Made by a program: the position numbers and the translations under genes
Notes under the pieces: model-generated
Told to the model about the DNA's origin: nothing
Database searches by the model: none
The model's input: the letters and a program-made list of their open reading frames with translations, nothing else
Source of the DNA: Flavobacterium flevense
GTDB lineage: Bacteria; Bacteroidota; Bacteroidia; Flavobacteriales; Flavobacteriaceae
Length of the DNA: 64,000 nt
Assembly (NCBI RefSeq): GCF_900142775.1
Contig: NZ_FRCC01000015.1
Coordinates: 1-64,000, forward strand
Direction of reading: 5' to 3'
Shown here: positions 1-64,000 of the stretch, piece after piece
Position numbering within the stretch: the stretch's first letter is position 1
Layout: the number at the start of each line of letters is the position of its first letter

Positions 1-113
1 TTCTCAAAGCTTTTTATCTCAGTTAAAATATCATTTAAAGAGCTTTTCATTGTATGTTCGTTTTTAATCTCTAAAAAAGACATAGCTTGCAAAAACAAAA
101 TAAACTTTCTCAT
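1..113 (-). CDS. Partial hypothetical protein, N-terminus only
   Basis: An open frame runs leftward off the window edge from an ATG at 113-111, giving about 37 residues beginning MRKFILFLQAMSFLEIKNEH. Further in-frame ATGs lie at 83 and 50, so the true start is uncertain. The stretch is too short to assign to a family. It lies beyond the terminator of the leftward sulfatase cluster, so it is probably a separate transcription unit. It could be a chance open frame. Confidence 0.35.
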   Translation of the reverse strand, partial: MRKFILFLQAMSFLEIKNEHTMKSSLNDILTEIKSFE

Positions 114-514
114 CAAATTCACATCCTGATAATCGAATCCAAAATGAGAGACTAAAAGCTAGGCCTTTAAAAGATTATAAGTTTATATTAATATGACAGA
201 ATTATATTTTTAAAACAACTAAATTAATTTTAATTTCCGCAAATAACATGTTGTAAATTCTGACATATTAAACTTAACATAATTTCACATAGAATATTGC
301 AATACCTATGTAAAAAAATAGCTAAATTACTATTAACTCATAAACAAAATTATAAATTGACAAAATCATGTGCCATTTTTTTTGAATACTACTTTTAAAT
401 TTACTATAATTATTTTATTAATCAATAAGGATGATAGTCATTTCTATTTATTATTAAGGGACATAAAACAACAAAAGCAGCACTTTAAGTACTGCTTTTA
501 GTAAAAAAAGAATT
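114..514. other. Intergenic region, no gene seen
   Basis: This is a very AT-rich stretch between the partial leftward frame and the end of the first sulfatase. Apart from the terminator hairpin at 474-498 I see no coding frame, repeat or recognisable promoter in it. Confidence 0.6.
460..498 (-). terminator. Rho-independent terminator of the leftward sulfatase/GH cluster
   Basis: On the minus strand an 11-bp stem (arms 474-484 and 488-498, one G-U pair) with a three-base loop is followed by a T-rich tract. It sits 17 bases after the stop codon of the sulfatase ending at 515, so it probably closes the cluster of five leftward genes. Confidence 0.75.
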
Positions 515-2071
515 TTACTTAAGTTCTAATTTTTCAATCTTATTATAATCTTTTCCCCTGAGATTAATAAATATTTTTATACATTCCTCCAGTTTTTTTT
601 TATTTTCTTTAGCTAAATTATGATTTTGCCCAATATCATTCTTTAAATTATACAATTGATATTCAGACGAGCTACCTAATTCAATATTAACTTCTGGGTT
701 GTAACTAGGACCTTTATATGGCGGAATCATTAACCAATCTCCATGTCTCAATGCAGTACGGCTTGTCGCTTCAAGAATTAAATTATTTCTTCCTTTGTTA
801 CTGTTCCCCAAAAACACATTTAAAAAATCCTGACTATCAGTAGTAACAGCTTTTCTACCAACTAATTTCGCAATTGAAGCTAATAAATCAATCTGACAAA
901 CTAAAGCTTCTGAAACAGCTGGTTTAATGGTGCCTTTCCAATAAGTCATAAAAGGAACTCTTGTACCTGCTTCGAAGATACTATATTTTCCTCCTCGTAG
1001 TTTTCCTGTTGGCTTATGGTTTCCTAATTTTTCAACAGCATCATCATAGTATCCATCATTTAGAACTGGTCCATTATCACTTGAAAATATTATAAGCGTG
1101 TTTTCTAAAACTCCTTCCTGTTTTAATGTTTTCATAAATTCACCAATACACCAATCAGCCTCTAAAATAGCATCTCCCCTAGGTCCCATTCCTGATTTAC
1201 CAACAAAGCGAGGGTTTGGAGTACGAGGCACATGAGGCTGATTCAATGCGTAATACAAGAAAAAAGGATTTTTTTTATGATTTTTTACATAGTTTTGAGC
1301 ATGTACTAAAAAATTATCAGCCATATCAGTATCAAACCAATAAGCAGAAGCTCCACCTTTCATAAATCCAATACGCGGAATACCATTGACGATGGTACCA
1401 TTATGACCATGATGCCATTTCATTGTTGTCAATTCTGGATTCTCTAACCCTGTAGGTTGTCCATCAAAATTCTTTTCATAATCAACAAAAATAGGGTCTT
1501 CTGAATTTAAACCTTCTACTAAACCATTTTTAATATAAACAGTTGGAACACGATCTTGAGTTGCGGCCAAAATATAAGACTCATCAAAACCTACTTCGTT
1601 TGGACCAGGAGTTACGTTTTTATTCCAATCTACAATACCAGTTCCTAACCCCAAATGCCATTTCCCTACAATGCCCGTTTGGTATCCTTCTTTTTTAAGC
1701 AACTTAGGTAATGTTTGTTGGTTCTCTCCAATAATTAATGGAGCTGAACCAGGTAAAATTTTTGCTTCTTTATTACGCCAAGGATATACACCTGTAAGCA
1801 TACCGTATCTACTTGGAGTACAGGTTGCAGAAGTTGCATATGCATTAGTAAATTTTATTCCTTCATTAGCGATAACATCAATGTTAGGTGTTTTTAAAGT
1901 TGTGGCTCCATAAGCACTTAAATCTCCATAACCTAAATCGTCTAAATATATAATAACGATATTAGGCTTGTCAGTCTGACTTGATTTTTGCTGACCAAAT
2001 GATGTACAAGAAGATAATATAATAGTTAATACTAATAATTTATCAATGACTATTCTAATTTGTTTTTTCAT
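515..2071 (-). CDS. S1-family sulfatase, lipoprotein
   Basis: This 518-residue formylglycine-dependent sulfatase would hydrolyse sulfate esters on sugars. The first metal-binding aspartates are in LDDLGYGD (D44, D45). The active-site signature C-T-P-S-R starts at C84, the residue converted to formylglycine. A GKWHLG motif and an SDNG motif, which supplies further metal and sulfate ligands, follow in the expected order. The N-terminus has a hydrophobic segment ending in LSSC with the lipidation cysteine at C22, so it is probably membrane-anchored. The length fits an S1 sulfatase. It is the last gene of the leftward cluster, 333 bases after the GH36-like gene and just before a terminator. The position of sulfate that it removes cannot be read from sequence. 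Like the other sulfatases here it needs a maturation enzyme that is not in the window. Confidence 0.93.
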   Translation of the reverse strand: MKKQIRIVIDKLLVLTIILSSCTSFGQQKSSQTDKPNIVIIYLDDLGYGDLSAYGATTLKTPNIDVIANEGIKFTNAYATSATCTPSRYGMLTGVYPWRNKEAKILPGSAPLIIGENQQTLPKLLKKEGYQTGIVGKWHLGLGTGIVDWNKNVTPGPNEVGFDESYILAATQDRVPTVYIKNGLVEGLNSEDPIFVDYEKNFDGQPTGLENPELTTMKWHHGHNGTIVNGIPRIGFMKGGASAYWFDTDMADNFLVHAQNYVKNHKKNPFFLYYALNQPHVPRTPNPRFVGKSGMGPRGDAILEADWCIGEFMKTLKQEGVLENTLIIFSSDNGPVLNDGYYDDAVEKLGNHKPTGKLRGGKYSIFEAGTRVPFMTYWKGTIKPAVSEALVCQIDLLASIAKLVGRKAVTTDSQDFLNVFLGNSNKGRNNLILEATSRTALRHGDWLMIPPYKGPSYNPEVNIELGSSSEYQLYNLKNDIGQNHNLAKENKKKLEECIKIFINLRGKDYNKIEKLELK

Positions 2072-2404
2072 GAAATTTATTTGTAATTTTTATTTTACTT
2101 ATTTTACATAGACTTAACGATTGATGGCTTTACAATATCATCGTTTTTAATTTTCAACAGATAAATCCTCTATTTCATATGAAATATAGCAAGTTATTAA
2201 ACTCTTTTATTAACAATTTCTCTTTAATGAACTCAATGAAGCAAAAAGGTAGCGACTGAAATAAGAATAATTTCATTTTGACTACTACTTATTTTTAAAC
2301 TGTATTTGTTATTTTGTTCCAAATAGCTCTCATTAAAATTTCTATATTTTATTTATTGTTTCATAGCTCTATATCATAAGATTTTTTTTAGTCAAAAACA
2401 GTTT
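2072..2404. other. Intergenic region between sulfatase and GH36-like gene
   Basis: This 333-base AT-rich spacer lies inside the leftward cluster. I see no coding frame and no clear terminator, so read-through from the GH36-like gene is possible. The length leaves room for a separate promoter for the sulfatase, but I could not identify one. Confidence 0.5.
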
Positions 2405-4549
2405 TTATTTTTTCTTAAGAATGGTAATTACTGTATTCACTTTATTTTTTGGAACATTACATAACCACAATCCATTACCTTTATTTACAAATTGCAATCC
2501 TTCTGACTTTGGTAATCCTGATTTTAAATAAATAGCCACTTCTCCTTCTTCTTTTACTTTAAATGAAATTTCAGCTTCAGTAAATTTAGGCTCTATAATG
2601 GTTGCTGGAGAAAGATATTTACCTGTATTACCAATAATAGCCCAACCATGTTCAATTGGCAATAAATGAAAAAGTTTATCCTCTAGTCCCGTTAATTCAA
2701 CATCTACATCATCCTTTAAATCATACACGATCTTACTGTAATATTCAAAAGCAATTAATCCCCCTTTAGGCAGTTTCCATTCGCCAGGATAAGGCTGCAT
2801 CATAGCAGAGGCATTAACATAATCCTTTTTCGAGATTTTACCTTTAAGTGTTGTTGGTGCGTCTCCATCGTAAATGTTATAACATACAATACTAGCTGCT
2901 CCATTTGTTAAAGGTGCAATAACTCTATACATGTTTTTTTCATAAATAGGGTCAACAAAAAATGATTCTGGTAGTGGCAATGCAGGTGCAATAGGACGAA
3001 TTATCTCCCCATCTTTATAACAAAGCGGTGTGATTACATCTTTAACAAATTCTTTAGGAGCATCTGAAATATAAACAGGTGCACCTGCTACAGCTTTAGA
3101 TACCGCCATCATACGGTTACACAAGGTATCATTCGAATGGAACATATCGTGGTCTCCCCATACTATATTACCCATCCAAAGTTTATTATTATAGCATTGA
3201 TAGGTTTGTATTCTAGCCGCACTTGGTTTGCCTGAACGGTAATCTTGACTGGCTCTGGTAACCAAACTTTGACTTGAATTAAAGGCCCAAGTTATGTCAT
3301 TTGCAAAACAGTTCATTAAGCCCCAATTATTGTCTTTACAAATAGCCTCTAGTGCTTTGGTTGTTTGTGTATGGGCGTAAACCGCATTTTCACTTCCTTT
3401 ATAGCTTAAAAATTGAGGTCCTTGAAAATCAATTTTCACAAAATCAAACCCCGCCTCTTTGGTATAGCCAAATAACCCTTCAAAGAAAGCATACTGCGAT
3501 TTAAAATCGGCTTTCGCCATATAATTACCGCTAGGCATCTTTTCAAAATTTTTGTTCATTTCTGCACCCATTGTATTATTTGGATCAATACCCTTATACA
3601 AGCCTGCTTGGTGTTGCCAAATTCCCATCCATTTTATACCGTCTTCTTTTTTGTATTTCATTAAAGGTGACAATCCATTAGGAAACTTCTTTTTGTCAAC
3701 TTCAAAACTATGTAAACCCACACTAAATCGGTCTTTTCTAGTACCTTGATAGGATTGCGGTCCTTCATCAACCAATACCCAACGAATAGGCAATCCTGAT
3801 GCATAAATATTTTCCATCGCTTCTGTCATCAATTTTTCATTGATCATATCTCTATACTCTTCCCAACTGCACCAACCCAAATATTTCCAATATTCAGGAT
3901 ATACTTTTTCAGATCTAAGTTTAGCAGTAATACCTTTCAAATCACTCTTAATTACATTATTCCAAACTTTTTGGGAAGCCTCGTAAATATTATTCCCAAT
4001 AGCATAAGCCAAAATCGGAACTTGACCGTCAACTTTTGCTGTGCCAAATGTGGCTACATGAAGTTGAGGAAGAGATCCTTTCTTATAATCGAAATATCCC
4101 ATAGATTTTTCACCAACTAAAGGAAGTACAGCGAGGTATCTACCATCTTTTAATTTGAATACCGAAAATGTCCCAGTAGAGGTTGGTTTTCCACCATAGG
4201 TACCTGCTGTCTTCTTAACAACAGGATCGCTAATTAACCCAAACTGGTTATCTAAAATCCACATATAGCCACGATTACTGGGTACAACACCGGTAATTTC
4301 TCTCCCGTCGGATCCGTAATAAACTGCCTTCTCAAAATCAGGCAATTTAATGGAATAAGATTTCAGAATTCCTTTATCATTAGGAGTTCCCGAAAAATTT
4401 TCTATTTTTAAAATCTCAAAATCTTTGGGATGCACTAAATCAATACTATTTGATTTTTCTAATTCTGAATTCGATTTAGTACTGGTTACGCTTTGTCCCA
4501 TTGCTATACTAACTGCGTAAAGTGACAGGAGCAATAATAATTTTTTCAT
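2405..4549 (-). CDS. GH36 / raffinose-synthase-family glycoside hydrolase, probable alpha-galactosidase
   Basis: This 714-residue protein has a signal peptide (hydrophobic to about residue 18, ending MGQ). It shows the hallmarks of the GH36/raffinose synthase (Sip1-like) group: a YLGWCSWEEY segment near residue 225, the beta-strand VKIDFQG carrying the probable nucleophile D374, and RASQDYR with the probable acid/base D436, followed by WGDHDMFHS. The length is typical of this group. In a secreted Bacteroidota protein beside sulfatases, removal of terminal alpha-linked galactose (or a modified galactose) from a sulfated galactan is the likely role; raffinose synthesis is unlikely outside plants. 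The exact specificity is inferred. It lies between two sulfatases in the leftward cluster, with 236 bases upstream and 333 downstream. Confidence 0.8.
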   Translation of the reverse strand: MKKLLLLLSLYAVSIAMGQSVTSTKSNSELEKSNSIDLVHPKDFEILKIENFSGTPNDKGILKSYSIKLPDFEKAVYYGSDGREITGVVPSNRGYMWILDNQFGLISDPVVKKTAGTYGGKPTSTGTFSVFKLKDGRYLAVLPLVGEKSMGYFDYKKGSLPQLHVATFGTAKVDGQVPILAYAIGNNIYEASQKVWNNVIKSDLKGITAKLRSEKVYPEYWKYLGWCSWEEYRDMINEKLMTEAMENIYASGLPIRWVLVDEGPQSYQGTRKDRFSVGLHSFEVDKKKFPNGLSPLMKYKKEDGIKWMGIWQHQAGLYKGIDPNNTMGAEMNKNFEKMPSGNYMAKADFKSQYAFFEGLFGYTKEAGFDFVKIDFQGPQFLSYKGSENAVYAHTQTTKALEAICKDNNWGLMNCFANDITWAFNSSQSLVTRASQDYRSGKPSAARIQTYQCYNNKLWMGNIVWGDHDMFHSNDTLCNRMMAVSKAVAGAPVYISDAPKEFVKDVITPLCYKDGEIIRPIAPALPLPESFFVDPIYEKNMYRVIAPLTNGAASIVCYNIYDGDAPTTLKGKISKKDYVNASAMMQPYPGEWKLPKGGLIAFEYYSKIVYDLKDDVDVELTGLEDKLFHLLPIEHGWAIIGNTGKYLSPATIIEPKFTEAEISFKVKEEGEVAIYLKSGLPKSEGLQFVNKGNGLWLCNVPKNKVNTVITILKKK

Positions 4550-4785
4550 AAGTTTTATAATATTTAATTTACTTTAAAAGTGTTTTTAGCCAAAATGGCT
4601 GTAAGTTCATTTTATTTAACCATTATTTGTAGCTAAGTGTAGGTTTTCATAACTTTTGCAGAAAATTAATAACCCTTGAATTCAGTAGTGCATAAAAAAT
4701 TATAGTTCGTTATTATTTTAACTTATTATCAATTCTTCTTATTTCATTACAACTCCTAGACTTATTAATAAATACTGTTTGTTTA

Positions 4786-6303
4786 TTAATTGATCATACC
4801 TACACTTAGAATCCCTTTTTCTAATTTAAGTTTCATTTCATTTATAATTGACTTGTATTTTACATTGGCTATTAAGTTGTTTTTTTCCGAAGCATCATCA
4901 TTAAGATTATAAAACTCAATTGGTTCATACGTATCGTTTTTTTGATTGTAGAACAAAATAAGTTTATAACCTTCTTTTGTTCTCATTCCTATATTACGTA
5001 TTCCTTCTTCTTCGTTGGCATACTCATCTACTTTATGTTTTACGGTTACATTATAATTTCTTGCAGTTGTTTCTTTTCCTAACAAAACAGGCAAAAAGCT
5101 CTTACTATCTTTTGTTTTATTTGGTGTTACATTGAGTAAAGCTGCAAATGTGGCATAAAAATCAACTTGACTTACTAGGGCATCATTTATGGATGCTTTT
5201 TTAATTTTGTTAGGCCACTTTACAATCAATGGCATACGGGTACCACCTTCCCAGGCTGTGCCCTTATATCCCTTATAAATACCAGAAGCACCATCGTTTA
5301 CGGCTCCTGGTTTTCCTCCTCCATTATCACTAGTAAAAATAACAATGGTATTATCAGAAATTTTTAAACGATCAAGTTGTTCCAAGATCTGACCTGTGAT
5401 TACATCATTTTCATAAACCATTTTTTGGCGTACCCTATCAGCTGGCTGTCCTAAGCTATTAAAAGTTCCCTTATCAACTGGGTGTCCATTAACATCTCTA
5501 TTAGGCAGATGCGGAGTATGAGGAGCAATTAGAGGCAAGTAAATAAAAAATGGTTTCTTTTGTTGAACTGCTTTTTCCATATAATCAAGAGCCTTGTCGA
5601 CTATAGCATCGCCAAGTACATGTTTATTAAGTTCTTTTAATGGTTCGCCACTTTTATAGGAGATAATTTCCCATCTTTTATGACCTTCCCAAGCTGCTGA
5701 TCCTTTATAGTCCACCTCTTTGTTTAACTTGACAATTGTGTTATTTTCAATGAAAAAATCGGCACCACTTACACCCTTTGGTAGCCAGAAGCTATAATCA
5801 AAACCATACTGATTTACCCCTAGCGGTATAGGTTGACTTAAGTCTACATTTTTTGTGCTGGTAGTAGCTTTACCTTTTATATCTGTATATAGATAATCTA
5901 AATGCCATTTCCCAAACATCGCAGTTTGATACCCCTTTTTCTTTAGCATTTGTCCAATGGTTTCAACATTAGAAGGTATAATTCTTTCGTTGATAGATGA
6001 AGTGGTGCCGGAAATTACTTTTCTGATGGGGTAAAGTCCAGTCATTATTGAATAACGACTAGGCTGACAAACAGCCCCTGTTGAATAAGCACTTGTAAAC
6101 AACATACCTTCTTCTGACAGCTTTTTAATATTGGGAGTTTTTAACTTTACCGCTGGATCAACAGAAAACATAGTGTTGTATGGTTCATAATCTCCTATTC
6201 CGGCATCATCAGCTACTATTAAAATGATATTTGGACTACTTACTTCTTGGCTAAAACCTTTTAACGAGGTTATTAGCAATAAAATCAAAAATGTCTTTTT
6301 CAT
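4786..6303 (-). CDS. S1-family sulfatase
   Basis: This 505-residue sulfatase has a cleavable signal peptide (hydrophobic to GFSQ, about residue 19), indicating export to the periplasm. The metal-binding ADDAGIGD has D32 and D33. The signature C-Q-P-S-R begins at C79. GKWHLDY and TSDNGGG follow in order, with KGTAWEGGTRMPLIVKW after them, a typical sulfatase core. It is preceded by another sulfatase 88 bases upstream and followed by the GH36-like gene, which supports joint action on one sulfated substrate. The Q at the second position of the motif separates it from the CTPSR and CCPTR enzymes nearby, so it probably has a different regiospecificity. The target position is unknown. Confidence 0.92.
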   Translation of the reverse strand: MKKTFLILLLITSLKGFSQEVSSPNIILIVADDAGIGDYEPYNTMFSVDPAVKLKTPNIKKLSEEGMLFTSAYSTGAVCQPSRYSIMTGLYPIRKVISGTTSSINERIIPSNVETIGQMLKKKGYQTAMFGKWHLDYLYTDIKGKATTSTKNVDLSQPIPLGVNQYGFDYSFWLPKGVSGADFFIENNTIVKLNKEVDYKGSAAWEGHKRWEIISYKSGEPLKELNKHVLGDAIVDKALDYMEKAVQQKKPFFIYLPLIAPHTPHLPNRDVNGHPVDKGTFNSLGQPADRVRQKMVYENDVITGQILEQLDRLKISDNTIVIFTSDNGGGKPGAVNDGASGIYKGYKGTAWEGGTRMPLIVKWPNKIKKASINDALVSQVDFYATFAALLNVTPNKTKDSKSFLPVLLGKETTARNYNVTVKHKVDEYANEEEGIRNIGMRTKEGYKLILFYNQKNDTYEPIEFYNLNDDASEKNNLIANVKYKSIINEMKLKLEKGILSVGMIN

Positions 6304-6391
6304 TATCCTTTACAATATTTTTTTATTCTTATTTGATACTAATTTAAGTAAACGAAACAATCAGGATATTAACTATCATGATAATAATCGA

Positions 6392-8041
6392 TTAAAATTT
6401 CTCTTTACTCCCTTCAATCAATTCCTTTCTGTCAATTGCCCCCACTCTCTTAAACCATTGCTCATATTCTTTTATCATCTCATTAACTTTTTGAGGATTC
6501 TGAGCAGAAAGATCGTTTAGTTCCCAACGATCATCAGCAATATTATAAAGTTCCCATTCTTTTTTTCTTGGTGCTTTTGTCCATCCCCAAGATTTAAAGA
6601 AACGGTGATCGTCAACATAACGCGATACTAATTTCCAATCTCCTTCTCTTATTGCTCTATTTCCTTCATGCTCCCAAAACAAAGTTCGTTTTTTAACGTC
6701 TTGCCCTTTTGCCAAAGGCAATAAACTTATTCCTTCAAGGCTATTCAATTTAGCTGTTGCAACTCCTGCAGCATCTAAACATGTGGGAACAATATCTATT
6801 AAATGACCTGAAATATTTTTTTCGATACTTCCTTTCATTTTTTTATTCATTTGTGCCGGCCAATTAATAATAAAAGGAGTTGAAATCCCACCTTCATGAA
6901 CAAAATGTTTATACATTCTAAAAGGAGTATTACTCAAATTCGCCCAAGGAAGGCCATAAGCAATATAGGATTCAGCTGTACCCGGAAGGTTTTCATCGTT
7001 TTTACCAATTGACTCTGCACATGCTCCATTATCTTGTAAATACATTATTATCGTGTTTTCATACTCACCAATCGCTTTAAGATGGGCAATAATCCTCCCT
7101 AAATTCTGATCCATATTGTCAATTTGAGCAGCATATACAGCCATTTGCCTGTCCCAATCTGCTTGATCGTGTTTATCAGATGTTACTGCATTATACCCCT
7201 TAAACTTATCTCCCGCTGGATAATCTGCCCATTTGGGTACTTCAGCATCAATTAATTTTTTATCAGAAATTGCCTTAACTAAACCAATAGAATCTATTTT
7301 ACGGATACGCTCTTTCTTTAAAACTTCCCAACCTTTTAAAAATTTTCCTTGGTATTTTGCAATATCCTCCTCTTTGGCATGGAGTGGCCAGTGTGAGGCA
7401 TTAAAAGCGAGATACATAAAAAACGGCTTGTCTTTGGTTTTACTATAATCCAGATATTCAATGGCTTTATCTCCTTGAATATCTGTTAGAAAATTACTTT
7501 TACTTTTATCAATGGTTTTACTAACACCATCTTCGTAGGCTTTTGTTACATTCCAATAATCAACAGTTCCTTCAGTAGTCCAAGAGCGCTCAAACCCCTT
7601 ATCTTTGGGCATAGTTTTATTTTTTATATTACCTACATGCCATTTTCCAACATGAAGCGTAGTATAGCCTTGATCTTTCATCAAATCTCCTAAAGTTGCT
7701 ACCTCGTTTTTGATATGACCTTGGTATTCTTCCGTCGCTCCTAACTTTCCAGTCATATAACCTACTCCAGCTTGTTGAGCATACAAGCCTGTCAATAAAG
7801 AAGCTCTTGTTGGGCAACAACGCGCACCATTATAAAACTGGCTAAATCGCATCCCCTCAGTTGCTAAAGCATCTAAATTTGGTGTTTTTGCCTCTCCCCC
7901 ATAACACCCTATATCAGAAAATCCCATATCATCGGCTAGGACGACAATAATATTTGGTTTTTTTTGGGCAGCACTATCAGTTGCAATGAAAAAAATCATT
8001 AATGGAATCAAAAAACAAATGCTTTTTCTTAAATTAATCAT
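6392..8041 (-). CDS. S1-family arylsulfatase-type sulfatase (CCPTR type)
   Basis: This 549-residue sulfatase has an N-terminal signal sequence (hydrophobic to about residue 22). LADDMGFSD carries the metal aspartates D37 and D38. The signature reads C-C-P-T-R with the catalytic cysteine at C75. GKWHVGN and a late LQDNGA follow. The roughly 550-residue length and the RCCPTRASLLTG block match the large arylsulfatase-like group to which I would assign subfamily S1_4; the subfamily is inference. It resembles the sulfatase at 14356-15966 closely in organisation and motif, so the two are paralogues on either side of HTCS-1. It lies 68 bases after the GH43-like gene and 88 bases before the next sulfatase, consistent with one transcript. 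Confidence 0.92.
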   Translation of the reverse strand: MINLRKSICFLIPLMIFFIATDSAAQKKPNIIVVLADDMGFSDIGCYGGEAKTPNLDALATEGMRFSQFYNGARCCPTRASLLTGLYAQQAGVGYMTGKLGATEEYQGHIKNEVATLGDLMKDQGYTTLHVGKWHVGNIKNKTMPKDKGFERSWTTEGTVDYWNVTKAYEDGVSKTIDKSKSNFLTDIQGDKAIEYLDYSKTKDKPFFMYLAFNASHWPLHAKEEDIAKYQGKFLKGWEVLKKERIRKIDSIGLVKAISDKKLIDAEVPKWADYPAGDKFKGYNAVTSDKHDQADWDRQMAVYAAQIDNMDQNLGRIIAHLKAIGEYENTIIMYLQDNGACAESIGKNDENLPGTAESYIAYGLPWANLSNTPFRMYKHFVHEGGISTPFIINWPAQMNKKMKGSIEKNISGHLIDIVPTCLDAAGVATAKLNSLEGISLLPLAKGQDVKKRTLFWEHEGNRAIREGDWKLVSRYVDDHRFFKSWGWTKAPRKKEWELYNIADDRWELNDLSAQNPQKVNEMIKEYEQWFKRVGAIDRKELIEGSKEKF

Positions 8042-8109
8042 GTTTACTTTTTTATTAATGTTTGTCTAAATTTTATCTTATCTATGAAACTCCTATCTTA
8101 AATAACTTA

Positions 8110-9231
8110 TTATTTTTTATAAAAATCTTCATTTCGTTCTAAATCAGGTTTTAATTTACCATTTTCCCATTTTACAGCTACCAAACCAAATCTGCAGGTT
8201 GTATCATATTTTTTACCCATTTCTCCTTTTGGATTGAAAAAAGTGGTACTCCACCATTCGCCATTTTTATCTTTAAAAATATTATTGTGTCCTCCTTCAA
8301 TGATAGCAGGATATCGCTCTGAATAGGGCCCATAGATAGTATCAGCAGTTGCGATTACGACATCATAACTATGCAAGGAATCATTCTTAACATCATCAGA
8401 CCTTATGTAAGTATAATTCCCATCAGCTTGTTTTACAGACCAAACGGTTTGAAGTAAATGGTATTTATTGTCTTTCTTTTCAATATAAACTCCTTCAATA
8501 TAGGGATCTGGATGATATGGGGTTTCGATCAATTTTCGCCAGGGTTCTGCTAGGTCTGACATATCAGCTTTCATTTTGGCAATAAAATGATTATGCCCAA
8601 CAGCATATACTTCGCCATTATCATCTTCGAACAAACTCAAATCTATATTTTTAAAAATTGGCCCTTTTTCATTTCCTTCAATATTAATATAGGGTCCTTC
8701 AGCTTTGCCCGAAGTGCTTTTCAAAATAAACGATCCTGCACCACCATTTTGACAAGTAGTAATAAACCAATTTTTTTGGCTTTTTACATAATGCAATTCA
8801 GGTGCCCAAACGGCTCTATACATAAATTCTAAAGGATCACCGTTTACTGATGTTGCTCCTGCTTTGACTGGTTTGCCTTTCTTTTGCCAAGTAGCATCTT
8901 TTTCGTATGACCATATAAGTCCCATTGATTTCCATTTTTTTAAATCTTTTGATCGCCACATATACATTCCATCATTATAATCCCAACAATGAATTTGAGT
9001 TGTAAATTTTCTGCCTGGCGTAGCAGTTGTAGCTACTAAATAATACCAATTATCGTGCCCTAACATCACATAAGGATCACGAATCCAAGTGTCTAAAATT
9101 GGTTTTACAACATTAGGAACAGTAAGACTCCTAACACCAATGGGAGCGATCGGATTGCTATATGTTTGCTTATCCTGAGAGTACACATTTAAACATACTA
9201 CGCCTAATACAATTAAAATTATTCTCTTCAT
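8110..9231 (-). CDS. GH43-like five-bladed beta-propeller glycoside hydrolase
   Basis: This 373-residue exported protein has a signal peptide ending near VYSQ. The core fits the GH43/GH117 type of five-bladed beta-propeller: WIRDPYV with candidate general base D52, WAPELHY near 143-148, NIDLSLFEDDNG with D197 as candidate pKa-modulating aspartate, and PYIEGVYI with E246 as candidate general acid. Family members usually act as exo-enzymes on pyranosides or furanosides; GH117 enzymes cut 3,6-anhydro-galactose linkages in agar oligosaccharides. I cannot separate GH43 from GH117 or a related unnamed family by eye. It is the first gene of the leftward cluster, divergent from HTCS-1. A clear paralogue lies at 25136-26263 with the same catalytic positions but a lipoprotein signal. 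Confidence 0.8.
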   Translation of the reverse strand: MKRIILIVLGVVCLNVYSQDKQTYSNPIAPIGVRSLTVPNVVKPILDTWIRDPYVMLGHDNWYYLVATTATPGRKFTTQIHCWDYNDGMYMWRSKDLKKWKSMGLIWSYEKDATWQKKGKPVKAGATSVNGDPLEFMYRAVWAPELHYVKSQKNWFITTCQNGGAGSFILKSTSGKAEGPYINIEGNEKGPIFKNIDLSLFEDDNGEVYAVGHNHFIAKMKADMSDLAEPWRKLIETPYHPDPYIEGVYIEKKDNKYHLLQTVWSVKQADGNYTYIRSDDVKNDSLHSYDVVIATADTIYGPYSERYPAIIEGGHNNIFKDKNGEWWSTTFFNPKGEMGKKYDTTCRFGLVAVKWENGKLKPDLERNEDFYKK

Positions 9232-9683
9232 TAACTATAATTCTATTGATTTATTCATATCATTTTTTTTGACTTACTTTCTCTTTAAAATAAAATATTA
9301 AACTTTCAAAAAAACATATCTCTTAAAATACTAACAAGCAATTTTGTTTAAACTCTTCTCTAAGAACTTCAATTTTTTAAAAAACTCTGGGAAAAAAATA
9401 TTTCCAAAAAAAAAGAGCAACAACATTAAAGACAAACAAACAAAATGTCATTTTTTTTACAATATCTATATTTTTTAAATCATATATTTGCCAAAAAAAA
9501 CATTAAAAAACATATAATTTATATTATTAACAATTCTTAATATTAATTACAGTATGCAATTCTAATCATAAATAACAACTAACAACTAGATATTTATCCA
9601 AAAGAATAGCACAAATGTCAATTTATGTATTCATTACTACTTGTAAAGAATACATATTAGGTCCAAACTAAAAACAAAGTATC
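9232..9683. promoter_or_regulatory. Divergent control region between GH43-like gene and HTCS-1
   Basis: This 452-base non-coding, extremely AT-rich interval separates the leftward cluster from the rightward regulator. It must hold promoters for both and is the likeliest place for binding by the HTCS-1 AraC domain. Apart from one candidate -7 element at 9483 I see no certain operator or direct repeat. Confidence 0.5.
9483..9490 (+). promoter_or_regulatory. Candidate Bacteroidota -7 element (TATATTTG)
   Basis: The octamer matches the Bacteroidota consensus TAnnTTTG exactly and points toward HTCS-1. No TTTG -33 box is visible at the usual 19-21 base spacing, only a T-run, so the call is weak. 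Confidence 0.3.
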
Positions 9684-12600
9684 ATGTTCAAAATATTTTC
9701 AATCTTTAAATCAATTATAACACAACAGATTATTATAATAGTGTTATTTATTTCTAGCTGTTGGGGACAAAAAATTGAATTTAAAAAAATAGAAAAACCA
9801 ATATCTCATAGCACCGTATATGACATTGTTAAACATGATGGTGTACTATGGATTGCGACCAGAGAAGGTTTAAATATGTACAATAGTTTTTCCATAAAAA
9901 ACTATTATGGTTCATCAAATAAAAATGCATTAAAAAGTAGCGAAATAAATTGTTTGCTATCTACTAAAAATGGGCTCTATATAGGTACTTCACTGGGCTT
10001 AAACAAATACAACAAAAACACCGATAATTTTGAGAGTATCAATTTAGGAGACAACAAAAAAGACGCAATTAAAATTCTATACCAATCTAGTAAAGGAAAA
10101 GTATTTGTAGGCACTCAAAAAAGTTTATTTGTATTGGATAAATCAGACCATCCAATAAAAATTAAAGACAATGCTTTTATAAAATCAATCTGCGAATACA
10201 AAGCCAATATCTATTGGATTGCAAAAGGTAAAAAAGTGATATTGATGAATGATATGGGTGAAACTATAAAAGAATATTCCATAAAATTAATAACTGAAGA
10301 AAATATTAATTATCCTGACCTTATTTTATTCAAAGACAGCAAGAAAAATATTTGGCTTGGAACACCAAAAGGTTTATTCTACTTTGACCCCATAAAAGAT
10401 GATTTTATTAAACTCAACATGGTGTTTAACGGAATGATTGAGTCAAACCGAATCAATAAAATAAGTGAAGATAAGGATAACAACTTATGGTTGGGAACTG
10501 GATCTGGCATTACTACCTACAACATTAACAACAAGACAATTAAACATTATGGACAATCCTACAACCCAAGTTTGAATCAATTGTCTGACAAATCAATTAA
10601 TGCACTCTATTTTGATGATTTAGGAATAATGTGGATAGGAACTTATTTTGGTGGAGTTAATTACACTATCCCTAAAGGCATTGGTTTCTCTAAATTGTTA
10701 CCCGGTCAAAATACAATAGCAGGAAAAGTAGTAAGTAATATCATTCAAGATTCAAATAAAAAAATTTGGATAGCAACCGAAGATTCTGGAATCACAATAT
10801 TTGATAGAAAAAACAACACTTTTAGTTATCTAAATAATAATGATGGTCTAAGTAGCAACAACATTCATGCTTTAAAAGAAGATACAAATGGCGATATATG
10901 GATTGGTACTTTTCTTGGCGGATTAAATAAATACAATCCCAAAACCAAACAAATTGAAGTTTTTAAAAACGAAATACTTTCAAAAAACTCCTTGTCAAAC
11001 AACTATGTATATTCGATACTTGAAGACTCAAAAAAGGGACTTTGGATAGGAACACAGGCAGGTCTAAACATATATAATCGTTCAACAAAAAGCTTTTCCT
11101 TATTTAAACCTCAAATTCTTGGTGATGAATTTATTTATGACCTCCTAGAAGACAAAAATGGATGCATCTGGATATGCACTAGATTTTCTGGTATCTATAA
11201 ATATGACAGACCTAACAATAAATTAATTCATTACAGCTTTGACAAAAACAATGAATTTTCTTTTAATAGTAATCAATTTGTAAGTGCTTTTCAAGACTCA
11301 AAAAACAATATTTGGTTTGGCTCATTAAATGGTGGTTTACTAGTTTTTGACACTAAAAAACGAACTTTTAAAGCTATAACACAAAAAGATGGACTGCCAA
11401 ATAATAATATTTATGGTGTAATCGAAGACAACAAAGGTTTTATTTGGATTACTTCCAATAATGGTCTTACCCAATATAATCCTAAAACACATGAATTTTT
11501 CAATTTCAATAAAGAAATAGGACTATCCACTAATCAATTTAATTTCAAATCCTTTTTTAAAGACAGGGAGGGCTATTTGTATTTCGGTTCTATATACGGT
11601 TTGAATTATTTTCATCCTGACCTTCTCAATTTTAATAATAAGAGCTCTGAAATAAGACTTACAGGATTTAAACTATTCAACAAAGATGTTCCGATAACCA
11701 AGGACGGGGTTTTAGAACAAAACATAGACTTGACTAAAAAAATAACACTAAAATACTCCGATAATGTCATTACTTTTGAATTTACCACTTTAGATTTTGA
11801 GTCAAATAGTAGTAACAACTACGAATACTTTTTAGAAGGATTTGAACAAGATTGGAACAAAGTAGGCAATAAACATGCTGCAACTTATACCAACCTTTCA
11901 CCAGGAAAATATATTTTTAAAGTAAGAACCCTTCCTAGTTCAAAAGGAACTAACGAACGCAACATAGTACTTACTATAAATCCTCCTTTCTGGAAAAGTA
12001 ATTGGGCATATTGCTTTTACTTAATACTAATTATAGCATCTATCTATTTTTACACCCATATTGTTGGCATTATTCACAAACAAAAACTAGCTGTCGAATT
12101 AGAACGAATTGAAAAAGAAAAAAATAAGGAGCTTAACAATCATAAACTCAACTTTTTCACCTTTATATCCCACGAGTTCAAAACGCCTTTAACACTAATT
12201 ATTGCTTCGGTTGAAAGTTATTTTCAAAACAAACATTCTAATAATGAATTACCAGAAGAACTCGTTTCCGTAAAAAAAAGTGCCCGTAAATTACAACATT
12301 TAGTACGTCAACTAATGGAGTTTCGCAAAATTGAAACAGATCATGCTGAACTCGAACTAAAAAAAGGAAATATTATTGAGTTTATCAAAAAGAATTTCGA
12401 GGCCTTTTATCCACTACTAAAAAGCAAAAAAATTAATTATCACCTTAAGAATGGATATTCAGAATATATCTGTTTTTTTGATGTAGATAAAGTCGAAGCC
12501 ATAATTAACAACTTAATTTCAAACGCCATAAAAAACACCAAAGAGGGAGGATACATTGAACTTAAAACAAATATAAGTAGTAATCTCGATGAGAAAAACA

Positions 12601-13724
12601 GAAGTATGCTTACATTATGTGTAAAAGATAGTGGTATAGGTATGACAACAGAGATCATCGAGAAAATACTTGACCCTTTCTTTTATCAAGATAACAATTC
12701 GAAGCAAAAAGAAGGTTCTGGAATAGGGCTAACTTTGGTTCACAGTCTTACAAAATTCTTAGAAGGAAGTATCGATATCGATTCAAAAGTTGGGGAAGGA
12801 ACAACAATTAATATTACAATTCCTTTGTATTTAAAGCACAATTCAGATTCAGGAATAATTGAAACTTATGAAATTTCAGAAATTAAGGATGACTATTCAT
12901 CAATTGAAATGAACACAAATGAAGCCTTGCAAGATAATGAAAGTGGAATCAATAACGAATTAAGAATATTAATAGTAGAAGACAATGTTGAATTAAATAA
13001 ATTTTTACAAAGACATTTCTCTCAAAAATTTAAAGTAACAACAGCTAATAACGGAGCTGATGCATTGAATAAAATTGAAAAAAAAATACCCGATATTGTC
13101 ATCTCTGATGTCAAAATGCCTGTATTAAGTGGACTTACTCTGTGTAAAAAATTAAAATCGGATTTAAAAACTTCACACATCCCTTTTATCCTTCTAACTG
13201 GACAAACAGAAGAAACAGATCGATTAGAAGGATTAGGATTGGGAGCAAATGCCTATATAACCAAACCTTTTAATTTAGTCGAATTAGACTTATTAGTTAG
13301 AAATTTATTGCGTTCTAGTCAAAACCTTGAAAGTAGATTTTCAAATCAATTTAATAAAACAGAAGATGTAAAAGTCAGTAATAATCAGGAACGAGAATTC
13401 ATAAAAACAGTAGTAGATATGGTTGAAGAAAATTTCTCTGATCCCAATTTCAACATTGAATTAATGGCTAGTAAAATAGGAGTTAGTCGATCGCTATTGC
13501 ATTTAAAAATGAAAAAAGCAATGAATACAAATGCTTCCGATTATATCAAAGAAGTCAGATTGAAAGTGGCAGTTAATCTCTTGAAACAGGGATTTTCAAT
13601 TTCAGAAGTCACCTATAGAGCAGGATACAATGACCCCAATTATTTTAGTAGAGTCTTTAAAAATCAATTTGGTCTATCACCTTCAGCTTATTTACAAAAA
13701 GAGAACAACAACAATCAAAAATGA
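9684..13724 (+). CDS. Hybrid two-component system regulator (HTCS-1)
   Basis: This 1346-residue one-protein sensor and transcription factor is typical of polysaccharide loci. After an N-terminal signal/anchor segment (about 10-28) come many propeller repeats of the form W-I-G-T..G-L-x-x-Y to about residue 680, a Y_Y_Y domain around 700-760, a transmembrane helix near 773-795, a histidine kinase (HEFKTPL with phospho-acceptor H830, then DSGIGM and GSGIGLTLV ATP-binding boxes), a receiver domain (VISDVKMP with D1142) and an AraC-type DNA-binding domain from about 1240 to the end. The periplasmic part probably binds an oligosaccharide and the AraC part activates flanking genes. It is divergent from the leftward GH43-sulfatase cluster and upstream of the rightward sulfatase operon. 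Its own terminator follows, so it is monocistronic. The ligand is not deducible. Confidence 0.96.
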   Translation: MFKIFSIFKSIITQQIIIIVLFISSCWGQKIEFKKIEKPISHSTVYDIVKHDGVLWIATREGLNMYNSFSIKNYYGSSNKNALKSSEINCLLSTKNGLYIGTSLGLNKYNKNTDNFESINLGDNKKDAIKILYQSSKGKVFVGTQKSLFVLDKSDHPIKIKDNAFIKSICEYKANIYWIAKGKKVILMNDMGETIKEYSIKLITEENINYPDLILFKDSKKNIWLGTPKGLFYFDPIKDDFIKLNMVFNGMIESNRINKISEDKDNNLWLGTGSGITTYNINNKTIKHYGQSYNPSLNQLSDKSINALYFDDLGIMWIGTYFGGVNYTIPKGIGFSKLLPGQNTIAGKVVSNIIQDSNKKIWIATEDSGITIFDRKNNTFSYLNNNDGLSSNNIHALKEDTNGDIWIGTFLGGLNKYNPKTKQIEVFKNEILSKNSLSNNYVYSILEDSKKGLWIGTQAGLNIYNRSTKSFSLFKPQILGDEFIYDLLEDKNGCIWICTRFSGIYKYDRPNNKLIHYSFDKNNEFSFNSNQFVSAFQDSKNNIWFGSLNGGLLVFDTKKRTFKAITQKDGLPNNNIYGVIEDNKGFIWITSNNGLTQYNPKTHEFFNFNKEIGLSTNQFNFKSFFKDREGYLYFGSIYGLNYFHPDLLNFNNKSSEIRLTGFKLFNKDVPITKDGVLEQNIDLTKKITLKYSDNVITFEFTTLDFESNSSNNYEYFLEGFEQDWNKVGNKHAATYTNLSPGKYIFKVRTLPSSKGTNERNIVLTINPPFWKSNWAYCFYLILIIASIYFYTHIVGIIHKQKLAVELERIEKEKNKELNNHKLNFFTFISHEFKTPLTLIIASVESYFQNKHSNNELPEELVSVKKSARKLQHLVRQLMEFRKIETDHAELELKKGNIIEFIKKNFEAFYPLLKSKKINYHLKNGYSEYICFFDVDKVEAIINNLISNAIKNTKEGGYIELKTNISSNLDEKNRSMLTLCVKDSGIGMTTEIIEKILDPFFYQDNNSKQKEGSGIGLTLVHSLTKFLEGSIDIDSKVGEGTTINITIPLYLKHNSDSGIIETYEISEIKDDYSSIEMNTNEALQDNESGINNELRILIVEDNVELNKFLQRHFSQKFKVTTANNGADALNKIEKKIPDIVISDVKMPVLSGLTLCKKLKSDLKTSHIPFILLTGQTEETDRLEGLGLGANAYITKPFNLVELDLLVRNLLRSSQNLESRFSNQFNKTEDVKVSNNQEREFIKTVVDMVEENFSDPNFNIELMASKIGVSRSLLHLKMKKAMNTNASDYIKEVRLKVAVNLLKQGFSISEVTYRAGYNDPNYFSRVFKNQFGLSPSAYLQKENNNNQK

Positions 13725-13818
13725 TAAAAAGCTCCACATCATCTTAAGATCGATTTATCTAGTAATCTAAAATAGTTGATAAAAATGCTGTGAGGCATTA
13801 TAAAATATGATGTTTCCG

Positions 13819-13854
13819 AAAGTTTATTGAAATTCGTTTCAATAAACTTTTTTT
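13819..13854 (+). terminator. Strong rho-independent terminator after HTCS-1
   Basis: A perfect 14-bp stem (arms 13819-13832 and 13837-13850) closes a TTCG tetraloop and runs into a T-tract. It lies 94 bases after the HTCS-1 stop codon and separates the regulator from the sulfatase operon downstream. Confidence 0.9.
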
Positions 13855-14355
13855 ATTTATGAAAAACTCAAAAAAGCGTTATCCAAACTGTAAAAGTCTT
13901 CAAACTATTAAATGGGAATACAACCAAATAAGTAACAATTTTAATTTAAAGATTATAAAAAATTATTTACATCAAATAATAAGTTCTTTTATGATTCTAA
14001 TAAAGAATCTGGTTCAGAAATTGGATAATTGAAAAAGACACTACAGAAAGAATATACTCACATTTTTAATCAATAATATCTAATTCTATAAATATTTACA
14101 ACACAGTATAATTTCACAAAGTCACTATTTAATTACTTTGATAATTATAAACTTATTCTTTACAACAATAAAATTACATGAAGAACTTCTTTTATTATAA
14201 TATGATATCTATGCGTTTAAAAAATAGACAAAAATGCTATATTTAATTACAATGTTACTTAATATTTAGTAATTAAATCAATAAAATTGTAACTCCTAAC
14301 ACCAAGAGAATCACAATTGAAATACAAGCCAGAAGTAACCTTAACGATTGAAAAT
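13855..14355. promoter_or_regulatory. Leader and promoter region of the rightward sulfatase operon
   Basis: This is about 500 non-coding AT-rich bases between the HTCS-1 terminator and the first sulfatase. A short hairpin occurs near 13993-14009. TATATTTA at 14238-14245 differs by one base from the TAnnTTTG consensus and has a TTTA 18 bases upstream, so it is a weak promoter candidate. No coding frame seen. Confidence 0.35.
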
Positions 14356-15966
14356 ATGAAAAAAAAAATAACCTATCTTTTCTTTCTACTTACTTTCAAT
14401 CTAAATGCTCAAGAGAAACCCAATTTTATTGTCGTAATGGTTGATGATATGGGCTATTCTGACTTAGGCTGCTATGGTAGTGAGATTCATACCCCAAACA
14501 TTGACAAACTCGCACGCGAAGGTATGGTCATGAACAATTTTTACAATGATTCCAGATGCTGTCCCACTAGAGCTTCTTTATTGACTGGACAGTACCAACA
14601 CAAAGTTGGATTAAGGCGTAATGGTGCAAGTTTAAATAAATCAGGTGCAACTATTGCCGAAGTTTTACAACAAAATGGCTACCATACAGCAATGGTAGGT
14701 AAATGGCATTTATCTGAAGCTAATCCTTTAAAAGACAAAGAAAAGCACTTAAAATGGCTAAACCATCAATATACTCCAGACACTACTTTTGCAGCCATTG
14801 ACACCTATCCAACTCGTAGGGGGTTTGATAAATTTTATGGTGTAATCTGGGGAGTAGTAAATTGTTACGATCCGTTTTCTTTGGTTGAAGGAGTAAAAGC
14901 AGTTCAAAATGTACCCAAAGATTATTATACCACTCATGCCTTCACTGATAAAGCCATCGAATACATAAACAGCTATAAAAAAGATACAAAACCTTTTTTT
15001 ATGTACTTGGCCTACAATGCTCCACACTGGCCCGTTCAAGCACCAGCGGTAACCATCAAAAAATATGAAAAAACATATATAGATGGCTGGGATGCACTCA
15101 AAAAAAGAAGATATGAAAGCCTTTTAGCTAAAAAAATAATTACCAAAGAAGACTACCCCTATACAAAAGAGGAAAAAGAAGCCATAAAATGGAATACATT
15201 AACAGCAGAAGAAAAAAAGAGTTTTGCGCAACGTATGGCAACTCATGCAGCCATGATTGATGAAGTTGATCAAGGCATCGGTCGTTTAATAGCACAATTA
15301 AAGGAAAACAATCAGTATGACAACACCATCATCTTTTTTATGTCTGATAACGGTGCTTCGCCTGAAATGCTGAATACTCCAGGATATCAACCGGGATATG
15401 ACAGACCTTCAGCTTTACGTGACGGAACTCCGTTACAATATGATAGTCCCGAAATTGATAAAATTGGCAGCTCAATTTCTTATACAACCGTTGGTAGTGG
15501 TTGGGCTAATGCACTCAACAGTCCTTATAGATATTGGAAAAAAGAATCTTATAATGGGGGTGCCAAAACGCCATTTATCATGACTGGGCCTGGAATAAAA
15601 AAAGGGATTAACTATTCTCTTGCCCACATAATGGATATTATGCCTACTTGTTTAGAAATTGCAAATGTACCCTACCCTAAGGTGTATAAAGGAAATCAAA
15701 TTACTGCAACAGACGGTCATAGCCTAGTACCAATCATGAAAGGAAAAACAGTTACTAATTATGATGATTTATTTTTTGAGCATCAAGGCGGAAAAGCATT
15801 AATTTCTGGAGATTATAAAATTGTTGCTTTGGCCAAAGAAAAATGGGCATTATATGACCTTTCTAATGATAAAACTGAAACAAAAGATATCTTTTCAGAC
15901 AATCCAAAAAAAGCAAATGAAATGATTGTAAAATGGAATGAATGGGCAAAAAAAATGGGACTTTAA
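14356..15966 (+). CDS. S1-family arylsulfatase-type sulfatase (CCPTR type)
   Basis: The start is placed at ATG 14356, which begins a normal signal peptide (MKKKITYLFFLLTF, ending NLNAQ). An in-frame TTG at 14317 would add 13 residues before the signal and is less likely. The 536-residue product carries the metal aspartates in MVDDMGYSD (D30, D31), the signature C-C-P-T-R beginning at C68, GKWHLSE, and MSDNGA. It has the same layout as the sulfatase at 6392-8041, so both are probably of the S1_4-like group (inferred). It opens the rightward operon; the next sulfatase begins only 11 bases after its stop codon. A role in desulfating imported oligosaccharides in the periplasm is likely. Confidence 0.93.
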   Translation: MKKKITYLFFLLTFNLNAQEKPNFIVVMVDDMGYSDLGCYGSEIHTPNIDKLAREGMVMNNFYNDSRCCPTRASLLTGQYQHKVGLRRNGASLNKSGATIAEVLQQNGYHTAMVGKWHLSEANPLKDKEKHLKWLNHQYTPDTTFAAIDTYPTRRGFDKFYGVIWGVVNCYDPFSLVEGVKAVQNVPKDYYTTHAFTDKAIEYINSYKKDTKPFFMYLAYNAPHWPVQAPAVTIKKYEKTYIDGWDALKKRRYESLLAKKIITKEDYPYTKEEKEAIKWNTLTAEEKKSFAQRMATHAAMIDEVDQGIGRLIAQLKENNQYDNTIIFFMSDNGASPEMLNTPGYQPGYDRPSALRDGTPLQYDSPEIDKIGSSISYTTVGSGWANALNSPYRYWKKESYNGGAKTPFIMTGPGIKKGINYSLAHIMDIMPTCLEIANVPYPKVYKGNQITATDGHSLVPIMKGKTVTNYDDLFFEHQGGKALISGDYKIVALAKEKWALYDLSNDKTETKDIFSDNPKKANEMIVKWNEWAKKMGL

Positions 15967-15977
15967 AAATACACGAA

Positions 15978-17348
15978 ATGATATCTAAACAAAAAATAAG
16001 ACTATTTACAGCCTGTTTTTTTCAGTTACTGTGTTATCAATTAGCTGCTCAAGAAAAACCAAATATCATCCTAATTCTAACCGATGATATGGGATTTAGT
16101 GACATTAGCTGTTATGGCGGAAAATTTGTCGAGACACCAAATATTGACCAACTCGCAGCTGAAGGCAGTAGATATACCCAATATTATAGCGCATCACCAA
16201 TATGCTCACCTTCAAGAGTAAGTTTACTTACGGGAATGTTTCCTGCAAAATGGAATTTTACTAATTTTTTAAATACTACAAAAGCAAACAAAAACGCACA
16301 ACAAGCAGATTTCTTAGATCCAAATGCTCCTTCAATAGCTCGTGTATTTCAAAATGCGGGTTATGCCACAGGGCATTTCGGCAAATGGCACATGGGAGGT
16401 GGACGTGATGTTACCAATGCTCCTAGTATCAAGAAATATGGTTTTGATGCGTATAATAGTACTTGGGAAAGCCCTGATCCTGATCCATTACTGACTTCAT
16501 CAAATTGGATATGGGCCAAAACAGATAGTGTAAAACGCTGGGAAAGAACTAAATACTTTGTTGACAAAACTTTAGATTTTTTAAAAGCCAATAAAAACAA
16601 ACCTTGCTTTATAAATCTATGGCCTGATGATGTTCATACGCCATGGGTACCGAAAACGGAGGGGGAATACAATGGTAAGTTCCCATTAAATCCAAAAGAA
16701 GAAGCTACTTTTAAATTGGTCCTCAAAGAATATGACAAACAAATAGGCAGACTCCTAAGCGGAATCAAATCTTTGGGTATCGAAAATAATACAATTATTA
16801 TTTTTACCAGTGACAATGGCCCTTTACCTAGTTTTAATGGCACAAGAGCAAATGGGTTAAGAGGTTCTAAACTTTCTCTTTATGAAGGTGGAACAAGAAT
16901 GCCATTCATTATCAAATGGCCTCGTCATATTCCTGCAAAAAAACTTGATACACTTTCTGTTATTAATTCAACCGACCTCTTCCCTTCACTGGCTGAAATG
17001 GCTGGTCTTAAATTATCTAAAAATTACAAAAGTGATGGAGAAAATCGCAGTGCTATTTTTTTTGGAAAAACGGCTAAAAGAAAAAAAGACATGTATTGGG
17101 AATATGGTCGAGATGTAAAAAACTTTAACTACCCTGACGGCAAAGACAAAAGTCCAAACTTAGCAATTAGATCCGGAGATTGGAAGCTATTACTCAACCA
17201 CGATGGAAGCGAACCCGAATTATATAACATTCTTAATGACAAAAACGAAACTTTAAATCTTACAGTACAAAAACCAAAACTAACTAAAAAATTAAGTTCA
17301 AATCTATTGAAATGGTGGAACAATCTACCAAAATTAGAAAACAATTAA
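15978..17348 (+). CDS. S1-family sulfatase (CSPSR type)
   Basis: The ATG at 15978 gives a signal peptide (hydrophobic 9-22, LAAQ cleavage region). An upstream in-frame ATG at 15942 would overlap the preceding gene and add a charged leader. The 456-residue product has metal aspartates in LTDDMGFSD (D36, D37), the signature C-S-P-S-R at C76, GKWHMGG, and TSDNGPLP. Its size is on the short side for S1. It shows the typical LYEGGTRMPFIIKWP segment. It lies 11 bases after the previous sulfatase and 134 bases before the GH-A enzyme, so co-transcription is likely. It is probably an exo-acting carbohydrate sulfatase; the sulfate position it acts on is unknown. Confidence 0.93.
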   Translation: MISKQKIRLFTACFFQLLCYQLAAQEKPNIILILTDDMGFSDISCYGGKFVETPNIDQLAAEGSRYTQYYSASPICSPSRVSLLTGMFPAKWNFTNFLNTTKANKNAQQADFLDPNAPSIARVFQNAGYATGHFGKWHMGGGRDVTNAPSIKKYGFDAYNSTWESPDPDPLLTSSNWIWAKTDSVKRWERTKYFVDKTLDFLKANKNKPCFINLWPDDVHTPWVPKTEGEYNGKFPLNPKEEATFKLVLKEYDKQIGRLLSGIKSLGIENNTIIIFTSDNGPLPSFNGTRANGLRGSKLSLYEGGTRMPFIIKWPRHIPAKKLDTLSVINSTDLFPSLAEMAGLKLSKNYKSDGENRSAIFFGKTAKRKKDMYWEYGRDVKNFNYPDGKDKSPNLAIRSGDWKLLLNHDGSEPELYNILNDKNETLNLTVQKPKLTKKLSSNLLKWWNNLPKLENN

Positions 17349-17482
17349 ACTTTTTTATCAAATTCGTAATTAAACCATTTTCTAAAATTTGATTCTAATT
17401 CAAACTGGATTTTAATCACTTGTTAATTACAAAAAACACGGCAAAATCCATAAAACCAACACGCAAACAGAACAACCTGACA

Positions 17483-18679
17483 ATGAATAAATTAATAATT
17501 TTACTAACTTTTATAGCAATATCATCAAGTTCATTTGCTCAAGAAGTAGATTACTCCAAACCAGTCAAAGGACAATGGACAAATCAGAAAGCAAAAGATT
17601 GGTATGCCAAACAGCCTTGGTTAGTGGGAGCCAATTATTTACCATCAACTGCTATTAATCAGATCGAAATGTGGCAAGCCTCTACGTGGGATCCTAAAAC
17701 AATAGACAAAGAATTTGTATGGGCTCAGAATATGGGAATGAATACCATGCGTGTATTTTTACACGATCTTGTATGGGCATCAGATAAAAAAGGACTCTAC
17801 AAACGTATAGATGAATTTTTAAATATTGCAAAAAAACACGGTATCCGTCCCTTTTTTGTATTTTTTGACGATTGTCACTTCCCGAATCCCACACTTGGAG
17901 TACAACCTTTGCCTGTAATAGGCTACCACAACTCCGGCTGGGTAAATTCACCCGCCAGAGAAATTGCAGTTAGATTTGCAAATGATGAAGCTTCTCCAGA
18001 AGAAGTAGCTCTACTAAAAGGATATATTCAAGAAACTATTTCTCATTTCAAAAATGACAAACGGATTTTAATGTGGGAATTATACAACGAACCTGGAAGA
18101 GGAAACAATTTAGATGGTTCCGATAAAAAAACAAGTCTTAATGATCACTCAAAAAAATTAGTTTATGCATCATGGCAATGGGCTCGTGAAATTAACCCTT
18201 CACAACCCATAACAGCAACTTCTGCAGGTAGTGCTGGTAAAATCAACATACAAATCAACCGCATAAATGCAGATATTATATCAATTCATAGTTATGAAAA
18301 TGCAGAAAACATCGAAAAATTAATCCTTGATTACCAAACTGAAGACAGGCCAATTATTATGACTGAATGGTTAGCGCGCACTCAAGGAAGTACAGTTGAA
18401 GACATTTTACCCGTATTAAAAAAACACAATGTTGGAGCTGTAAATTGGGGCTTTGTATCTGGAAAAAGCGGTACCGTGTGGCCATGGTCTAGCCGCAGAG
18501 AAGACGGTAAAAACATTAGTGTAAATGAAAAAAGAGCACAAGGAAAAGTCGTAAAACCCGGCGAAGCCTTTCCTGAACCAGAAGTGTGGTTTCACGACTT
18601 ATATAGAACAGATGGCACACCTTTTAACCAAAATGAAATTGAATTGTTTAAAAAATTAACCTCTAAAAAAAATCAATAA
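17483..18679 (+). CDS. Clan GH-A TIM-barrel glycoside hydrolase (GH5-like)
   Basis: The start is placed at ATG 17483, which opens a clear signal peptide (to FAQ, residue 20). A TTG at 17420 would add an unlikely 21-residue leader. The 398-residue product has the features of clan GH-A retaining hydrolases: LYNEPGR after strand 4 with acid/base E203, and MTEWLART after strand 7 with nucleophile E295, 92 residues apart. The family is closest in feel to GH5 or a GH5-like unnamed group often annotated as xylanase or cellulase; that name should not be taken as specificity. It is single-domain with no carbohydrate-binding module. It lies between sulfatases, with only 5 bases to the next one, so a beta-linked sulfated polysaccharide is the probable target. 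Confidence 0.75.
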   Translation: MNKLIILLTFIAISSSSFAQEVDYSKPVKGQWTNQKAKDWYAKQPWLVGANYLPSTAINQIEMWQASTWDPKTIDKEFVWAQNMGMNTMRVFLHDLVWASDKKGLYKRIDEFLNIAKKHGIRPFFVFFDDCHFPNPTLGVQPLPVIGYHNSGWVNSPAREIAVRFANDEASPEEVALLKGYIQETISHFKNDKRILMWELYNEPGRGNNLDGSDKKTSLNDHSKKLVYASWQWAREINPSQPITATSAGSAGKINIQINRINADIISIHSYENAENIEKLILDYQTEDRPIIMTEWLARTQGSTVEDILPVLKKHNVGAVNWGFVSGKSGTVWPWSSRREDGKNISVNEKRAQGKVVKPGEAFPEPEVWFHDLYRTDGTPFNQNEIELFKKLTSKKNQ

Positions 18680-18684
18680 AAAAG

Positions 18685-20052
18685 ATGAGAAATCAATTAG
18701 TGAAGTTGGTGTGGCTTACTTTTTGTCATTTATTCTATTTGACAACAGTACTTGCTCAAGAAAAACCAAATATCGTTTTTTACATTGCTGATGATGCCGG
18801 TTATTTGGATAATTCTTTTTTTGGAACTGGAGAAGTTCAAACACCTACTATGGAAAAATTAGCAAAAGAAGGGATGCGTTTTAATAATGCTTTTATTGCC
18901 TCTCCTGCTTGTGCTTGCAGTAGAGCTGCTTTACTTACAGGACTTATGCCAGCTAGAAATGGTGCCGAAGTAAACCATTCTTACCCTCACAAAGATATAA
19001 AAGTTATGACGCAATATTTACAAGATCAAGGATACGAAGTAATTGGTTTTGGAAAAGTAGCCCATGACAAAATGAATACTACTGCTGGATTTAATTTTTA
19101 CAGTGAGCCAAAAGTAGATTTAGCAAAACAAGTAAAAGAATATTTTGCAACTCACGAGGTTAAAAAACCTATTTGTTTACTAGTAGGCGATCGAAGACCA
19201 CATGTACCCTGGATAAAAGTACCCACTTATGATCCCGATAAAGTGACTATTCCCCCCTATTTTATTGACACAAAAGAAACCCGAATAGAAAGAGCAAGAT
19301 ACTATACCGATGTTACGGGTATGGACAAAGAAATGGGCGAAATTTTAGACATTGCCGAACAGCAATTTAAAGATAACCTTATCTTTGCTTTTAGTAGTGA
19401 TCATGGAGCACAATGGCCTTTTGGGAAATGGAATTTGTATGATTTTGGTATTCGTACACCATTACTTATGATGTGGAAAGGAAAAATAGAGGCTGGTTCA
19501 CAAACCAATGCGATGGTAAGTTGGGTTGATATTTTCCCAACATTTATTGATATTGCTAAAGGTAGAGTACCTAAAGACTTGGATGGAAAACCATTTACGG
19601 ATGTACTCATGGGTAAAAAAAGTAATTTCAGGGAAAAAATTTATACCACTCATACGGGTGATGGTAAAATGAATGTTTACCCAATTCGAAGTGTTCGAAC
19701 TTCTCAATACCATTATATTTTAAATTTACACACAGACTATTTACATACCAATCATTCTGATTTATTGAAAAAAGACGGAGCTGGATCTTATTGGACTTCT
19801 TGGTATCAAAAAGCAGCTGGAGACAAAAAAGCTATGGAAGTGGTCATGAAATACCATCAAAGACCAACACAAGAATTATACGACGTGATAAAGGATCCTT
19901 TGGAACAAAACAATTTGGCTCTAAATCCGAAATACAAAAAGGTTTTAGATAAAATGAAAAAAGATTTACATCAATGGATGAAATCACAAGGAGACACAGA
20001 AAAAATATACAATACACCAATTATAAAAACGGAAGACTTTCCCATAAAATGA
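18685..20052 (+). CDS. S1-family sulfatase with atypical C-A-C-S-R motif
   Basis: This 455-residue exported sulfatase (signal to about VLAQ, residue 25) has metal aspartates in IADDAGYLD (D36, D37). Where the maturation signature C-x-P/A-S/T-R is expected it reads C-A-C-S-R (C76 to R80), so the third position is cysteine. The downstream segments GFGKVAHDK and SSDHG also differ from the GKWH and SDNG of the other sulfatases and resemble the sulfoglucosamine sulfohydrolase/iduronate sulfatase side of the family; I would guess subfamily S1_8. The rest of the fold appears complete. It begins 5 bases after the GH5-like gene and ends 7 bases before the next gene, so it is tightly coupled in the operon. 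Whether C76 is converted to formylglycine is the main question. Confidence 0.85.
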   Translation: MRNQLVKLVWLTFCHLFYLTTVLAQEKPNIVFYIADDAGYLDNSFFGTGEVQTPTMEKLAKEGMRFNNAFIASPACACSRAALLTGLMPARNGAEVNHSYPHKDIKVMTQYLQDQGYEVIGFGKVAHDKMNTTAGFNFYSEPKVDLAKQVKEYFATHEVKKPICLLVGDRRPHVPWIKVPTYDPDKVTIPPYFIDTKETRIERARYYTDVTGMDKEMGEILDIAEQQFKDNLIFAFSSDHGAQWPFGKWNLYDFGIRTPLLMMWKGKIEAGSQTNAMVSWVDIFPTFIDIAKGRVPKDLDGKPFTDVLMGKKSNFREKIYTTHTGDGKMNVYPIRSVRTSQYHYILNLHTDYLHTNHSDLLKKDGAGSYWTSWYQKAAGDKKAMEVVMKYHQRPTQELYDVIKDPLEQNNLALNPKYKKVLDKMKKDLHQWMKSQGDTEKIYNTPIIKTEDFPIK

Positions 20053-20059
20053 AAATAAA

Positions 20060-21205
20060 ATGAAAAAAATCACACTATTGCTATTCTCTATACTGTCGTT
20101 ACAAACAGCTTTCGCACAACAAATAGGTGCTAATTTTAATGAGAATATTGAAAATATAGATCCATCTCTCCTCTCCAAAGCTGAGGTAAAATGGGTTCGT
20201 GGCTTTGTAAATATCCCTCGTTATTTTTTGACCGTAGATAAAAATGGGAAAGTAACTGGAGTAAATAACAAAGCCATCAAAAATTTTGACATTAGCCCTT
20301 TAACAAACCTTAAAGGATATAAAATAATTTTAAGCCTAAAACTTGATTTCAAATTTAAAAAAATTGGCGCTCCAGAGGAAAATTCAATGGAAGAAACTTA
20401 TTTGTTAAATGCCATTAAACTCTTTTTGACGGAGAAAAATTTAGGTAATAAAATTAACATTTTAGTCGTAGGTAACGAACCTATGTGGGAAACCCCAAAT
20501 GGAGATGCTAAAAAATTAGGAGCCATTACTAATAAAATCATTACACTTTCGAATGATTTAAAAATTAGTCAAAATTGGAATTATGAAATATTCACAGGGG
20601 CCTTAAACCGTGTAAGTGAATTGCAAAAAAATGATATTGTAGCTGAAATAATAAAAATAACTAAAGAAAACCCATTAGTAGATGGTATTGATTTACACAT
20701 CCATACTAATGAATTAATAAAAGCAAATGATGATCCTGCTTACATTAGAAATGAGGCTAAAATAACTAAAAAAATAATCTGTACAGAGTTTTCTATAGTG
20801 CGTCTTTTTGAAACCTACAGCAATGAATCCTTAGGATTATGGGGAACACAAAATGGATATCCTTCAGACATGAAACTTTACGAATGGTTAAATCTTGTTC
20901 AGCAAAAAGCAATTGATAAAAACCCAATTAAACCTGAAATTTTAATGGACTATTTTAATAGTCAAAGTTGGTATCCTAAACAGTGGTTTAATGCCTTTCT
21001 AACCTCTTTCAAAAAAAACAATGTCTCCATAGCCACTTATGGATTACAAAACACATTAAAAGACAAACCTAAAATACTCAACGCCAAATCTCCTTTATGG
21101 ATTTTAAACTTTGTATATAACGGTGGGGTTTTAGGTAATGACAATTCAGGTCTAGGGAATAAAAATCCTTTGGTGTATCCAGAGTTTGAGGCTTCCAAAA
21201 AATAA
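20060..21205 (+). CDS. Secreted TIM-barrel-like protein, candidate glycoside hydrolase of unrecognised family
   Basis: This 381-residue protein has a signal peptide ending near FAQ (residue 20). I do not recognise its family. Two segments look like the catalytic strands of clan GH-A enzymes: ILVVGNEPMWE, with candidate acid/base E140, and IICTEFSIV, with candidate nucleophile E243, 103 residues apart. HIHTNE near 213-218 fits the usual strand between them. There is no extra domain. It is the last gene of the operon, 7 bases after the C-A-C-S-R sulfatase and 27 bases before a terminator, so it is co-expressed with the sulfatases and GH5-like enzyme. A hydrolase acting on the same polysaccharide is the reasonable inference. 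Distant relation to GH39 or GH30 is possible. Confidence 0.7.
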   Translation: MKKITLLLFSILSLQTAFAQQIGANFNENIENIDPSLLSKAEVKWVRGFVNIPRYFLTVDKNGKVTGVNNKAIKNFDISPLTNLKGYKIILSLKLDFKFKKIGAPEENSMEETYLLNAIKLFLTEKNLGNKINILVVGNEPMWETPNGDAKKLGAITNKIITLSNDLKISQNWNYEIFTGALNRVSELQKNDIVAEIIKITKENPLVDGIDLHIHTNELIKANDDPAYIRNEAKITKKIICTEFSIVRLFETYSNESLGLWGTQNGYPSDMKLYEWLNLVQQKAIDKNPIKPEILMDYFNSQSWYPKQWFNAFLTSFKKNNVSIATYGLQNTLKDKPKILNAKSPLWILNFVYNGGVLGNDNSGLGNKNPLVYPEFEASKK

Positions 21206-21232
21206 AAGCAATCCAGATTTAATATTTTTTAG

Positions 21233-21266
21233 GCAGTAGTAAGTGTTTCTTTACTACTGCTTTTTT
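21233..21266 (+). terminator. Rho-independent terminator of the rightward sulfatase/GH operon
   Basis: A perfect 10-bp stem (21233-21242 with 21251-21260) and an 8-base loop are followed by six T residues, 27 bases after the stop codon at 21205. It shows that the lipoprotein gene downstream has its own promoter. Confidence 0.88.
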
Positions 21267-21518
21267 ATTTAATATTTAAAATCCTTGAGTAGAATTAGTA
21301 CTAATCTTAAGGAGCAAGGAATTATTTATTTGGTTAAGAAAGAAAAAATCAACAATTATCCTATAATTAAACACAATGTTGATTATCAATTCATTCTTAA
21401 TTAAGGAAATTTATTAAATATAATTGAAGGATAACCACTTTAATTATAACACAAACTATTATCAGAAATACTGTTAATAGATGAACCTAATAATTAACTA
21501 TTAAAATCAACCAAAATT

Positions 21519-23015
21519 ATGTTAAGAAACAACAAACCTAAACTAAAGCTACATTCAAAACTGTTGGCTTTACTATTCATTTTAACAACATTTATCTCTT
21601 GTACAGACACAACCGAGAACACAAAACAATCACTAGAGACCAACAAATCTATTACTCAAGAAAGTGCTATTAATAGCAAAATGGAGCAATTAAACGTATC
21701 AGTAATCAATCAAACTATAGTTACCAATCTTACACAAAGTGGTGGCCCTGATATTAATTATTTAAGAGGAATGGCTCTAGGAGGAAACGGTGGTTTTGTA
21801 GATACTAATACTAACCCAAAAACGGTAATGGATCTAATGTCAACAAATAATTTTAAAGCTATTAATGGAATCCGTAACTTATATAAAGAGCCTAAACTTG
21901 GAAATGGCGAATTTTATAAAGAAGGAACCGTTTATAAAAACAGACAACAAGCAGATTATACCAATATTAGAAACTACGCTAAGAACAAAGGCTTTGTCAT
22001 CATCAATCAAGTTGCTGGCACACCAGATAATACATCAAATCCATTATACCCATTAGATACATCCTATTTTACCTCTGATGGGGATTATGTACCATTACCT
22101 ACAACAGGTGCATCTATGCAAGCCTTTCAAGACAATTATGTACAATGGGCATTAGCTGCTGATCAAGCATTAGGGGCTAACTATCATTCTATTTGGATTG
22201 GGCATCAAGAACCTACGCATACATTAGGAACAAAAGTACCTACTACTGATGCAACTAAAAAAGAAAACATTAATCGTTTTGTTGATTACTGGAAACCTAT
22301 TGCAGCTGGTTTAAAAGCTGGTGGTGCAAAAGTGGGAGGTATTCAACTTCCATCAGATGCCAATGGATTATATCAATATGCTGTTGATCGATTAAAATTA
22401 AAACAAGTAGATGTAGATTACTTAACTTTTCAGTTTTACAGATGGGGAGAGCCAACTGCTATAGCAAGTGCCATTTCGGCATTAAATAGCTATAATCAAA
22501 CCTATTCAGGAACCAAAATCATAATTGACCGTGGTCATTGGCACAAAGAATGTTGTGATGGGATTATTTCAGAAGCAGTAACTACAAGTAAAGGAATGAT
22601 TGATTATTTGAAAGGAGAAAAGCTATTGATGGATGATGCTAATTTAATTTATGCCGCTATGTATGACAATACTCAAACCAATGCTAATAACTTACAATGG
22701 AAAATACATTCTTGGCTTAACAATACTTCAAACAAAAGAAGACCTTTAACAGGGCTTCCAGCTGGAATTAATGGTTTTGCCTTAGGAGGAACTAGTGCTT
22801 TTTATGCAGTTATATGGAGTAAATCTGCCAATACAAATAACATAACATTAAGAGTTGATGGCTCAACCTTTTCGTCATCTGCAAATCTTGTTGTGAAAAA
22901 AGCATCCGATACTAATTTTACAACAGTAACAAGTACTTGGAATAGCACAGCAAAAACTATCGGCCCTATAACGATGCTTACAAATGAAATTTATTTAATT
23001 TCATTAAAACCATAA
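21519..23015 (+). CDS. Surface lipoprotein with TIM-barrel-like core, unrecognised family
   Basis: This 498-residue lipoprotein has an N-terminal hydrophobic segment ending FISC, lipidation at C28, and an acidic, Thr-rich linker after it. I do not recognise the family. The core looks like a TIM barrel: WIGHQEPTH (E231) sits where clan GH-A enzymes have NEP, but with Gln in place of Asn. The later strand IIIDRGHWH offers D337 rather than the usual glutamate nucleophile; a vicinal Cys pair (C345, C346) follows. From about residue 410 the sequence looks like an all-beta C-terminal domain. It could be a glycoside hydrolase with altered catalysis or a glycan-binding protein built on a dead enzyme. 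It is transcribed separately, between two terminators, just left of the insertion sequence. Confidence 0.7.
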   Translation: MLRNNKPKLKLHSKLLALLFILTTFISCTDTTENTKQSLETNKSITQESAINSKMEQLNVSVINQTIVTNLTQSGGPDINYLRGMALGGNGGFVDTNTNPKTVMDLMSTNNFKAINGIRNLYKEPKLGNGEFYKEGTVYKNRQQADYTNIRNYAKNKGFVIINQVAGTPDNTSNPLYPLDTSYFTSDGDYVPLPTTGASMQAFQDNYVQWALAADQALGANYHSIWIGHQEPTHTLGTKVPTTDATKKENINRFVDYWKPIAAGLKAGGAKVGGIQLPSDANGLYQYAVDRLKLKQVDVDYLTFQFYRWGEPTAIASAISALNSYNQTYSGTKIIIDRGHWHKECCDGIISEAVTTSKGMIDYLKGEKLLMDDANLIYAAMYDNTQTNANNLQWKIHSWLNNTSNKRRPLTGLPAGINGFALGGTSAFYAVIWSKSANTNNITLRVDGSTFSSSANLVVKKASDTNFTTVTSTWNSTAKTIGPITMLTNEIYLISLKP

Positions 23016-23375
23016 TAATCATAAATTATATGGAGAAAAGGTTATTTTTCTCTAATATAGTTATTAATAGATTTCTAATATGACCGATTTTGAAATTCAA
23101 TTTCGGTCATTTTTCATTTTAAAACGATATTCAATATTTTTGAAAAAAGGCTCCGATTAAACACTTTTGGGGACAGTGTCATTTTTAAAACAAATTAATA
23201 TATTAAGTAATGAATACTCTTAAATGTCGTGTTTTAAAATTACACAAAAACGATTCAACTTAATGAATTTCATCTTTTTTATCGAAGTTTTTACACCTTT
23301 GACTTTTAAAATTTCGACTTATTTATAATCAAAATTTTCTCTGAACTTTTTGAAATGCTTTTATAAATAAAAAAA
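23016..23375. other. Intergenic region before the insertion sequence
   Basis: After the terminator at 23081 there are about 260 bases with no coding frame I can support. A GC-richer patch near 23150-23180 (GGCTCC... GGGGACAGTGTC) stands out against the AT-rich background and may be a relic of another insertion, but it is too short to identify. Confidence 0.4.
23081..23114 (+). terminator. Rho-independent terminator of the lipoprotein gene
   Basis: A 7-bp stem TGACCGA/TCGGTCA (23081-23087 with 23103-23109) is followed by a T-rich tract. It lies 66 bases after the stop codon of the lipoprotein gene. Confidence 0.75.
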
Positions 23376-23407
23376 TGAAGCCGTCTCAAAACTGAGGCGG
23401 TTTTTTT
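23376..23407 (+). terminator. Left inverted repeat of the IS, doubling as an inward-facing terminator
   Basis: Within the left end, arms 23381-23388 and 23393-23400 form an 8-bp stem (one G-U pair) with an AAAC loop followed by seven T residues. Transcription entering the element from the left would be stopped here, before the transposase start at 23473. Confidence 0.75.
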
Positions 23408-23472
23408 ATGCTTACATTTGTTTTTGTATAGGTTATTTCGTATTTTTAAGTATTGATTTACAGATATTAAAT

Positions 23473-25011
23473 ATGAAATTCAAGCATTATAATCAACAAC
23501 AAACGGTGCTTTTACCTTATTCGTTTGACGATTTGATTCCCGAGCAACATCCTGTTCGAGTAGTTGACTACGTAGTGGAGTCGATTAACATCCAACCACT
23601 TTTAAAAGCTTACAGCAAAGAAGGTAATCCAGGCTATCATCCAAAGATGTTGCTTAAAGTGATGTTGTATGCCTATATGACCAATGTTTATTCCTCTCGC
23701 AAAATAGAATTGGCTCTTCGTGAGAATATCAACTTTATGTGGTTAACCTCAATGACCATTGTCGATCACAATACCATTAACCGTTTTAGGAGTAATAAAC
23801 TAAAAGACAGTTTTAAAGAAATCTTCAAACAAGTAGTGTTGATGTTGGCATCAGAAGGGTTAATTACGCTCAAACAAATCTATACTGATGGCACGAAAAT
23901 AGAAGCCCAAGCGGGTCGCTATACTTTTGTTTGGGGCAAAAGTATTAAAACCAACAAAGCTAAAATGCTTACCCAGTTAGAAGATTTATGGAATTATGCC
24001 CAAAGTATTGATAATGATGACAACCCTGATCCAGAGCCAACCCAGTTCAAGGAAATCAATAAAGAAGTAATCGAGCAAACAGTAGCCAAAATAGACGCTA
24101 AACTCTCTGGAAACGAAAAAGCCAGCTCCAAATCAAAAGCCAAATTACGCTACATCAAAAATAATTTTGTAGCCAATTTAGAAAAATACGAACAACAAGA
24201 AGCTATTTTAGCAGAACGCAACAGCTACAGTAAAACCGATACAGAAGCCACATTTATGCGTATGAAAGAAGACCATATGCGAAACGGACAACTCAAACCG
24301 GCTTATAACACCCAAATATCAACCGAGAATCAAATCATCGTTCATTATACCATTCATCAAAACCCAACTGATACCAAAACCCTGAAACCTCATTTAGAAA
24401 ATTTTGAAAAAACCTTTGGGAAAGAAACACTTCAGCAATTGAAAGAAATAACAGCCGATGCAGGTTATGGCAGTGAAGAAAACTACGATTATCTGCAAGA
24501 AAAAGAGCTTACCGCTTACGTAAAATACAATACTTTTGACAAAGAGCAAGACAAAAACTATCAAAAAAAGAACAAACCATTTAGCAAAGAAAATCTCTAT
24601 TATAATCAAGAAGAAGATTATTATGTCTGTCCAATGGGGCAAAAAATGCACAAAACCCATCAAAGCAAGCGTACCACCGAAGCAGGGCACACACAATCAT
24701 TGAGTCATTATCAAGCAAAGAACTGTGAGAGTTGCCCACTGCGAGGGCAATGTTTTAAAGCCAAAGGAAACAGAAGCATTGAGCGAAACCACAACCTTGA
24801 AAGACACAAACAAAGAACAAGAGAGTTACTACTAAGTGAAACAGGGATCCAAAAAAGAAAACAACGCACCGCCGATGTAGAACCAGTGTTTGCTCAACTC
24901 AAGCATAACAATGGATTTAGACGATTTTCTCTAAAAGGACTTGAAAAAGTAGAATTAGAGTTCGGATTAATGGCTTTAGGACATAATTTAAGAAAGAAAA
25001 TTGCCGCTTAA
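23473..25011 (+). CDS. IS1182-family DDE transposase
   Basis: This 512-residue transposase is full length. The N-terminal part (about 1-125) is the DUF772-type domain with HPVRVVDYV and YSSRKIELALREN. The catalytic triad is readable as D139 (IYTDGTKIEAQAG), D329 (ITADAGYG) and E470 (DVEPVFAQLKHNNGFRRF). A cysteine cluster (CPMGQK, then NCESCPLRGQC) near 395-430 is usual for this group. A lysine/glutamate-rich insert (about 150-270) separates the first two acidic residues. Base composition is less AT-rich than the neighbouring sulfatase genes, consistent with transfer. No frameshift or internal stop is present, so it may be active. Confidence 0.94.
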   Translation: MKFKHYNQQQTVLLPYSFDDLIPEQHPVRVVDYVVESINIQPLLKAYSKEGNPGYHPKMLLKVMLYAYMTNVYSSRKIELALRENINFMWLTSMTIVDHNTINRFRSNKLKDSFKEIFKQVVLMLASEGLITLKQIYTDGTKIEAQAGRYTFVWGKSIKTNKAKMLTQLEDLWNYAQSIDNDDNPDPEPTQFKEINKEVIEQTVAKIDAKLSGNEKASSKSKAKLRYIKNNFVANLEKYEQQEAILAERNSYSKTDTEATFMRMKEDHMRNGQLKPAYNTQISTENQIIVHYTIHQNPTDTKTLKPHLENFEKTFGKETLQQLKEITADAGYGSEENYDYLQEKELTAYVKYNTFDKEQDKNYQKKNKPFSKENLYYNQEEDYYVCPMGQKMHKTHQSKRTTEAGHTQSLSHYQAKNCESCPLRGQCFKAKGNRSIERNHNLERHKQRTRELLLSETGIQKRKQRTADVEPVFAQLKHNNGFRRFSLKGLEKVELEFGLMALGHNLRKKIAA

Positions 25012-25068
25012 GGACAATTTTTGCTTGTTTTAGAAAAATCAAAAAATCAGACCAAATAAACACATATG

Positions 25069-25105
25069 AAAAAACCGCCTCAAATTATGTTTTGAGACGG
25101 CTTCA
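25069..25105 (-). terminator. Right inverted repeat of the IS, terminator for the leftward GH43 gene
   Basis: Read on the minus strand, a 10-bp stem (25075-25084 with 25091-25100, one G-U pair) is followed by six T residues. It stops transcripts arriving from the right and lies 31 bases after the GH43-like stop codon, so it now serves as the terminator of the SusC-SusD-GH43 transcript. Confidence 0.75.
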
Positions 25106-25135
25106 GCTAGTAATATTTTATAAATTAATAATAAA

Positions 25136-26263
25136 TCACCTATTATCATCAATACTAAACTTTCCATCTTTGTACTTGATTGGAAAAATTGCAGCACGAG
25201 TCACAAAAGGTCTCTTCATTAAATCTCCCCTTGGGTTTCCAAACATAGTACTCCACCAATTACCTTTTTTGTCTTTAAAAAAATTATTATGACCTCCCCC
25301 AGTAGCAACAGTATATCGTTCTGAATAAGGTCCATAAATATTATCAGCAGAAGCTACTACAACATCATAAGAATATAAATTTTGCTCACGAACTTTATTG
25401 TTTTTGTAAGGATTTAAGCCATTATATGAAAACGTACCATCAGGTTGTCTTACACTCCAAATAGCTTGTATCAAATGATATTTCCCTCCTTCTTTTACAA
25501 TATAAGCACCCTCTATATAAGGTTCAGTTTCGTATTTGGTCTCATTAAATTTTCTTAATGGTTCAGCAAACCCACTCATATCGGGCTTCATTTTAGCAAT
25601 TTCATGGTTATGTCCAATAAAATAAGTAGTACCATCTTCGTCTTCAAAAAGACTTCCATCAATTCGTGGAAAAATAGGTCCTTTCTCATTATCCTTAATA
25701 TTAACATAAGGTCCTTCTGCTTTACCGCTTGTGCTTTTTAAAATATAGGAACCATTCCCATTAGGATTTTCAGGGACACAGGCAACTACAAAATAAGTTT
25801 TTTGGCTTTTGATATAATGTACTTCTGGAGCCCACAAGGTTCTTCTTTTTTCACCAATTAAGTTTTGATTTAAATCTTCTTTAGGCCCTCCTTTAACAAC
25901 ATCAAATTCACCTTGCCAAGTTGCGTCTTTATCCAGAGACCAAACTATGCCTAGATCTTCCCATTTTTTTAAATCTTTAGATCGCCAAATTTGTAAACCT
26001 GGACTTAAATCTCTTGAAGTTGTTCTTCCTTCCATACCAATAGTTCCTGTCAAGTAATAATACCCGTCATTTCCTAATTTCACAAAAGTATCACGCAACC
26101 ACAAATCCAATAACGGTTTTACTGTTGCAGGTATTTGAGTCTCTTTTGCATATACATCTACTACTCCATACGCTGCTTTAGTTGAAGGATTTAAAACAGT
26201 ATTTTGACTGTTTTTGCAAGAAAACAAAACAGTAACGAATAATATTGAAAAAAAATATTTCAT
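25136..26263 (-). CDS. GH43-like five-bladed beta-propeller glycoside hydrolase, lipoprotein
   Basis: This 375-residue protein is a paralogue of the enzyme at 8110-9231 and shares its catalytic layout: WLRDTFV with candidate base D58, WAPEVHY at 145-150, RIDGSLFEDEDG with D202, and PYIEGAYI with candidate acid E251. It differs in carrying a lipobox (FSC, lipidation at C16), so it is membrane-anchored where the other copy is a soluble exported protein. It also has an extra loop rich in Gly and Asn before WAPE. It follows SusD-1 by 306 bases on the same strand, which suggests service of the SusC/SusD-1 importer. GH43 versus GH117-like assignment is open. Its 3' end abuts the insertion sequence but the coding sequence is intact. 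Confidence 0.8.
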   Translation of the reverse strand: MKYFFSILFVTVLFSCKNSQNTVLNPSTKAAYGVVDVYAKETQIPATVKPLLDLWLRDTFVKLGNDGYYYLTGTIGMEGRTTSRDLSPGLQIWRSKDLKKWEDLGIVWSLDKDATWQGEFDVVKGGPKEDLNQNLIGEKRRTLWAPEVHYIKSQKTYFVVACVPENPNGNGSYILKSTSGKAEGPYVNIKDNEKGPIFPRIDGSLFEDEDGTTYFIGHNHEIAKMKPDMSGFAEPLRKFNETKYETEPYIEGAYIVKEGGKYHLIQAIWSVRQPDGTFSYNGLNPYKNNKVREQNLYSYDVVVASADNIYGPYSERYTVATGGGHNNFFKDKKGNWWSTMFGNPRGDLMKRPFVTRAAIFPIKYKDGKFSIDDNR

Positions 26264-26569
26264 CTTTAAATAATTTTTATTTTTTTGAGGTACATCCCTC
26301 CTTAATAATTTTAATCAAGTAAATAGCTTGATTTTCTATATAATTCTTTAAACAGAAGATTTGTTGATTATTAAATCGTCTAATTAATTGATTATAAATT
26401 TCAATCAATTGTACATTGAAAATTGAAATCTAATTGATCCCTTTTTAAAGATTTAGTTTAAGTCTCTAAAAAAGGCATAAGTTGTAGGTTAGATATTATT
26501 AAACAGTTGAAAATTTTAAAAACTCATATCTTGTTTAATAATGTTTTTACATCTGCTTTAATAAAATTT
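26264..26569. other. Intergenic region between SusD-1 and the GH43-like gene
   Basis: This 306-base AT-rich spacer has several short AATTGATT-type inverted repeats near 26380-26430 and no coding frame. The repeats could form an RNA hairpin that adjusts expression of the downstream enzyme gene. No clear terminator with a T-tract was seen. Confidence 0.35.
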
Positions 26570-28189
26570 CTAATTATACCCTATGATGTTTAGAGTAAAT
26601 TGATTTTTAACTATGCTTAACTCCTTTGCTGGTATAGGTAATAGAACATGGAAATCTCTTATATTTTGAGGAGAAACAACTTTTAAGTTCACATTAAAGG
26701 TATTGTTTTTAGCTACATAATCCGGTCTGACTACGTTCTTAACTGTACTCATTAACCTTCCCCAACGTACCAAATCATATCTTCGATGGCCTTCATAACA
26801 AAGCTCCCATCCACGCTCCCAAAAAATAGCTTCTTTAAAAGCATCTTTAGGATTTGAAAGATTGATTCCTGCATCAGAAGCCTGCCAATTTGGATATAGA
26901 CTTGCAAAATTGGTTCCATTGTAGGCTGTCAATTTAACTCTTGTACGCACCCTATTCAAATACCCATAAGCCTTTACAGTTGGACCATTTACTTCATTTT
27001 CAGCTTCTGCAGCCATTAACAAAACATCATCAAAACGAAGAATAGGAATATTCAATGGAGTAGAAAAACCTACATAAACCCCATTAATATCAAAACTATT
27101 AGGTTCTGGTCTAAACTTTGCAATAGTATAATTCTGAACATTTGCAGCACCATAAGTTCTAAAAGTCCCATTAGCATTGTAGGTTGAATCCGTAACATTC
27201 CAACGTTGTCTAATGATATCCTGACTAGAATATGTCGTATAAAAACTTGGCATCACTCTAGGAGTACCAAAACCAGCATTTGCAATATCATTTGAAGGAC
27301 CTGCATATCCTCCCCATTTTCCCCATCGTGAACCTTCTTGATCCCCTGCGAGAGACTGAGCATCGAAGATAATCTCAGTATTATTCTCATTAATTTCTCT
27401 GAAAACATTTTTGTATTGACTCAACAATTTATAAGGATATGTTCCATTATCTGAAAGAGTAATAAACTCATTAGCCTCTGCCAATGCTAGGTTATAATGA
27501 CTTAAACCTTTGTTCAATGGAGCTCCTGCCATTGTCAAATAAACTTTTATCAAAAGTCCATGAGCAGCACCTGCTGTAACACGTCCTGTTTGTGTTTGTT
27601 TTATTGGTAATTTTTCTTTAGCAAAAACTAAATCCTCTACAATTTGATTGTAAACATCTTCTATCGGTGCTCTAGTATATATCTTAGACAAATCCTCTGC
27701 AGGTTCTGTTTCTAAAGGGACATCCCCCCATAAACGAACTAAATTAAAATAGTAAAGTGCTCTTAAAGCATAAGCTTCTGCTAAATAAACATCTTCAATT
27801 TCTTTTGCTACTAGACCAGATTGTTTTACTCCTTTAATATAGAAATTAACTCTTGCAATTCCTTTATATGAAGCTTGCCAGGTAGCTTCTACCAATCCAT
27901 AGGTGTCAGTTAATGTATAATTATCAAGAGGTTCAAAATCATTACTTGCAGAATTGGTGGTAAATGTGTCTGTACCAAGTTCTCCTAGTATTCCTAAATT
28001 AAATCCATACATAGCCTGATTATTGAGAATATCATAAAGTCCAATAACTCCTAATTCTAAATCTTTCTTAGATTCAAAAAAATTATTTTGTGACAATGCA
28101 CTTTTAGGGTTTTCCTCTAAAAAACTTTCACAAGAAACTAATTGTAAAAAAATACATATTGTGATTAAAAATTTTCCTATTATTTTCAT
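26570..28189 (-). CDS. SusD-family glycan-binding lipoprotein 1
   Basis: This 539-residue surface lipoprotein (LVSC lipobox, C20, followed by acidic ESFLEENPKS) is the lid partner of the SusC transporter encoded 29 bases upstream. The N-terminal SusD-like domain contains the helical repeats ending ALRALYYFNLVRLWGDVPL (about 145-163), a standard RagB/SusD block. The C-terminal RagB/SusD domain contains LMAAEAENE and RVRTRV, and ERGWELCYEGHRRYDLVRWGR near the end. It would bind the oligosaccharide at the cell surface and close over SusC. The acidic residues after the cysteine fit a flavobacterial surface-export signal. The ligand is unknown. Confidence 0.95.
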   Translation of the reverse strand: MKIIGKFLITICIFLQLVSCESFLEENPKSALSQNNFFESKKDLELGVIGLYDILNNQAMYGFNLGILGELGTDTFTTNSASNDFEPLDNYTLTDTYGLVEATWQASYKGIARVNFYIKGVKQSGLVAKEIEDVYLAEAYALRALYYFNLVRLWGDVPLETEPAEDLSKIYTRAPIEDVYNQIVEDLVFAKEKLPIKQTQTGRVTAGAAHGLLIKVYLTMAGAPLNKGLSHYNLALAEANEFITLSDNGTYPYKLLSQYKNVFREINENNTEIIFDAQSLAGDQEGSRWGKWGGYAGPSNDIANAGFGTPRVMPSFYTTYSSQDIIRQRWNVTDSTYNANGTFRTYGAANVQNYTIAKFRPEPNSFDINGVYVGFSTPLNIPILRFDDVLLMAAEAENEVNGPTVKAYGYLNRVRTRVKLTAYNGTNFASLYPNWQASDAGINLSNPKDAFKEAIFWERGWELCYEGHRRYDLVRWGRLMSTVKNVVRPDYVAKNNTFNVNLKVVSPQNIRDFHVLLPIPAKELSIVKNQFTLNIIGYN

Positions 28190-28218
28190 TTTTCTTATTT
28201 TTAAATTATTGTTGGTTT

Positions 28219-31200
28219 TTAAAAAGCAACATTAAGTCCCCACATTAAATTTATACTTCTTGGATAAGAACCAAAATCAACTCCTTTAATCAATCCATTA
28301 TTTCTGGTTGTATTCACATCAGGATCATATCCTTTATACTTGGTAAATAGTAATAAGTTATTACCACTCATGTACACTCTGAATTTCGAGATTTTAAGCC
28401 TTTCAGCTAAAGGAATTGTATATCCAATAGTCACATTTTGCAATCTTAAAAAAGAAGCATCTTCTACATATTCATCTATAGGACTGAGAAATGCATTTGT
28501 TCCAATTGCTGGTAAATTGCCATCAGGATTTCCTACTGAGATTAAATTTCCTGCATCATCATAAGTTGGAGCCAGAAAAGAATTATCTAAAATACTTTTA
28601 GATTTATTCCTATCATCTTGCGGATTTTCCAAAACAAAACGGTTTGCGTTATATACTTCTTGACCGACTGAAAATGCAAAGAAAAAACTTAAATCAAAGT
28701 TATTGAATTGGAAATTATTAGTCAGTCCACCAAAATATTTAGGTTGATTTGATCCAATAACGGTTCTGTCATTAGTATCTATTATACCATCACCATTAAT
28801 ATCCTTTATTTTCCACCCTCCTAACTGAGAATTATTAGCTTTTGGTGAATTATCAAAATCTTCTTGGTTTTTAAATATACCATCTGTTTTATATCCAAAA
28901 AACTCTCCTATTTCACCTCCCTTACGATAAATCATAAGATTACTAAATTCACCACCACCAAAATCAGCATAGAATTCATCAATTTCTCCTAATGATGTAA
29001 TCTTATTTTTATAAACTGAGATATTGAAATCAGTAGTCCAATTAAACTTTTTAGTATTAAAATTTTTAGTAGTCAAAGTAACCTCCAATCCTTTATTTTC
29101 AATTGATCCTGCATTTTGATATGGATTTCCATCTACACCTACAACGCTTGAAACAGGAATAGCTAATAATACATCATGTGTTCTTTTAATAAATCCATCA
29201 ATACTTAAACTAATTTTATTTTTAAAAAAGCCTAAATCGAAACCTAAATTATTTTGAATACTGGTTTCCCATTTTAAATTTTCATTTGCTAATTGACTAA
29301 AAACTAAACCTGTTTGTAATCCCCCTCCAAAACTATAGGTAACATCATTTAAAAGAGCTAGAGACTCATAAGATGGAATAGCCTGATTACCAGAAGTTCC
29401 CACAGAGTAACGAACCCTTAAATTATTTATCCAATTAGCATTTTCCAAAAACTTTTCTTTATGCATATTCCATGCAAATGAACCTGAAGGAAAGAAAGCA
29501 TATTTATTAGCTGTAGGGAATTTTGAAGAACCATCTATACGTCCCGTAAAAGTTAAAAAATACTTATTATCATAACTGTAATTAAACCTGCCTAAATAAG
29601 AGTTTAAAGAAAACTCTACAAGAGAATTTATTGGGGCAATTAAATCAGTACCTACACCAATATCAAAAACGCCTGTATTATCATATACAAAACCTTGATT
29701 CTGAATATTCAAAAAATCACGACTCCCCTTTTCAATAGTATATCCTGCCATTGCTTTCAAATTGTGCTTACCCCAATCATTCTTATAATGAAATAAATGT
29801 TCAAAACTAAATTGTTTCGAATCTGTTCTAAGAATTTGTGCATACCCATTTAATCTCTTTCCTGCAGCAGTAGTTGTTGGAAAATAACGATTACTCTCAT
29901 CAAAGGTTAAACTCCCTCCAATACGGGTTTGCATTTCAAAATTTTTAGCAAATTCATAAAACGTATTTATATTTGCTGTAATTCTTGATTGTTTATTATC
30001 ATTTGTTACCTGTGTAGCATACAAATATGGATTAGTAAGAAAATCCAACTCTTCATCTGAACCAGTAGACAAATCTGGATCTGAATTCAAAGCATCTCTA
30101 CCTCCCAAAGGTCTAGCAAAAAACACTTTACTTACAACTCCTGCGAAATCATTATTAGGTCCCCCTGAAGCGTATACAGAACCTTTTCTATTACTCTGAG
30201 AAAAATTCATACTACCTGTCAGCTTAAATTTATCTGAATTTGCATTAACATTCAATAAACCTGTGTAACGTTCAAAATCATTATCCACAATAATCCCTTC
30301 TTGATTCAAATAACCTAAAGAAGCAAAAAAGCTTGTTTTATCACTTCCTCCTCTAAAATTAAATTGTTGATTTTGCATAAAAGCTTGTCTATAAACTTCA
30401 TCTTGCCAGTCAATTCCTAATGAAGCTTCATCAATTTTGTTTGGATCTACATAAAAAGGATTATTTACATCTGTGAATAAAGATCCATTTGGGTTTCTTA
30501 AATACTGATATTGATAATATTCCCTACCGTTCAGTAAATCCAACTTATTTGAAATTCTTTCTGTACCATAAGAAGAATCATAAGTAATTGCTAATTTCCC
30601 TGCTTTACCTTGCTTTGTTGTAATTAAAACTACTCCATTTGCTCCGCGAGACCCATAAATTGCAGTAGCTGAAGCATCTTTTAAAATTTCGATAGATTCT
30701 ACATCATTTGGATTAATCCCTGACATTGGATCAGAAGGTAAGGATGAATAAATACCTCCTTCTCCACCTGTAGCTACATCTTTTTGAATAGGCACACCAT
30801 CAATAACATACAAAGGTTCATTTGTTCCGTTAATACTAGATGTTCCTCGAACAGAAATCTTCAATCCTGCCCCTGGCCCTCCTTCATTAGTAGTTACTTT
30901 TACACCACTTACACGACCTTGTAATGCAGACTCTATAGATGTTCCGGTGGATTTTGTTAATTCATTATTTTTAACTGTACTAACAGCTTCTGTCAATTCC
31001 GACTTTCTAGACGAACCGTATCCTACTACCACTACTTCGTCTAAATTTTCTGTATCAGATTGCATAGCAAAATTTATAGTGCTTTTTCCGTCCACTTTTA
31101 CACTTTTACTTTTTACCCCAATATAACTCACCATCAACACAGCATTAATTGGTACATTTTTTATTACGTACTTACCATCAATATCTGTTTGAGTTCCATT

Positions 31201-31368
31201 TGTAGTTCCAACAACTAAAATACTTGCACCAGGCAAAGCTAGTCCATCACTAATAGTAGTTACCCTTCCTGTTACATCAATTTTTTGTGCACTTGTAACA
31301 GACAAAATACCAAAAAACATAACTAATACTAGTATTATGTCTTTGTAATTCATTTTTTTTCTAATCAT
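28219..31368 (-). CDS. SusC-family TonB-dependent transporter 1
   Basis: This 1049-residue outer-membrane transporter has a signal peptide (ATG at 31368, or 31353 giving MNYKDI), a carboxypeptidase-regulatory-like domain at about 29-105 (VTGRVTTISDGLALPGA, DIDGKYVI), a canonical TonB box region LDEVVVVGYG at 109-118, a plug domain with EILKDASATAIYGSRGANGV around 230-250, and a 22-strand barrel ending in an aromatic residue (LNVAF). It would import oligosaccharides using TonB energy, paired with SusD-1 downstream. It lies 219 bases after the mutarotase gene. Control by HTCS-2 or HTCS-1 is probable but not shown. Confidence 0.96.
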   Translation of the reverse strand: MIRKKMNYKDIILVLVMFFGILSVTSAQKIDVTGRVTTISDGLALPGASILVVGTTNGTQTDIDGKYVIKNVPINAVLMVSYIGVKSKSVKVDGKSTINFAMQSDTENLDEVVVVGYGSSRKSELTEAVSTVKNNELTKSTGTSIESALQGRVSGVKVTTNEGGPGAGLKISVRGTSSINGTNEPLYVIDGVPIQKDVATGGEGGIYSSLPSDPMSGINPNDVESIEILKDASATAIYGSRGANGVVLITTKQGKAGKLAITYDSSYGTERISNKLDLLNGREYYQYQYLRNPNGSLFTDVNNPFYVDPNKIDEASLGIDWQDEVYRQAFMQNQQFNFRGGSDKTSFFASLGYLNQEGIIVDNDFERYTGLLNVNANSDKFKLTGSMNFSQSNRKGSVYASGGPNNDFAGVVSKVFFARPLGGRDALNSDPDLSTGSDEELDFLTNPYLYATQVTNDNKQSRITANINTFYEFAKNFEMQTRIGGSLTFDESNRYFPTTTAAGKRLNGYAQILRTDSKQFSFEHLFHYKNDWGKHNLKAMAGYTIEKGSRDFLNIQNQGFVYDNTGVFDIGVGTDLIAPINSLVEFSLNSYLGRFNYSYDNKYFLTFTGRIDGSSKFPTANKYAFFPSGSFAWNMHKEKFLENANWINNLRVRYSVGTSGNQAIPSYESLALLNDVTYSFGGGLQTGLVFSQLANENLKWETSIQNNLGFDLGFFKNKISLSIDGFIKRTHDVLLAIPVSSVVGVDGNPYQNAGSIENKGLEVTLTTKNFNTKKFNWTTDFNISVYKNKITSLGEIDEFYADFGGGEFSNLMIYRKGGEIGEFFGYKTDGIFKNQEDFDNSPKANNSQLGGWKIKDINGDGIIDTNDRTVIGSNQPKYFGGLTNNFQFNNFDLSFFFAFSVGQEVYNANRFVLENPQDDRNKSKSILDNSFLAPTYDDAGNLISVGNPDGNLPAIGTNAFLSPIDEYVEDASFLRLQNVTIGYTIPLAERLKISKFRVYMSGNNLLLFTKYKGYDPDVNTTRNNGLIKGVDFGSYPRSINLMWGLNVAF

Positions 31369-31587
31369 AATTATTTTGGTTTAGTTAGTGTTATTTTACT
31401 AAAATCTCTTTTTTTTTAGTAAAAAAAAATGTTTTTATAAAAATTACAACACAATATTACAGGTATATCAAAAATGTAATCTGTACTTTTAAATAAAAAA
31501 CAAGGACAAATGTTTATTTTCTATTTTTTTAAAAAAATTATAAAATATTGAACTTATACATAAATTGTACTTTAAAGATTAGAAGAA

Positions 31588-32775
31588 TTATTTATTTACA
31601 GAAAATTTATAGACACAGCTAGACTTATAAACCTTCCCCACTTTTAATAAGGTAGAAGGAAAATTAGAGTGATTAGGTGAATCTGGAAAATGTTGAGTTT
31701 CTAAACAAAATGCACCTCTATAAATATAAGGCTTACCACTTTTACCTTTAGTTTTACCATCTAAGAAATTTCCTCCATAAAACTGCAATCCAGGTTCATT
31801 AGTATAAACTTCCATAACCCTTCCACTTTTTGGCTCTTCAACCCGAGCAGCGAAACATAAACCTTCATCATTTTTAAGAGAATTATTCAACACAAAATTA
31901 TGATCATAACCTTTTCCAAATTCTAACTGCTCATTTATAACATCTAAATCTTTACCAATTTTTTTTACTGACCTAAAATCGAATGGAGTACCTATAACTG
32001 ATGCTAATTCTCCAGTAGGTATCAATCCTTCATCTACTGGTGTATAACGATCAGCATTAATTTCTAAAAGATGGTCATTGATTGTACCACTACCTTCACC
32101 TGCCAAATTAAAGAAAGAATGGTGTGTTAAATTAATAATTGTATTTTGATCAGTTGTTGCAGAGTAATCAATTTTTAATTCATTCGCATCTGTCAAAACA
32201 TAATGAATTTTAACTTTCAGGTTTCCGGGATATCCCTCTTCGCCATCTACTGAAGTCCTTGTAAACTCTATTTCATTTTCCCCTATTTGGTGAGCTTCCC
32301 ATACACAATTATTGAATCCTTTATTGCCACCATGCAAATGATTTTTTTTATTATTTGTTGTTAACTGATATACTTTATCATCGATAGAGAATTTACCCTC
32401 AGCGATCCTATTTCCATATCTTCCAATAGTTGCTCCAAAATATTTTTCTCTAGCAGATTTATATGTATTAATATCTTTAAATCCTAAAACAACATCAGCA
32501 AAATTTCCATTTCTATCAGGTATCATTAACGATATTAATCTTTGCCCATAGTTTGTAAAGGAAGCTACAATACCGTTCTTATTTTTTAAAACATACAAAT
32601 CTGTATTTTTACCATCGATTTTGAGTTTAAAATCATCCGATTTTAGATTTGTTACAAGTTCTATTGAACCTTGCTTATTCTGAGTATCATTATTAAATAC
32701 CGTATTGTCTTTTTGTTTACAACCTACAACATTGATTGCAAAAACAAATAACAAAAGAGATTCTATTCTTTTCAT
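31588..32775 (-). CDS. galM: Aldose 1-epimerase (galactose mutarotase), lipoprotein
   Basis: This 395-residue protein is an aldose 1-epimerase interconverting alpha and beta anomers of galactose or related aldoses. Family motifs are clear: GRYGNRI near 118-124, NHLHGG at 145-150, THHSFFNLAG with catalytic H219, and CLETQHFPDSPNH with catalytic E359. Length exceeds the usual 340-350 residues because of an N-terminal lipoprotein signal (VVGC, C19) and a linker of about 30 residues. It is therefore probably anchored in the outer membrane or periplasm, where it would prepare released galactose for uptake. It lies upstream of SusC-1 on the same strand. Substrate identity between galactose and other aldoses cannot be settled. 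Confidence 0.92.
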   Translation of the reverse strand: MKRIESLLLFVFAINVVGCKQKDNTVFNNDTQNKQGSIELVTNLKSDDFKLKIDGKNTDLYVLKNKNGIVASFTNYGQRLISLMIPDRNGNFADVVLGFKDINTYKSAREKYFGATIGRYGNRIAEGKFSIDDKVYQLTTNNKKNHLHGGNKGFNNCVWEAHQIGENEIEFTRTSVDGEEGYPGNLKVKIHYVLTDANELKIDYSATTDQNTIINLTHHSFFNLAGEGSGTINDHLLEINADRYTPVDEGLIPTGELASVIGTPFDFRSVKKIGKDLDVINEQLEFGKGYDHNFVLNNSLKNDEGLCFAARVEEPKSGRVMEVYTNEPGLQFYGGNFLDGKTKGKSGKPYIYRGAFCLETQHFPDSPNHSNFPSTLLKVGKVYKSSCVYKFSVNK

Positions 32776-32995
32776 TGCTTTAAAATTTTAATTACTATAG
32801 CAAAATAATGAAACAAAAAAACGAGGTATAAGCATCATAATGTAATATATCTGTACAATGGTTTAAAATCATTAAGAATAAACAAAATTGTTGATTAAAA
32901 AACATCTTTATTTATAATATGTTCAAAAGTGAAAGTTGGGTAGGCACTAAAAACTTTTTTATTAAAGAGTAGGTGTTTTATTTAGAAAAAACAAA

Positions 32996-33029
32996 CCCCG
33001 AAATTGCTCAAAACGAGTCAAAAACGGGG
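32996..33029 (-). terminator. Candidate hairpin, terminator or old IS end
   Basis: CCCCG at 32996-33000 pairs with CGGGG at 33025-33029, with a weaker inner stem, and on the minus strand it is followed by TTTGTTTTTT. It could end a leftward transcript or be the inverted end of a lost insertion sequence. Confidence 0.4.
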
Positions 33030-33098
33030 GCTTTGTAAATTTGGCTAAAAAATAATACGTTTAAGCGTGGATATGCAAATAAAAACTACATAATAGGT

Positions 33099-33180
33099 TT
33101 AAGCTACATTTTTGTAATTAATTTGATTGTTAAATTCTTCAATGGTTGCATAATTTAAAGTAAAACACCTCCTTTTTTAT
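33099..33180 (-). pseudogene. Remnant of the C-terminus of an IS3-type transposase
   Basis: A minus-strand frame ending at the TAA at 33101-33099 reads KRRCFTLNYATIEEFNNQ and then INYKNVA. It resembles the KRRHSTLNY-xx-EEFN tail of IS3-family integrase-type transposases. Nothing upstream continues the protein, so only the last 25 or so residues remain. Family assignment from so short a piece is tentative. Confidence 0.5.
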
Positions 33181-33558
33181 AGGTTAGAACATATGATAAG
33201 TATCTCAATCTCTAACAATATCTGAAGCTCATAAATATCAGAACTTTCAGGTTTCTCACCAATTAACTCAACTTTTATATATACTTTATATTGCCAACTG
33301 ATTCAATCTTTAGATATCTCTATACAAATTGCCAATGCTGGCAAAAGCTCACATTCGCAAACAGGATGACGTGAGTAAAAAAAAAATCTTGCTCCTGTTC
33401 GTTCCAAACCTCCTCAGGTCTGCCGAACCCTTATAAACTAGATATGTATATAACGACAGGACAGGTTGTTTTCGTCATACTAGTTTGAAAAAAAAGTTAT
33501 TCTTAAAATGATTGTAAAAATCAACATTTTCATATTATTTTTTTTTTAAAACAAATTA

Positions 33559-36165
33559 TTAATCTGTTGTTATTGATGTATTGGACTCTTTACTAAACAA
33601 ACTCTTACCATTGTTATTGATATAGGCTTTAATAGCAAATTTTGATTGTTTTGCCAATTCCGTATAAGGCACAAAAACCTGAAAAGTTCCTGAGCCCGCA
33701 GACATGTTTTTTCCTTTTACCAATTGCTCTTCCACTGTTAGATAAGATATATTTTCAATTTTAACACCATAAGAATACTCGCCATCCAACAGGATATTTT
33801 TAAAAGCGACTTTAAACAGGTAGCCTTCTTTTTGTTTTTCAACATTTGTAATTTCTATTGAATATTTAGCATCTAAATTTAATAAAGTTGCAGTATTGGG
33901 ATAAAAATTACTTTCACCAGCAGTAGTTTCTGCTTTTACTGTATAAAAATACGTTTTATGTTTTTCAGGTGTTTCATCTTTATAAAAAGGTGTTTTTATC
34001 CCAGATGCTATTTTTTTATACTCATGAAGCACTTCTCCTCTATAAACGTTATATGTGGTTTCTGGAATTATAGAATCCTGTTCGATCCACTTGACTGAAA
34101 CACTTCCATCCAAATTTCGAATAGCTGAGACATTTCTGGGACTTAATGGTACTTTTCTTGAAAGCATTAATGTTTCAGGTTTTGAAAACTCTCCTAAACC
34201 TAGACCATTATATGCAGCTACTGAAAATTGATAAGGTACATCAAACATCAAGTCTTCTACTCTAAATCCATAAACATTATTAGCATCAACTACCTTTACT
34301 TTATTGGTTTGTGTATTAATGTATTTTAACTTGTAACCATCGGCACTTGAAACACTTTTCCAAAAAATGGTAGCAGTATTATCTCTTCTGGATGTTTTGA
34401 AAATTTCAGGAACTTCAGGAATACTATTTTTAAAAAAAACCATATTTGAAAACTCACTCACACCTTTGCTATTTTCGGCTAACATCTTAAAATAGTAGTT
34501 TTTTTCATGTTGCAACTTTTCTATTAAAATATTTGTTTTAGTAATATCTGTAATCTGAATTTCATTAGATAAATTGTTCGGACTATTACCATAAAAAACC
34601 TTATAACTCTTTATGTTCTCAATTCTTCCCCAGGTTAATTTTATTCCAGAATCAAACACTTCTGCTTTATAAATAGTAGGCTGTAATGGCTTTGTAACTA
34701 TTCTAGATTTCCATTTTGCAACAGTCAAACTATATGGAGGAATATTAATTTTGCCCGATTTAAAAAGAGCTTCTTTTATATCAGTATTCTGAATTTCTAA
34801 ATTTGCTGCCGCAATATATTTTATTTGAACATTCTGATTTAAGAACTCATCATTCATTGCTATTTTAAAATCTTTAGATTTCCCGCTTCGGTTTGCAAAA
34901 ACCAAATAATCATAGCCATTTATACCGCGATAAGCTTGAGCATAATACCCCGTTTCCATAGTTGTCGTTAAACTTGGAACTTTCAAATCATTCGCAGCTA
35001 CATGAATATCAAAAACAAAATTTGAATTATTAGTAACCTCATGGAAAATTTCATAGGCTTTTCCTTCTAGTTGTCTATTAATTCCTGTAGCTATTCTTTC
35101 TGTTTGAAGTTTTTTACCTTCTTTAAAAGCTTTTTCAATTAGACTGTTAATGTTTTCCTTTGGAGAATACTTGCTACTTATCTCATGAGCACCCACATAC
35201 CAAGTGTTCTTATGCTCTAATTGCCTCATCACGTACTCTATGTTGTAAATACTTGAATAAATACCATTCAAAGACTTATTCCAAACTCCAAATTCAGTTA
35301 TAACCATCGGTACTCCTTCCCATGTATAATCTTCAATTTCATTCATGGCTTCGTCCGATGTTGCTTCTAAAAGTTTAGTATTTCCTCTTTTATAAGCATC
35401 ATCCAAGGATTCTGTTTTGCCAGTATGTGGCGCATAGGAATGTTTTGAAAACACATTCCAATAAGCACCCTTCTCTTTTTGGTATTGGTTGATTTCTTTC
35501 ATGAAGCCCCAAATACCATCCCAACTATTATTTAATGCAAGATAAGCATCTGGAAATACTTCTTTAATTGCATCTGCATGCGGTTTCATTTTTGCGGCAT
35601 AATCGTATCCGTTATTCCACCAGTAACGTTCCCTGTGAGGCACATAAAAATAAGGTTCGTTACAAAACTGCCATGTTGCAACTTCTATATTGTTATTTTT
35701 ACAAAACCTTGCTAACTCTCTTGTCATTTGGGGTGTTTCAGTAAAACCATTAATGGTAACTATTAATTTACCATTAATTTCTCCTAAAAGCTGATACAAG
35801 TCCAATATACGGTGTGGTCCTTTAATCTTGGTAAATCTATAGCCTTTTAAATATTCTTTTGAATGATCAAACATCATCGCATAATCAATATCATACAGTC
35901 CTGTAGCACTACTAAAAGCGTCTCCCATCGTTCCAGAAAAATATCGCAACCAACCAGGCTTTAGCTCGTGTACTGCTTGCCTAAAATCTGGATGCATATA
36001 ACTCCAAATTCTGTCAGCTATACGTACATTAAAACCACTGGATCCCACTTTTATTGGATGACCTTTTTTTGTATTTATTGAGATAATTGCCTCTTCATTC
36101 TGCGCAAATACATGAAAACAAAACAGGGTAAAAAATAAAACAAAACTGTTTCTTAAAAAATTCAT
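33559..36165 (-). CDS. Secreted clan GH-A glycoside hydrolase with fibronectin type III repeats
   Basis: This 868-residue protein has a signal peptide ending near VFAQ (residue 22). The N-terminal catalytic domain (about 25-370) is a TIM barrel with FCNEPYFY, acid/base E170, and MVITEFGVW, nucleophile E291, 121 residues apart. A beta-rich region (about 375-500) is likely its companion sandwich. Three fibronectin type III-like domains follow at about 505-590, 592-690 and 692-785 (each with a W/Y-x-V-x-Y core and an ending like N-x-x-G-x-S/G-E-F-S), then a C-terminal domain of about 80 residues. The family is uncertain: GH39-, GH51- or GH86-like relatives are possible. The multi-domain layout suggests an endo-acting enzyme on an extended polymer. 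No type IX secretion tail is visible. It lies 37 bases after the GH30-like gene in the same operon. Confidence 0.75.
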   Translation of the reverse strand: MNFLRNSFVLFFTLFCFHVFAQNEEAIISINTKKGHPIKVGSSGFNVRIADRIWSYMHPDFRQAVHELKPGWLRYFSGTMGDAFSSATGLYDIDYAMMFDHSKEYLKGYRFTKIKGPHRILDLYQLLGEINGKLIVTINGFTETPQMTRELARFCKNNNIEVATWQFCNEPYFYVPHRERYWWNNGYDYAAKMKPHADAIKEVFPDAYLALNNSWDGIWGFMKEINQYQKEKGAYWNVFSKHSYAPHTGKTESLDDAYKRGNTKLLEATSDEAMNEIEDYTWEGVPMVITEFGVWNKSLNGIYSSIYNIEYVMRQLEHKNTWYVGAHEISSKYSPKENINSLIEKAFKEGKKLQTERIATGINRQLEGKAYEIFHEVTNNSNFVFDIHVAANDLKVPSLTTTMETGYYAQAYRGINGYDYLVFANRSGKSKDFKIAMNDEFLNQNVQIKYIAAANLEIQNTDIKEALFKSGKINIPPYSLTVAKWKSRIVTKPLQPTIYKAEVFDSGIKLTWGRIENIKSYKVFYGNSPNNLSNEIQITDITKTNILIEKLQHEKNYYFKMLAENSKGVSEFSNMVFFKNSIPEVPEIFKTSRRDNTATIFWKSVSSADGYKLKYINTQTNKVKVVDANNVYGFRVEDLMFDVPYQFSVAAYNGLGLGEFSKPETLMLSRKVPLSPRNVSAIRNLDGSVSVKWIEQDSIIPETTYNVYRGEVLHEYKKIASGIKTPFYKDETPEKHKTYFYTVKAETTAGESNFYPNTATLLNLDAKYSIEITNVEKQKEGYLFKVAFKNILLDGEYSYGVKIENISYLTVEEQLVKGKNMSAGSGTFQVFVPYTELAKQSKFAIKAYINNNGKSLFSKESNTSITTD

Positions 36166-36202
36166 TAGCTGGTATTTTTTGAAGTGTTAATCGACCTTTT
36201 AA

Positions 36203-37537
36203 TTATTTAATAGTAAATGTAAATCTTGTTATAGATCTTTTAGGTAAGGTTAATGAAAATATATTTTTATCAGTACCTTCTGAATTCACAGAAGTTTGTT
36301 GCCCTGCTATAGGAGTAGTAGCAGTCCATTGCAATGCATCAACTTTCCCTTCAATACTCGTAGATTCTAGTTTAAAAGTATAATCATTACGAACTGTTTC
36401 ATTCATATTAACGGCATATACAGTTATCGTTTTGTTTTCAATAAAAGCCCTAGTTTGTAACTTACCTAAAGTAGTGATACTTTCCCCATCAATATCAGTT
36501 ACTTTTATAGGTCTTGCACCTAATAAAGGAACAGAAACAGCACGCATTAATTTTCCTCTTAAGTTTTCTCCAATCGAATATGACCACCACATAAAACCAG
36601 ACATACCTATATCTATCTGATCCCATAATGCAAGAATTCCTTCTTCAGCTTCACTAAAATCATCTACTTCAGCTTTGGCATCCCAATGGGGTTCGGTGGA
36701 CCAAAAAGGTCTATTACCTATAAAAGCTAAATCAACAAGCAATTTGTCTTTCGGACGAAATTGCGGGTAATAATGAGTCCCATATATGTCCATTGTATCT
36801 CCCCAACCATTATCAATTAAATTTTTAACCCAATTATTTTTATTTGGTCCATAATCCTCATAACCAACTAAAACAGGCATAGCAAAACCCTTCTCAATGG
36901 CTAAAATTCGTAATGCTGCTATAGTTTGAGCATATTTTTGAGGTGTAATATTGCCTTCGTTATAAACAAACTCATTATCAATACCTAAATAATCTATTTG
37001 AACTCCTTTAGATTTCATAAACTGAATAAAATCGGCTATAAGAATTGCATACTTTGCTGGAATAATACCATTTGCATCTTTTACCCAAGACGGAAAAGAT
37101 GTTTGTCCGTCTAATTTTTTACTGGCAAAAATTTTAAGTTCTTTAGTTCCCCTAGCCTGTTTGGCTAAACTTATTGTTGTTAAGACATCATTATACATAT
37201 CTTCAACAACAACACCTGCACTTGGATGAGCAGGAAGATTATTTTCACCCCTTATAGGAACTCTTAAGCCATTATTATCATCTATATTAAAAATTTCATT
37301 TGCTTCTGATGCGTTATTTAGATTTTTAGTTGCTTGTTTGATGTCATAAAAAAACACATCAATTAATTTTCCCGGATTATTAAAACTTATAACACTATGA
37401 ACTGTTTTATTAGGAGTAGGAATTGGAGTTGGTTGTCCAACTTCTTCACTCCCGTCTGAGCCATTCCTACTACAATTTGTAAAAAAAACTAAAAACACTA
37501 ATAAACAACTTATCGTTTCAAATGAATTTCTTTTCAT
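36203..37537 (-). CDS. GH30-like clan GH-A lipoprotein
   Basis: This 444-residue lipoprotein has its lipobox at FTNC (C22) followed by an acidic, proline-rich linker (SDGSEE, then PTPIPTP) that would hold the enzyme off the membrane. The catalytic barrel shows DYLGIDNEF, with candidate acid/base E189, and FWSTEPHWD, with candidate nucleophile E282, 93 residues apart. A C-terminal beta-sandwich ending RSITRFTFTIK is like the side domain of GH30 enzymes. The overall organisation fits GH30 or a sister family, but I cannot assign a subfamily. It lies between a sulfatase 44 bases upstream and the FN3-bearing GH-A enzyme 37 bases downstream, so three enzymes are probably co-transcribed. A surface endo- or exo-hydrolase acting on a beta-linked sulfated chain is the inference. 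Confidence 0.72.
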   Translation of the reverse strand: MKRNSFETISCLLVFLVFFTNCSRNGSDGSEEVGQPTPIPTPNKTVHSVISFNNPGKLIDVFFYDIKQATKNLNNASEANEIFNIDDNNGLRVPIRGENNLPAHPSAGVVVEDMYNDVLTTISLAKQARGTKELKIFASKKLDGQTSFPSWVKDANGIIPAKYAILIADFIQFMKSKGVQIDYLGIDNEFVYNEGNITPQKYAQTIAALRILAIEKGFAMPVLVGYEDYGPNKNNWVKNLIDNGWGDTMDIYGTHYYPQFRPKDKLLVDLAFIGNRPFWSTEPHWDAKAEVDDFSEAEEGILALWDQIDIGMSGFMWWSYSIGENLRGKLMRAVSVPLLGARPIKVTDIDGESITTLGKLQTRAFIENKTITVYAVNMNETVRNDYTFKLESTSIEGKVDALQWTATTPIAGQQTSVNSEGTDKNIFSLTLPKRSITRFTFTIK

Positions 37538-37581
37538 ATAATACTTTATTTTAAAAATTTAATTATAGAATTTTATTAATA

Positions 37582-39072
37582 TCAATCAGTTCCTAAATAG
37601 GTGTTTTGACTAAATGTAAATACATTAGAAGGAGTCCTTGCTTCTTTTAAAATACGTTCCATTTGAGCTACAATCTTAGGATTTTGCTTTGCAACATTAT
37701 TTTTTTCACCTGGATCCTTTGTTAGATTATAAAGTTCCAATGGTGCTTTGGGATTTTTAAGTACATTATACTTAACTGCCTTCCAGTTTCCTTTTCTAAC
37801 AGCCTGACGACCTCCTTTTTCATGAAACTCCCAATATAAATATTCATGTTTTTTTTGATCTTCTTTTTTTCCTAATAATTCTGGTAAAAAAGAAATTCCA
37901 TCTAAATTATTTGGTTTTTCAGCTCCTATAATATCACAGAAAGTTGGAAAAATATCCCAAAAAGCCGACACATGATTTGAGGTACTTCCTTCTTTAATTT
38001 TCCCTGACCACTTAACTATCATAGGTACCCTTATACCTCCCTCATATAAATCTCTTTTCGTTCCTTTAAATGGACCATTACTATTAAAAAAGTTAGGATC
38101 TGCCCCTCCTTCAGTATGTGGCCCGTTGTCTGAAGTAAATATAATTATAGTATTATCAGCGATTCCCAGCTCATCAACCTTCTTCATTATTTCTCCTACT
38201 TGTTGATCCAATAAATGTACCATGGCTGCAAATGCTGCATGTGTTTCTTTTTGAGATGCATATGCCCCATTCCCATAATTTTGACCATCTTCTCCTTTAA
38301 ATGATTTTTCAGGTAAATATTTGTTTCTATATTTTTCAATTAACCCTTCAGGAGCTGCCAATTCAGCATGAGGTATAATTGATGCCACATAAGCAAAGAA
38401 AGACTTATCTTTATTTTGTTCAATAAACTGAAGAGTTTTATCATGAATTAAACTAGGAGCATAAACATCCCTTTTCCCATTCAAATTACCTTTCAATACT
38501 ATAGAATCCTTATTAGACCATAAATGATTAGGATAATAATTATGTCCTAAACGTTGACAATTATAACCAAAGAAAACATCAAAACCTTGTTTTATAGGAT
38601 CACCTTCGGATCCGGGAAATCCTAATCCCCATTTTCCAAAAGCACCTGTGATATAACCCGCTTTTTTCATAGCCTCCGCCAATGTGTATGTATTATCTGG
38701 AATAGGGTACTGCCCTTCAGGCATAATTTCCTTATTCCCTCTAACAACAGTATGCCCTGTGTGCATTCCCGTGAGTAAAGCAGATCTTGATGGAGCACAG
38801 ACAGTACTTCCTGAATAGTGTTGCATAAACAGCATCCCTTGTGATGCTAATCTGTCAATATTAGGCGTTTTAAATTTAGTTTGCCCATAAACACTAACAT
38901 CTCCATATCCTAAATCATCGGCTAATATATAAATGATATTGGGCTTATTCTTACTATTTACACTTGATACATCATCTACAATAGAATTAGTATTTTTGAT
39001 AAATCCATAAAAAAACAAAGATAAAACTAACGCTAAACCAACATTTCTGTAACCTTTTTTATTAATTATCAT
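37582..39072 (-). CDS. S1-family sulfatase (CAPSR type)
   Basis: This 496-residue sulfatase has an N-terminal signal/anchor (hydrophobic 11-24). ADDLGYGD provides D52 and D53. The signature C-A-P-S-R begins at C92. GKWGLGF replaces the usual GKWHLG, with Gly where His is common. TSDNGPHTEGGADPNFFNS then follows and YEGGIRVPMIVKW completes the core. The TGHTVVRGNKE segment after the active site is typical of a widespread arylsulfatase group (S1_16 or S1_20 by feel, inferred). It is the first gene of a leftward operon with the GH30-like and FN3-bearing enzymes and is divergent from HTCS-2, so HTCS-2 control is likely. The Gly in GKWG removes a side chain often near the active site. Confidence 0.92.
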   Translation of the reverse strand: MIINKKGYRNVGLALVLSLFFYGFIKNTNSIVDDVSSVNSKNKPNIIYILADDLGYGDVSVYGQTKFKTPNIDRLASQGMLFMQHYSGSTVCAPSRSALLTGMHTGHTVVRGNKEIMPEGQYPIPDNTYTLAEAMKKAGYITGAFGKWGLGFPGSEGDPIKQGFDVFFGYNCQRLGHNYYPNHLWSNKDSIVLKGNLNGKRDVYAPSLIHDKTLQFIEQNKDKSFFAYVASIIPHAELAAPEGLIEKYRNKYLPEKSFKGEDGQNYGNGAYASQKETHAAFAAMVHLLDQQVGEIMKKVDELGIADNTIIIFTSDNGPHTEGGADPNFFNSNGPFKGTKRDLYEGGIRVPMIVKWSGKIKEGSTSNHVSAFWDIFPTFCDIIGAEKPNNLDGISFLPELLGKKEDQKKHEYLYWEFHEKGGRQAVRKGNWKAVKYNVLKNPKAPLELYNLTKDPGEKNNVAKQNPKIVAQMERILKEARTPSNVFTFSQNTYLGTD

Positions 39073-39385
39073 ATAACTTTAAATGTTTTTATTTTATTTA
39101 TGATTATTTTTTTTTTCAAAAACGTTTCTCAACCTATTTGATTAAAACAAAATTATTTATAATAAAAACAATTTAATTCTCATTTAACACCTTTGAATGT
39201 TGCAATTTTATTTTTTGAAATTTTTTTCTTTCAAACGCAACATTTCATATCCTATAATTCAACATATTTTATCCAAATACATAAGGCAAAAACAATAAAA
39301 AACGAGATATTGCTGATATTTTCCGTCTTATATGAATTAACACTCATATTGTATATTTACTACACTAAAAATAATTTGAAACCTT
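39073..39385. promoter_or_regulatory. Divergent control region between a sulfatase and HTCS-2
   Basis: This 313-base non-coding AT-rich region carries promoters for the leftward sulfatase operon and the rightward regulator. TATATTTA about 30 bases before HTCS-2 is one base off the TAnnTTTG -7 consensus. No operator repeat was certain. A small rightward open frame across 39193-39405 is probably not a gene. Confidence 0.4.
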
Positions 39386-42300
39386 ATGAAAATAAAATAT
39401 TATAATTTATTTATCAAATATTTTTCCCCTTTGTTTTGTATATTAATATTTAACTTTACTAATGCTCAATCAAAAAATGCATATTTTCATGAATTAAATA
39501 TTCAGGGAATTCCATTTAATAAAAAAGTAAATATATTATTTGAAGACAGCATTGGTTATTTGTGGATTGGAACAAATACTGGCCTATACAAATATGATGG
39601 AAATAGTCTAGTTGGCTATCAAAATAATGTTTTTGTATCTCATTCTTTACCTAACAACACAATAAATTCTATAATTGAAGATGCTGACAAAAACTTATGG
39701 ATTGGTAGTGAAAGTTACTTAATTCATTATAATAGAAAAGAAAATAAATTTAAAGGTTTTTATAAAAACAACACCTTCACTGTTTTTAAAAAGACTTCAA
39801 ACAGCAATATCTGGGTAAACTCTAAAAACATAGGGCTGCTATCAATCAAACCTAATAAAGACAAAAAAGAAATTGACTTACCTCTTGATAACTATAAAAT
39901 AATAAAAATTAATAAACAAATAAATACTTTTATTGAAGATAATTTTAACCGATATTGGATAGGTACTCCTAATGGACTTTATGTTATAAATAATAATAAA
40001 TTCATGCCTACTGATTTTAAAAAAAATATCAAAGCAGTTAAATCATTTGGAAATAATCAGTTTATTGCTATCACTAATAAAGACCTTTATGTTTTAAGTT
40101 ATAATAAAAGTAATTATTCACTTGAAATACTAGAACAATATCTTGATATTATGAATCCTTTTTCCGAAGTAGGATTATTAAATAACATGGTAAAAAATCC
40201 TTATAATGAAACACTTTGGATAGGATCTTCTCAAGGCTTAATTAAAGCAACTAGAAAAAATAATTCCTATACTTTTTCAATATATTCACAAGGAAAGTCA
40301 AAAGGAGAATTGAAAAATGACCAAATAAGTTCAGTCCTTTTTGATTCTTATAATAATTTATGGATAAGCACTTCAAAAGGGATAAACAAAAAGCTTGGAA
40401 GAACTTCTGTTTTTGAATTCAACAAAATTACAACCAATAACAACTTAAAAAATATTGAATCAAACACGATAATTTCATATAATTCAAATACCGTTTTAGT
40501 TGCTTCTGAAAATGGCATATATAACTACAATCCTAAAAGCAAAGAATACAAAAAAATACAAATTCCATTAAGTGGTGTCGTAAAAATTGCTTTTAATTAT
40601 GAAAAAAACAAACTTTTTATAGCTAATGGAGGAACTTTGTATGAAACTGATGAATACACACCTAACAAATCAAAACTAAACACAACAAAATTAGCCTCTT
40701 ACGAAGGACGTATCTCTGATATTGCAGTAATTAACAGCAATGAAATTTGTATTGGTATTTGGGGAAAAGGAATTAAAATAATTAACAAAAAAAATGAAAT
40801 ATCTGAATTCAAAAAACAAGCAATTTCAAAACTTAAAAACACCCATATATCTGTATTATTACTAACTTCTGACAACAAATTATGGGTAGGAACAAGAGGA
40901 GAAGGATTATTTGAACTAGATTTCAATAAAGAAACTATTAAAGAATTCTTAGCCTCAGAAAGAGAAGGATTAACATCCAATGGTATTCTAAGTATTTTTG
41001 AAGACAGTAAAAAAAACATTTGGATAGGAACACGTGGAGGAGGCTTAAACAAGTATCTAAAAACTACTAACAATTTCGCACATTTCAATTCTTCAAATAA
41101 CTCCTACTTAGATACTTCAATTTCGGATATTCAAGAAGACAGCAAAGGTAATATCTGGTTGAGCACAAAAGATGGCTTAGTCTATTTTGATGTAGCCAAT
41201 AAAAAATTTATTCCTTTTAGACAAGAAGACGGCATAGAAGAAAGTGAATTTGCATTCAATTCAAGTAGCTCAAATAAAAACAAAGACATCCTTTATTTTG
41301 GTTGTAGTGAAGGTTTTTACAGTGTACATATTTCAAACTTTATTCAAAAAAAATTACCCCCTTCAACAGTCATTACTAATTTTTCAATTCTGGGAGAAAC
41401 TATAAAAAATGATGATACTACGCAAAATAATTTAATTAAATTAAACTCTAACCCCTCCTCGGTTATAACTCTCCCATATGATCAAAATAATATTGTATTT
41501 AATTTTTCTTCATTAGATCTTACAACTCCAAGTAAAAACCAATACGCATATATGCTTGAGGGTCTAAATGATTACTGGGTCTACACCAATGCTTCAAACA
41601 GAAATGCAAACTACAATAATTTACCTCCAGGCACCTATACTTTTAAAGTTAAAAGTTCTAACAGTGATGGTGTATGGAATAAAACTCCAACAACACTTAA
41701 ATTTGTTATAAAACCTCCTTTTTGGAAAAGTCCTTGGGCCATTTTTTGCTATTGGCTATTAATAGCTATTATTATTTTCATAAGTTCAAAACTCGTTCGA
41801 AGATGGTATCAACTTAAAAAAAATCTAGTTAAAGAAACCATCAGTAGAGAAAAAGATAACGAACACAACATGATGAAAATGGTCTTCTTCACGGATATTT
41901 CACATGAATTACGTACTCCTCTTTCATTGATTTTAGGAACAATAGAGAAAGTTGTGAAAGAAAAAAAATTTATATTAAGTCCGCTAACAGCCCAAAGAAT
42001 ATATAACAATAGTTTAAGAATGCACAGGCTTATCAATCAAATAATGGATATTCGAAAATTTGATGTTGGACAATACAAATTATGCGTTTCTAAAAATGAT
42101 ATTGTAAAAGATGTTAGTATTATTAAGGATAGTTTTAATGATTTTGCCCGAATATACAAAATCAAATACGATTTCATTTCTGAAGAAGACAAAATTACAG
42201 GTTGGTTTGATGTTGATATTTTGGAAAAAACTTTATTCAATATTTTATCAAATGCTTTCAAATACACCAAGGAAAACGACGAAATATCTGTAAAACTTGA

Positions 42301-43501
42301 ACTTATTAAAAAAAAGGATACCAATTCTAATACAGACTTAGATCTTGAAAAAAACACCTATATCAAATGCAGTGTCAAAGACAACGGCATAGGTATTCCC
42401 AAAAAAGATTTACCTTTTATATTTGACCGCTACTACCAATCTACAAAATCACATAGCAATCAAATACCCGGTACTGGAATCGGAATGGAACTGGTTCATA
42501 AACTAATTGAGAAACATTATGGAATAATAACAGTTGATAGTGAAGAAAACATTTTTACAGAGTTTACTTTTTATTTACCTATAAACAAAGAACAATATAC
42601 CAAAGACGAAAGAATAAAAAATAGTATGCCATTAAAAAGGAGTTTTATTGAAAACTCCGAATTTAAAGTTATCGACGAAGTAACCACTGACTTTAACAAC
42701 CAAAAGATTATCCAAAAAAATAATAATAAACAAAAGGTGTTAATAGTAGAAGATAATTTAGAATTAAGAACAATGATTAAAGAAGAATTAAGCGAAGAAT
42801 TCATCATAATGGAAGCTGAAAATGGTGAAGAAGGCTATCAGATTATTTTAAAAGAAAAGCCTCTTTTAATAATAAGTGATATTTTAATGCCTATTGAAGA
42901 TGGAATATCTATGCTTAAGCGCATAAAAAACAATCCCGAGATATCCAATATTCCAATTTTTATGCTTACAGCAAAAAACTCAGATGAAACAAAAATTGAA
43001 TGTCTAAGTCTTGGATCTGATGATTATATTGAAAAACCGTTTAGTTTGGAATTTGTAAAATGGAAAGTTAAAAATACTTTAACAAAACAAACCGAACTCA
43101 AAGAACGTTACAGTAAAGTTATTACAGCCGAACCTTCGGAAATCAATATTGATTCAAATGATGAAAAATTCATAAAGAGACTTATACAAATTATTGAAAA
43201 CTCAATGGATGATAACCTCTTAAGTGTGGAATATTTAGCTTCTGAAATAGGTATGAGTCGCGCTAATTTATATCGCAAACTTCAGGCAATTATTAATGAT
43301 ACACCAGTAAATTTTATTAAAACCATACGATTAAAACGTGCGGCGCAGCTTCTCAAAAAAAGTGATTTGTATATTTCTGAAATTGCTTATATGACTGGTT
43401 TTAACAATCAAAAGTATTTTGGTAAATGTTTTCATAAAGAATATGGCATGAGTCCTACAGAATACATTAAAAAGTATAGTGAAAATGGATTTTCTAAATA
43501 A
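39386..43501 (+). CDS. Hybrid two-component system regulator (HTCS-2)
   Basis: This 1371-residue regulator has the HTCS layout: signal segment (to about TNAQ, residue 27), propeller repeats of the W-I-G-T/S type to about 690, a Y_Y_Y domain around 710-775, a transmembrane helix at about 783-806, histidine kinase with HELRTPL (H840), DNGIGIPKK and GTGIGMELV boxes, receiver with IISDILMP (D1165), and a C-terminal AraC domain from about 1255. The sensor differs much from HTCS-1 in sequence, so the two probably recognise different sugars. It is divergent from the sulfatase-GH30-like-FN3 operon and followed 107 bases later by the GH2 gene on the same strand. Those flanks are its most likely targets. 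Confidence 0.96.
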   Translation: MKIKYYNLFIKYFSPLFCILIFNFTNAQSKNAYFHELNIQGIPFNKKVNILFEDSIGYLWIGTNTGLYKYDGNSLVGYQNNVFVSHSLPNNTINSIIEDADKNLWIGSESYLIHYNRKENKFKGFYKNNTFTVFKKTSNSNIWVNSKNIGLLSIKPNKDKKEIDLPLDNYKIIKINKQINTFIEDNFNRYWIGTPNGLYVINNNKFMPTDFKKNIKAVKSFGNNQFIAITNKDLYVLSYNKSNYSLEILEQYLDIMNPFSEVGLLNNMVKNPYNETLWIGSSQGLIKATRKNNSYTFSIYSQGKSKGELKNDQISSVLFDSYNNLWISTSKGINKKLGRTSVFEFNKITTNNNLKNIESNTIISYNSNTVLVASENGIYNYNPKSKEYKKIQIPLSGVVKIAFNYEKNKLFIANGGTLYETDEYTPNKSKLNTTKLASYEGRISDIAVINSNEICIGIWGKGIKIINKKNEISEFKKQAISKLKNTHISVLLLTSDNKLWVGTRGEGLFELDFNKETIKEFLASEREGLTSNGILSIFEDSKKNIWIGTRGGGLNKYLKTTNNFAHFNSSNNSYLDTSISDIQEDSKGNIWLSTKDGLVYFDVANKKFIPFRQEDGIEESEFAFNSSSSNKNKDILYFGCSEGFYSVHISNFIQKKLPPSTVITNFSILGETIKNDDTTQNNLIKLNSNPSSVITLPYDQNNIVFNFSSLDLTTPSKNQYAYMLEGLNDYWVYTNASNRNANYNNLPPGTYTFKVKSSNSDGVWNKTPTTLKFVIKPPFWKSPWAIFCYWLLIAIIIFISSKLVRRWYQLKKNLVKETISREKDNEHNMMKMVFFTDISHELRTPLSLILGTIEKVVKEKKFILSPLTAQRIYNNSLRMHRLINQIMDIRKFDVGQYKLCVSKNDIVKDVSIIKDSFNDFARIYKIKYDFISEEDKITGWFDVDILEKTLFNILSNAFKYTKENDEISVKLELIKKKDTNSNTDLDLEKNTYIKCSVKDNGIGIPKKDLPFIFDRYYQSTKSHSNQIPGTGIGMELVHKLIEKHYGIITVDSEENIFTEFTFYLPINKEQYTKDERIKNSMPLKRSFIENSEFKVIDEVTTDFNNQKIIQKNNNKQKVLIVEDNLELRTMIKEELSEEFIIMEAENGEEGYQIILKEKPLLIISDILMPIEDGISMLKRIKNNPEISNIPIFMLTAKNSDETKIECLSLGSDDYIEKPFSLEFVKWKVKNTLTKQTELKERYSKVITAEPSEINIDSNDEKFIKRLIQIIENSMDDNLLSVEYLASEIGMSRANLYRKLQAIINDTPVNFIKTIRLKRAAQLLKKSDLYISEIAYMTGFNNQKYFGKCFHKEYGMSPTEYIKKYSENGFSK

Positions 43502-43599
43502 AAAACTCATTGTTTTACAACATTAATACCCAAATTTTGTAACAACAAAGCCCATAAAACAGCTACATATCAACCTAATTTTATCTTTTAATTTTTTAA

Positions 43600-46818
<3,219 letters not shown>

Positions 46819-47577
46819 ATTATTTGAGTTATACGCTTAGTTATTATTTGATAAATCAATTAAAACTTTATATTGTGTTTAATTACCAAACTTCTATAGA
46901 GATTAACCTTTATACGAGACTAAATTACAGTAAAGACATAATAATAAGCTATTTGCATAATTATATAAGTGTATAACTCAAAAATCCTAAATGGATTGAG
47001 GACAACTAAAAAAACAAGTTGTTTAAAGACCGTAAAGTTCAAGCTCATGCAACGTATACTGGTAGAGTACAAAGTCTAGACGAAAATGTAGGGAAGGTTA
47101 TAAATAAATTAAAAGAACTTAGGCTTTACGAAAACACTCTTATTATTTTCACATCAGACAACGGTGGGCTATCTACTGCAAAAGACTCACCAACCTCTCA
47201 ACCTTTCCCTCAATAACTGGTAAAGGCTGACAATTTAAAGATGGTATCTGGATGTCTTTTATTATCAAAATACTACATGAAACAAATAAAGGCTTAGTCA
47301 ATAACATCCCTGTATTGAGCATTGATATGTTTTCACACCGTTTTGAATTACCTCAAAATAACAAATAAAAACAAAGTAGATGGAGTTAATATTAGAATTT
47401 TGAAACAGGAAAAAATGTTGTTTTGATTTAGAAGTCAACTTAGGAAAACAACATAACCTAGCAAGTTAAATGCCTGATTTTGTCAAAGTTTTGTACAGAG
47501 AACTAGATGTTTAAAAATAACATAACCATGGGGTTATGATGCGCGCAACCCCACTTAGGAAAAAAAAAGAAAGTATT
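46819..47577. other. Region without an intact gene, containing a decayed sulfatase
   Basis: About 170 AT-rich bases with nothing recognisable precede the sulfatase remnant at 46990-47514, and about 60 bases then lead to the intact sulfatase. No terminator was found, so transcription from the GH2 gene may run through into the next sulfatase. Confidence 0.6.
46990..47514 (+). pseudogene. Sulfatase pseudogene, 5'-truncated and frameshifted
   Basis: Three frames together reconstruct the second half of an S1 sulfatase. The first, from 47019, contains AHATYTGRVQSLDENVGKV and ENTLIIFTSDNGG. After a frameshift the frame around 47210-47368 reads ITGKG-stop-QFKDGIWMSFIIK, where TGA replaces the Trp of the usual AGKGW motif. 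After another frameshift the frame from 47422 reads FDLEVNLGKQHNLAS and, past a stop, VKVLYREL, the usual C-terminal block. The N-terminal half with the metal aspartates and the catalytic cysteine is missing. It resembles but does not duplicate the intact sulfatase just downstream. Confidence 0.88.
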
Positions 47578-49053
47578 ATGAGAAGAAAAACAACCTTAAT
47601 CGTAACAATTTTTCTTGCGTTTTCAGTTAATGCATGTAAATCACAAAACGCACAAAAAACAAACATTACCCAAAAACCAAACATCGTACTAATAAATGTA
47701 GATGATTTGGGCTGGAAAGATTTGGGCTTTATGGGAAGCACTTATTACGAAACCCCAAACTTAGACAAACTGGCAACTGAAGGTATGATATTTACCAACG
47801 CTTATGCTGGAGCGGCCAATTGTGCTCCAAGCAGGGCTTGCTTGATTTCTGGACTAAATACGCCACGACATGGAATTTATACCGTTGGTTCTTCTGATAG
47901 AGGAAACCCTAAAACCAGAAAACTTATACCTATAAAAAACACAGATCATTTAACCAATACTGTTTACACACTGCCACAAATGCTAAAGTCTGCAGGGTAT
48001 ATAACTGGTAGTTTTGGTAAATGGCACGTAGGTAATAACCCTACCGAACAAGGTATTGATGTAAATATTGGCGGTAGCAGCAAAGGAAACCCTGGAAGCA
48101 AGGGTTATTTTTCACCATATAAAATAGATAACATTATTGATGGTCCGAAAGGCGAGTATTTAACCGATAGACTAACAAATGAAGCTATTTCATTTGTTAA
48201 AAAATATAAAGACTCCACATTCTTCTTGTACCTACCTTACTACACAGTTCACTCACCAATAATGGGTAAAGAATCGTTTATTGAAAAATTCAAAAAGAAA
48301 AAAGGCAGCAACGGACAAGAAAGACCTGATTATGCTGCCATGATAGCCTCTATGGATGAAAATATAGGACGTTTATTGGAAGTAATAAAAGAAACTGGAT
48401 TAGAAAAAAATACAATTATTATATTTACTTCAGACAATGGAGGTATAAGAGCTATATCGCATCAAGATCCACTTAGAGCAGGGAAAGGTTCTTACTACGA
48501 AGGTGGTATCCGCGTCCCTTTAATTATAAAATGGCCAAACCATTTACAAACCAATACGAGAATAGCACAGCCGGTATCCAATATTGACTTCTATCCTACT
48601 ATACAAACCATTGCTAAACCCAAGAGATCAGCTAAATTATTAGACGGAATAGATTTAAACACTATTTTATCCGATCAAACTCTAATAGAAAGAGACTTGT
48701 TTTTTCACTTTCCTATATATCTTGAAGCCTATAAAAAAGAGGAAGATGACAGTAGAGACCCTTTATTTAGAACCAGACCTGGTTCTGTCATCATTTCCGG
48801 AGACTGGAAACTACATCATTATTTTGAAGATGAAGCTTTTGAACTTTACAATTTGAAAACAGATTTAGGAGAAACCAACAACATAGCTGAAAAGCATCCT
48901 GAAAAGATAAAAGAACTTTACAAAAAATTAGAAGATTGGCGAGAAAAAACAAACGCACCTTTACCTTTTGAAAAGAACTTTAACTATGATGCTGTGTTTG
49001 AAGCCAAAGAGAAAATAATTACAAGAAAAGACATATCAAAAGAAGTTGATTAA
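47578..49053 (+). CDS. S1-family sulfatase (CAPSR type), lipoprotein
   Basis: The ATG at 47578 opens a lipoprotein signal (hydrophobic 6-17, VNAC with C20). An upstream ATG at 47536 adds 14 basic residues and is less likely. The 491-residue product has NVDDLGWKD with metal aspartates D42 and D43, signature C-A-P-S-R at C82, GKWHVGN, and TSDNGG, then YEGGIRVPLIIKWP. The core is complete. A strongly charged tail (FEAKEKIITRKD) ends the protein. It follows the sulfatase pseudogene by 64 bases, and a 681-base gap separates it from the next sulfatase. It is probably on the HTCS-2/GH2 transcription side. It differs from the sulfatase at 37582 (GKWH here, GKWG there), so it is not a simple duplicate. 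Confidence 0.93.
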   Translation: MRRKTTLIVTIFLAFSVNACKSQNAQKTNITQKPNIVLINVDDLGWKDLGFMGSTYYETPNLDKLATEGMIFTNAYAGAANCAPSRACLISGLNTPRHGIYTVGSSDRGNPKTRKLIPIKNTDHLTNTVYTLPQMLKSAGYITGSFGKWHVGNNPTEQGIDVNIGGSSKGNPGSKGYFSPYKIDNIIDGPKGEYLTDRLTNEAISFVKKYKDSTFFLYLPYYTVHSPIMGKESFIEKFKKKKGSNGQERPDYAAMIASMDENIGRLLEVIKETGLEKNTIIIFTSDNGGIRAISHQDPLRAGKGSYYEGGIRVPLIIKWPNHLQTNTRIAQPVSNIDFYPTIQTIAKPKRSAKLLDGIDLNTILSDQTLIERDLFFHFPIYLEAYKKEEDDSRDPLFRTRPGSVIISGDWKLHHYFEDEAFELYNLKTDLGETNNIAEKHPEKIKELYKKLEDWREKTNAPLPFEKNFNYDAVFEAKEKIITRKDISKEVD

Positions 49054-49734
49054 TATATAAAAAATTTAAACTCAACCGCTCTGCCGTGCAAGTGCAGAAG
49101 TTTACTTGATAAGGAACTGAAGGTTTCTCTATTTTGAAAACTGATAAAAAACATTTAAAATTACTAGCCAATAATAACCTTTGCAACATAATTACATCTT
49201 TATTGAAACAATATTTACTAAACGAAATACAAAAATTAAATAACTTAGTACCAAACCAAATATTAATTTTGATCTTATTCAAAAAGAACAATCAAAGCCT
49301 TATATTATAAATTACATGACTATCCGCTAAGTTGACTAAATAAAAAAACAGTCCACAGATGACACTGATTTTAACGGATTATCGCAGATTGTGATTTATA
49401 AAGAGGTATTAAAACCCGTTAAAATCAGTGTCATCTGTGTGCCATTCTCAACGATTGATATAAGAAACAGATAGTCATAATAAATTATACCATATACAAA
49501 TGTAAATTTTCAGATGAAATCACCCGACAAAATTCTATCTATGGTCTTTCAAGGGCATTTAATCTTTGATTAAAGAATCCACTTTCTATTAATGGAAAAG
49601 AAGTATTTTTAAAACCATAACTACAAATCGATTATTTTAATAAATAAAATCTTGCTCTTAGAGTATTTTTTTAAATATTGAAACTAACAACACTCGTTAC
49701 AATAACAAAATAATTATCCATAATTTAAAAAAAA
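49054..49734. other. Intergenic region with a large palindromic repeat
   Basis: This 681-base gap holds the inverted repeat at 49354-49439 and no gene I can support. The small minus-strand frame at 49019-49291 overlaps the preceding gene and lacks any recognisable feature. The last 200 bases are AT-rich and probably contain the promoter for the following sulfatase. Confidence 0.5.
49354..49439. repeat. REP-like palindrome (24-base arms)
   Basis: Two perfect 24-base arms, CACAGATGACACTGATTTTA plus four bases at 49354-49377 and its complement at 49416-49439, enclose a 38-base loop. The sequence is less AT-rich than the surroundings. It resembles the CACAGAT/ATCTGTG palindromes that I associate with intergenic repeats of Bacteroidota, which may be spread by REP-associated transposases. 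No T-tract follows, so a simple terminator is unlikely. Confidence 0.75.
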
Positions 49735-51696
49735 ATGATTACAAAAAAAACAGTACTCAGTTTGCTAGTCACATCAGCAATAACATTATCGTTTCCATGC
49801 AAAGCATCTGAAAAAAAACCAACCGACAAACCAAACATTTTATTTTTGGTAATAGAAGATACGTCTCCTTATCTTTTTCCAAAATATGGAAATAAAAGTA
49901 TAAAAACACCAAACATAGATTGGTTAGCAGACAACGGTGTTGTGTTTGACAATGCTTTCGCCAATGCTCCTTATTGCTCCCCCGCTCGCTCAACCTTAAT
50001 TAGCGGTACACAAGCTACAGTTTATGGCAATGATTTACATCGAGAAGGTCATATTCAAAAGGAACAATATTTCTTAGTTAAAAAACTAACCGATGCAGGA
50101 TACTTCACAGTAAATAAAGGAAAAACCGACTATAACATTACAGGAAAGGACACTAAAAAGTTCATGAATCAAGCTTGGTCAATGAATGAAGGTAATGCTA
50201 CATATAATGATGAAACAAGAGGAAACAAACCTTTTTTCGGACAGTTTAATAACAACACCACACATATGAGCAGAATGACTACTGTTACCATCGATAAGCG
50301 CTTAAAGTGTAAAGTAGATCCCTTAAAAGTAGAATTACCCCCTCATGTGCCCGATTTACCAGAAGTACGTGCAGATTATGCACTACACCTAGAAGGTGTA
50401 CAAGATATTGATGCTTGGGTTGGAGTGTTTCTAGATGATTTACGAAAACGAAAAATACTTGACAATACCATTATATTTTTCTTTTCAGACCATGGTGGAT
50501 GCTTACCAAGAGGAAAAGCTTTTCCTTTCGATACAGGACATCGTGTACCTTTAGTAGTATATACTCCAAAAAAATATGAACATTTATTACCTGCAAAAAA
50601 GGGCGCGCACACAGATAGAATGGTAAGCTTTGATGATTTTATACCAACAGCCATGAGTATAGCAGGTATTGACAAACCAAACTATATTACGGGCAAACCT
50701 TTTATGGGAAAATTTAAGGAAGCTCCTAGACAATATATTCATACATTTCGATCCAATTCAGAAAATCATTATGATGCTTCCAGAGGCGTTTTTAATGGTC
50801 GTTATCATTACATAAAATATTATACACCAAATAGAATCCATGCTTTAACCCAAAGTTTTCAATGGCAAATGCCTGCCCAATTGGCATGGGATGAATATTT
50901 TATGCAAGGTAATGCTAATGAACAACACAGTGTTTATTACACTCCACATCCAAAAGAAGCTTTATTTGATTTAAAAAATGACCCTTGGGAAGCCAAAAAC
51001 TTAGCTTTAGATCCAGAATTTAAAGAAAAAATAGAAGCATTAAGAGCAGTAAATGCATCCTATGTAAGAAACATTAAAGATTTAGGTTTTTTGTCTTGGG
51101 AAGAGCGAACTGCTTTAACAAAACAAGGGAAAGATTTTTACACATGGGTTAGAGAAACCAATTACCCCTTAAATGACTTGATATCACTTGCTGAAATAGC
51201 ATCTGAAGGCAATATCGATAATCTACCATTGTTAATTAAACATTTAGACAATAACAGTCCATCATTTAAATTCTGGGCAGTTTCTGGGGTTTTAACCTTA
51301 GTACAACAAAATAAATTAGAGAAAGCACCAGCCGAAGTTTTACCTTTAATGACGGCACAAGAATATAAAGATGTGTCAGTTTTAGCTGCCGAAATCATAG
51401 TTAGAACAGGGAATGAAACTGAAGGACTTAATTTCTTATTAAAAGAATTGAAAAATGGAAATCCATTTGCCTTTTCCTGTTTAGAAAACTTATGGGAAAA
51501 GAACGTTCCAATTAAAGAACAATTATTAGAGCTGGCAAAAAATGGCAAATCGAAAGGTTTAAGATTGGAAGCACGAAGTTTACTTATAAAACTAGGCGAA
51601 CTAAATATAGAACAATTATATGAACAAGACCAAATTGATGCGGGATACAAAACTTATTTCAATCGAGTAAAAGAATATATACAAAATACCCCGTAA
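49735..51696 (+). CDS. S1-family sulfatase (CSPAR type) with helical-repeat C-terminus
   Basis: This 653-residue exported protein (signal to about SFPCKAS, residue 25) is longer than its neighbours. The first metal site reads VIEDTSP, so E41-D42 replaces the usual Asp-Asp. The signature is C-S-P-A-R at C81 with Ala in the fourth place. NKGKTDYNI takes the place of GKWH and FSDHGG that of SDNG. These changes place it with the sulfoglucosamine sulfohydrolase-like sulfatases (S1_8 by inference). From about residue 480 to 645 the sequence consists of short Leu- and Ala-rich helices that look like HEAT-type repeats (LPLLIKHLDNNSPSFKFWAV and following). This extension may bind a partner or polymer. 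The gene has its own upstream region and a terminator downstream. Confidence 0.88.
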   Translation: MITKKTVLSLLVTSAITLSFPCKASEKKPTDKPNILFLVIEDTSPYLFPKYGNKSIKTPNIDWLADNGVVFDNAFANAPYCSPARSTLISGTQATVYGNDLHREGHIQKEQYFLVKKLTDAGYFTVNKGKTDYNITGKDTKKFMNQAWSMNEGNATYNDETRGNKPFFGQFNNNTTHMSRMTTVTIDKRLKCKVDPLKVELPPHVPDLPEVRADYALHLEGVQDIDAWVGVFLDDLRKRKILDNTIIFFFSDHGGCLPRGKAFPFDTGHRVPLVVYTPKKYEHLLPAKKGAHTDRMVSFDDFIPTAMSIAGIDKPNYITGKPFMGKFKEAPRQYIHTFRSNSENHYDASRGVFNGRYHYIKYYTPNRIHALTQSFQWQMPAQLAWDEYFMQGNANEQHSVYYTPHPKEALFDLKNDPWEAKNLALDPEFKEKIEALRAVNASYVRNIKDLGFLSWEERTALTKQGKDFYTWVRETNYPLNDLISLAEIASEGNIDNLPLLIKHLDNNSPSFKFWAVSGVLTLVQQNKLEKAPAEVLPLMTAQEYKDVSVLAAEIIVRTGNETEGLNFLLKELKNGNPFAFSCLENLWEKNVPIKEQLLELAKNGKSKGLRLEARSLLIKLGELNIEQLYEQDQIDAGYKTYFNRVKEYIQNTP

Positions 51697-51773
51697 AACA
51701 TAGATAGATTTAAGTACAGAGATTATGACAAGAAATTATCCTGTCCTAAATAAAATTACGACATATAAAATCC

Positions 51774-51817
51774 GACCATTTCATTGAGTTTATACCTTAA
51801 AATGGTCATTTTTTTAT
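51774..51817 (+). terminator. Rho-independent terminator after the CSPAR sulfatase
   Basis: GACCATTT at 51774-51781 pairs with AAATGGTC at 51800-51807, followed by a run of T residues. It lies 77 bases after the sulfatase stop codon. Confidence 0.75.
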
Positions 51818-52310
51818 TGTATTTTTCAGAAGAAGGTTCTATGTGTTCTTCAAATGGTTTATCCAGCCATTTTGACAAGTCAATTTTTTACAAAAATCAA
51901 CCATATGAAAGCTACTAAATTATATAAATACCATTCAAATTTTGATTGTGCTTTTAATGCTTTTAGAAAGAGAATGGTTATTAAAGCCATCCAAAGCGTC
52001 ATCAGAGCAATTCTCCCTTTGGAACTGAATAGCAATGAGTTCCTTTTTTTGGAATCTTTTAATTGGAAAACTTGATCAAGCTCAGAAAAGACGTAGAAAG
52101 GTAAATTTTACCCAAATCTGTTTTTAGAAAATTGGGCGTAAAACCATCAAAATCTTTATTGATTGCAAAAAATGGAATTTCGTATTGAACTGCAAAGCCA
52201 ATCACAAATACCTATTAAAAACATGAAACCATGAATAAAGGCTTAAACGTATTATTTTGTAAGAATCCTTTCTTTTACAATTATTGATTTAAAGTTTAAT
52301 CAAAATAAAA
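51818..52310. other. Region between two terminators, no intact gene
   Basis: About 490 bases hold a 56-residue rightward frame from 51905 (MKATKLYKYHSNFDCAFNAF...) and other short frames, one reading GKLDQAQKRRRK. None matches a family I recognise and none has a credible start signal. Because a rightward-acting terminator closes the interval, it may be what is left of a decayed gene or mobile element. Confidence 0.4.
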
Positions 52311-52345
52311 AACGACCATATTGAAAATCATTGGTCGTTTTTTTT
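52311..52345. terminator. Bidirectional rho-independent terminator
   Basis: AACGACCA at 52311-52318 pairs with TGGTCGTT at 52332-52339. T-tracts follow on both strands, so it can stop rightward transcription and also the leftward tandem SusC/SusD operon, whose last gene ends at 52467. Confidence 0.85.
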
Positions 52346-52466
52346 ATGTTTACTCAGAAGTAATCTTAGTCTTAATTTACCTTTACAGAAATAATATCTC
52401 CTGTAATTGTATAACTATTTTGGTGTTTAATTGTCTAAAAAAATAACTTTAAACTCAATTCACTTT

Positions 52467-53405
52467 TTACCATTCTTCAAAACGAAGATTTTGCTCAGGA
52501 GAAGTCCTTATTACTAAAGTATCACTGACCTGATAATTCTTACCTCCTAATGTATAACTGTACTCTATAGAAATTATACCTGTTAATGGTGCATATGTTC
52601 CTGAACCTATAAGGTTAGTTACACCCGCACTTGGAGAATCAATACTTAGTGTATTATCTAACTCATTGATATTGATTACAAAATTATGAGTTAATACCGC
52701 CCCAATACCACTAGTCTTTACAGAATTTCTATCCACAGTAGTTAAATCCCATGTTTGATTTTTTACCAAATCAGAATTATTATATACAACTTCATTTACC
52801 ACTCCTCCAGAAGCATTCAATTCGCGTTGAGTACCTTTATGATAAAAAGTACCAGAATAGGAGCTAATATATTTTACAACTAAAATAGTATAATCTTTTC
52901 GAGCTAATATGGTATTTCCATCTTGATCAAAACTTCCTGCAGCAATCGAATCTAATGAAGTATTTGTAATTCGCAAAGGTAAAGCATAGGTTCTGTTAGT
53001 TGTTGTAGGATCATTAGTAAACATATCTCTGTTTAAAGTTACCGTAACATCTCCTATAAATTTTCCTTTAGGAATTAACATTCTACTAGAATTACTCAAA
53101 GTATAGTAATTCTCAGGCAAAAGAGTAAAAACACTTGCTCCAGGAATATCATTAAGCAATGAAGGATCAATAACAAAATCAGCAAATTCATCACTATTAT
53201 TTTCGCGTCTACCTCCAAAAGTAACCCCTACTTTAAAATCCATCTGATTATCTGATACAATTGTTCGTAATGGTTTTTGTGTTCCAAAATAAACTGTTGT
53301 TTTATCAAAATCTTTGGTAAAATCTTCATATGGTTCACATGATGTAAATACTAGACTCAATGAACCTAGTACCAATAAAAACGGCTTTATATATTTATTT
53401 CTCAT
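52467..53405 (-). CDS. DUF1735-type surface glycan-binding lipoprotein (SusE/F position)
   Basis: This 312-residue lipoprotein (FTSC lipobox, C23, followed by EPYEDF) has an N-terminal DUF1735-like domain (VYFGTQKPLRTIV, about 38-50, then beta strands with the PENYYTLS and IPKGKFIGDVTVTL segments) and a C-terminal domain (about 180-312) with YSGTFYHKG and a final FEEW, as in DUF4361 proteins. Such proteins occupy the SusE/SusF position after SusD and bind glycans at the cell surface. It begins 11 bases after SusD-3, as last gene of the tandem SusC/SusD operon. No catalytic motif is visible. Confidence 0.88.
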   Translation of the reverse strand: MRNKYIKPFLLVLGSLSLVFTSCEPYEDFTKDFDKTTVYFGTQKPLRTIVSDNQMDFKVGVTFGGRRENNSDEFADFVIDPSLLNDIPGASVFTLLPENYYTLSNSSRMLIPKGKFIGDVTVTLNRDMFTNDPTTTNRTYALPLRITNTSLDSIAAGSFDQDGNTILARKDYTILVVKYISSYSGTFYHKGTQRELNASGGVVNEVVYNNSDLVKNQTWDLTTVDRNSVKTSGIGAVLTHNFVININELDNTLSIDSPSAGVTNLIGSGTYAPLTGIISIEYSYTLGGKNYQVSDTLVIRTSPEQNLRFEEW

Positions 53406-53416
53406 AATTTAATGTA

Positions 53417-55174
53417 TTACCAACCAATATTATTGATTAAGTTAGGACTTTTTGCTAATTCTGAATAAGGAAGTGGTGAATAATAGTACTTTATATCATT
53501 AAAATTTCTTGATTCAACATCAACTGAAATATAACTATATGTATTATCATTATTTTTAATAATCTTAATTCCTTTTACAACTTCGTTAAGAGGCAATACC
53601 CATCTTCTTAAATCAAAATATCTATGATTTTCAAATGCAAGTTCTAATCGTCTTTCATTTTGAATTAATTTTCTAAAAGCAGCTTTCCCTTGAGCGGCTA
53701 CTTCATCTACATAAGTATTACTAGTAATTCCCGCTTGAGTTCTAATTGCTTTAATGACGTTAACAGCTGTTTGTGTGATTCCATCTCCTGTAGCAGTTGG
53801 TCCATAGGCTTCATTGGCTGCTTCAGCAAGATTTAAATAAAGTTCTGTTTTTCTTAAATATGGATTATAATGCCTGTCAGAACTCGGGTTTGTTATATCT
53901 TTCAAGCCGGGTTGCAATGACAGCCACTTTCTTACATAATATCCAGTTCTACTATTATTTTGATATTTAGCTCTTGAATCTAAACCACCATCAAAAGTTT
54001 CCAAATTTCTATTATTAAAACTACTTCCATTATAAAGTACATTTAAATACAATCTAGGGTCTCTGTTAACATATGGATTATTAGGATTATAACCAGATCT
54101 TGAGTCGGTGATAGGAAAACCATTTTGAGTATAAAAAGCATCTACAAGATTTTGTGAAGGTCCTGTTCTGGCTGTACCAAATTCAATAATTGGGTAATTA
54201 TTATTCTCCAGATTTGAATTTGTAAAGAAACTTCTCCAAATAAACTCTCCAGGTGTATCTAAACTATTGAAATCAGTAGCTTTCAAACTTGAAAAGTTAC
54301 CAATAACATTAATAGCTTGTTGAGCATGGATTGCTGCAGTTCTCCAGTTATTAATATATGCTGTTTGGTTTATAACTGAAAATTGTCCCATACCAGTAAT
54401 ATTTACAACATCATTAGACTGGTAAGCAGGGCTAGCAGCATATAGAGACACTCGCGATTTTAAAGCTAAGGCTGCTTGTCTATCCGCTCTACCTAAATTA
54501 TTAATTCCTGTAGTAGGATCACTACCTGTATATCGAAGAGGAAGATATACAACTGCAGAATCTAAATCTTTAGTAATTTGAGACACACACTCAGAATAAG
54601 TATTTCTAACTACAGCCTCTAAGTCTTTTGATTCTTCATCTGTCAATGATTTTAATACAATAGGATAACCCAAAGCACCTCCATCAGCAGTTTTCCCACC
54701 ATATACCTGTAATAATTGAAATCCCCACCAAGCTCTTAGAAAAAAGGCTTCTCCTTTAAGATTTTTTCTTTTTAACTGGTCTGCGGTCGGAGATGATATA
54801 TTATAAATAACATTACTACCAAGTCCTTTTTCAAAGAAAATATGGATATTTCTAAATTGAGCATAGGCAAGATTCCAATTTCCAATAGGATTATTATCCG
54901 GAGTTAATCCACCAACTCCAACTCTATAAATAGAACCATTATAATTATTAGACACTGCATTATCAGTTGCTACATCTAAAAAATCACCTCCATAGCCGTC
55001 GATAATTGTATTAGGCAAATTACCATAAGCATTCATCAAAATACCTTCGGTATTTTCAGGCAGACCAAAAGCGTACTTTTCATCAAAAGTATTTTCTATT
55101 TCTGGTTCTAAAGAACAAGATACATTTAGTGCAATAAACACTAATACGATAAACTTTATATAATTATTTTTCAT
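53417..55174 (-). CDS. SusD-family glycan-binding lipoprotein 3
   Basis: This 585-residue SusD/RagB protein has a lipobox at NVSC (C20) followed by SLEPEIENTFDE. The N-terminal SusD-like block includes KGEAFFLRAWWGFQLLQVYGG near 140-160. The C-terminal region contains LNLAEAANEAYGP and LELAFENHRYFDLRRWV, standard blocks of the family. It is preceded by SusC-3 with a 14-base gap and followed by the DUF1735 lipoprotein with an 11-base gap, so the three are one unit. It would bind the substrate and act as lid of SusC-3. Its size is above SusD-1 (539) and below SusD-2 (622). Confidence 0.95.
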   Translation of the reverse strand: MKNNYIKFIVLVFIALNVSCSLEPEIENTFDEKYAFGLPENTEGILMNAYGNLPNTIIDGYGGDFLDVATDNAVSNNYNGSIYRVGVGGLTPDNNPIGNWNLAYAQFRNIHIFFEKGLGSNVIYNISSPTADQLKRKNLKGEAFFLRAWWGFQLLQVYGGKTADGGALGYPIVLKSLTDEESKDLEAVVRNTYSECVSQITKDLDSAVVYLPLRYTGSDPTTGINNLGRADRQAALALKSRVSLYAASPAYQSNDVVNITGMGQFSVINQTAYINNWRTAAIHAQQAINVIGNFSSLKATDFNSLDTPGEFIWRSFFTNSNLENNNYPIIEFGTARTGPSQNLVDAFYTQNGFPITDSRSGYNPNNPYVNRDPRLYLNVLYNGSSFNNRNLETFDGGLDSRAKYQNNSRTGYYVRKWLSLQPGLKDITNPSSDRHYNPYLRKTELYLNLAEAANEAYGPTATGDGITQTAVNVIKAIRTQAGITSNTYVDEVAAQGKAAFRKLIQNERRLELAFENHRYFDLRRWVLPLNEVVKGIKIIKNNDNTYSYISVDVESRNFNDIKYYYSPLPYSELAKSPNLINNIGW

Positions 55175-55188
55175 CTTTTTTATTTTTT

Positions 55189-58100
55189 TTAGAATCCTAA
55201 AGTAACACCTCCAGTTATTGTTCTGAATAAAGGATAATTAATCACTCCAGAATTTGGAACTTCAGGATCAAGATCCTTCATGTCAGAAATCACAAATAAA
55301 TTAGTTCCTCTTACATAAAAACGGATCTTTTTAACCGTCCATAAATCATTTGAAAATGTATAACTCAATTCAACATTTTTTAATCTAAAAAAAGATGCAC
55401 TTTGTAGCCAAAAAGTAGAATTAGCATTGTCATTAGCATTTGTTAATGTTGTCAATATGGGCTCAGTCCCATTAGGATTATTTATAGGATGAAATCTATC
55501 CTCAGCTAAAACAGAATATTTATCTTGACCACTATTTCTAAAATAAGCATTGTTTTTTATCATATCAACACCTAGTTCAGATGTTCCCAGCATAGACAAA
55601 CCAAATCCTTTATAGGATGTATTCAAACTAATACCAAAACTAGCTCTCGGAAAATTATTACCAATTACTGTTCTGTCTTGCTCATTAACAATACCATCAT
55701 TATTTAAATCTTTATAAGATATATTACCAACTCCATAAGTACTTAAAGTCTGGAATGGAGCATTATCTACTTCTTGTTGTGATTTGAATAAACCATTAGA
55801 TACATATCCAAAAATAACGTCAGAAGATTGTCCTACCTGATTTAAATTTTGGTCTGGTAAATTTGGCTGATTAGTTGCTTTTACTTCGTTTTTAGAAATC
55901 AAAAAATTAGCACCAATATTCATTTTAAAATCACCAAAAGTTTTTAACCAATTTACACTTCCGTCAATACCACAATTCAACACCTCACCTAAATTTAGTG
56001 GAGAATTTAAACCTCCGTTAATACCGCTGAAAATAGATGTAGGGTTATTATAAATAATATTATCTCTGTTTTGTGTAAAATAGTTCAATTCTAATTGGAT
56101 AGAATTATCAAATAATAATCCTTCTACTCCTACATTAAACTCTTTTGACTTTTCCCATTGTAAATTTGGATTTCCAAAATTATCAAAGCCTGTTCTTGCT
56201 GCTGCAGTTCCAGAATTTCTTTCCCCTAAGCTTACTGTTCCATTTCTACTATATCGTGTATCAAACAAATAAAAATCAGTAGCACTATCATATCCTAAAA
56301 TCCCATAACCAGCTTTTAATTTCAAAAAGTTAATAAGTTTACTATTCTTTAAAAAAGTTTCTTCACTCAAAACCCAAGCAGCACTCACAGAATGTGACAA
56401 AAACATTTTATGGTTATCTGTAAACTTGTTGCTCCCCATTAATGCATAAGTCAACTCTCCATAAAATTTATTTTTAAATGAATAGTTGGTTTTCAAATAA
56501 GTATTAGATGTTCTAATGTGTTGTCTTCTTTCGTTATCTTGATTTAAAAAGTAGAAATAAGAAAGATCTAGATTTAACTTATGATCCTTATTAAAAACTC
56601 TATCATATTTTAAATTATGAGTCCATCCCAAAGATCTTGTAATACTACTTGAATTTTCAGTCCTATTTCTTTCAATAGCCCTATTGTTCAATTTTCTATA
56701 GCTTACTGACTCCAATCCATTAATGTCTTCTGAATATACAAGAGCATATCGAATAGGATTGTTTATTTGATCAGCTGAATGAAATTGATAATTGTCAAAC
56801 GCTAAATGTGTATGAACTGATAAGCCTTTAGTTAAGTTTTTTAAATCCCAATCCAATCCAAAGTTAGTTTGTCCATAAAAAAACTGATACTCCTGAAAAC
56901 CTCCATATACTAAATCACCGTATAAACTCTGTTTGTTTTCAAAAGACCCACCCAATGGAGGAATTACTTCATCACCTAGAGAAGCACCTTCTCCTTGAAA
57001 ATTAGGATCGATAATTTCAAAAGGAAACTCATTTGGTCTTTCTGAATTAATTCTGCTAAACACCTGATCTTGGCTCAATTTACCCCAATTTCTACTTTCA
57101 ATAATTCCATTTCCTCCTATATGTCCAATAAGATTTTTAGAAATATCAAAATCTAAAATTCCTCTAATATTAATTCTATCTTGCTTTACATTTTCACCTA
57201 TTTTTTCAATACCATTTGTACCAATATATCCTAAATAAACACCATATTGAGAATCATCTGTACCACCTGAATATTCGAAATTTGATTTTCTTAATGGTGC
57301 GTTAGTATTTAAAAAATAATTAATATGGTCTATGTTAGGATAACGCTGATCATTAACTCCTGTACTAGCCGCATAACCAGCAATATCTTGGTCTGAATAT
57401 ATAGGTGCTAAGCCATCATTTGCTAGTGCTTCATTGTACAATTTAGCATAATTAGCACTGTTTAAATATTTTGGCATTCTGGTATTCATGTTAACTCCAT
57501 ACTCAACAGAACCTTTAATAACCTGAGTGTTTTTACGACCTCTTTTGGTGGTGACCAAAATAACACCATTTGCGGCACGAGGACCATAGAGAATTTTAGA
57601 ACTAGCATCTTTAAGGACTTCAACACTTAAAATTTCTTCAGCATTCAAAAATTCTAAAGGTCTTTCAATCCCATCAACAATCGTAAGAGCTCCATTACCA
57701 TCTTGTCTGCCTAATCCACGAACATATAACTCAGGTAAATTATTTCCCAATCCATTTGTGGTCATTCTAGTAACAAGGCCTGACAACCTTCCTTGCAAAG
57801 CATTATGAAAAACAACATCTGGTTGTGATTCTAATTGTTTTCCTTCTATTTTACTAATAGCTCCTGTTAAAACTCTTTGGGTTGTTTGACCATTAGCAGG
57901 CAGTTCAATAACATGCTCTTCCCCTGTAAATAGAGGGCATGTTTTTAAAACAATTTTATCTTCAACGTTTTTTTCATCCAACTTAATTGTTTTTGCTTTA
58001 TAACCGTTGGCACTAATAAGTAAAATATTTTTAGCATCAGCCTCTAATTCAAATTTCCCATAGGCGTCAGTATAGGTTTCAACCAAGCCATCTCCTAAAA

Positions 58101-58251
58101 GAATTAATGCATTCTTAATAGGCTGATCCTTTTCATCAACCAAAACAGATTGAATTTTTACAGAAGTTTTTTTGCCATCTTGCGAATATCCACAAATGCT
58201 AAACAATGTTAAGAAAAAAAATAATGTTCTTTTTATTATATTATTTTTCAT
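55189..58251 (-). CDS. SusC-family transporter 3, without a recognisable TonB box
   Basis: The ATG at 58251 opens a clean signal peptide (MKNNIIKRTLFFFLTLFSIC, ending YSQ). An ATG at 58287 would add 12 residues and overlap SusD-2. The 1020-residue product has an N-terminal carboxypeptidase-regulatory-like domain (about 30-103), plug motifs LYVRGLG and EVLKDASSKILYGPRAANGV, and a barrel ending TGGVTLGF. Between the first domain and the plug, where the other SusC proteins have EVVVVGYG or EVVVVGFA, it reads EEHVIELPANG (111-121). The TonB box is therefore divergent or absent. It is otherwise complete and is followed by SusD-3 after 14 bases. It may couple to a different TonB, or work in another way. 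Confidence 0.93.
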   Translation of the reverse strand: MKNNIIKRTLFFFLTLFSICGYSQDGKKTSVKIQSVLVDEKDQPIKNALILLGDGLVETYTDAYGKFELEADAKNILLISANGYKAKTIKLDEKNVEDKIVLKTCPLFTGEEHVIELPANGQTTQRVLTGAISKIEGKQLESQPDVVFHNALQGRLSGLVTRMTTNGLGNNLPELYVRGLGRQDGNGALTIVDGIERPLEFLNAEEILSVEVLKDASSKILYGPRAANGVILVTTKRGRKNTQVIKGSVEYGVNMNTRMPKYLNSANYAKLYNEALANDGLAPIYSDQDIAGYAASTGVNDQRYPNIDHINYFLNTNAPLRKSNFEYSGGTDDSQYGVYLGYIGTNGIEKIGENVKQDRINIRGILDFDISKNLIGHIGGNGIIESRNWGKLSQDQVFSRINSERPNEFPFEIIDPNFQGEGASLGDEVIPPLGGSFENKQSLYGDLVYGGFQEYQFFYGQTNFGLDWDLKNLTKGLSVHTHLAFDNYQFHSADQINNPIRYALVYSEDINGLESVSYRKLNNRAIERNRTENSSSITRSLGWTHNLKYDRVFNKDHKLNLDLSYFYFLNQDNERRQHIRTSNTYLKTNYSFKNKFYGELTYALMGSNKFTDNHKMFLSHSVSAAWVLSEETFLKNSKLINFLKLKAGYGILGYDSATDFYLFDTRYSRNGTVSLGERNSGTAAARTGFDNFGNPNLQWEKSKEFNVGVEGLLFDNSIQLELNYFTQNRDNIIYNNPTSIFSGINGGLNSPLNLGEVLNCGIDGSVNWLKTFGDFKMNIGANFLISKNEVKATNQPNLPDQNLNQVGQSSDVIFGYVSNGLFKSQQEVDNAPFQTLSTYGVGNISYKDLNNDGIVNEQDRTVIGNNFPRASFGISLNTSYKGFGLSMLGTSELGVDMIKNNAYFRNSGQDKYSVLAEDRFHPINNPNGTEPILTTLTNANDNANSTFWLQSASFFRLKNVELSYTFSNDLWTVKKIRFYVRGTNLFVISDMKDLDPEVPNSGVINYPLFRTITGGVTLGF

Positions 58252-58280
58252 TCTATTTATTTCTATAGTATATTTCATAA

Positions 58281-60149
58281 TTACCATCCTGGATTTTGTT
58301 TATAATTAAACAAGTCTTGGGCATCACTTTGCGCTACTGGATACCAGTAATGACGTAAACTAAAAACACGTTGCTCAGTAGTTAGATCGATTACATTATA
58401 AGTAAAATTTAATGTACTCTTATTAGCGACTGACGCATGACCTGCTGGAGGTACGGCTCTAATTCCTCTAATTGGTTTGCTCAATACTTCTTCAGCAATC
58501 ATCCAGCGTCTTATATCATGCCATCTATGATTTTCCCACATCAATTCTACCGCTCTTTCATTACGTATTCTATCTCTGAATATTTCTTTAGAAGTAGTAA
58601 ATGCAACTAAAACATTTGGCATCCCCACTCTATTCCTTATAACATTTAAAGCTTGAACAGCTGTTAAACCATAACCTTTAGGATCAGTAGTAGGTCCATA
58701 AGCTTCATTCATTGCCTCAGCATAGTCTAAATATACTTGAGCCACCCTGATATATATAGTATTTAACTTATATAACCTGTATCCTAATGTAAATGTATTA
58801 CACTCTGGCCATATAAACTTTTTGCACATATATCCCGATGATAATCTATCTTTTGTATTTACATTAGCAATTTGATTTTTATAATCTCTACCGTCAAAAT
58901 ACAATTCTTGATATATCTTATTACCACTTCCTTGTACTCCCCATTCCTCACCAGGAACAATTACATTGTTATAAAATCTAGGGTCACGATTTAAAAATGG
59001 TTTTTGTGGGTTATATCCTGACCGAGAATCAGTAATTGGATAAGCATTTCCTCCATTAATCATTTCAAACATATCTACAATATTTTGTGTAGGATTTGAA
59101 TAGGCTGCTGCGTCATTCGCAGTGCCTCCTGAGAAATATTGTGGAATATAATTCACTCTCAAACCTCTAACTTGATCTCTCTTACCAGCATCCAATCGAA
59201 ACCAAATAGATTCTGGAGAAGCATTAATTCCATTTGTATAAAATATATTTTTATATTCAGAACTACTCATCAATCTATATCCTGCTCCACCTGAACCATC
59301 ATTTATATATTTAATAACATCATTTGCATATTCTGCAGCACGTTCAGACCATGATTGACTATAATCCAAATATTGGATACTAGTAAGGTTATTTTGCATT
59401 AAAGGACTGGCGGCATACAATGTAGCCATAGATTTTACAGCCATAGCTGCTCCTTTTGTAGCACGACCAAACTCAAGGTTACCCCAAGTATCAGGTAATA
59501 GAGAGATTGCCTTATCTAAATCGGTCAACATCCATTCTGTACTCTCCAAATATGTTAGACGCTCTATATCTGTATTGTCATCTGGATCAAATGCCTTGTC
59601 CAAAATAGGCATCCCCCCCCAACGTTGAATAATTTGAAAATAGTACCAAGCTCTAAAAAAATAAGCTTGTCCTAACAATTGATTTTTTTGAGTTTCGGTC
59701 ATTACAGCGACTTGATCTCCTGTCAATCTCTCTATTACCTTATTTGTAATTCTAATAGCATATGTAGCATTAGAAATAACCGATCCTCTATCAAATCTAT
59801 TCCAATCTGATCCAACAGTCCATCCAATTTCGGGGAACTGACTCCTATCTAACCAAGCCCCTGTGTTCAACACATTTTGTAAATTCCCTCTAAAAGGACT
59901 CCCAGCCTCATCCGAAAGACAGTTCACTGAAGACCTATCTAAATTTTGAGATCGCCAATGATGAATATCATTAAGTACTTCATAACAATTGTCCAGATAT
60001 CCTCTGGTTGATTCGTAACTTGAAAATACATCTTCTTCCGATAATCCAAAATCAGGATTAACATCCAAATATTCTTCACATGATGATAATCCTACAAACA
60101 GCATTACCATAATTATTTTATAAAACTTTGTTTTCATATTCATATCCAT
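58281..60149 (-). CDS. SusD-family glycan-binding lipoprotein 2
   Basis: This 622-residue SusD/RagB lipoprotein has a lipobox at LSSC (C24) followed by EEYLDVNPDFG. The start ATG at 60149 overlaps the stop codon of SusC-2 as TAATG, indicating coupled translation; later ATGs at 60143 and 60137 are possible. Family blocks include AYFFRAWYYFQIIQRWGGMP (about 165-184), YLDYAEAMNEAYGP and VELMWENHRWHDIRRWM. It is the partner of SusC-2 immediately upstream. SusC-3 begins 29 bases downstream, so the four importer genes and the DUF1735 gene form one operon. The ligand is unknown. Confidence 0.95.
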   Translation of the reverse strand: MDMNMKTKFYKIIMVMLFVGLSSCEEYLDVNPDFGLSEEDVFSSYESTRGYLDNCYEVLNDIHHWRSQNLDRSSVNCLSDEAGSPFRGNLQNVLNTGAWLDRSQFPEIGWTVGSDWNRFDRGSVISNATYAIRITNKVIERLTGDQVAVMTETQKNQLLGQAYFFRAWYYFQIIQRWGGMPILDKAFDPDDNTDIERLTYLESTEWMLTDLDKAISLLPDTWGNLEFGRATKGAAMAVKSMATLYAASPLMQNNLTSIQYLDYSQSWSERAAEYANDVIKYINDGSGGAGYRLMSSSEYKNIFYTNGINASPESIWFRLDAGKRDQVRGLRVNYIPQYFSGGTANDAAAYSNPTQNIVDMFEMINGGNAYPITDSRSGYNPQKPFLNRDPRFYNNVIVPGEEWGVQGSGNKIYQELYFDGRDYKNQIANVNTKDRLSSGYMCKKFIWPECNTFTLGYRLYKLNTIYIRVAQVYLDYAEAMNEAYGPTTDPKGYGLTAVQALNVIRNRVGMPNVLVAFTTSKEIFRDRIRNERAVELMWENHRWHDIRRWMIAEEVLSKPIRGIRAVPPAGHASVANKSTLNFTYNVIDLTTEQRVFSLRHYWYPVAQSDAQDLFNYKQNPGW

Positions 60150-63100
60150 TAAAATGTAACTCTTAAACCTAAACTATACCTCTTTACTACAGGATATGTA
60201 TCCGCTCCACTCGTCTCAGGATCAATCTGACCGTCTAACTTAGACCAAGTAAACAAATTATTTCCATTAACATATAATTGTAATGAGTTCAAACCAAATT
60301 TATCTATAAGCCCATTTTCAAATTTATAACTGAACTCTAAACTTTTCAATCTCAGATAGGAACCATCAACATAAGTTAAAGTGCTAGGAGTTTTATTATG
60401 GTTATTAGATAAATGCAATGCTGGTTTCACAGCGGTAAGCGCATTTTCAGGAGTCCATCTGCCTATTACATTTTCATTTGCCTGGATGTAATTATTAAAA
60501 TCAAAATAGTAAATATCTGGTATAAGATATCCTACATCAGTAACTCCATAAAATCTTGCAGACAATGCAAATCCTTTATAATCCACTCCTAAGTTAAGAG
60601 TATAGGTTCGTAAAGGGAAGTTCTGTACTTGATCCATAGGAACTGAATCCTTTGAGTCAACTACACCGTCTCCATTATAATCTACAAACTGTACATCTCC
60701 AGGAATCAGAGCACTTTGACTACTACCTACGAAAGTTCCTGGTCCATTGTAAATATCATCTAAACTTTGATAAAGACCTCCTGCTAACATACGACTCGCC
60801 CAGCCAATAGGTTTTCCTTCTTGTTTAAGATATTCTGAAAGAAATCTAGGATCGTTTCTAAAAACAGTTCGGTTTTCAGTAAAGGCTGTACTCAAATTGA
60901 TATTATACTTTAAAATATCCGTAATATTATCTTTCCAACCTAATTCCAATTCATATCCATGATTTTTGGTCTCCCCAATATTCCCTGTCGCTACCTGATC
61001 TACACCAATATAAGAAGGAAGTCTAATATCCATTAAAATTCCTGTTCGCTGTGATTTATAAAGGTCTAAATTGAAACTCAAACCTTTAAATAATTCGGCT
61101 TTAAATGACAAGTTGTGTGTACGGCTTTCCTCCCAAGTAGAATTAGTATTGGCCAATGCTCCTTCAGTATATGTTGGTCCAAAAGGACTTAAATTATCAT
61201 ATCCAAGATTGATATTGGTAGCGGTACCAAAAGATTGAAAATACTGAAATCTTGGTCCTCCATCGTCTCCTGTAATACCGTATGAATAATTAACTTTTAA
61301 AAGATCTAACCACTTACCTGCAAATTTCTTAATTAAGGGCTCTTCAGATATCACCCATCCTAAACCCATAGATGGAAAAAAACCATACCTAAGTCCTGGT
61401 GCAAATTTTTCTGAACCAGAATAAGAACCATTTACTTCAAGAAGATAACGTTCTTTATAATAATAATTCAACCTACCAATCCATTCTTCACGTTTATTTG
61501 GATAACCGCTTCTACCTACATCTGATTGTCTCCACATAATGGTATTAGTACTTACTTGATGATCACCAAAAGTACGTTTATAATCCATTTGAAATCTATA
61601 ATTCAAACGTCTGTTATAGTCATAAAGACTAGGTGTATTTGAAGAAACAGGTCCTTCTTGTGCCTGTGGTGAAGGGTACCTTATCTCAGTCAATATAGGA
61701 TATGAAATTTTTCCATTTGCACCTACAATTGGGTTTGCATAATCATATTGTCTAAAATATCTAATAATATTAAAATTTGCATCTCCACCACCAACACCAC
61801 CACGCAATATTTGCTTTTCATAATTAGAAAAAGAAGTGTAATTAATACTGGCTTTAGCACTTAAGCCTTTAGTAATAAAATCCAACCCTTGTTTTAACTC
61901 GGCATCATAAAATCCTTGAAAATATTGATAAGTTCTTTTTCCTCCTTCATTAAGCCTCATGATAATATTAGCATCTCCTGTAGAACTTTCTCCATATATA
62001 CCATCCTCATCTCGAATTGGAAATAAATTTCTAGGTGCCCTAAAAATTAAGTTAAAGAATTGGGCTTGACCAAAACCGTCTTCTCCACCACCATCTATAC
62101 GATATCCAGGCTGAAAACGTTCTCTATAATTTCCTGAAAAACTAACACTGAATTTTGTAGTTGAAGTCACATCAAAATCAAAATTAGAACGCCAGTTATA
62201 ACGTTGCAATCCAAAAGCGGGATCATATTGCTCATTAGGTATTGTTTTAAAAATATCACCATCATCTCTATATCCTAATGACACAAAATACTTAACTAAT
62301 GTTGAGCCTCCTGCAACATTTAAATTATAAGTTTGTTCAATTCCAGTACCCATAAGCTCATCTGTCCAATTTACTTCTGGAAAATAAATATTATAAGGAC
62401 CTCTATTATCATAATTTTGCTCCCAAGCACTTATAGTAGATTCTGGTATAAGTTGCCCCCAGTTTCTATCATTGGTTGCCGCTTCATTATACATTTTTTG
62501 TGCTGTAATATAGTCACTGTATTTCGGATTTGCTGTAGATTCCTTAAACCCAAGATTTGCTGTAAAGTTAAATTTAGGTTTACCAATTTTTCCACGCTTT
62601 GTAGTGATCAAAATAACTCCATTAGCTCCACGAACACCATATACTGCTGTAGCTGATGCATCTTTCAAAACTGAAATAGTTTCAATTTCGTTGGGATCCA
62701 AATTATTAAGATCACGTTCAATACCGTCAACTAAAGTAAGAGGACCTCCATTTCCTTGCCATGAAGAACGTCCCCTTAAAAATAATTGAGCTGCATCTGA
62801 ACCAGGTTTACCATTACTATTAACAGCTGTCAAACCAGGTGCAGCACCTTGTAATGCTTCAGAAATCGTACTTACTGAACCCACTTGTTTTAAAGTTTCT
62901 CCTTTAATAGTTGTAACCGCACCCACCAATGTTTGTTTTTTCTGTTTGGCAAAACCTACTACCACCACTTCGTTCAAGCCCGTAGAATCTGTTTCCATTT
63001 TAATTTTAAAAGGGAGCATGCTCTTGTTTACTTTTGCTACTACTTTCGTTTTAAAACCGATAAAACTAATTTCAATAGTTGAATTCAATGGGACTTTAAG

Positions 63101-63364
63101 AGTAAACTTACCATCAAAATCTGTTGATGTTGCTTTAGATGTACCTTGTTGAGCGACAGTGGCACCTATTAACGGCAGCCCCATATCATCCAACACTGTA
63201 CCTTCTATAATAATATCATCCTGAGCTAATACTGTAGTTTCATTTTTTTCTACTGCCCAAAGATTTGGTGAAAGAGCTAAAAATATAAACAGCATTACTC
63301 GATATAGTAAGTTGCTAACATTGTTATCTCCTAAAAACCTTCCAAGTATATTCATATTTTTCAA
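60149..63364 (-). CDS. SusC-family TonB-dependent transporter 2
   Basis: This 1071-residue outer-membrane transporter has a signal region ending around LWAVEK (about residue 40), longer than usual. A later ATG at 63355 (MNILGRF) is an alternative start. The carboxypeptidase-regulatory-like domain (IIIEGTVLDDMGLPLIGATV, about 51-125) is followed by a canonical TonB box region LNEVVVVGF at 130-138, plug motifs VDGIERDLNNL and VLKDASATAVYGVRGANGV, and a barrel ending SLGLRVTF. It is the first gene of the five-gene tandem SusC/SusD operon, translationally coupled to SusD-2 by a TAATG overlap. It would import oligosaccharides with SusD-2. Confidence 0.96.
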   Translation of the reverse strand: MKNMNILGRFLGDNNVSNLLYRVMLFIFLALSPNLWAVEKNETTVLAQDDIIIEGTVLDDMGLPLIGATVAQQGTSKATSTDFDGKFTLKVPLNSTIEISFIGFKTKVVAKVNKSMLPFKIKMETDSTGLNEVVVVGFAKQKKQTLVGAVTTIKGETLKQVGSVSTISEALQGAAPGLTAVNSNGKPGSDAAQLFLRGRSSWQGNGGPLTLVDGIERDLNNLDPNEIETISVLKDASATAVYGVRGANGVILITTKRGKIGKPKFNFTANLGFKESTANPKYSDYITAQKMYNEAATNDRNWGQLIPESTISAWEQNYDNRGPYNIYFPEVNWTDELMGTGIEQTYNLNVAGGSTLVKYFVSLGYRDDGDIFKTIPNEQYDPAFGLQRYNWRSNFDFDVTSTTKFSVSFSGNYRERFQPGYRIDGGGEDGFGQAQFFNLIFRAPRNLFPIRDEDGIYGESSTGDANIIMRLNEGGKRTYQYFQGFYDAELKQGLDFITKGLSAKASINYTSFSNYEKQILRGGVGGGDANFNIIRYFRQYDYANPIVGANGKISYPILTEIRYPSPQAQEGPVSSNTPSLYDYNRRLNYRFQMDYKRTFGDHQVSTNTIMWRQSDVGRSGYPNKREEWIGRLNYYYKERYLLEVNGSYSGSEKFAPGLRYGFFPSMGLGWVISEEPLIKKFAGKWLDLLKVNYSYGITGDDGGPRFQYFQSFGTATNINLGYDNLSPFGPTYTEGALANTNSTWEESRTHNLSFKAELFKGLSFNLDLYKSQRTGILMDIRLPSYIGVDQVATGNIGETKNHGYELELGWKDNITDILKYNINLSTAFTENRTVFRNDPRFLSEYLKQEGKPIGWASRMLAGGLYQSLDDIYNGPGTFVGSSQSALIPGDVQFVDYNGDGVVDSKDSVPMDQVQNFPLRTYTLNLGVDYKGFALSARFYGVTDVGYLIPDIYYFDFNNYIQANENVIGRWTPENALTAVKPALHLSNNHNKTPSTLTYVDGSYLRLKSLEFSYKFENGLIDKFGLNSLQLYVNGNNLFTWSKLDGQIDPETSGADTYPVVKRYSLGLRVTF

Positions 63365-63832
63365 AATTCTAAACGTTAATATTCAATACTCTTTTTAAAA
63401 ATAAAATCTTTGTAATAAGATTTTATAAAAAAATTTAAATCTTTCCTTTGTTTCATTTTATTAATTGGTTTTAGTTAATAATTAGTTAAAACAAATTAAC
63501 ACATAGCCATTAGGTTAAAATTCTCAACAAAGGGGTAAAAATGTCAAATCTTCACTTTATTTTAAGAAAAAAACTACTTACACAACATTTAAGCAACTTT
63601 TTTAAGACAAATCAAACTTAACCTAAGTTTTTTTTAACAAAAAAATAAATAAATATTATAGAAAGATGTATGGTTTTAAAATAAAAACAAATTTTATATC
63701 AATGGTCATAAACACCCAAAAAACACATTGAAACACTTTCTTAAATTATCTATAATTGAAAGCAGATGTTAGATAATTTGATTTATTATTTGATACCTTA
63801 ATAATCTTTTAGATTTCATGATTTAATTTTAT
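63365..63832. promoter_or_regulatory. Upstream region of the tandem SusC/SusD operon
   Basis: This is about 470 non-coding bases rich in A and T that must contain the operon promoter. I found no TAnnTTTG -7 box with correct spacing to a TTTG -33 box. A GGGGTAAAAATG segment near 63532-63543 stands out. There is no coding frame that I can support. Confidence 0.4.
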
Positions 63833-63871
63833 AAAAAAAGCATGCTAAATTATTTTAATAATCTAACATGC
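63833..63871 (-). terminator. Terminator-like hairpin for a leftward gene beyond the window
   Basis: Arms 63840-63854 and 63857-63871 match at 13 of 15 positions. On the minus strand the hairpin is followed by seven T residues. It implies a leftward gene ending close to the right edge. Two minus-strand frames in the last 60 bases end in stop codons (one reads LGITFIAFLI) but I cannot tell which, if either, is that gene. Confidence 0.55.
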
Positions 63872-64000
63872 CTCACAATTGTAAAATAGTTAAGTTGGCT
63901 CTAAAAAATAAAATCAGTTTTTCCTTTAAATATTTAAATTTAATTATTAAACTATACAATAGTAACTAAATCAAAAAAGCAATAAAAGTTATCCCTAAAA

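Follow-up and report, generated by a model that had tools for sequence, protein, structure and literature searches.

What could be the role of a rare lipoprotein that, judged by its residues, seems to resemble a sugar-cutting enzyme and to lie amid genes for sulfated algal sugars? The protein in question has 498 residues and is encoded on the forward strand at 21519-23015 of the window, by which we mean the whole stretch of 64,000 nucleotides of Flavobacterium flevense DNA analysed here; from its open reading frame and low-confidence models it is probably a divergent clan GH-A-type barrel followed by a C-terminal beta-sandwich. Our tentative answer, to which we give a probability of roughly 0.45, is that it is a pseudo-glycosidase which keeps the acid/base glutamate, has an arginine in place of the nucleophile, and uses its former pocket to bind an anionic sugar.

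The gene and its locus

The window holds a large polysaccharide locus with nine sulfatases, two GH43 proteins, three SusC/SusD pairs, a GH36/raffinose-synthase-like protein, a LacZ-type GH2, two hybrid two-component regulators and one weakly matched GH30/GH59-like protein. We infer that its substrate is a sulfated polysaccharide, perhaps a galactose-containing one. PDB searches with the neighbouring proteins gave no substrate name, and carrageenan as a candidate found no support in the carrageenan-regulon paper, the main text of which contains neither GH39 nor GH43 nor GH36 (PMC5698469).

Motifs of GH-A enzymes recur elsewhere in the window. GNEP and CTEF are found in a protein of 381 residues (20060-21205, forward strand) that matches no Pfam or NCBIfam family. 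On the reverse strand, a protein of 868 residues (33559-36165) combines WQFCNEP and VITEFG with fn3 domains, its first part being covered by no Pfam family at E 0.001, and a weakly GH30/GH59-like protein of 444 residues (36203-37537) has a lipoprotein-like start and STEPHW at the supposed nucleophile place.

That the protein is a lipoprotein, as the sequence-only reading had it, is borne out by an N-terminal signal judged by eye, which covers residues 1-28 (21519-21602, forward strand) and reads LLFILTTFISC up to Cys28; FISC is common to the relative described below. The same reading gave the gene its own transcription unit. A terminator-like stem-loop with a T tail, which lies between the lipoprotein gene and its upstream neighbour (21231-21262, forward strand), makes this plausible at most, since the two terminator-like sites found in 20000-23500 compare with a mean of 1.5 in shuffled sequence, and such sites are thus no commoner than chance. 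A scan with the exact flavobacterial promoter pattern gave no match near the gene. Further downstream, an IS1182 transposase gene (23473-25011, forward strand) lies between the lipoprotein gene and an opposite-strand group of GH43, SusD and SusC genes.

Relatives and predicted fold

Searched as a single sequence and as a two-row profile, the protein reached no Pfam or NCBIfam cut-off and matched no PDB sequence, its sole Pfam row, HTH_Card1, lying far below the cut-off. The GH39 family (PF01229) was not matched by the full protein at E up to 1 or by the barrel at E up to 10, nor did searches of Pfam, NCBIfam and the PDB connect it to a GH30 model or to a solved GH30 sequence. Only chance-level rows came from PHROGs and from the PDB queried with the QEP peptide. 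No relative came from the plasmids and phages searched, or from the viral contigs searched, where the lone match ran antisense to another reading frame. A first scan of genome contigs yielded 12 stretches and no relative; a second, built on two short peptide patterns and therefore able to miss relatives, yielded 76 stretches, one of which was a relative.

Counting matches at each search's own threshold, the genome searches recovered the protein in its own genome (1/1) and in genome G260 of a pair (1/2). The larger draws matched 3 of 397 genomes (its own, G260 and G154), 2 of 395 (its own and G154), 16 of 395 (its own, 14 with the signal only, and G949, where a GH39-like protein matched by its tail), 1 of 395 (its own) and 2 of 397 (G260 and G193). 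These draws overlap, the second of 397 looking like a repeat of the first, so that the distinct genomes searched are fewer than the summed count of 1,982. G154 was dropped since its match spans residues 12-80 only, G193 as an unrelated protein, and the 14 genomes because their matches were limited to the N-terminal signal part. The only true relative to emerge was that of G260, which is also the protein encoded in the related locus L004 of an uncultured Algibacter. So far the family has two known members, in two genomes, and the Pfam, NCBIfam and PDB searches found no characterised family with the same residues.

The relative is about 27-29% identical, with 120 of 443 residues identical from residue 56 onward, and the reading frame is intact in both genomes. 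Its locus (L004:1-21419) encodes six sulfatases, a GH5, a GH43, a GH39-like protein and a hybrid regulator. Within it, the relative's gene seems to belong to an operon: by the listed starts, 47 bp separate it from the GH5-like gene ahead of it and 5 bp from the sulfatase gene that follows. It lies among enzyme genes, with susCD not adjacent within the stretch seen. When 13 proteins of L004 were compared with 23 of the window's 34 listed reading frames, the best pairs were a GH5/GH2-like neighbour (64% identity; in the window, 419 residues, 17420-18679, forward strand; in L004, directly upstream of the relative's gene), a sulfatase (53%), a regulator (47%), a GH43 (44%), two more sulfatases (40% and 37%) and the lipoprotein (26.6%). 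The lipoprotein hence diverges more between the loci than six shared neighbours do (37-64%). Such low identity is not special to it, however, as three further L004 sulfatases have best window matches of 33, 26 and 27%. The GH5, the GH39-like protein and a 239-residue protein of L004 found no match in the window at E up to 0.001.

Both AlphaFold models are of low confidence, with a mean pLDDT of 50.9 for model 1 and 46.2 for model 2, the latter obtained from a trimmed input and no better. The matches listed by Foldseek and VIA-align are mostly of clan GH-A (GH30, GH39, GH44, GH53, GH79 and GH86, some of which we take to be such from the entry titles), with Foldseek TM-scores of at most 0.31 among the 50 matches listed and with some barrels outside GH-A, namely alpha-glucosidase, maltogenic amylase and alpha-galactosidase. 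For model 1, most VIA-align matches superpose at an rmsd of 12-14 Å, the best being an endo-galactanase (Z 11.6, rmsd 4.3 over 193 residues). The best-supported part of the fold, in a model of low confidence, spans residues 356-498 in model 2, which superpose on the GH30 xylanase 5cxp (Z 12.6, rmsd 2.8, 124 residues). The C-terminal beta-sandwich (residues about 405-498; 22731-23012, forward strand) is the most confidently predicted part in model 2 and one of the most confident in model 1; it agrees with a weak match of the two-row profile to the tail of GH39-like proteins. The beta-rich tail noticed at the outset thus reappears in both models, and neither indicates a fold other than a TIM barrel. 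A GH-A-type barrel with altered motifs is favoured by both as well, but the superposition is loose. Judged from these models, the fold is probably a clan GH-A-type barrel with a beta-sandwich, nearest to GH30 and GH39.

These comparisons also single out the closest known systems. The GH39-like proteins of the relative's locus (L004:15951-18080) and of G949 (stretch L007) share with the lipoprotein a beta-sandwich tail with NGxxGF, and their WEVWNEP aligns with its WIGHQEP. They differ in having their own Asn-Glu acid/base pair and a TEYE nucleophile, and the local match is in the tail only (hhalign E 0.0003-0.0005 in one comparison, probability 33-40%). GH30 xylanases such as 5cxp and XynC (3kl3) resemble the modelled fold of residues 356-498, but show no sequence match, and their nucleophile glutamate appears to be replaced in the lipoprotein.

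The acid/base block and the beta7 register

In clan GH-A, an Asn-Glu pair at the end of beta4 forms the acid/base motif. If WIGHQEP is beta4, the glutamate is kept and the asparagine is glutamine in both members. The motif WIGHQEPTH contains Gln230 and Glu231, as verified by numbering; Gln230 would stand at the Asn place and Glu231 at the acid/base place of a block, QEPTHTLG (residues 230-237; 22206-22229, forward strand), that is identical in the relative at seven of eight positions. The glutamine ahead of the acid/base, which the sequence-only reading had picked out, is thus common to both members, as Gln230 and Glu231 recur in the lone relative (QEPxHTLG). In a forced global profile alignment with the GH39-like proteins, Trp226 and Glu231 fall opposite the Trp and Glu of WEVWNEP. 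The block by itself is not exceptional, because it is one of two separate 8-residue windows with seven identities and at least one such window arose in 678 of 5,000 shuffles.

Further residues are identical in both members, namely Pro232, His234, Thr235, Leu236, Gly237, Gln276, Gln305 and Tyr307, and in the later part Arg338, Trp341, Lys343, Glu344, Asp347 and Glu352. Gln305-Phe-Tyr307 (22431-22439, forward strand) ends the modelled beta6, and three MAFFT alignments set its segment DYLTFQFY beside DYFSIHSY of the GH39-like proteins, which places the glutamine at the position of their histidine. Over five strand ends of model 1, in a test that draws on two sequences and a low-confidence model, 14 of 25 residues are identical, where 20,000 random draws give a mean of 6.7 (P about 0.006).

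Where, then, is the nucleophile? The modelled beta7, KIIIDRGHW (residues 333-341; 22515-22541, forward strand), is a strand in both models at a pLDDT of about 45-53. Its Asp337, within IIIDRGHWH, had been put forward as a meaningful beta7 residue. The relative reads KMVAHRTLW, with histidine in place of Asp337 and with Arg338 kept, and Asp337 as a conserved nucleophile is thereby ruled out. Neither KIIIDR nor KMVAHR contains a glutamate. In seven GH-A-like proteins of both loci, picked by eye from pattern hits, with motifs the sole basis in two cases, beta7 reads [K/R/V]-[K/P]-three residues-[T/G/C]-E (supposed nucleophile segments KKIICTEFS, RPIIMTEWL, RPFWSTEPH, VPMVITEFG, KPYLVGEFG, VPLVFTEYE and RPILWCEYA). 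TKIIIDRGH and the relative's VKMVAHRTL fit this pattern with arginine at the Glu place. By eye, PFWSTEPHW of the GH30-like protein at 36203-37537 resembles KIIIDRGHW. Kinship of the two proteins was not borne out by sequence (hhalign probability 1%, best BLAST E 0.78), which leaves the PHW/GHW resemblance alone.

To place the register, a matrix of the seven segments with the Glu column masked was slid along both proteins. In the region 300-380, Arg338 ranked first, second and fourth (tied) with flanks of 3, 2 and 0, and the relative's arginine second, second and outside the top five, with higher scores elsewhere in both proteins; a register centred on Glu352 never entered the top five, under three settings and in either protein. 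Glu352 (22572-22574, forward strand) is the rival nucleophile: it is kept in the relative, and under all three MAFFT settings this residue (in DGIISE) and the relative's glutamate lie opposite the GH39-like nucleophile (VFTE/IFTE), KIIIDR being placed beside another stretch of those proteins. These alignments contain large gaps, and by eye they set the KIIID strand against a helix-like segment, ADRVKWIVE. In model 1 Glu352 is in a helix at a pLDDT of about 31, within a stretch (341-360) that falls to about 26-31 from some 53 around 331-340. We tentatively take Arg338 at the nucleophile place as the better register. If it holds, the family would be marked by glutamine for asparagine, glutamine for the beta6 histidine and arginine for the nucleophile.

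Two other features were set aside. The vicinal pair Cys345-Cys346 (22551-22556, forward strand) is present in the reading frame but is missing from the relative in the pairwise alignment. A lost beta8 tryptophan, named by eye, was dropped, because beta8 could be either of two segments, GMIDYL or ANLIYAAMY, and in neither model is one of these a strand.

Binding protein or enzyme

If an arginine does stand where the cutting residue is expected, the standard two-step retaining mechanism should be impossible, and the protein may hold a sugar or cut it in another way. In the pseudo-glycosidase reading, the lipoprotein would descend from a clan GH-A glycosidase, its fold being nearest to GH30 and GH39, and would serve in a sulfated-polysaccharide locus with Glu231 retained as the former acid/base, Gln230 replacing the usual asparagine and Arg338 at the beta7 nucleophile place. 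The former active site would bind a negatively charged oligosaccharide, sulfated or uronic, and Arg338 would meet the charge of the ligand or pair with Glu231.

By analogy, the divergence of the lipoprotein relative to its shared neighbours may speak for a binder, as low similarity was remarked on for the glycan-binding proteins that beta-glucan loci encode (PMC7157763). The same paper bears on the altered motif: in BuGH158, of a family (GH158) in clan GH-A, the supposed fold of the lipoprotein too, the asparagine before the acid/base is described as needed for activity (PMC7157763), whereas the lipoprotein has glutamine there and appears to lack the second glutamate. GH18-like proteins of gut Bacteroidales (BT1284 and a B. 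faecium protein) are likewise relatives of TIM-barrel glycosidases, in another GH family, and are described as without catalytic activity (PMC11180146). Since BT1284 showed no measurable glycan binding (PMC11180146), this parallel would count against a binder. So may the conservation of the Glu231 block, which is among the most conserved stretches, as a pure binder need not keep Glu231, and the MAFFT pairing of Glu352, given a weak register test and poor models. The relative's gene, amid enzyme genes and not beside susCD in the stretch seen, counts against a binder as well.

A first rival is a working enzyme with a changed mechanism, a reading we hold to be somewhat unlikely, in which Glu231 would act as the acid and the nucleophile or base would be another carboxylate beyond beta7 (Glu344, Asp347 or Glu352) or a group of the substrate, or in which the reaction would be non-hydrolytic, for example that of an eliminase. 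At 29% identity, Glu231 and other pocket residues are kept, as are the three acidic candidates, and the relative's gene keeps the company of enzyme genes. Another marine Bacteroidetes locus is known to encode a non-hydrolytic oligosaccharide dehydratase, described in a paper the main text of which contains neither 'GH39' nor 'barrel' (PMC8511951). No precedent emerged among the papers listed by keyword searches of one open library, in one case 10 of 68, which is no proof of absence: a clan GH-A protein with arginine for the nucleophile was not among them and may exist in print. That the two proteins represent a new clan GH-A-type enzyme family of sulfated-glycan loci, with the nucleophile glutamate changed to arginine, another catalytic route and Glu231 as the acid, we consider rather improbable. 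Slightly less probable still is a conventional GH-A hydrolase of the retaining type from a family not yet described, its register misjudged and its normal nucleophile most readily sought in Glu352; the recurrent MAFFT pairing and the low confidence of the models would allow for it, but the gaps in those alignments, the strand set against a helix, the failure of the Glu352 register in the matrix test and the modelled helix around this residue argue against it. A decaying gene product without function would accord with the low identity between the two members and with the transposase gene next downstream; it is very improbable in view of the frame intact in both genomes and the conservation clustered at modelled strand ends.

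The sequence-only reading, an enzyme with a changed mechanism or a barrel reused for binding, is supported in part, Gln230 and Glu231 being kept and Asp337 not, and either of its options may hold. Should the register prove correct, the active site of a standard glycosidase would have been changed alike in two genomes while its acid/base was kept, and the family would represent a clan GH-A barrel that has either come to bind charged sugars or acquired new chemistry.
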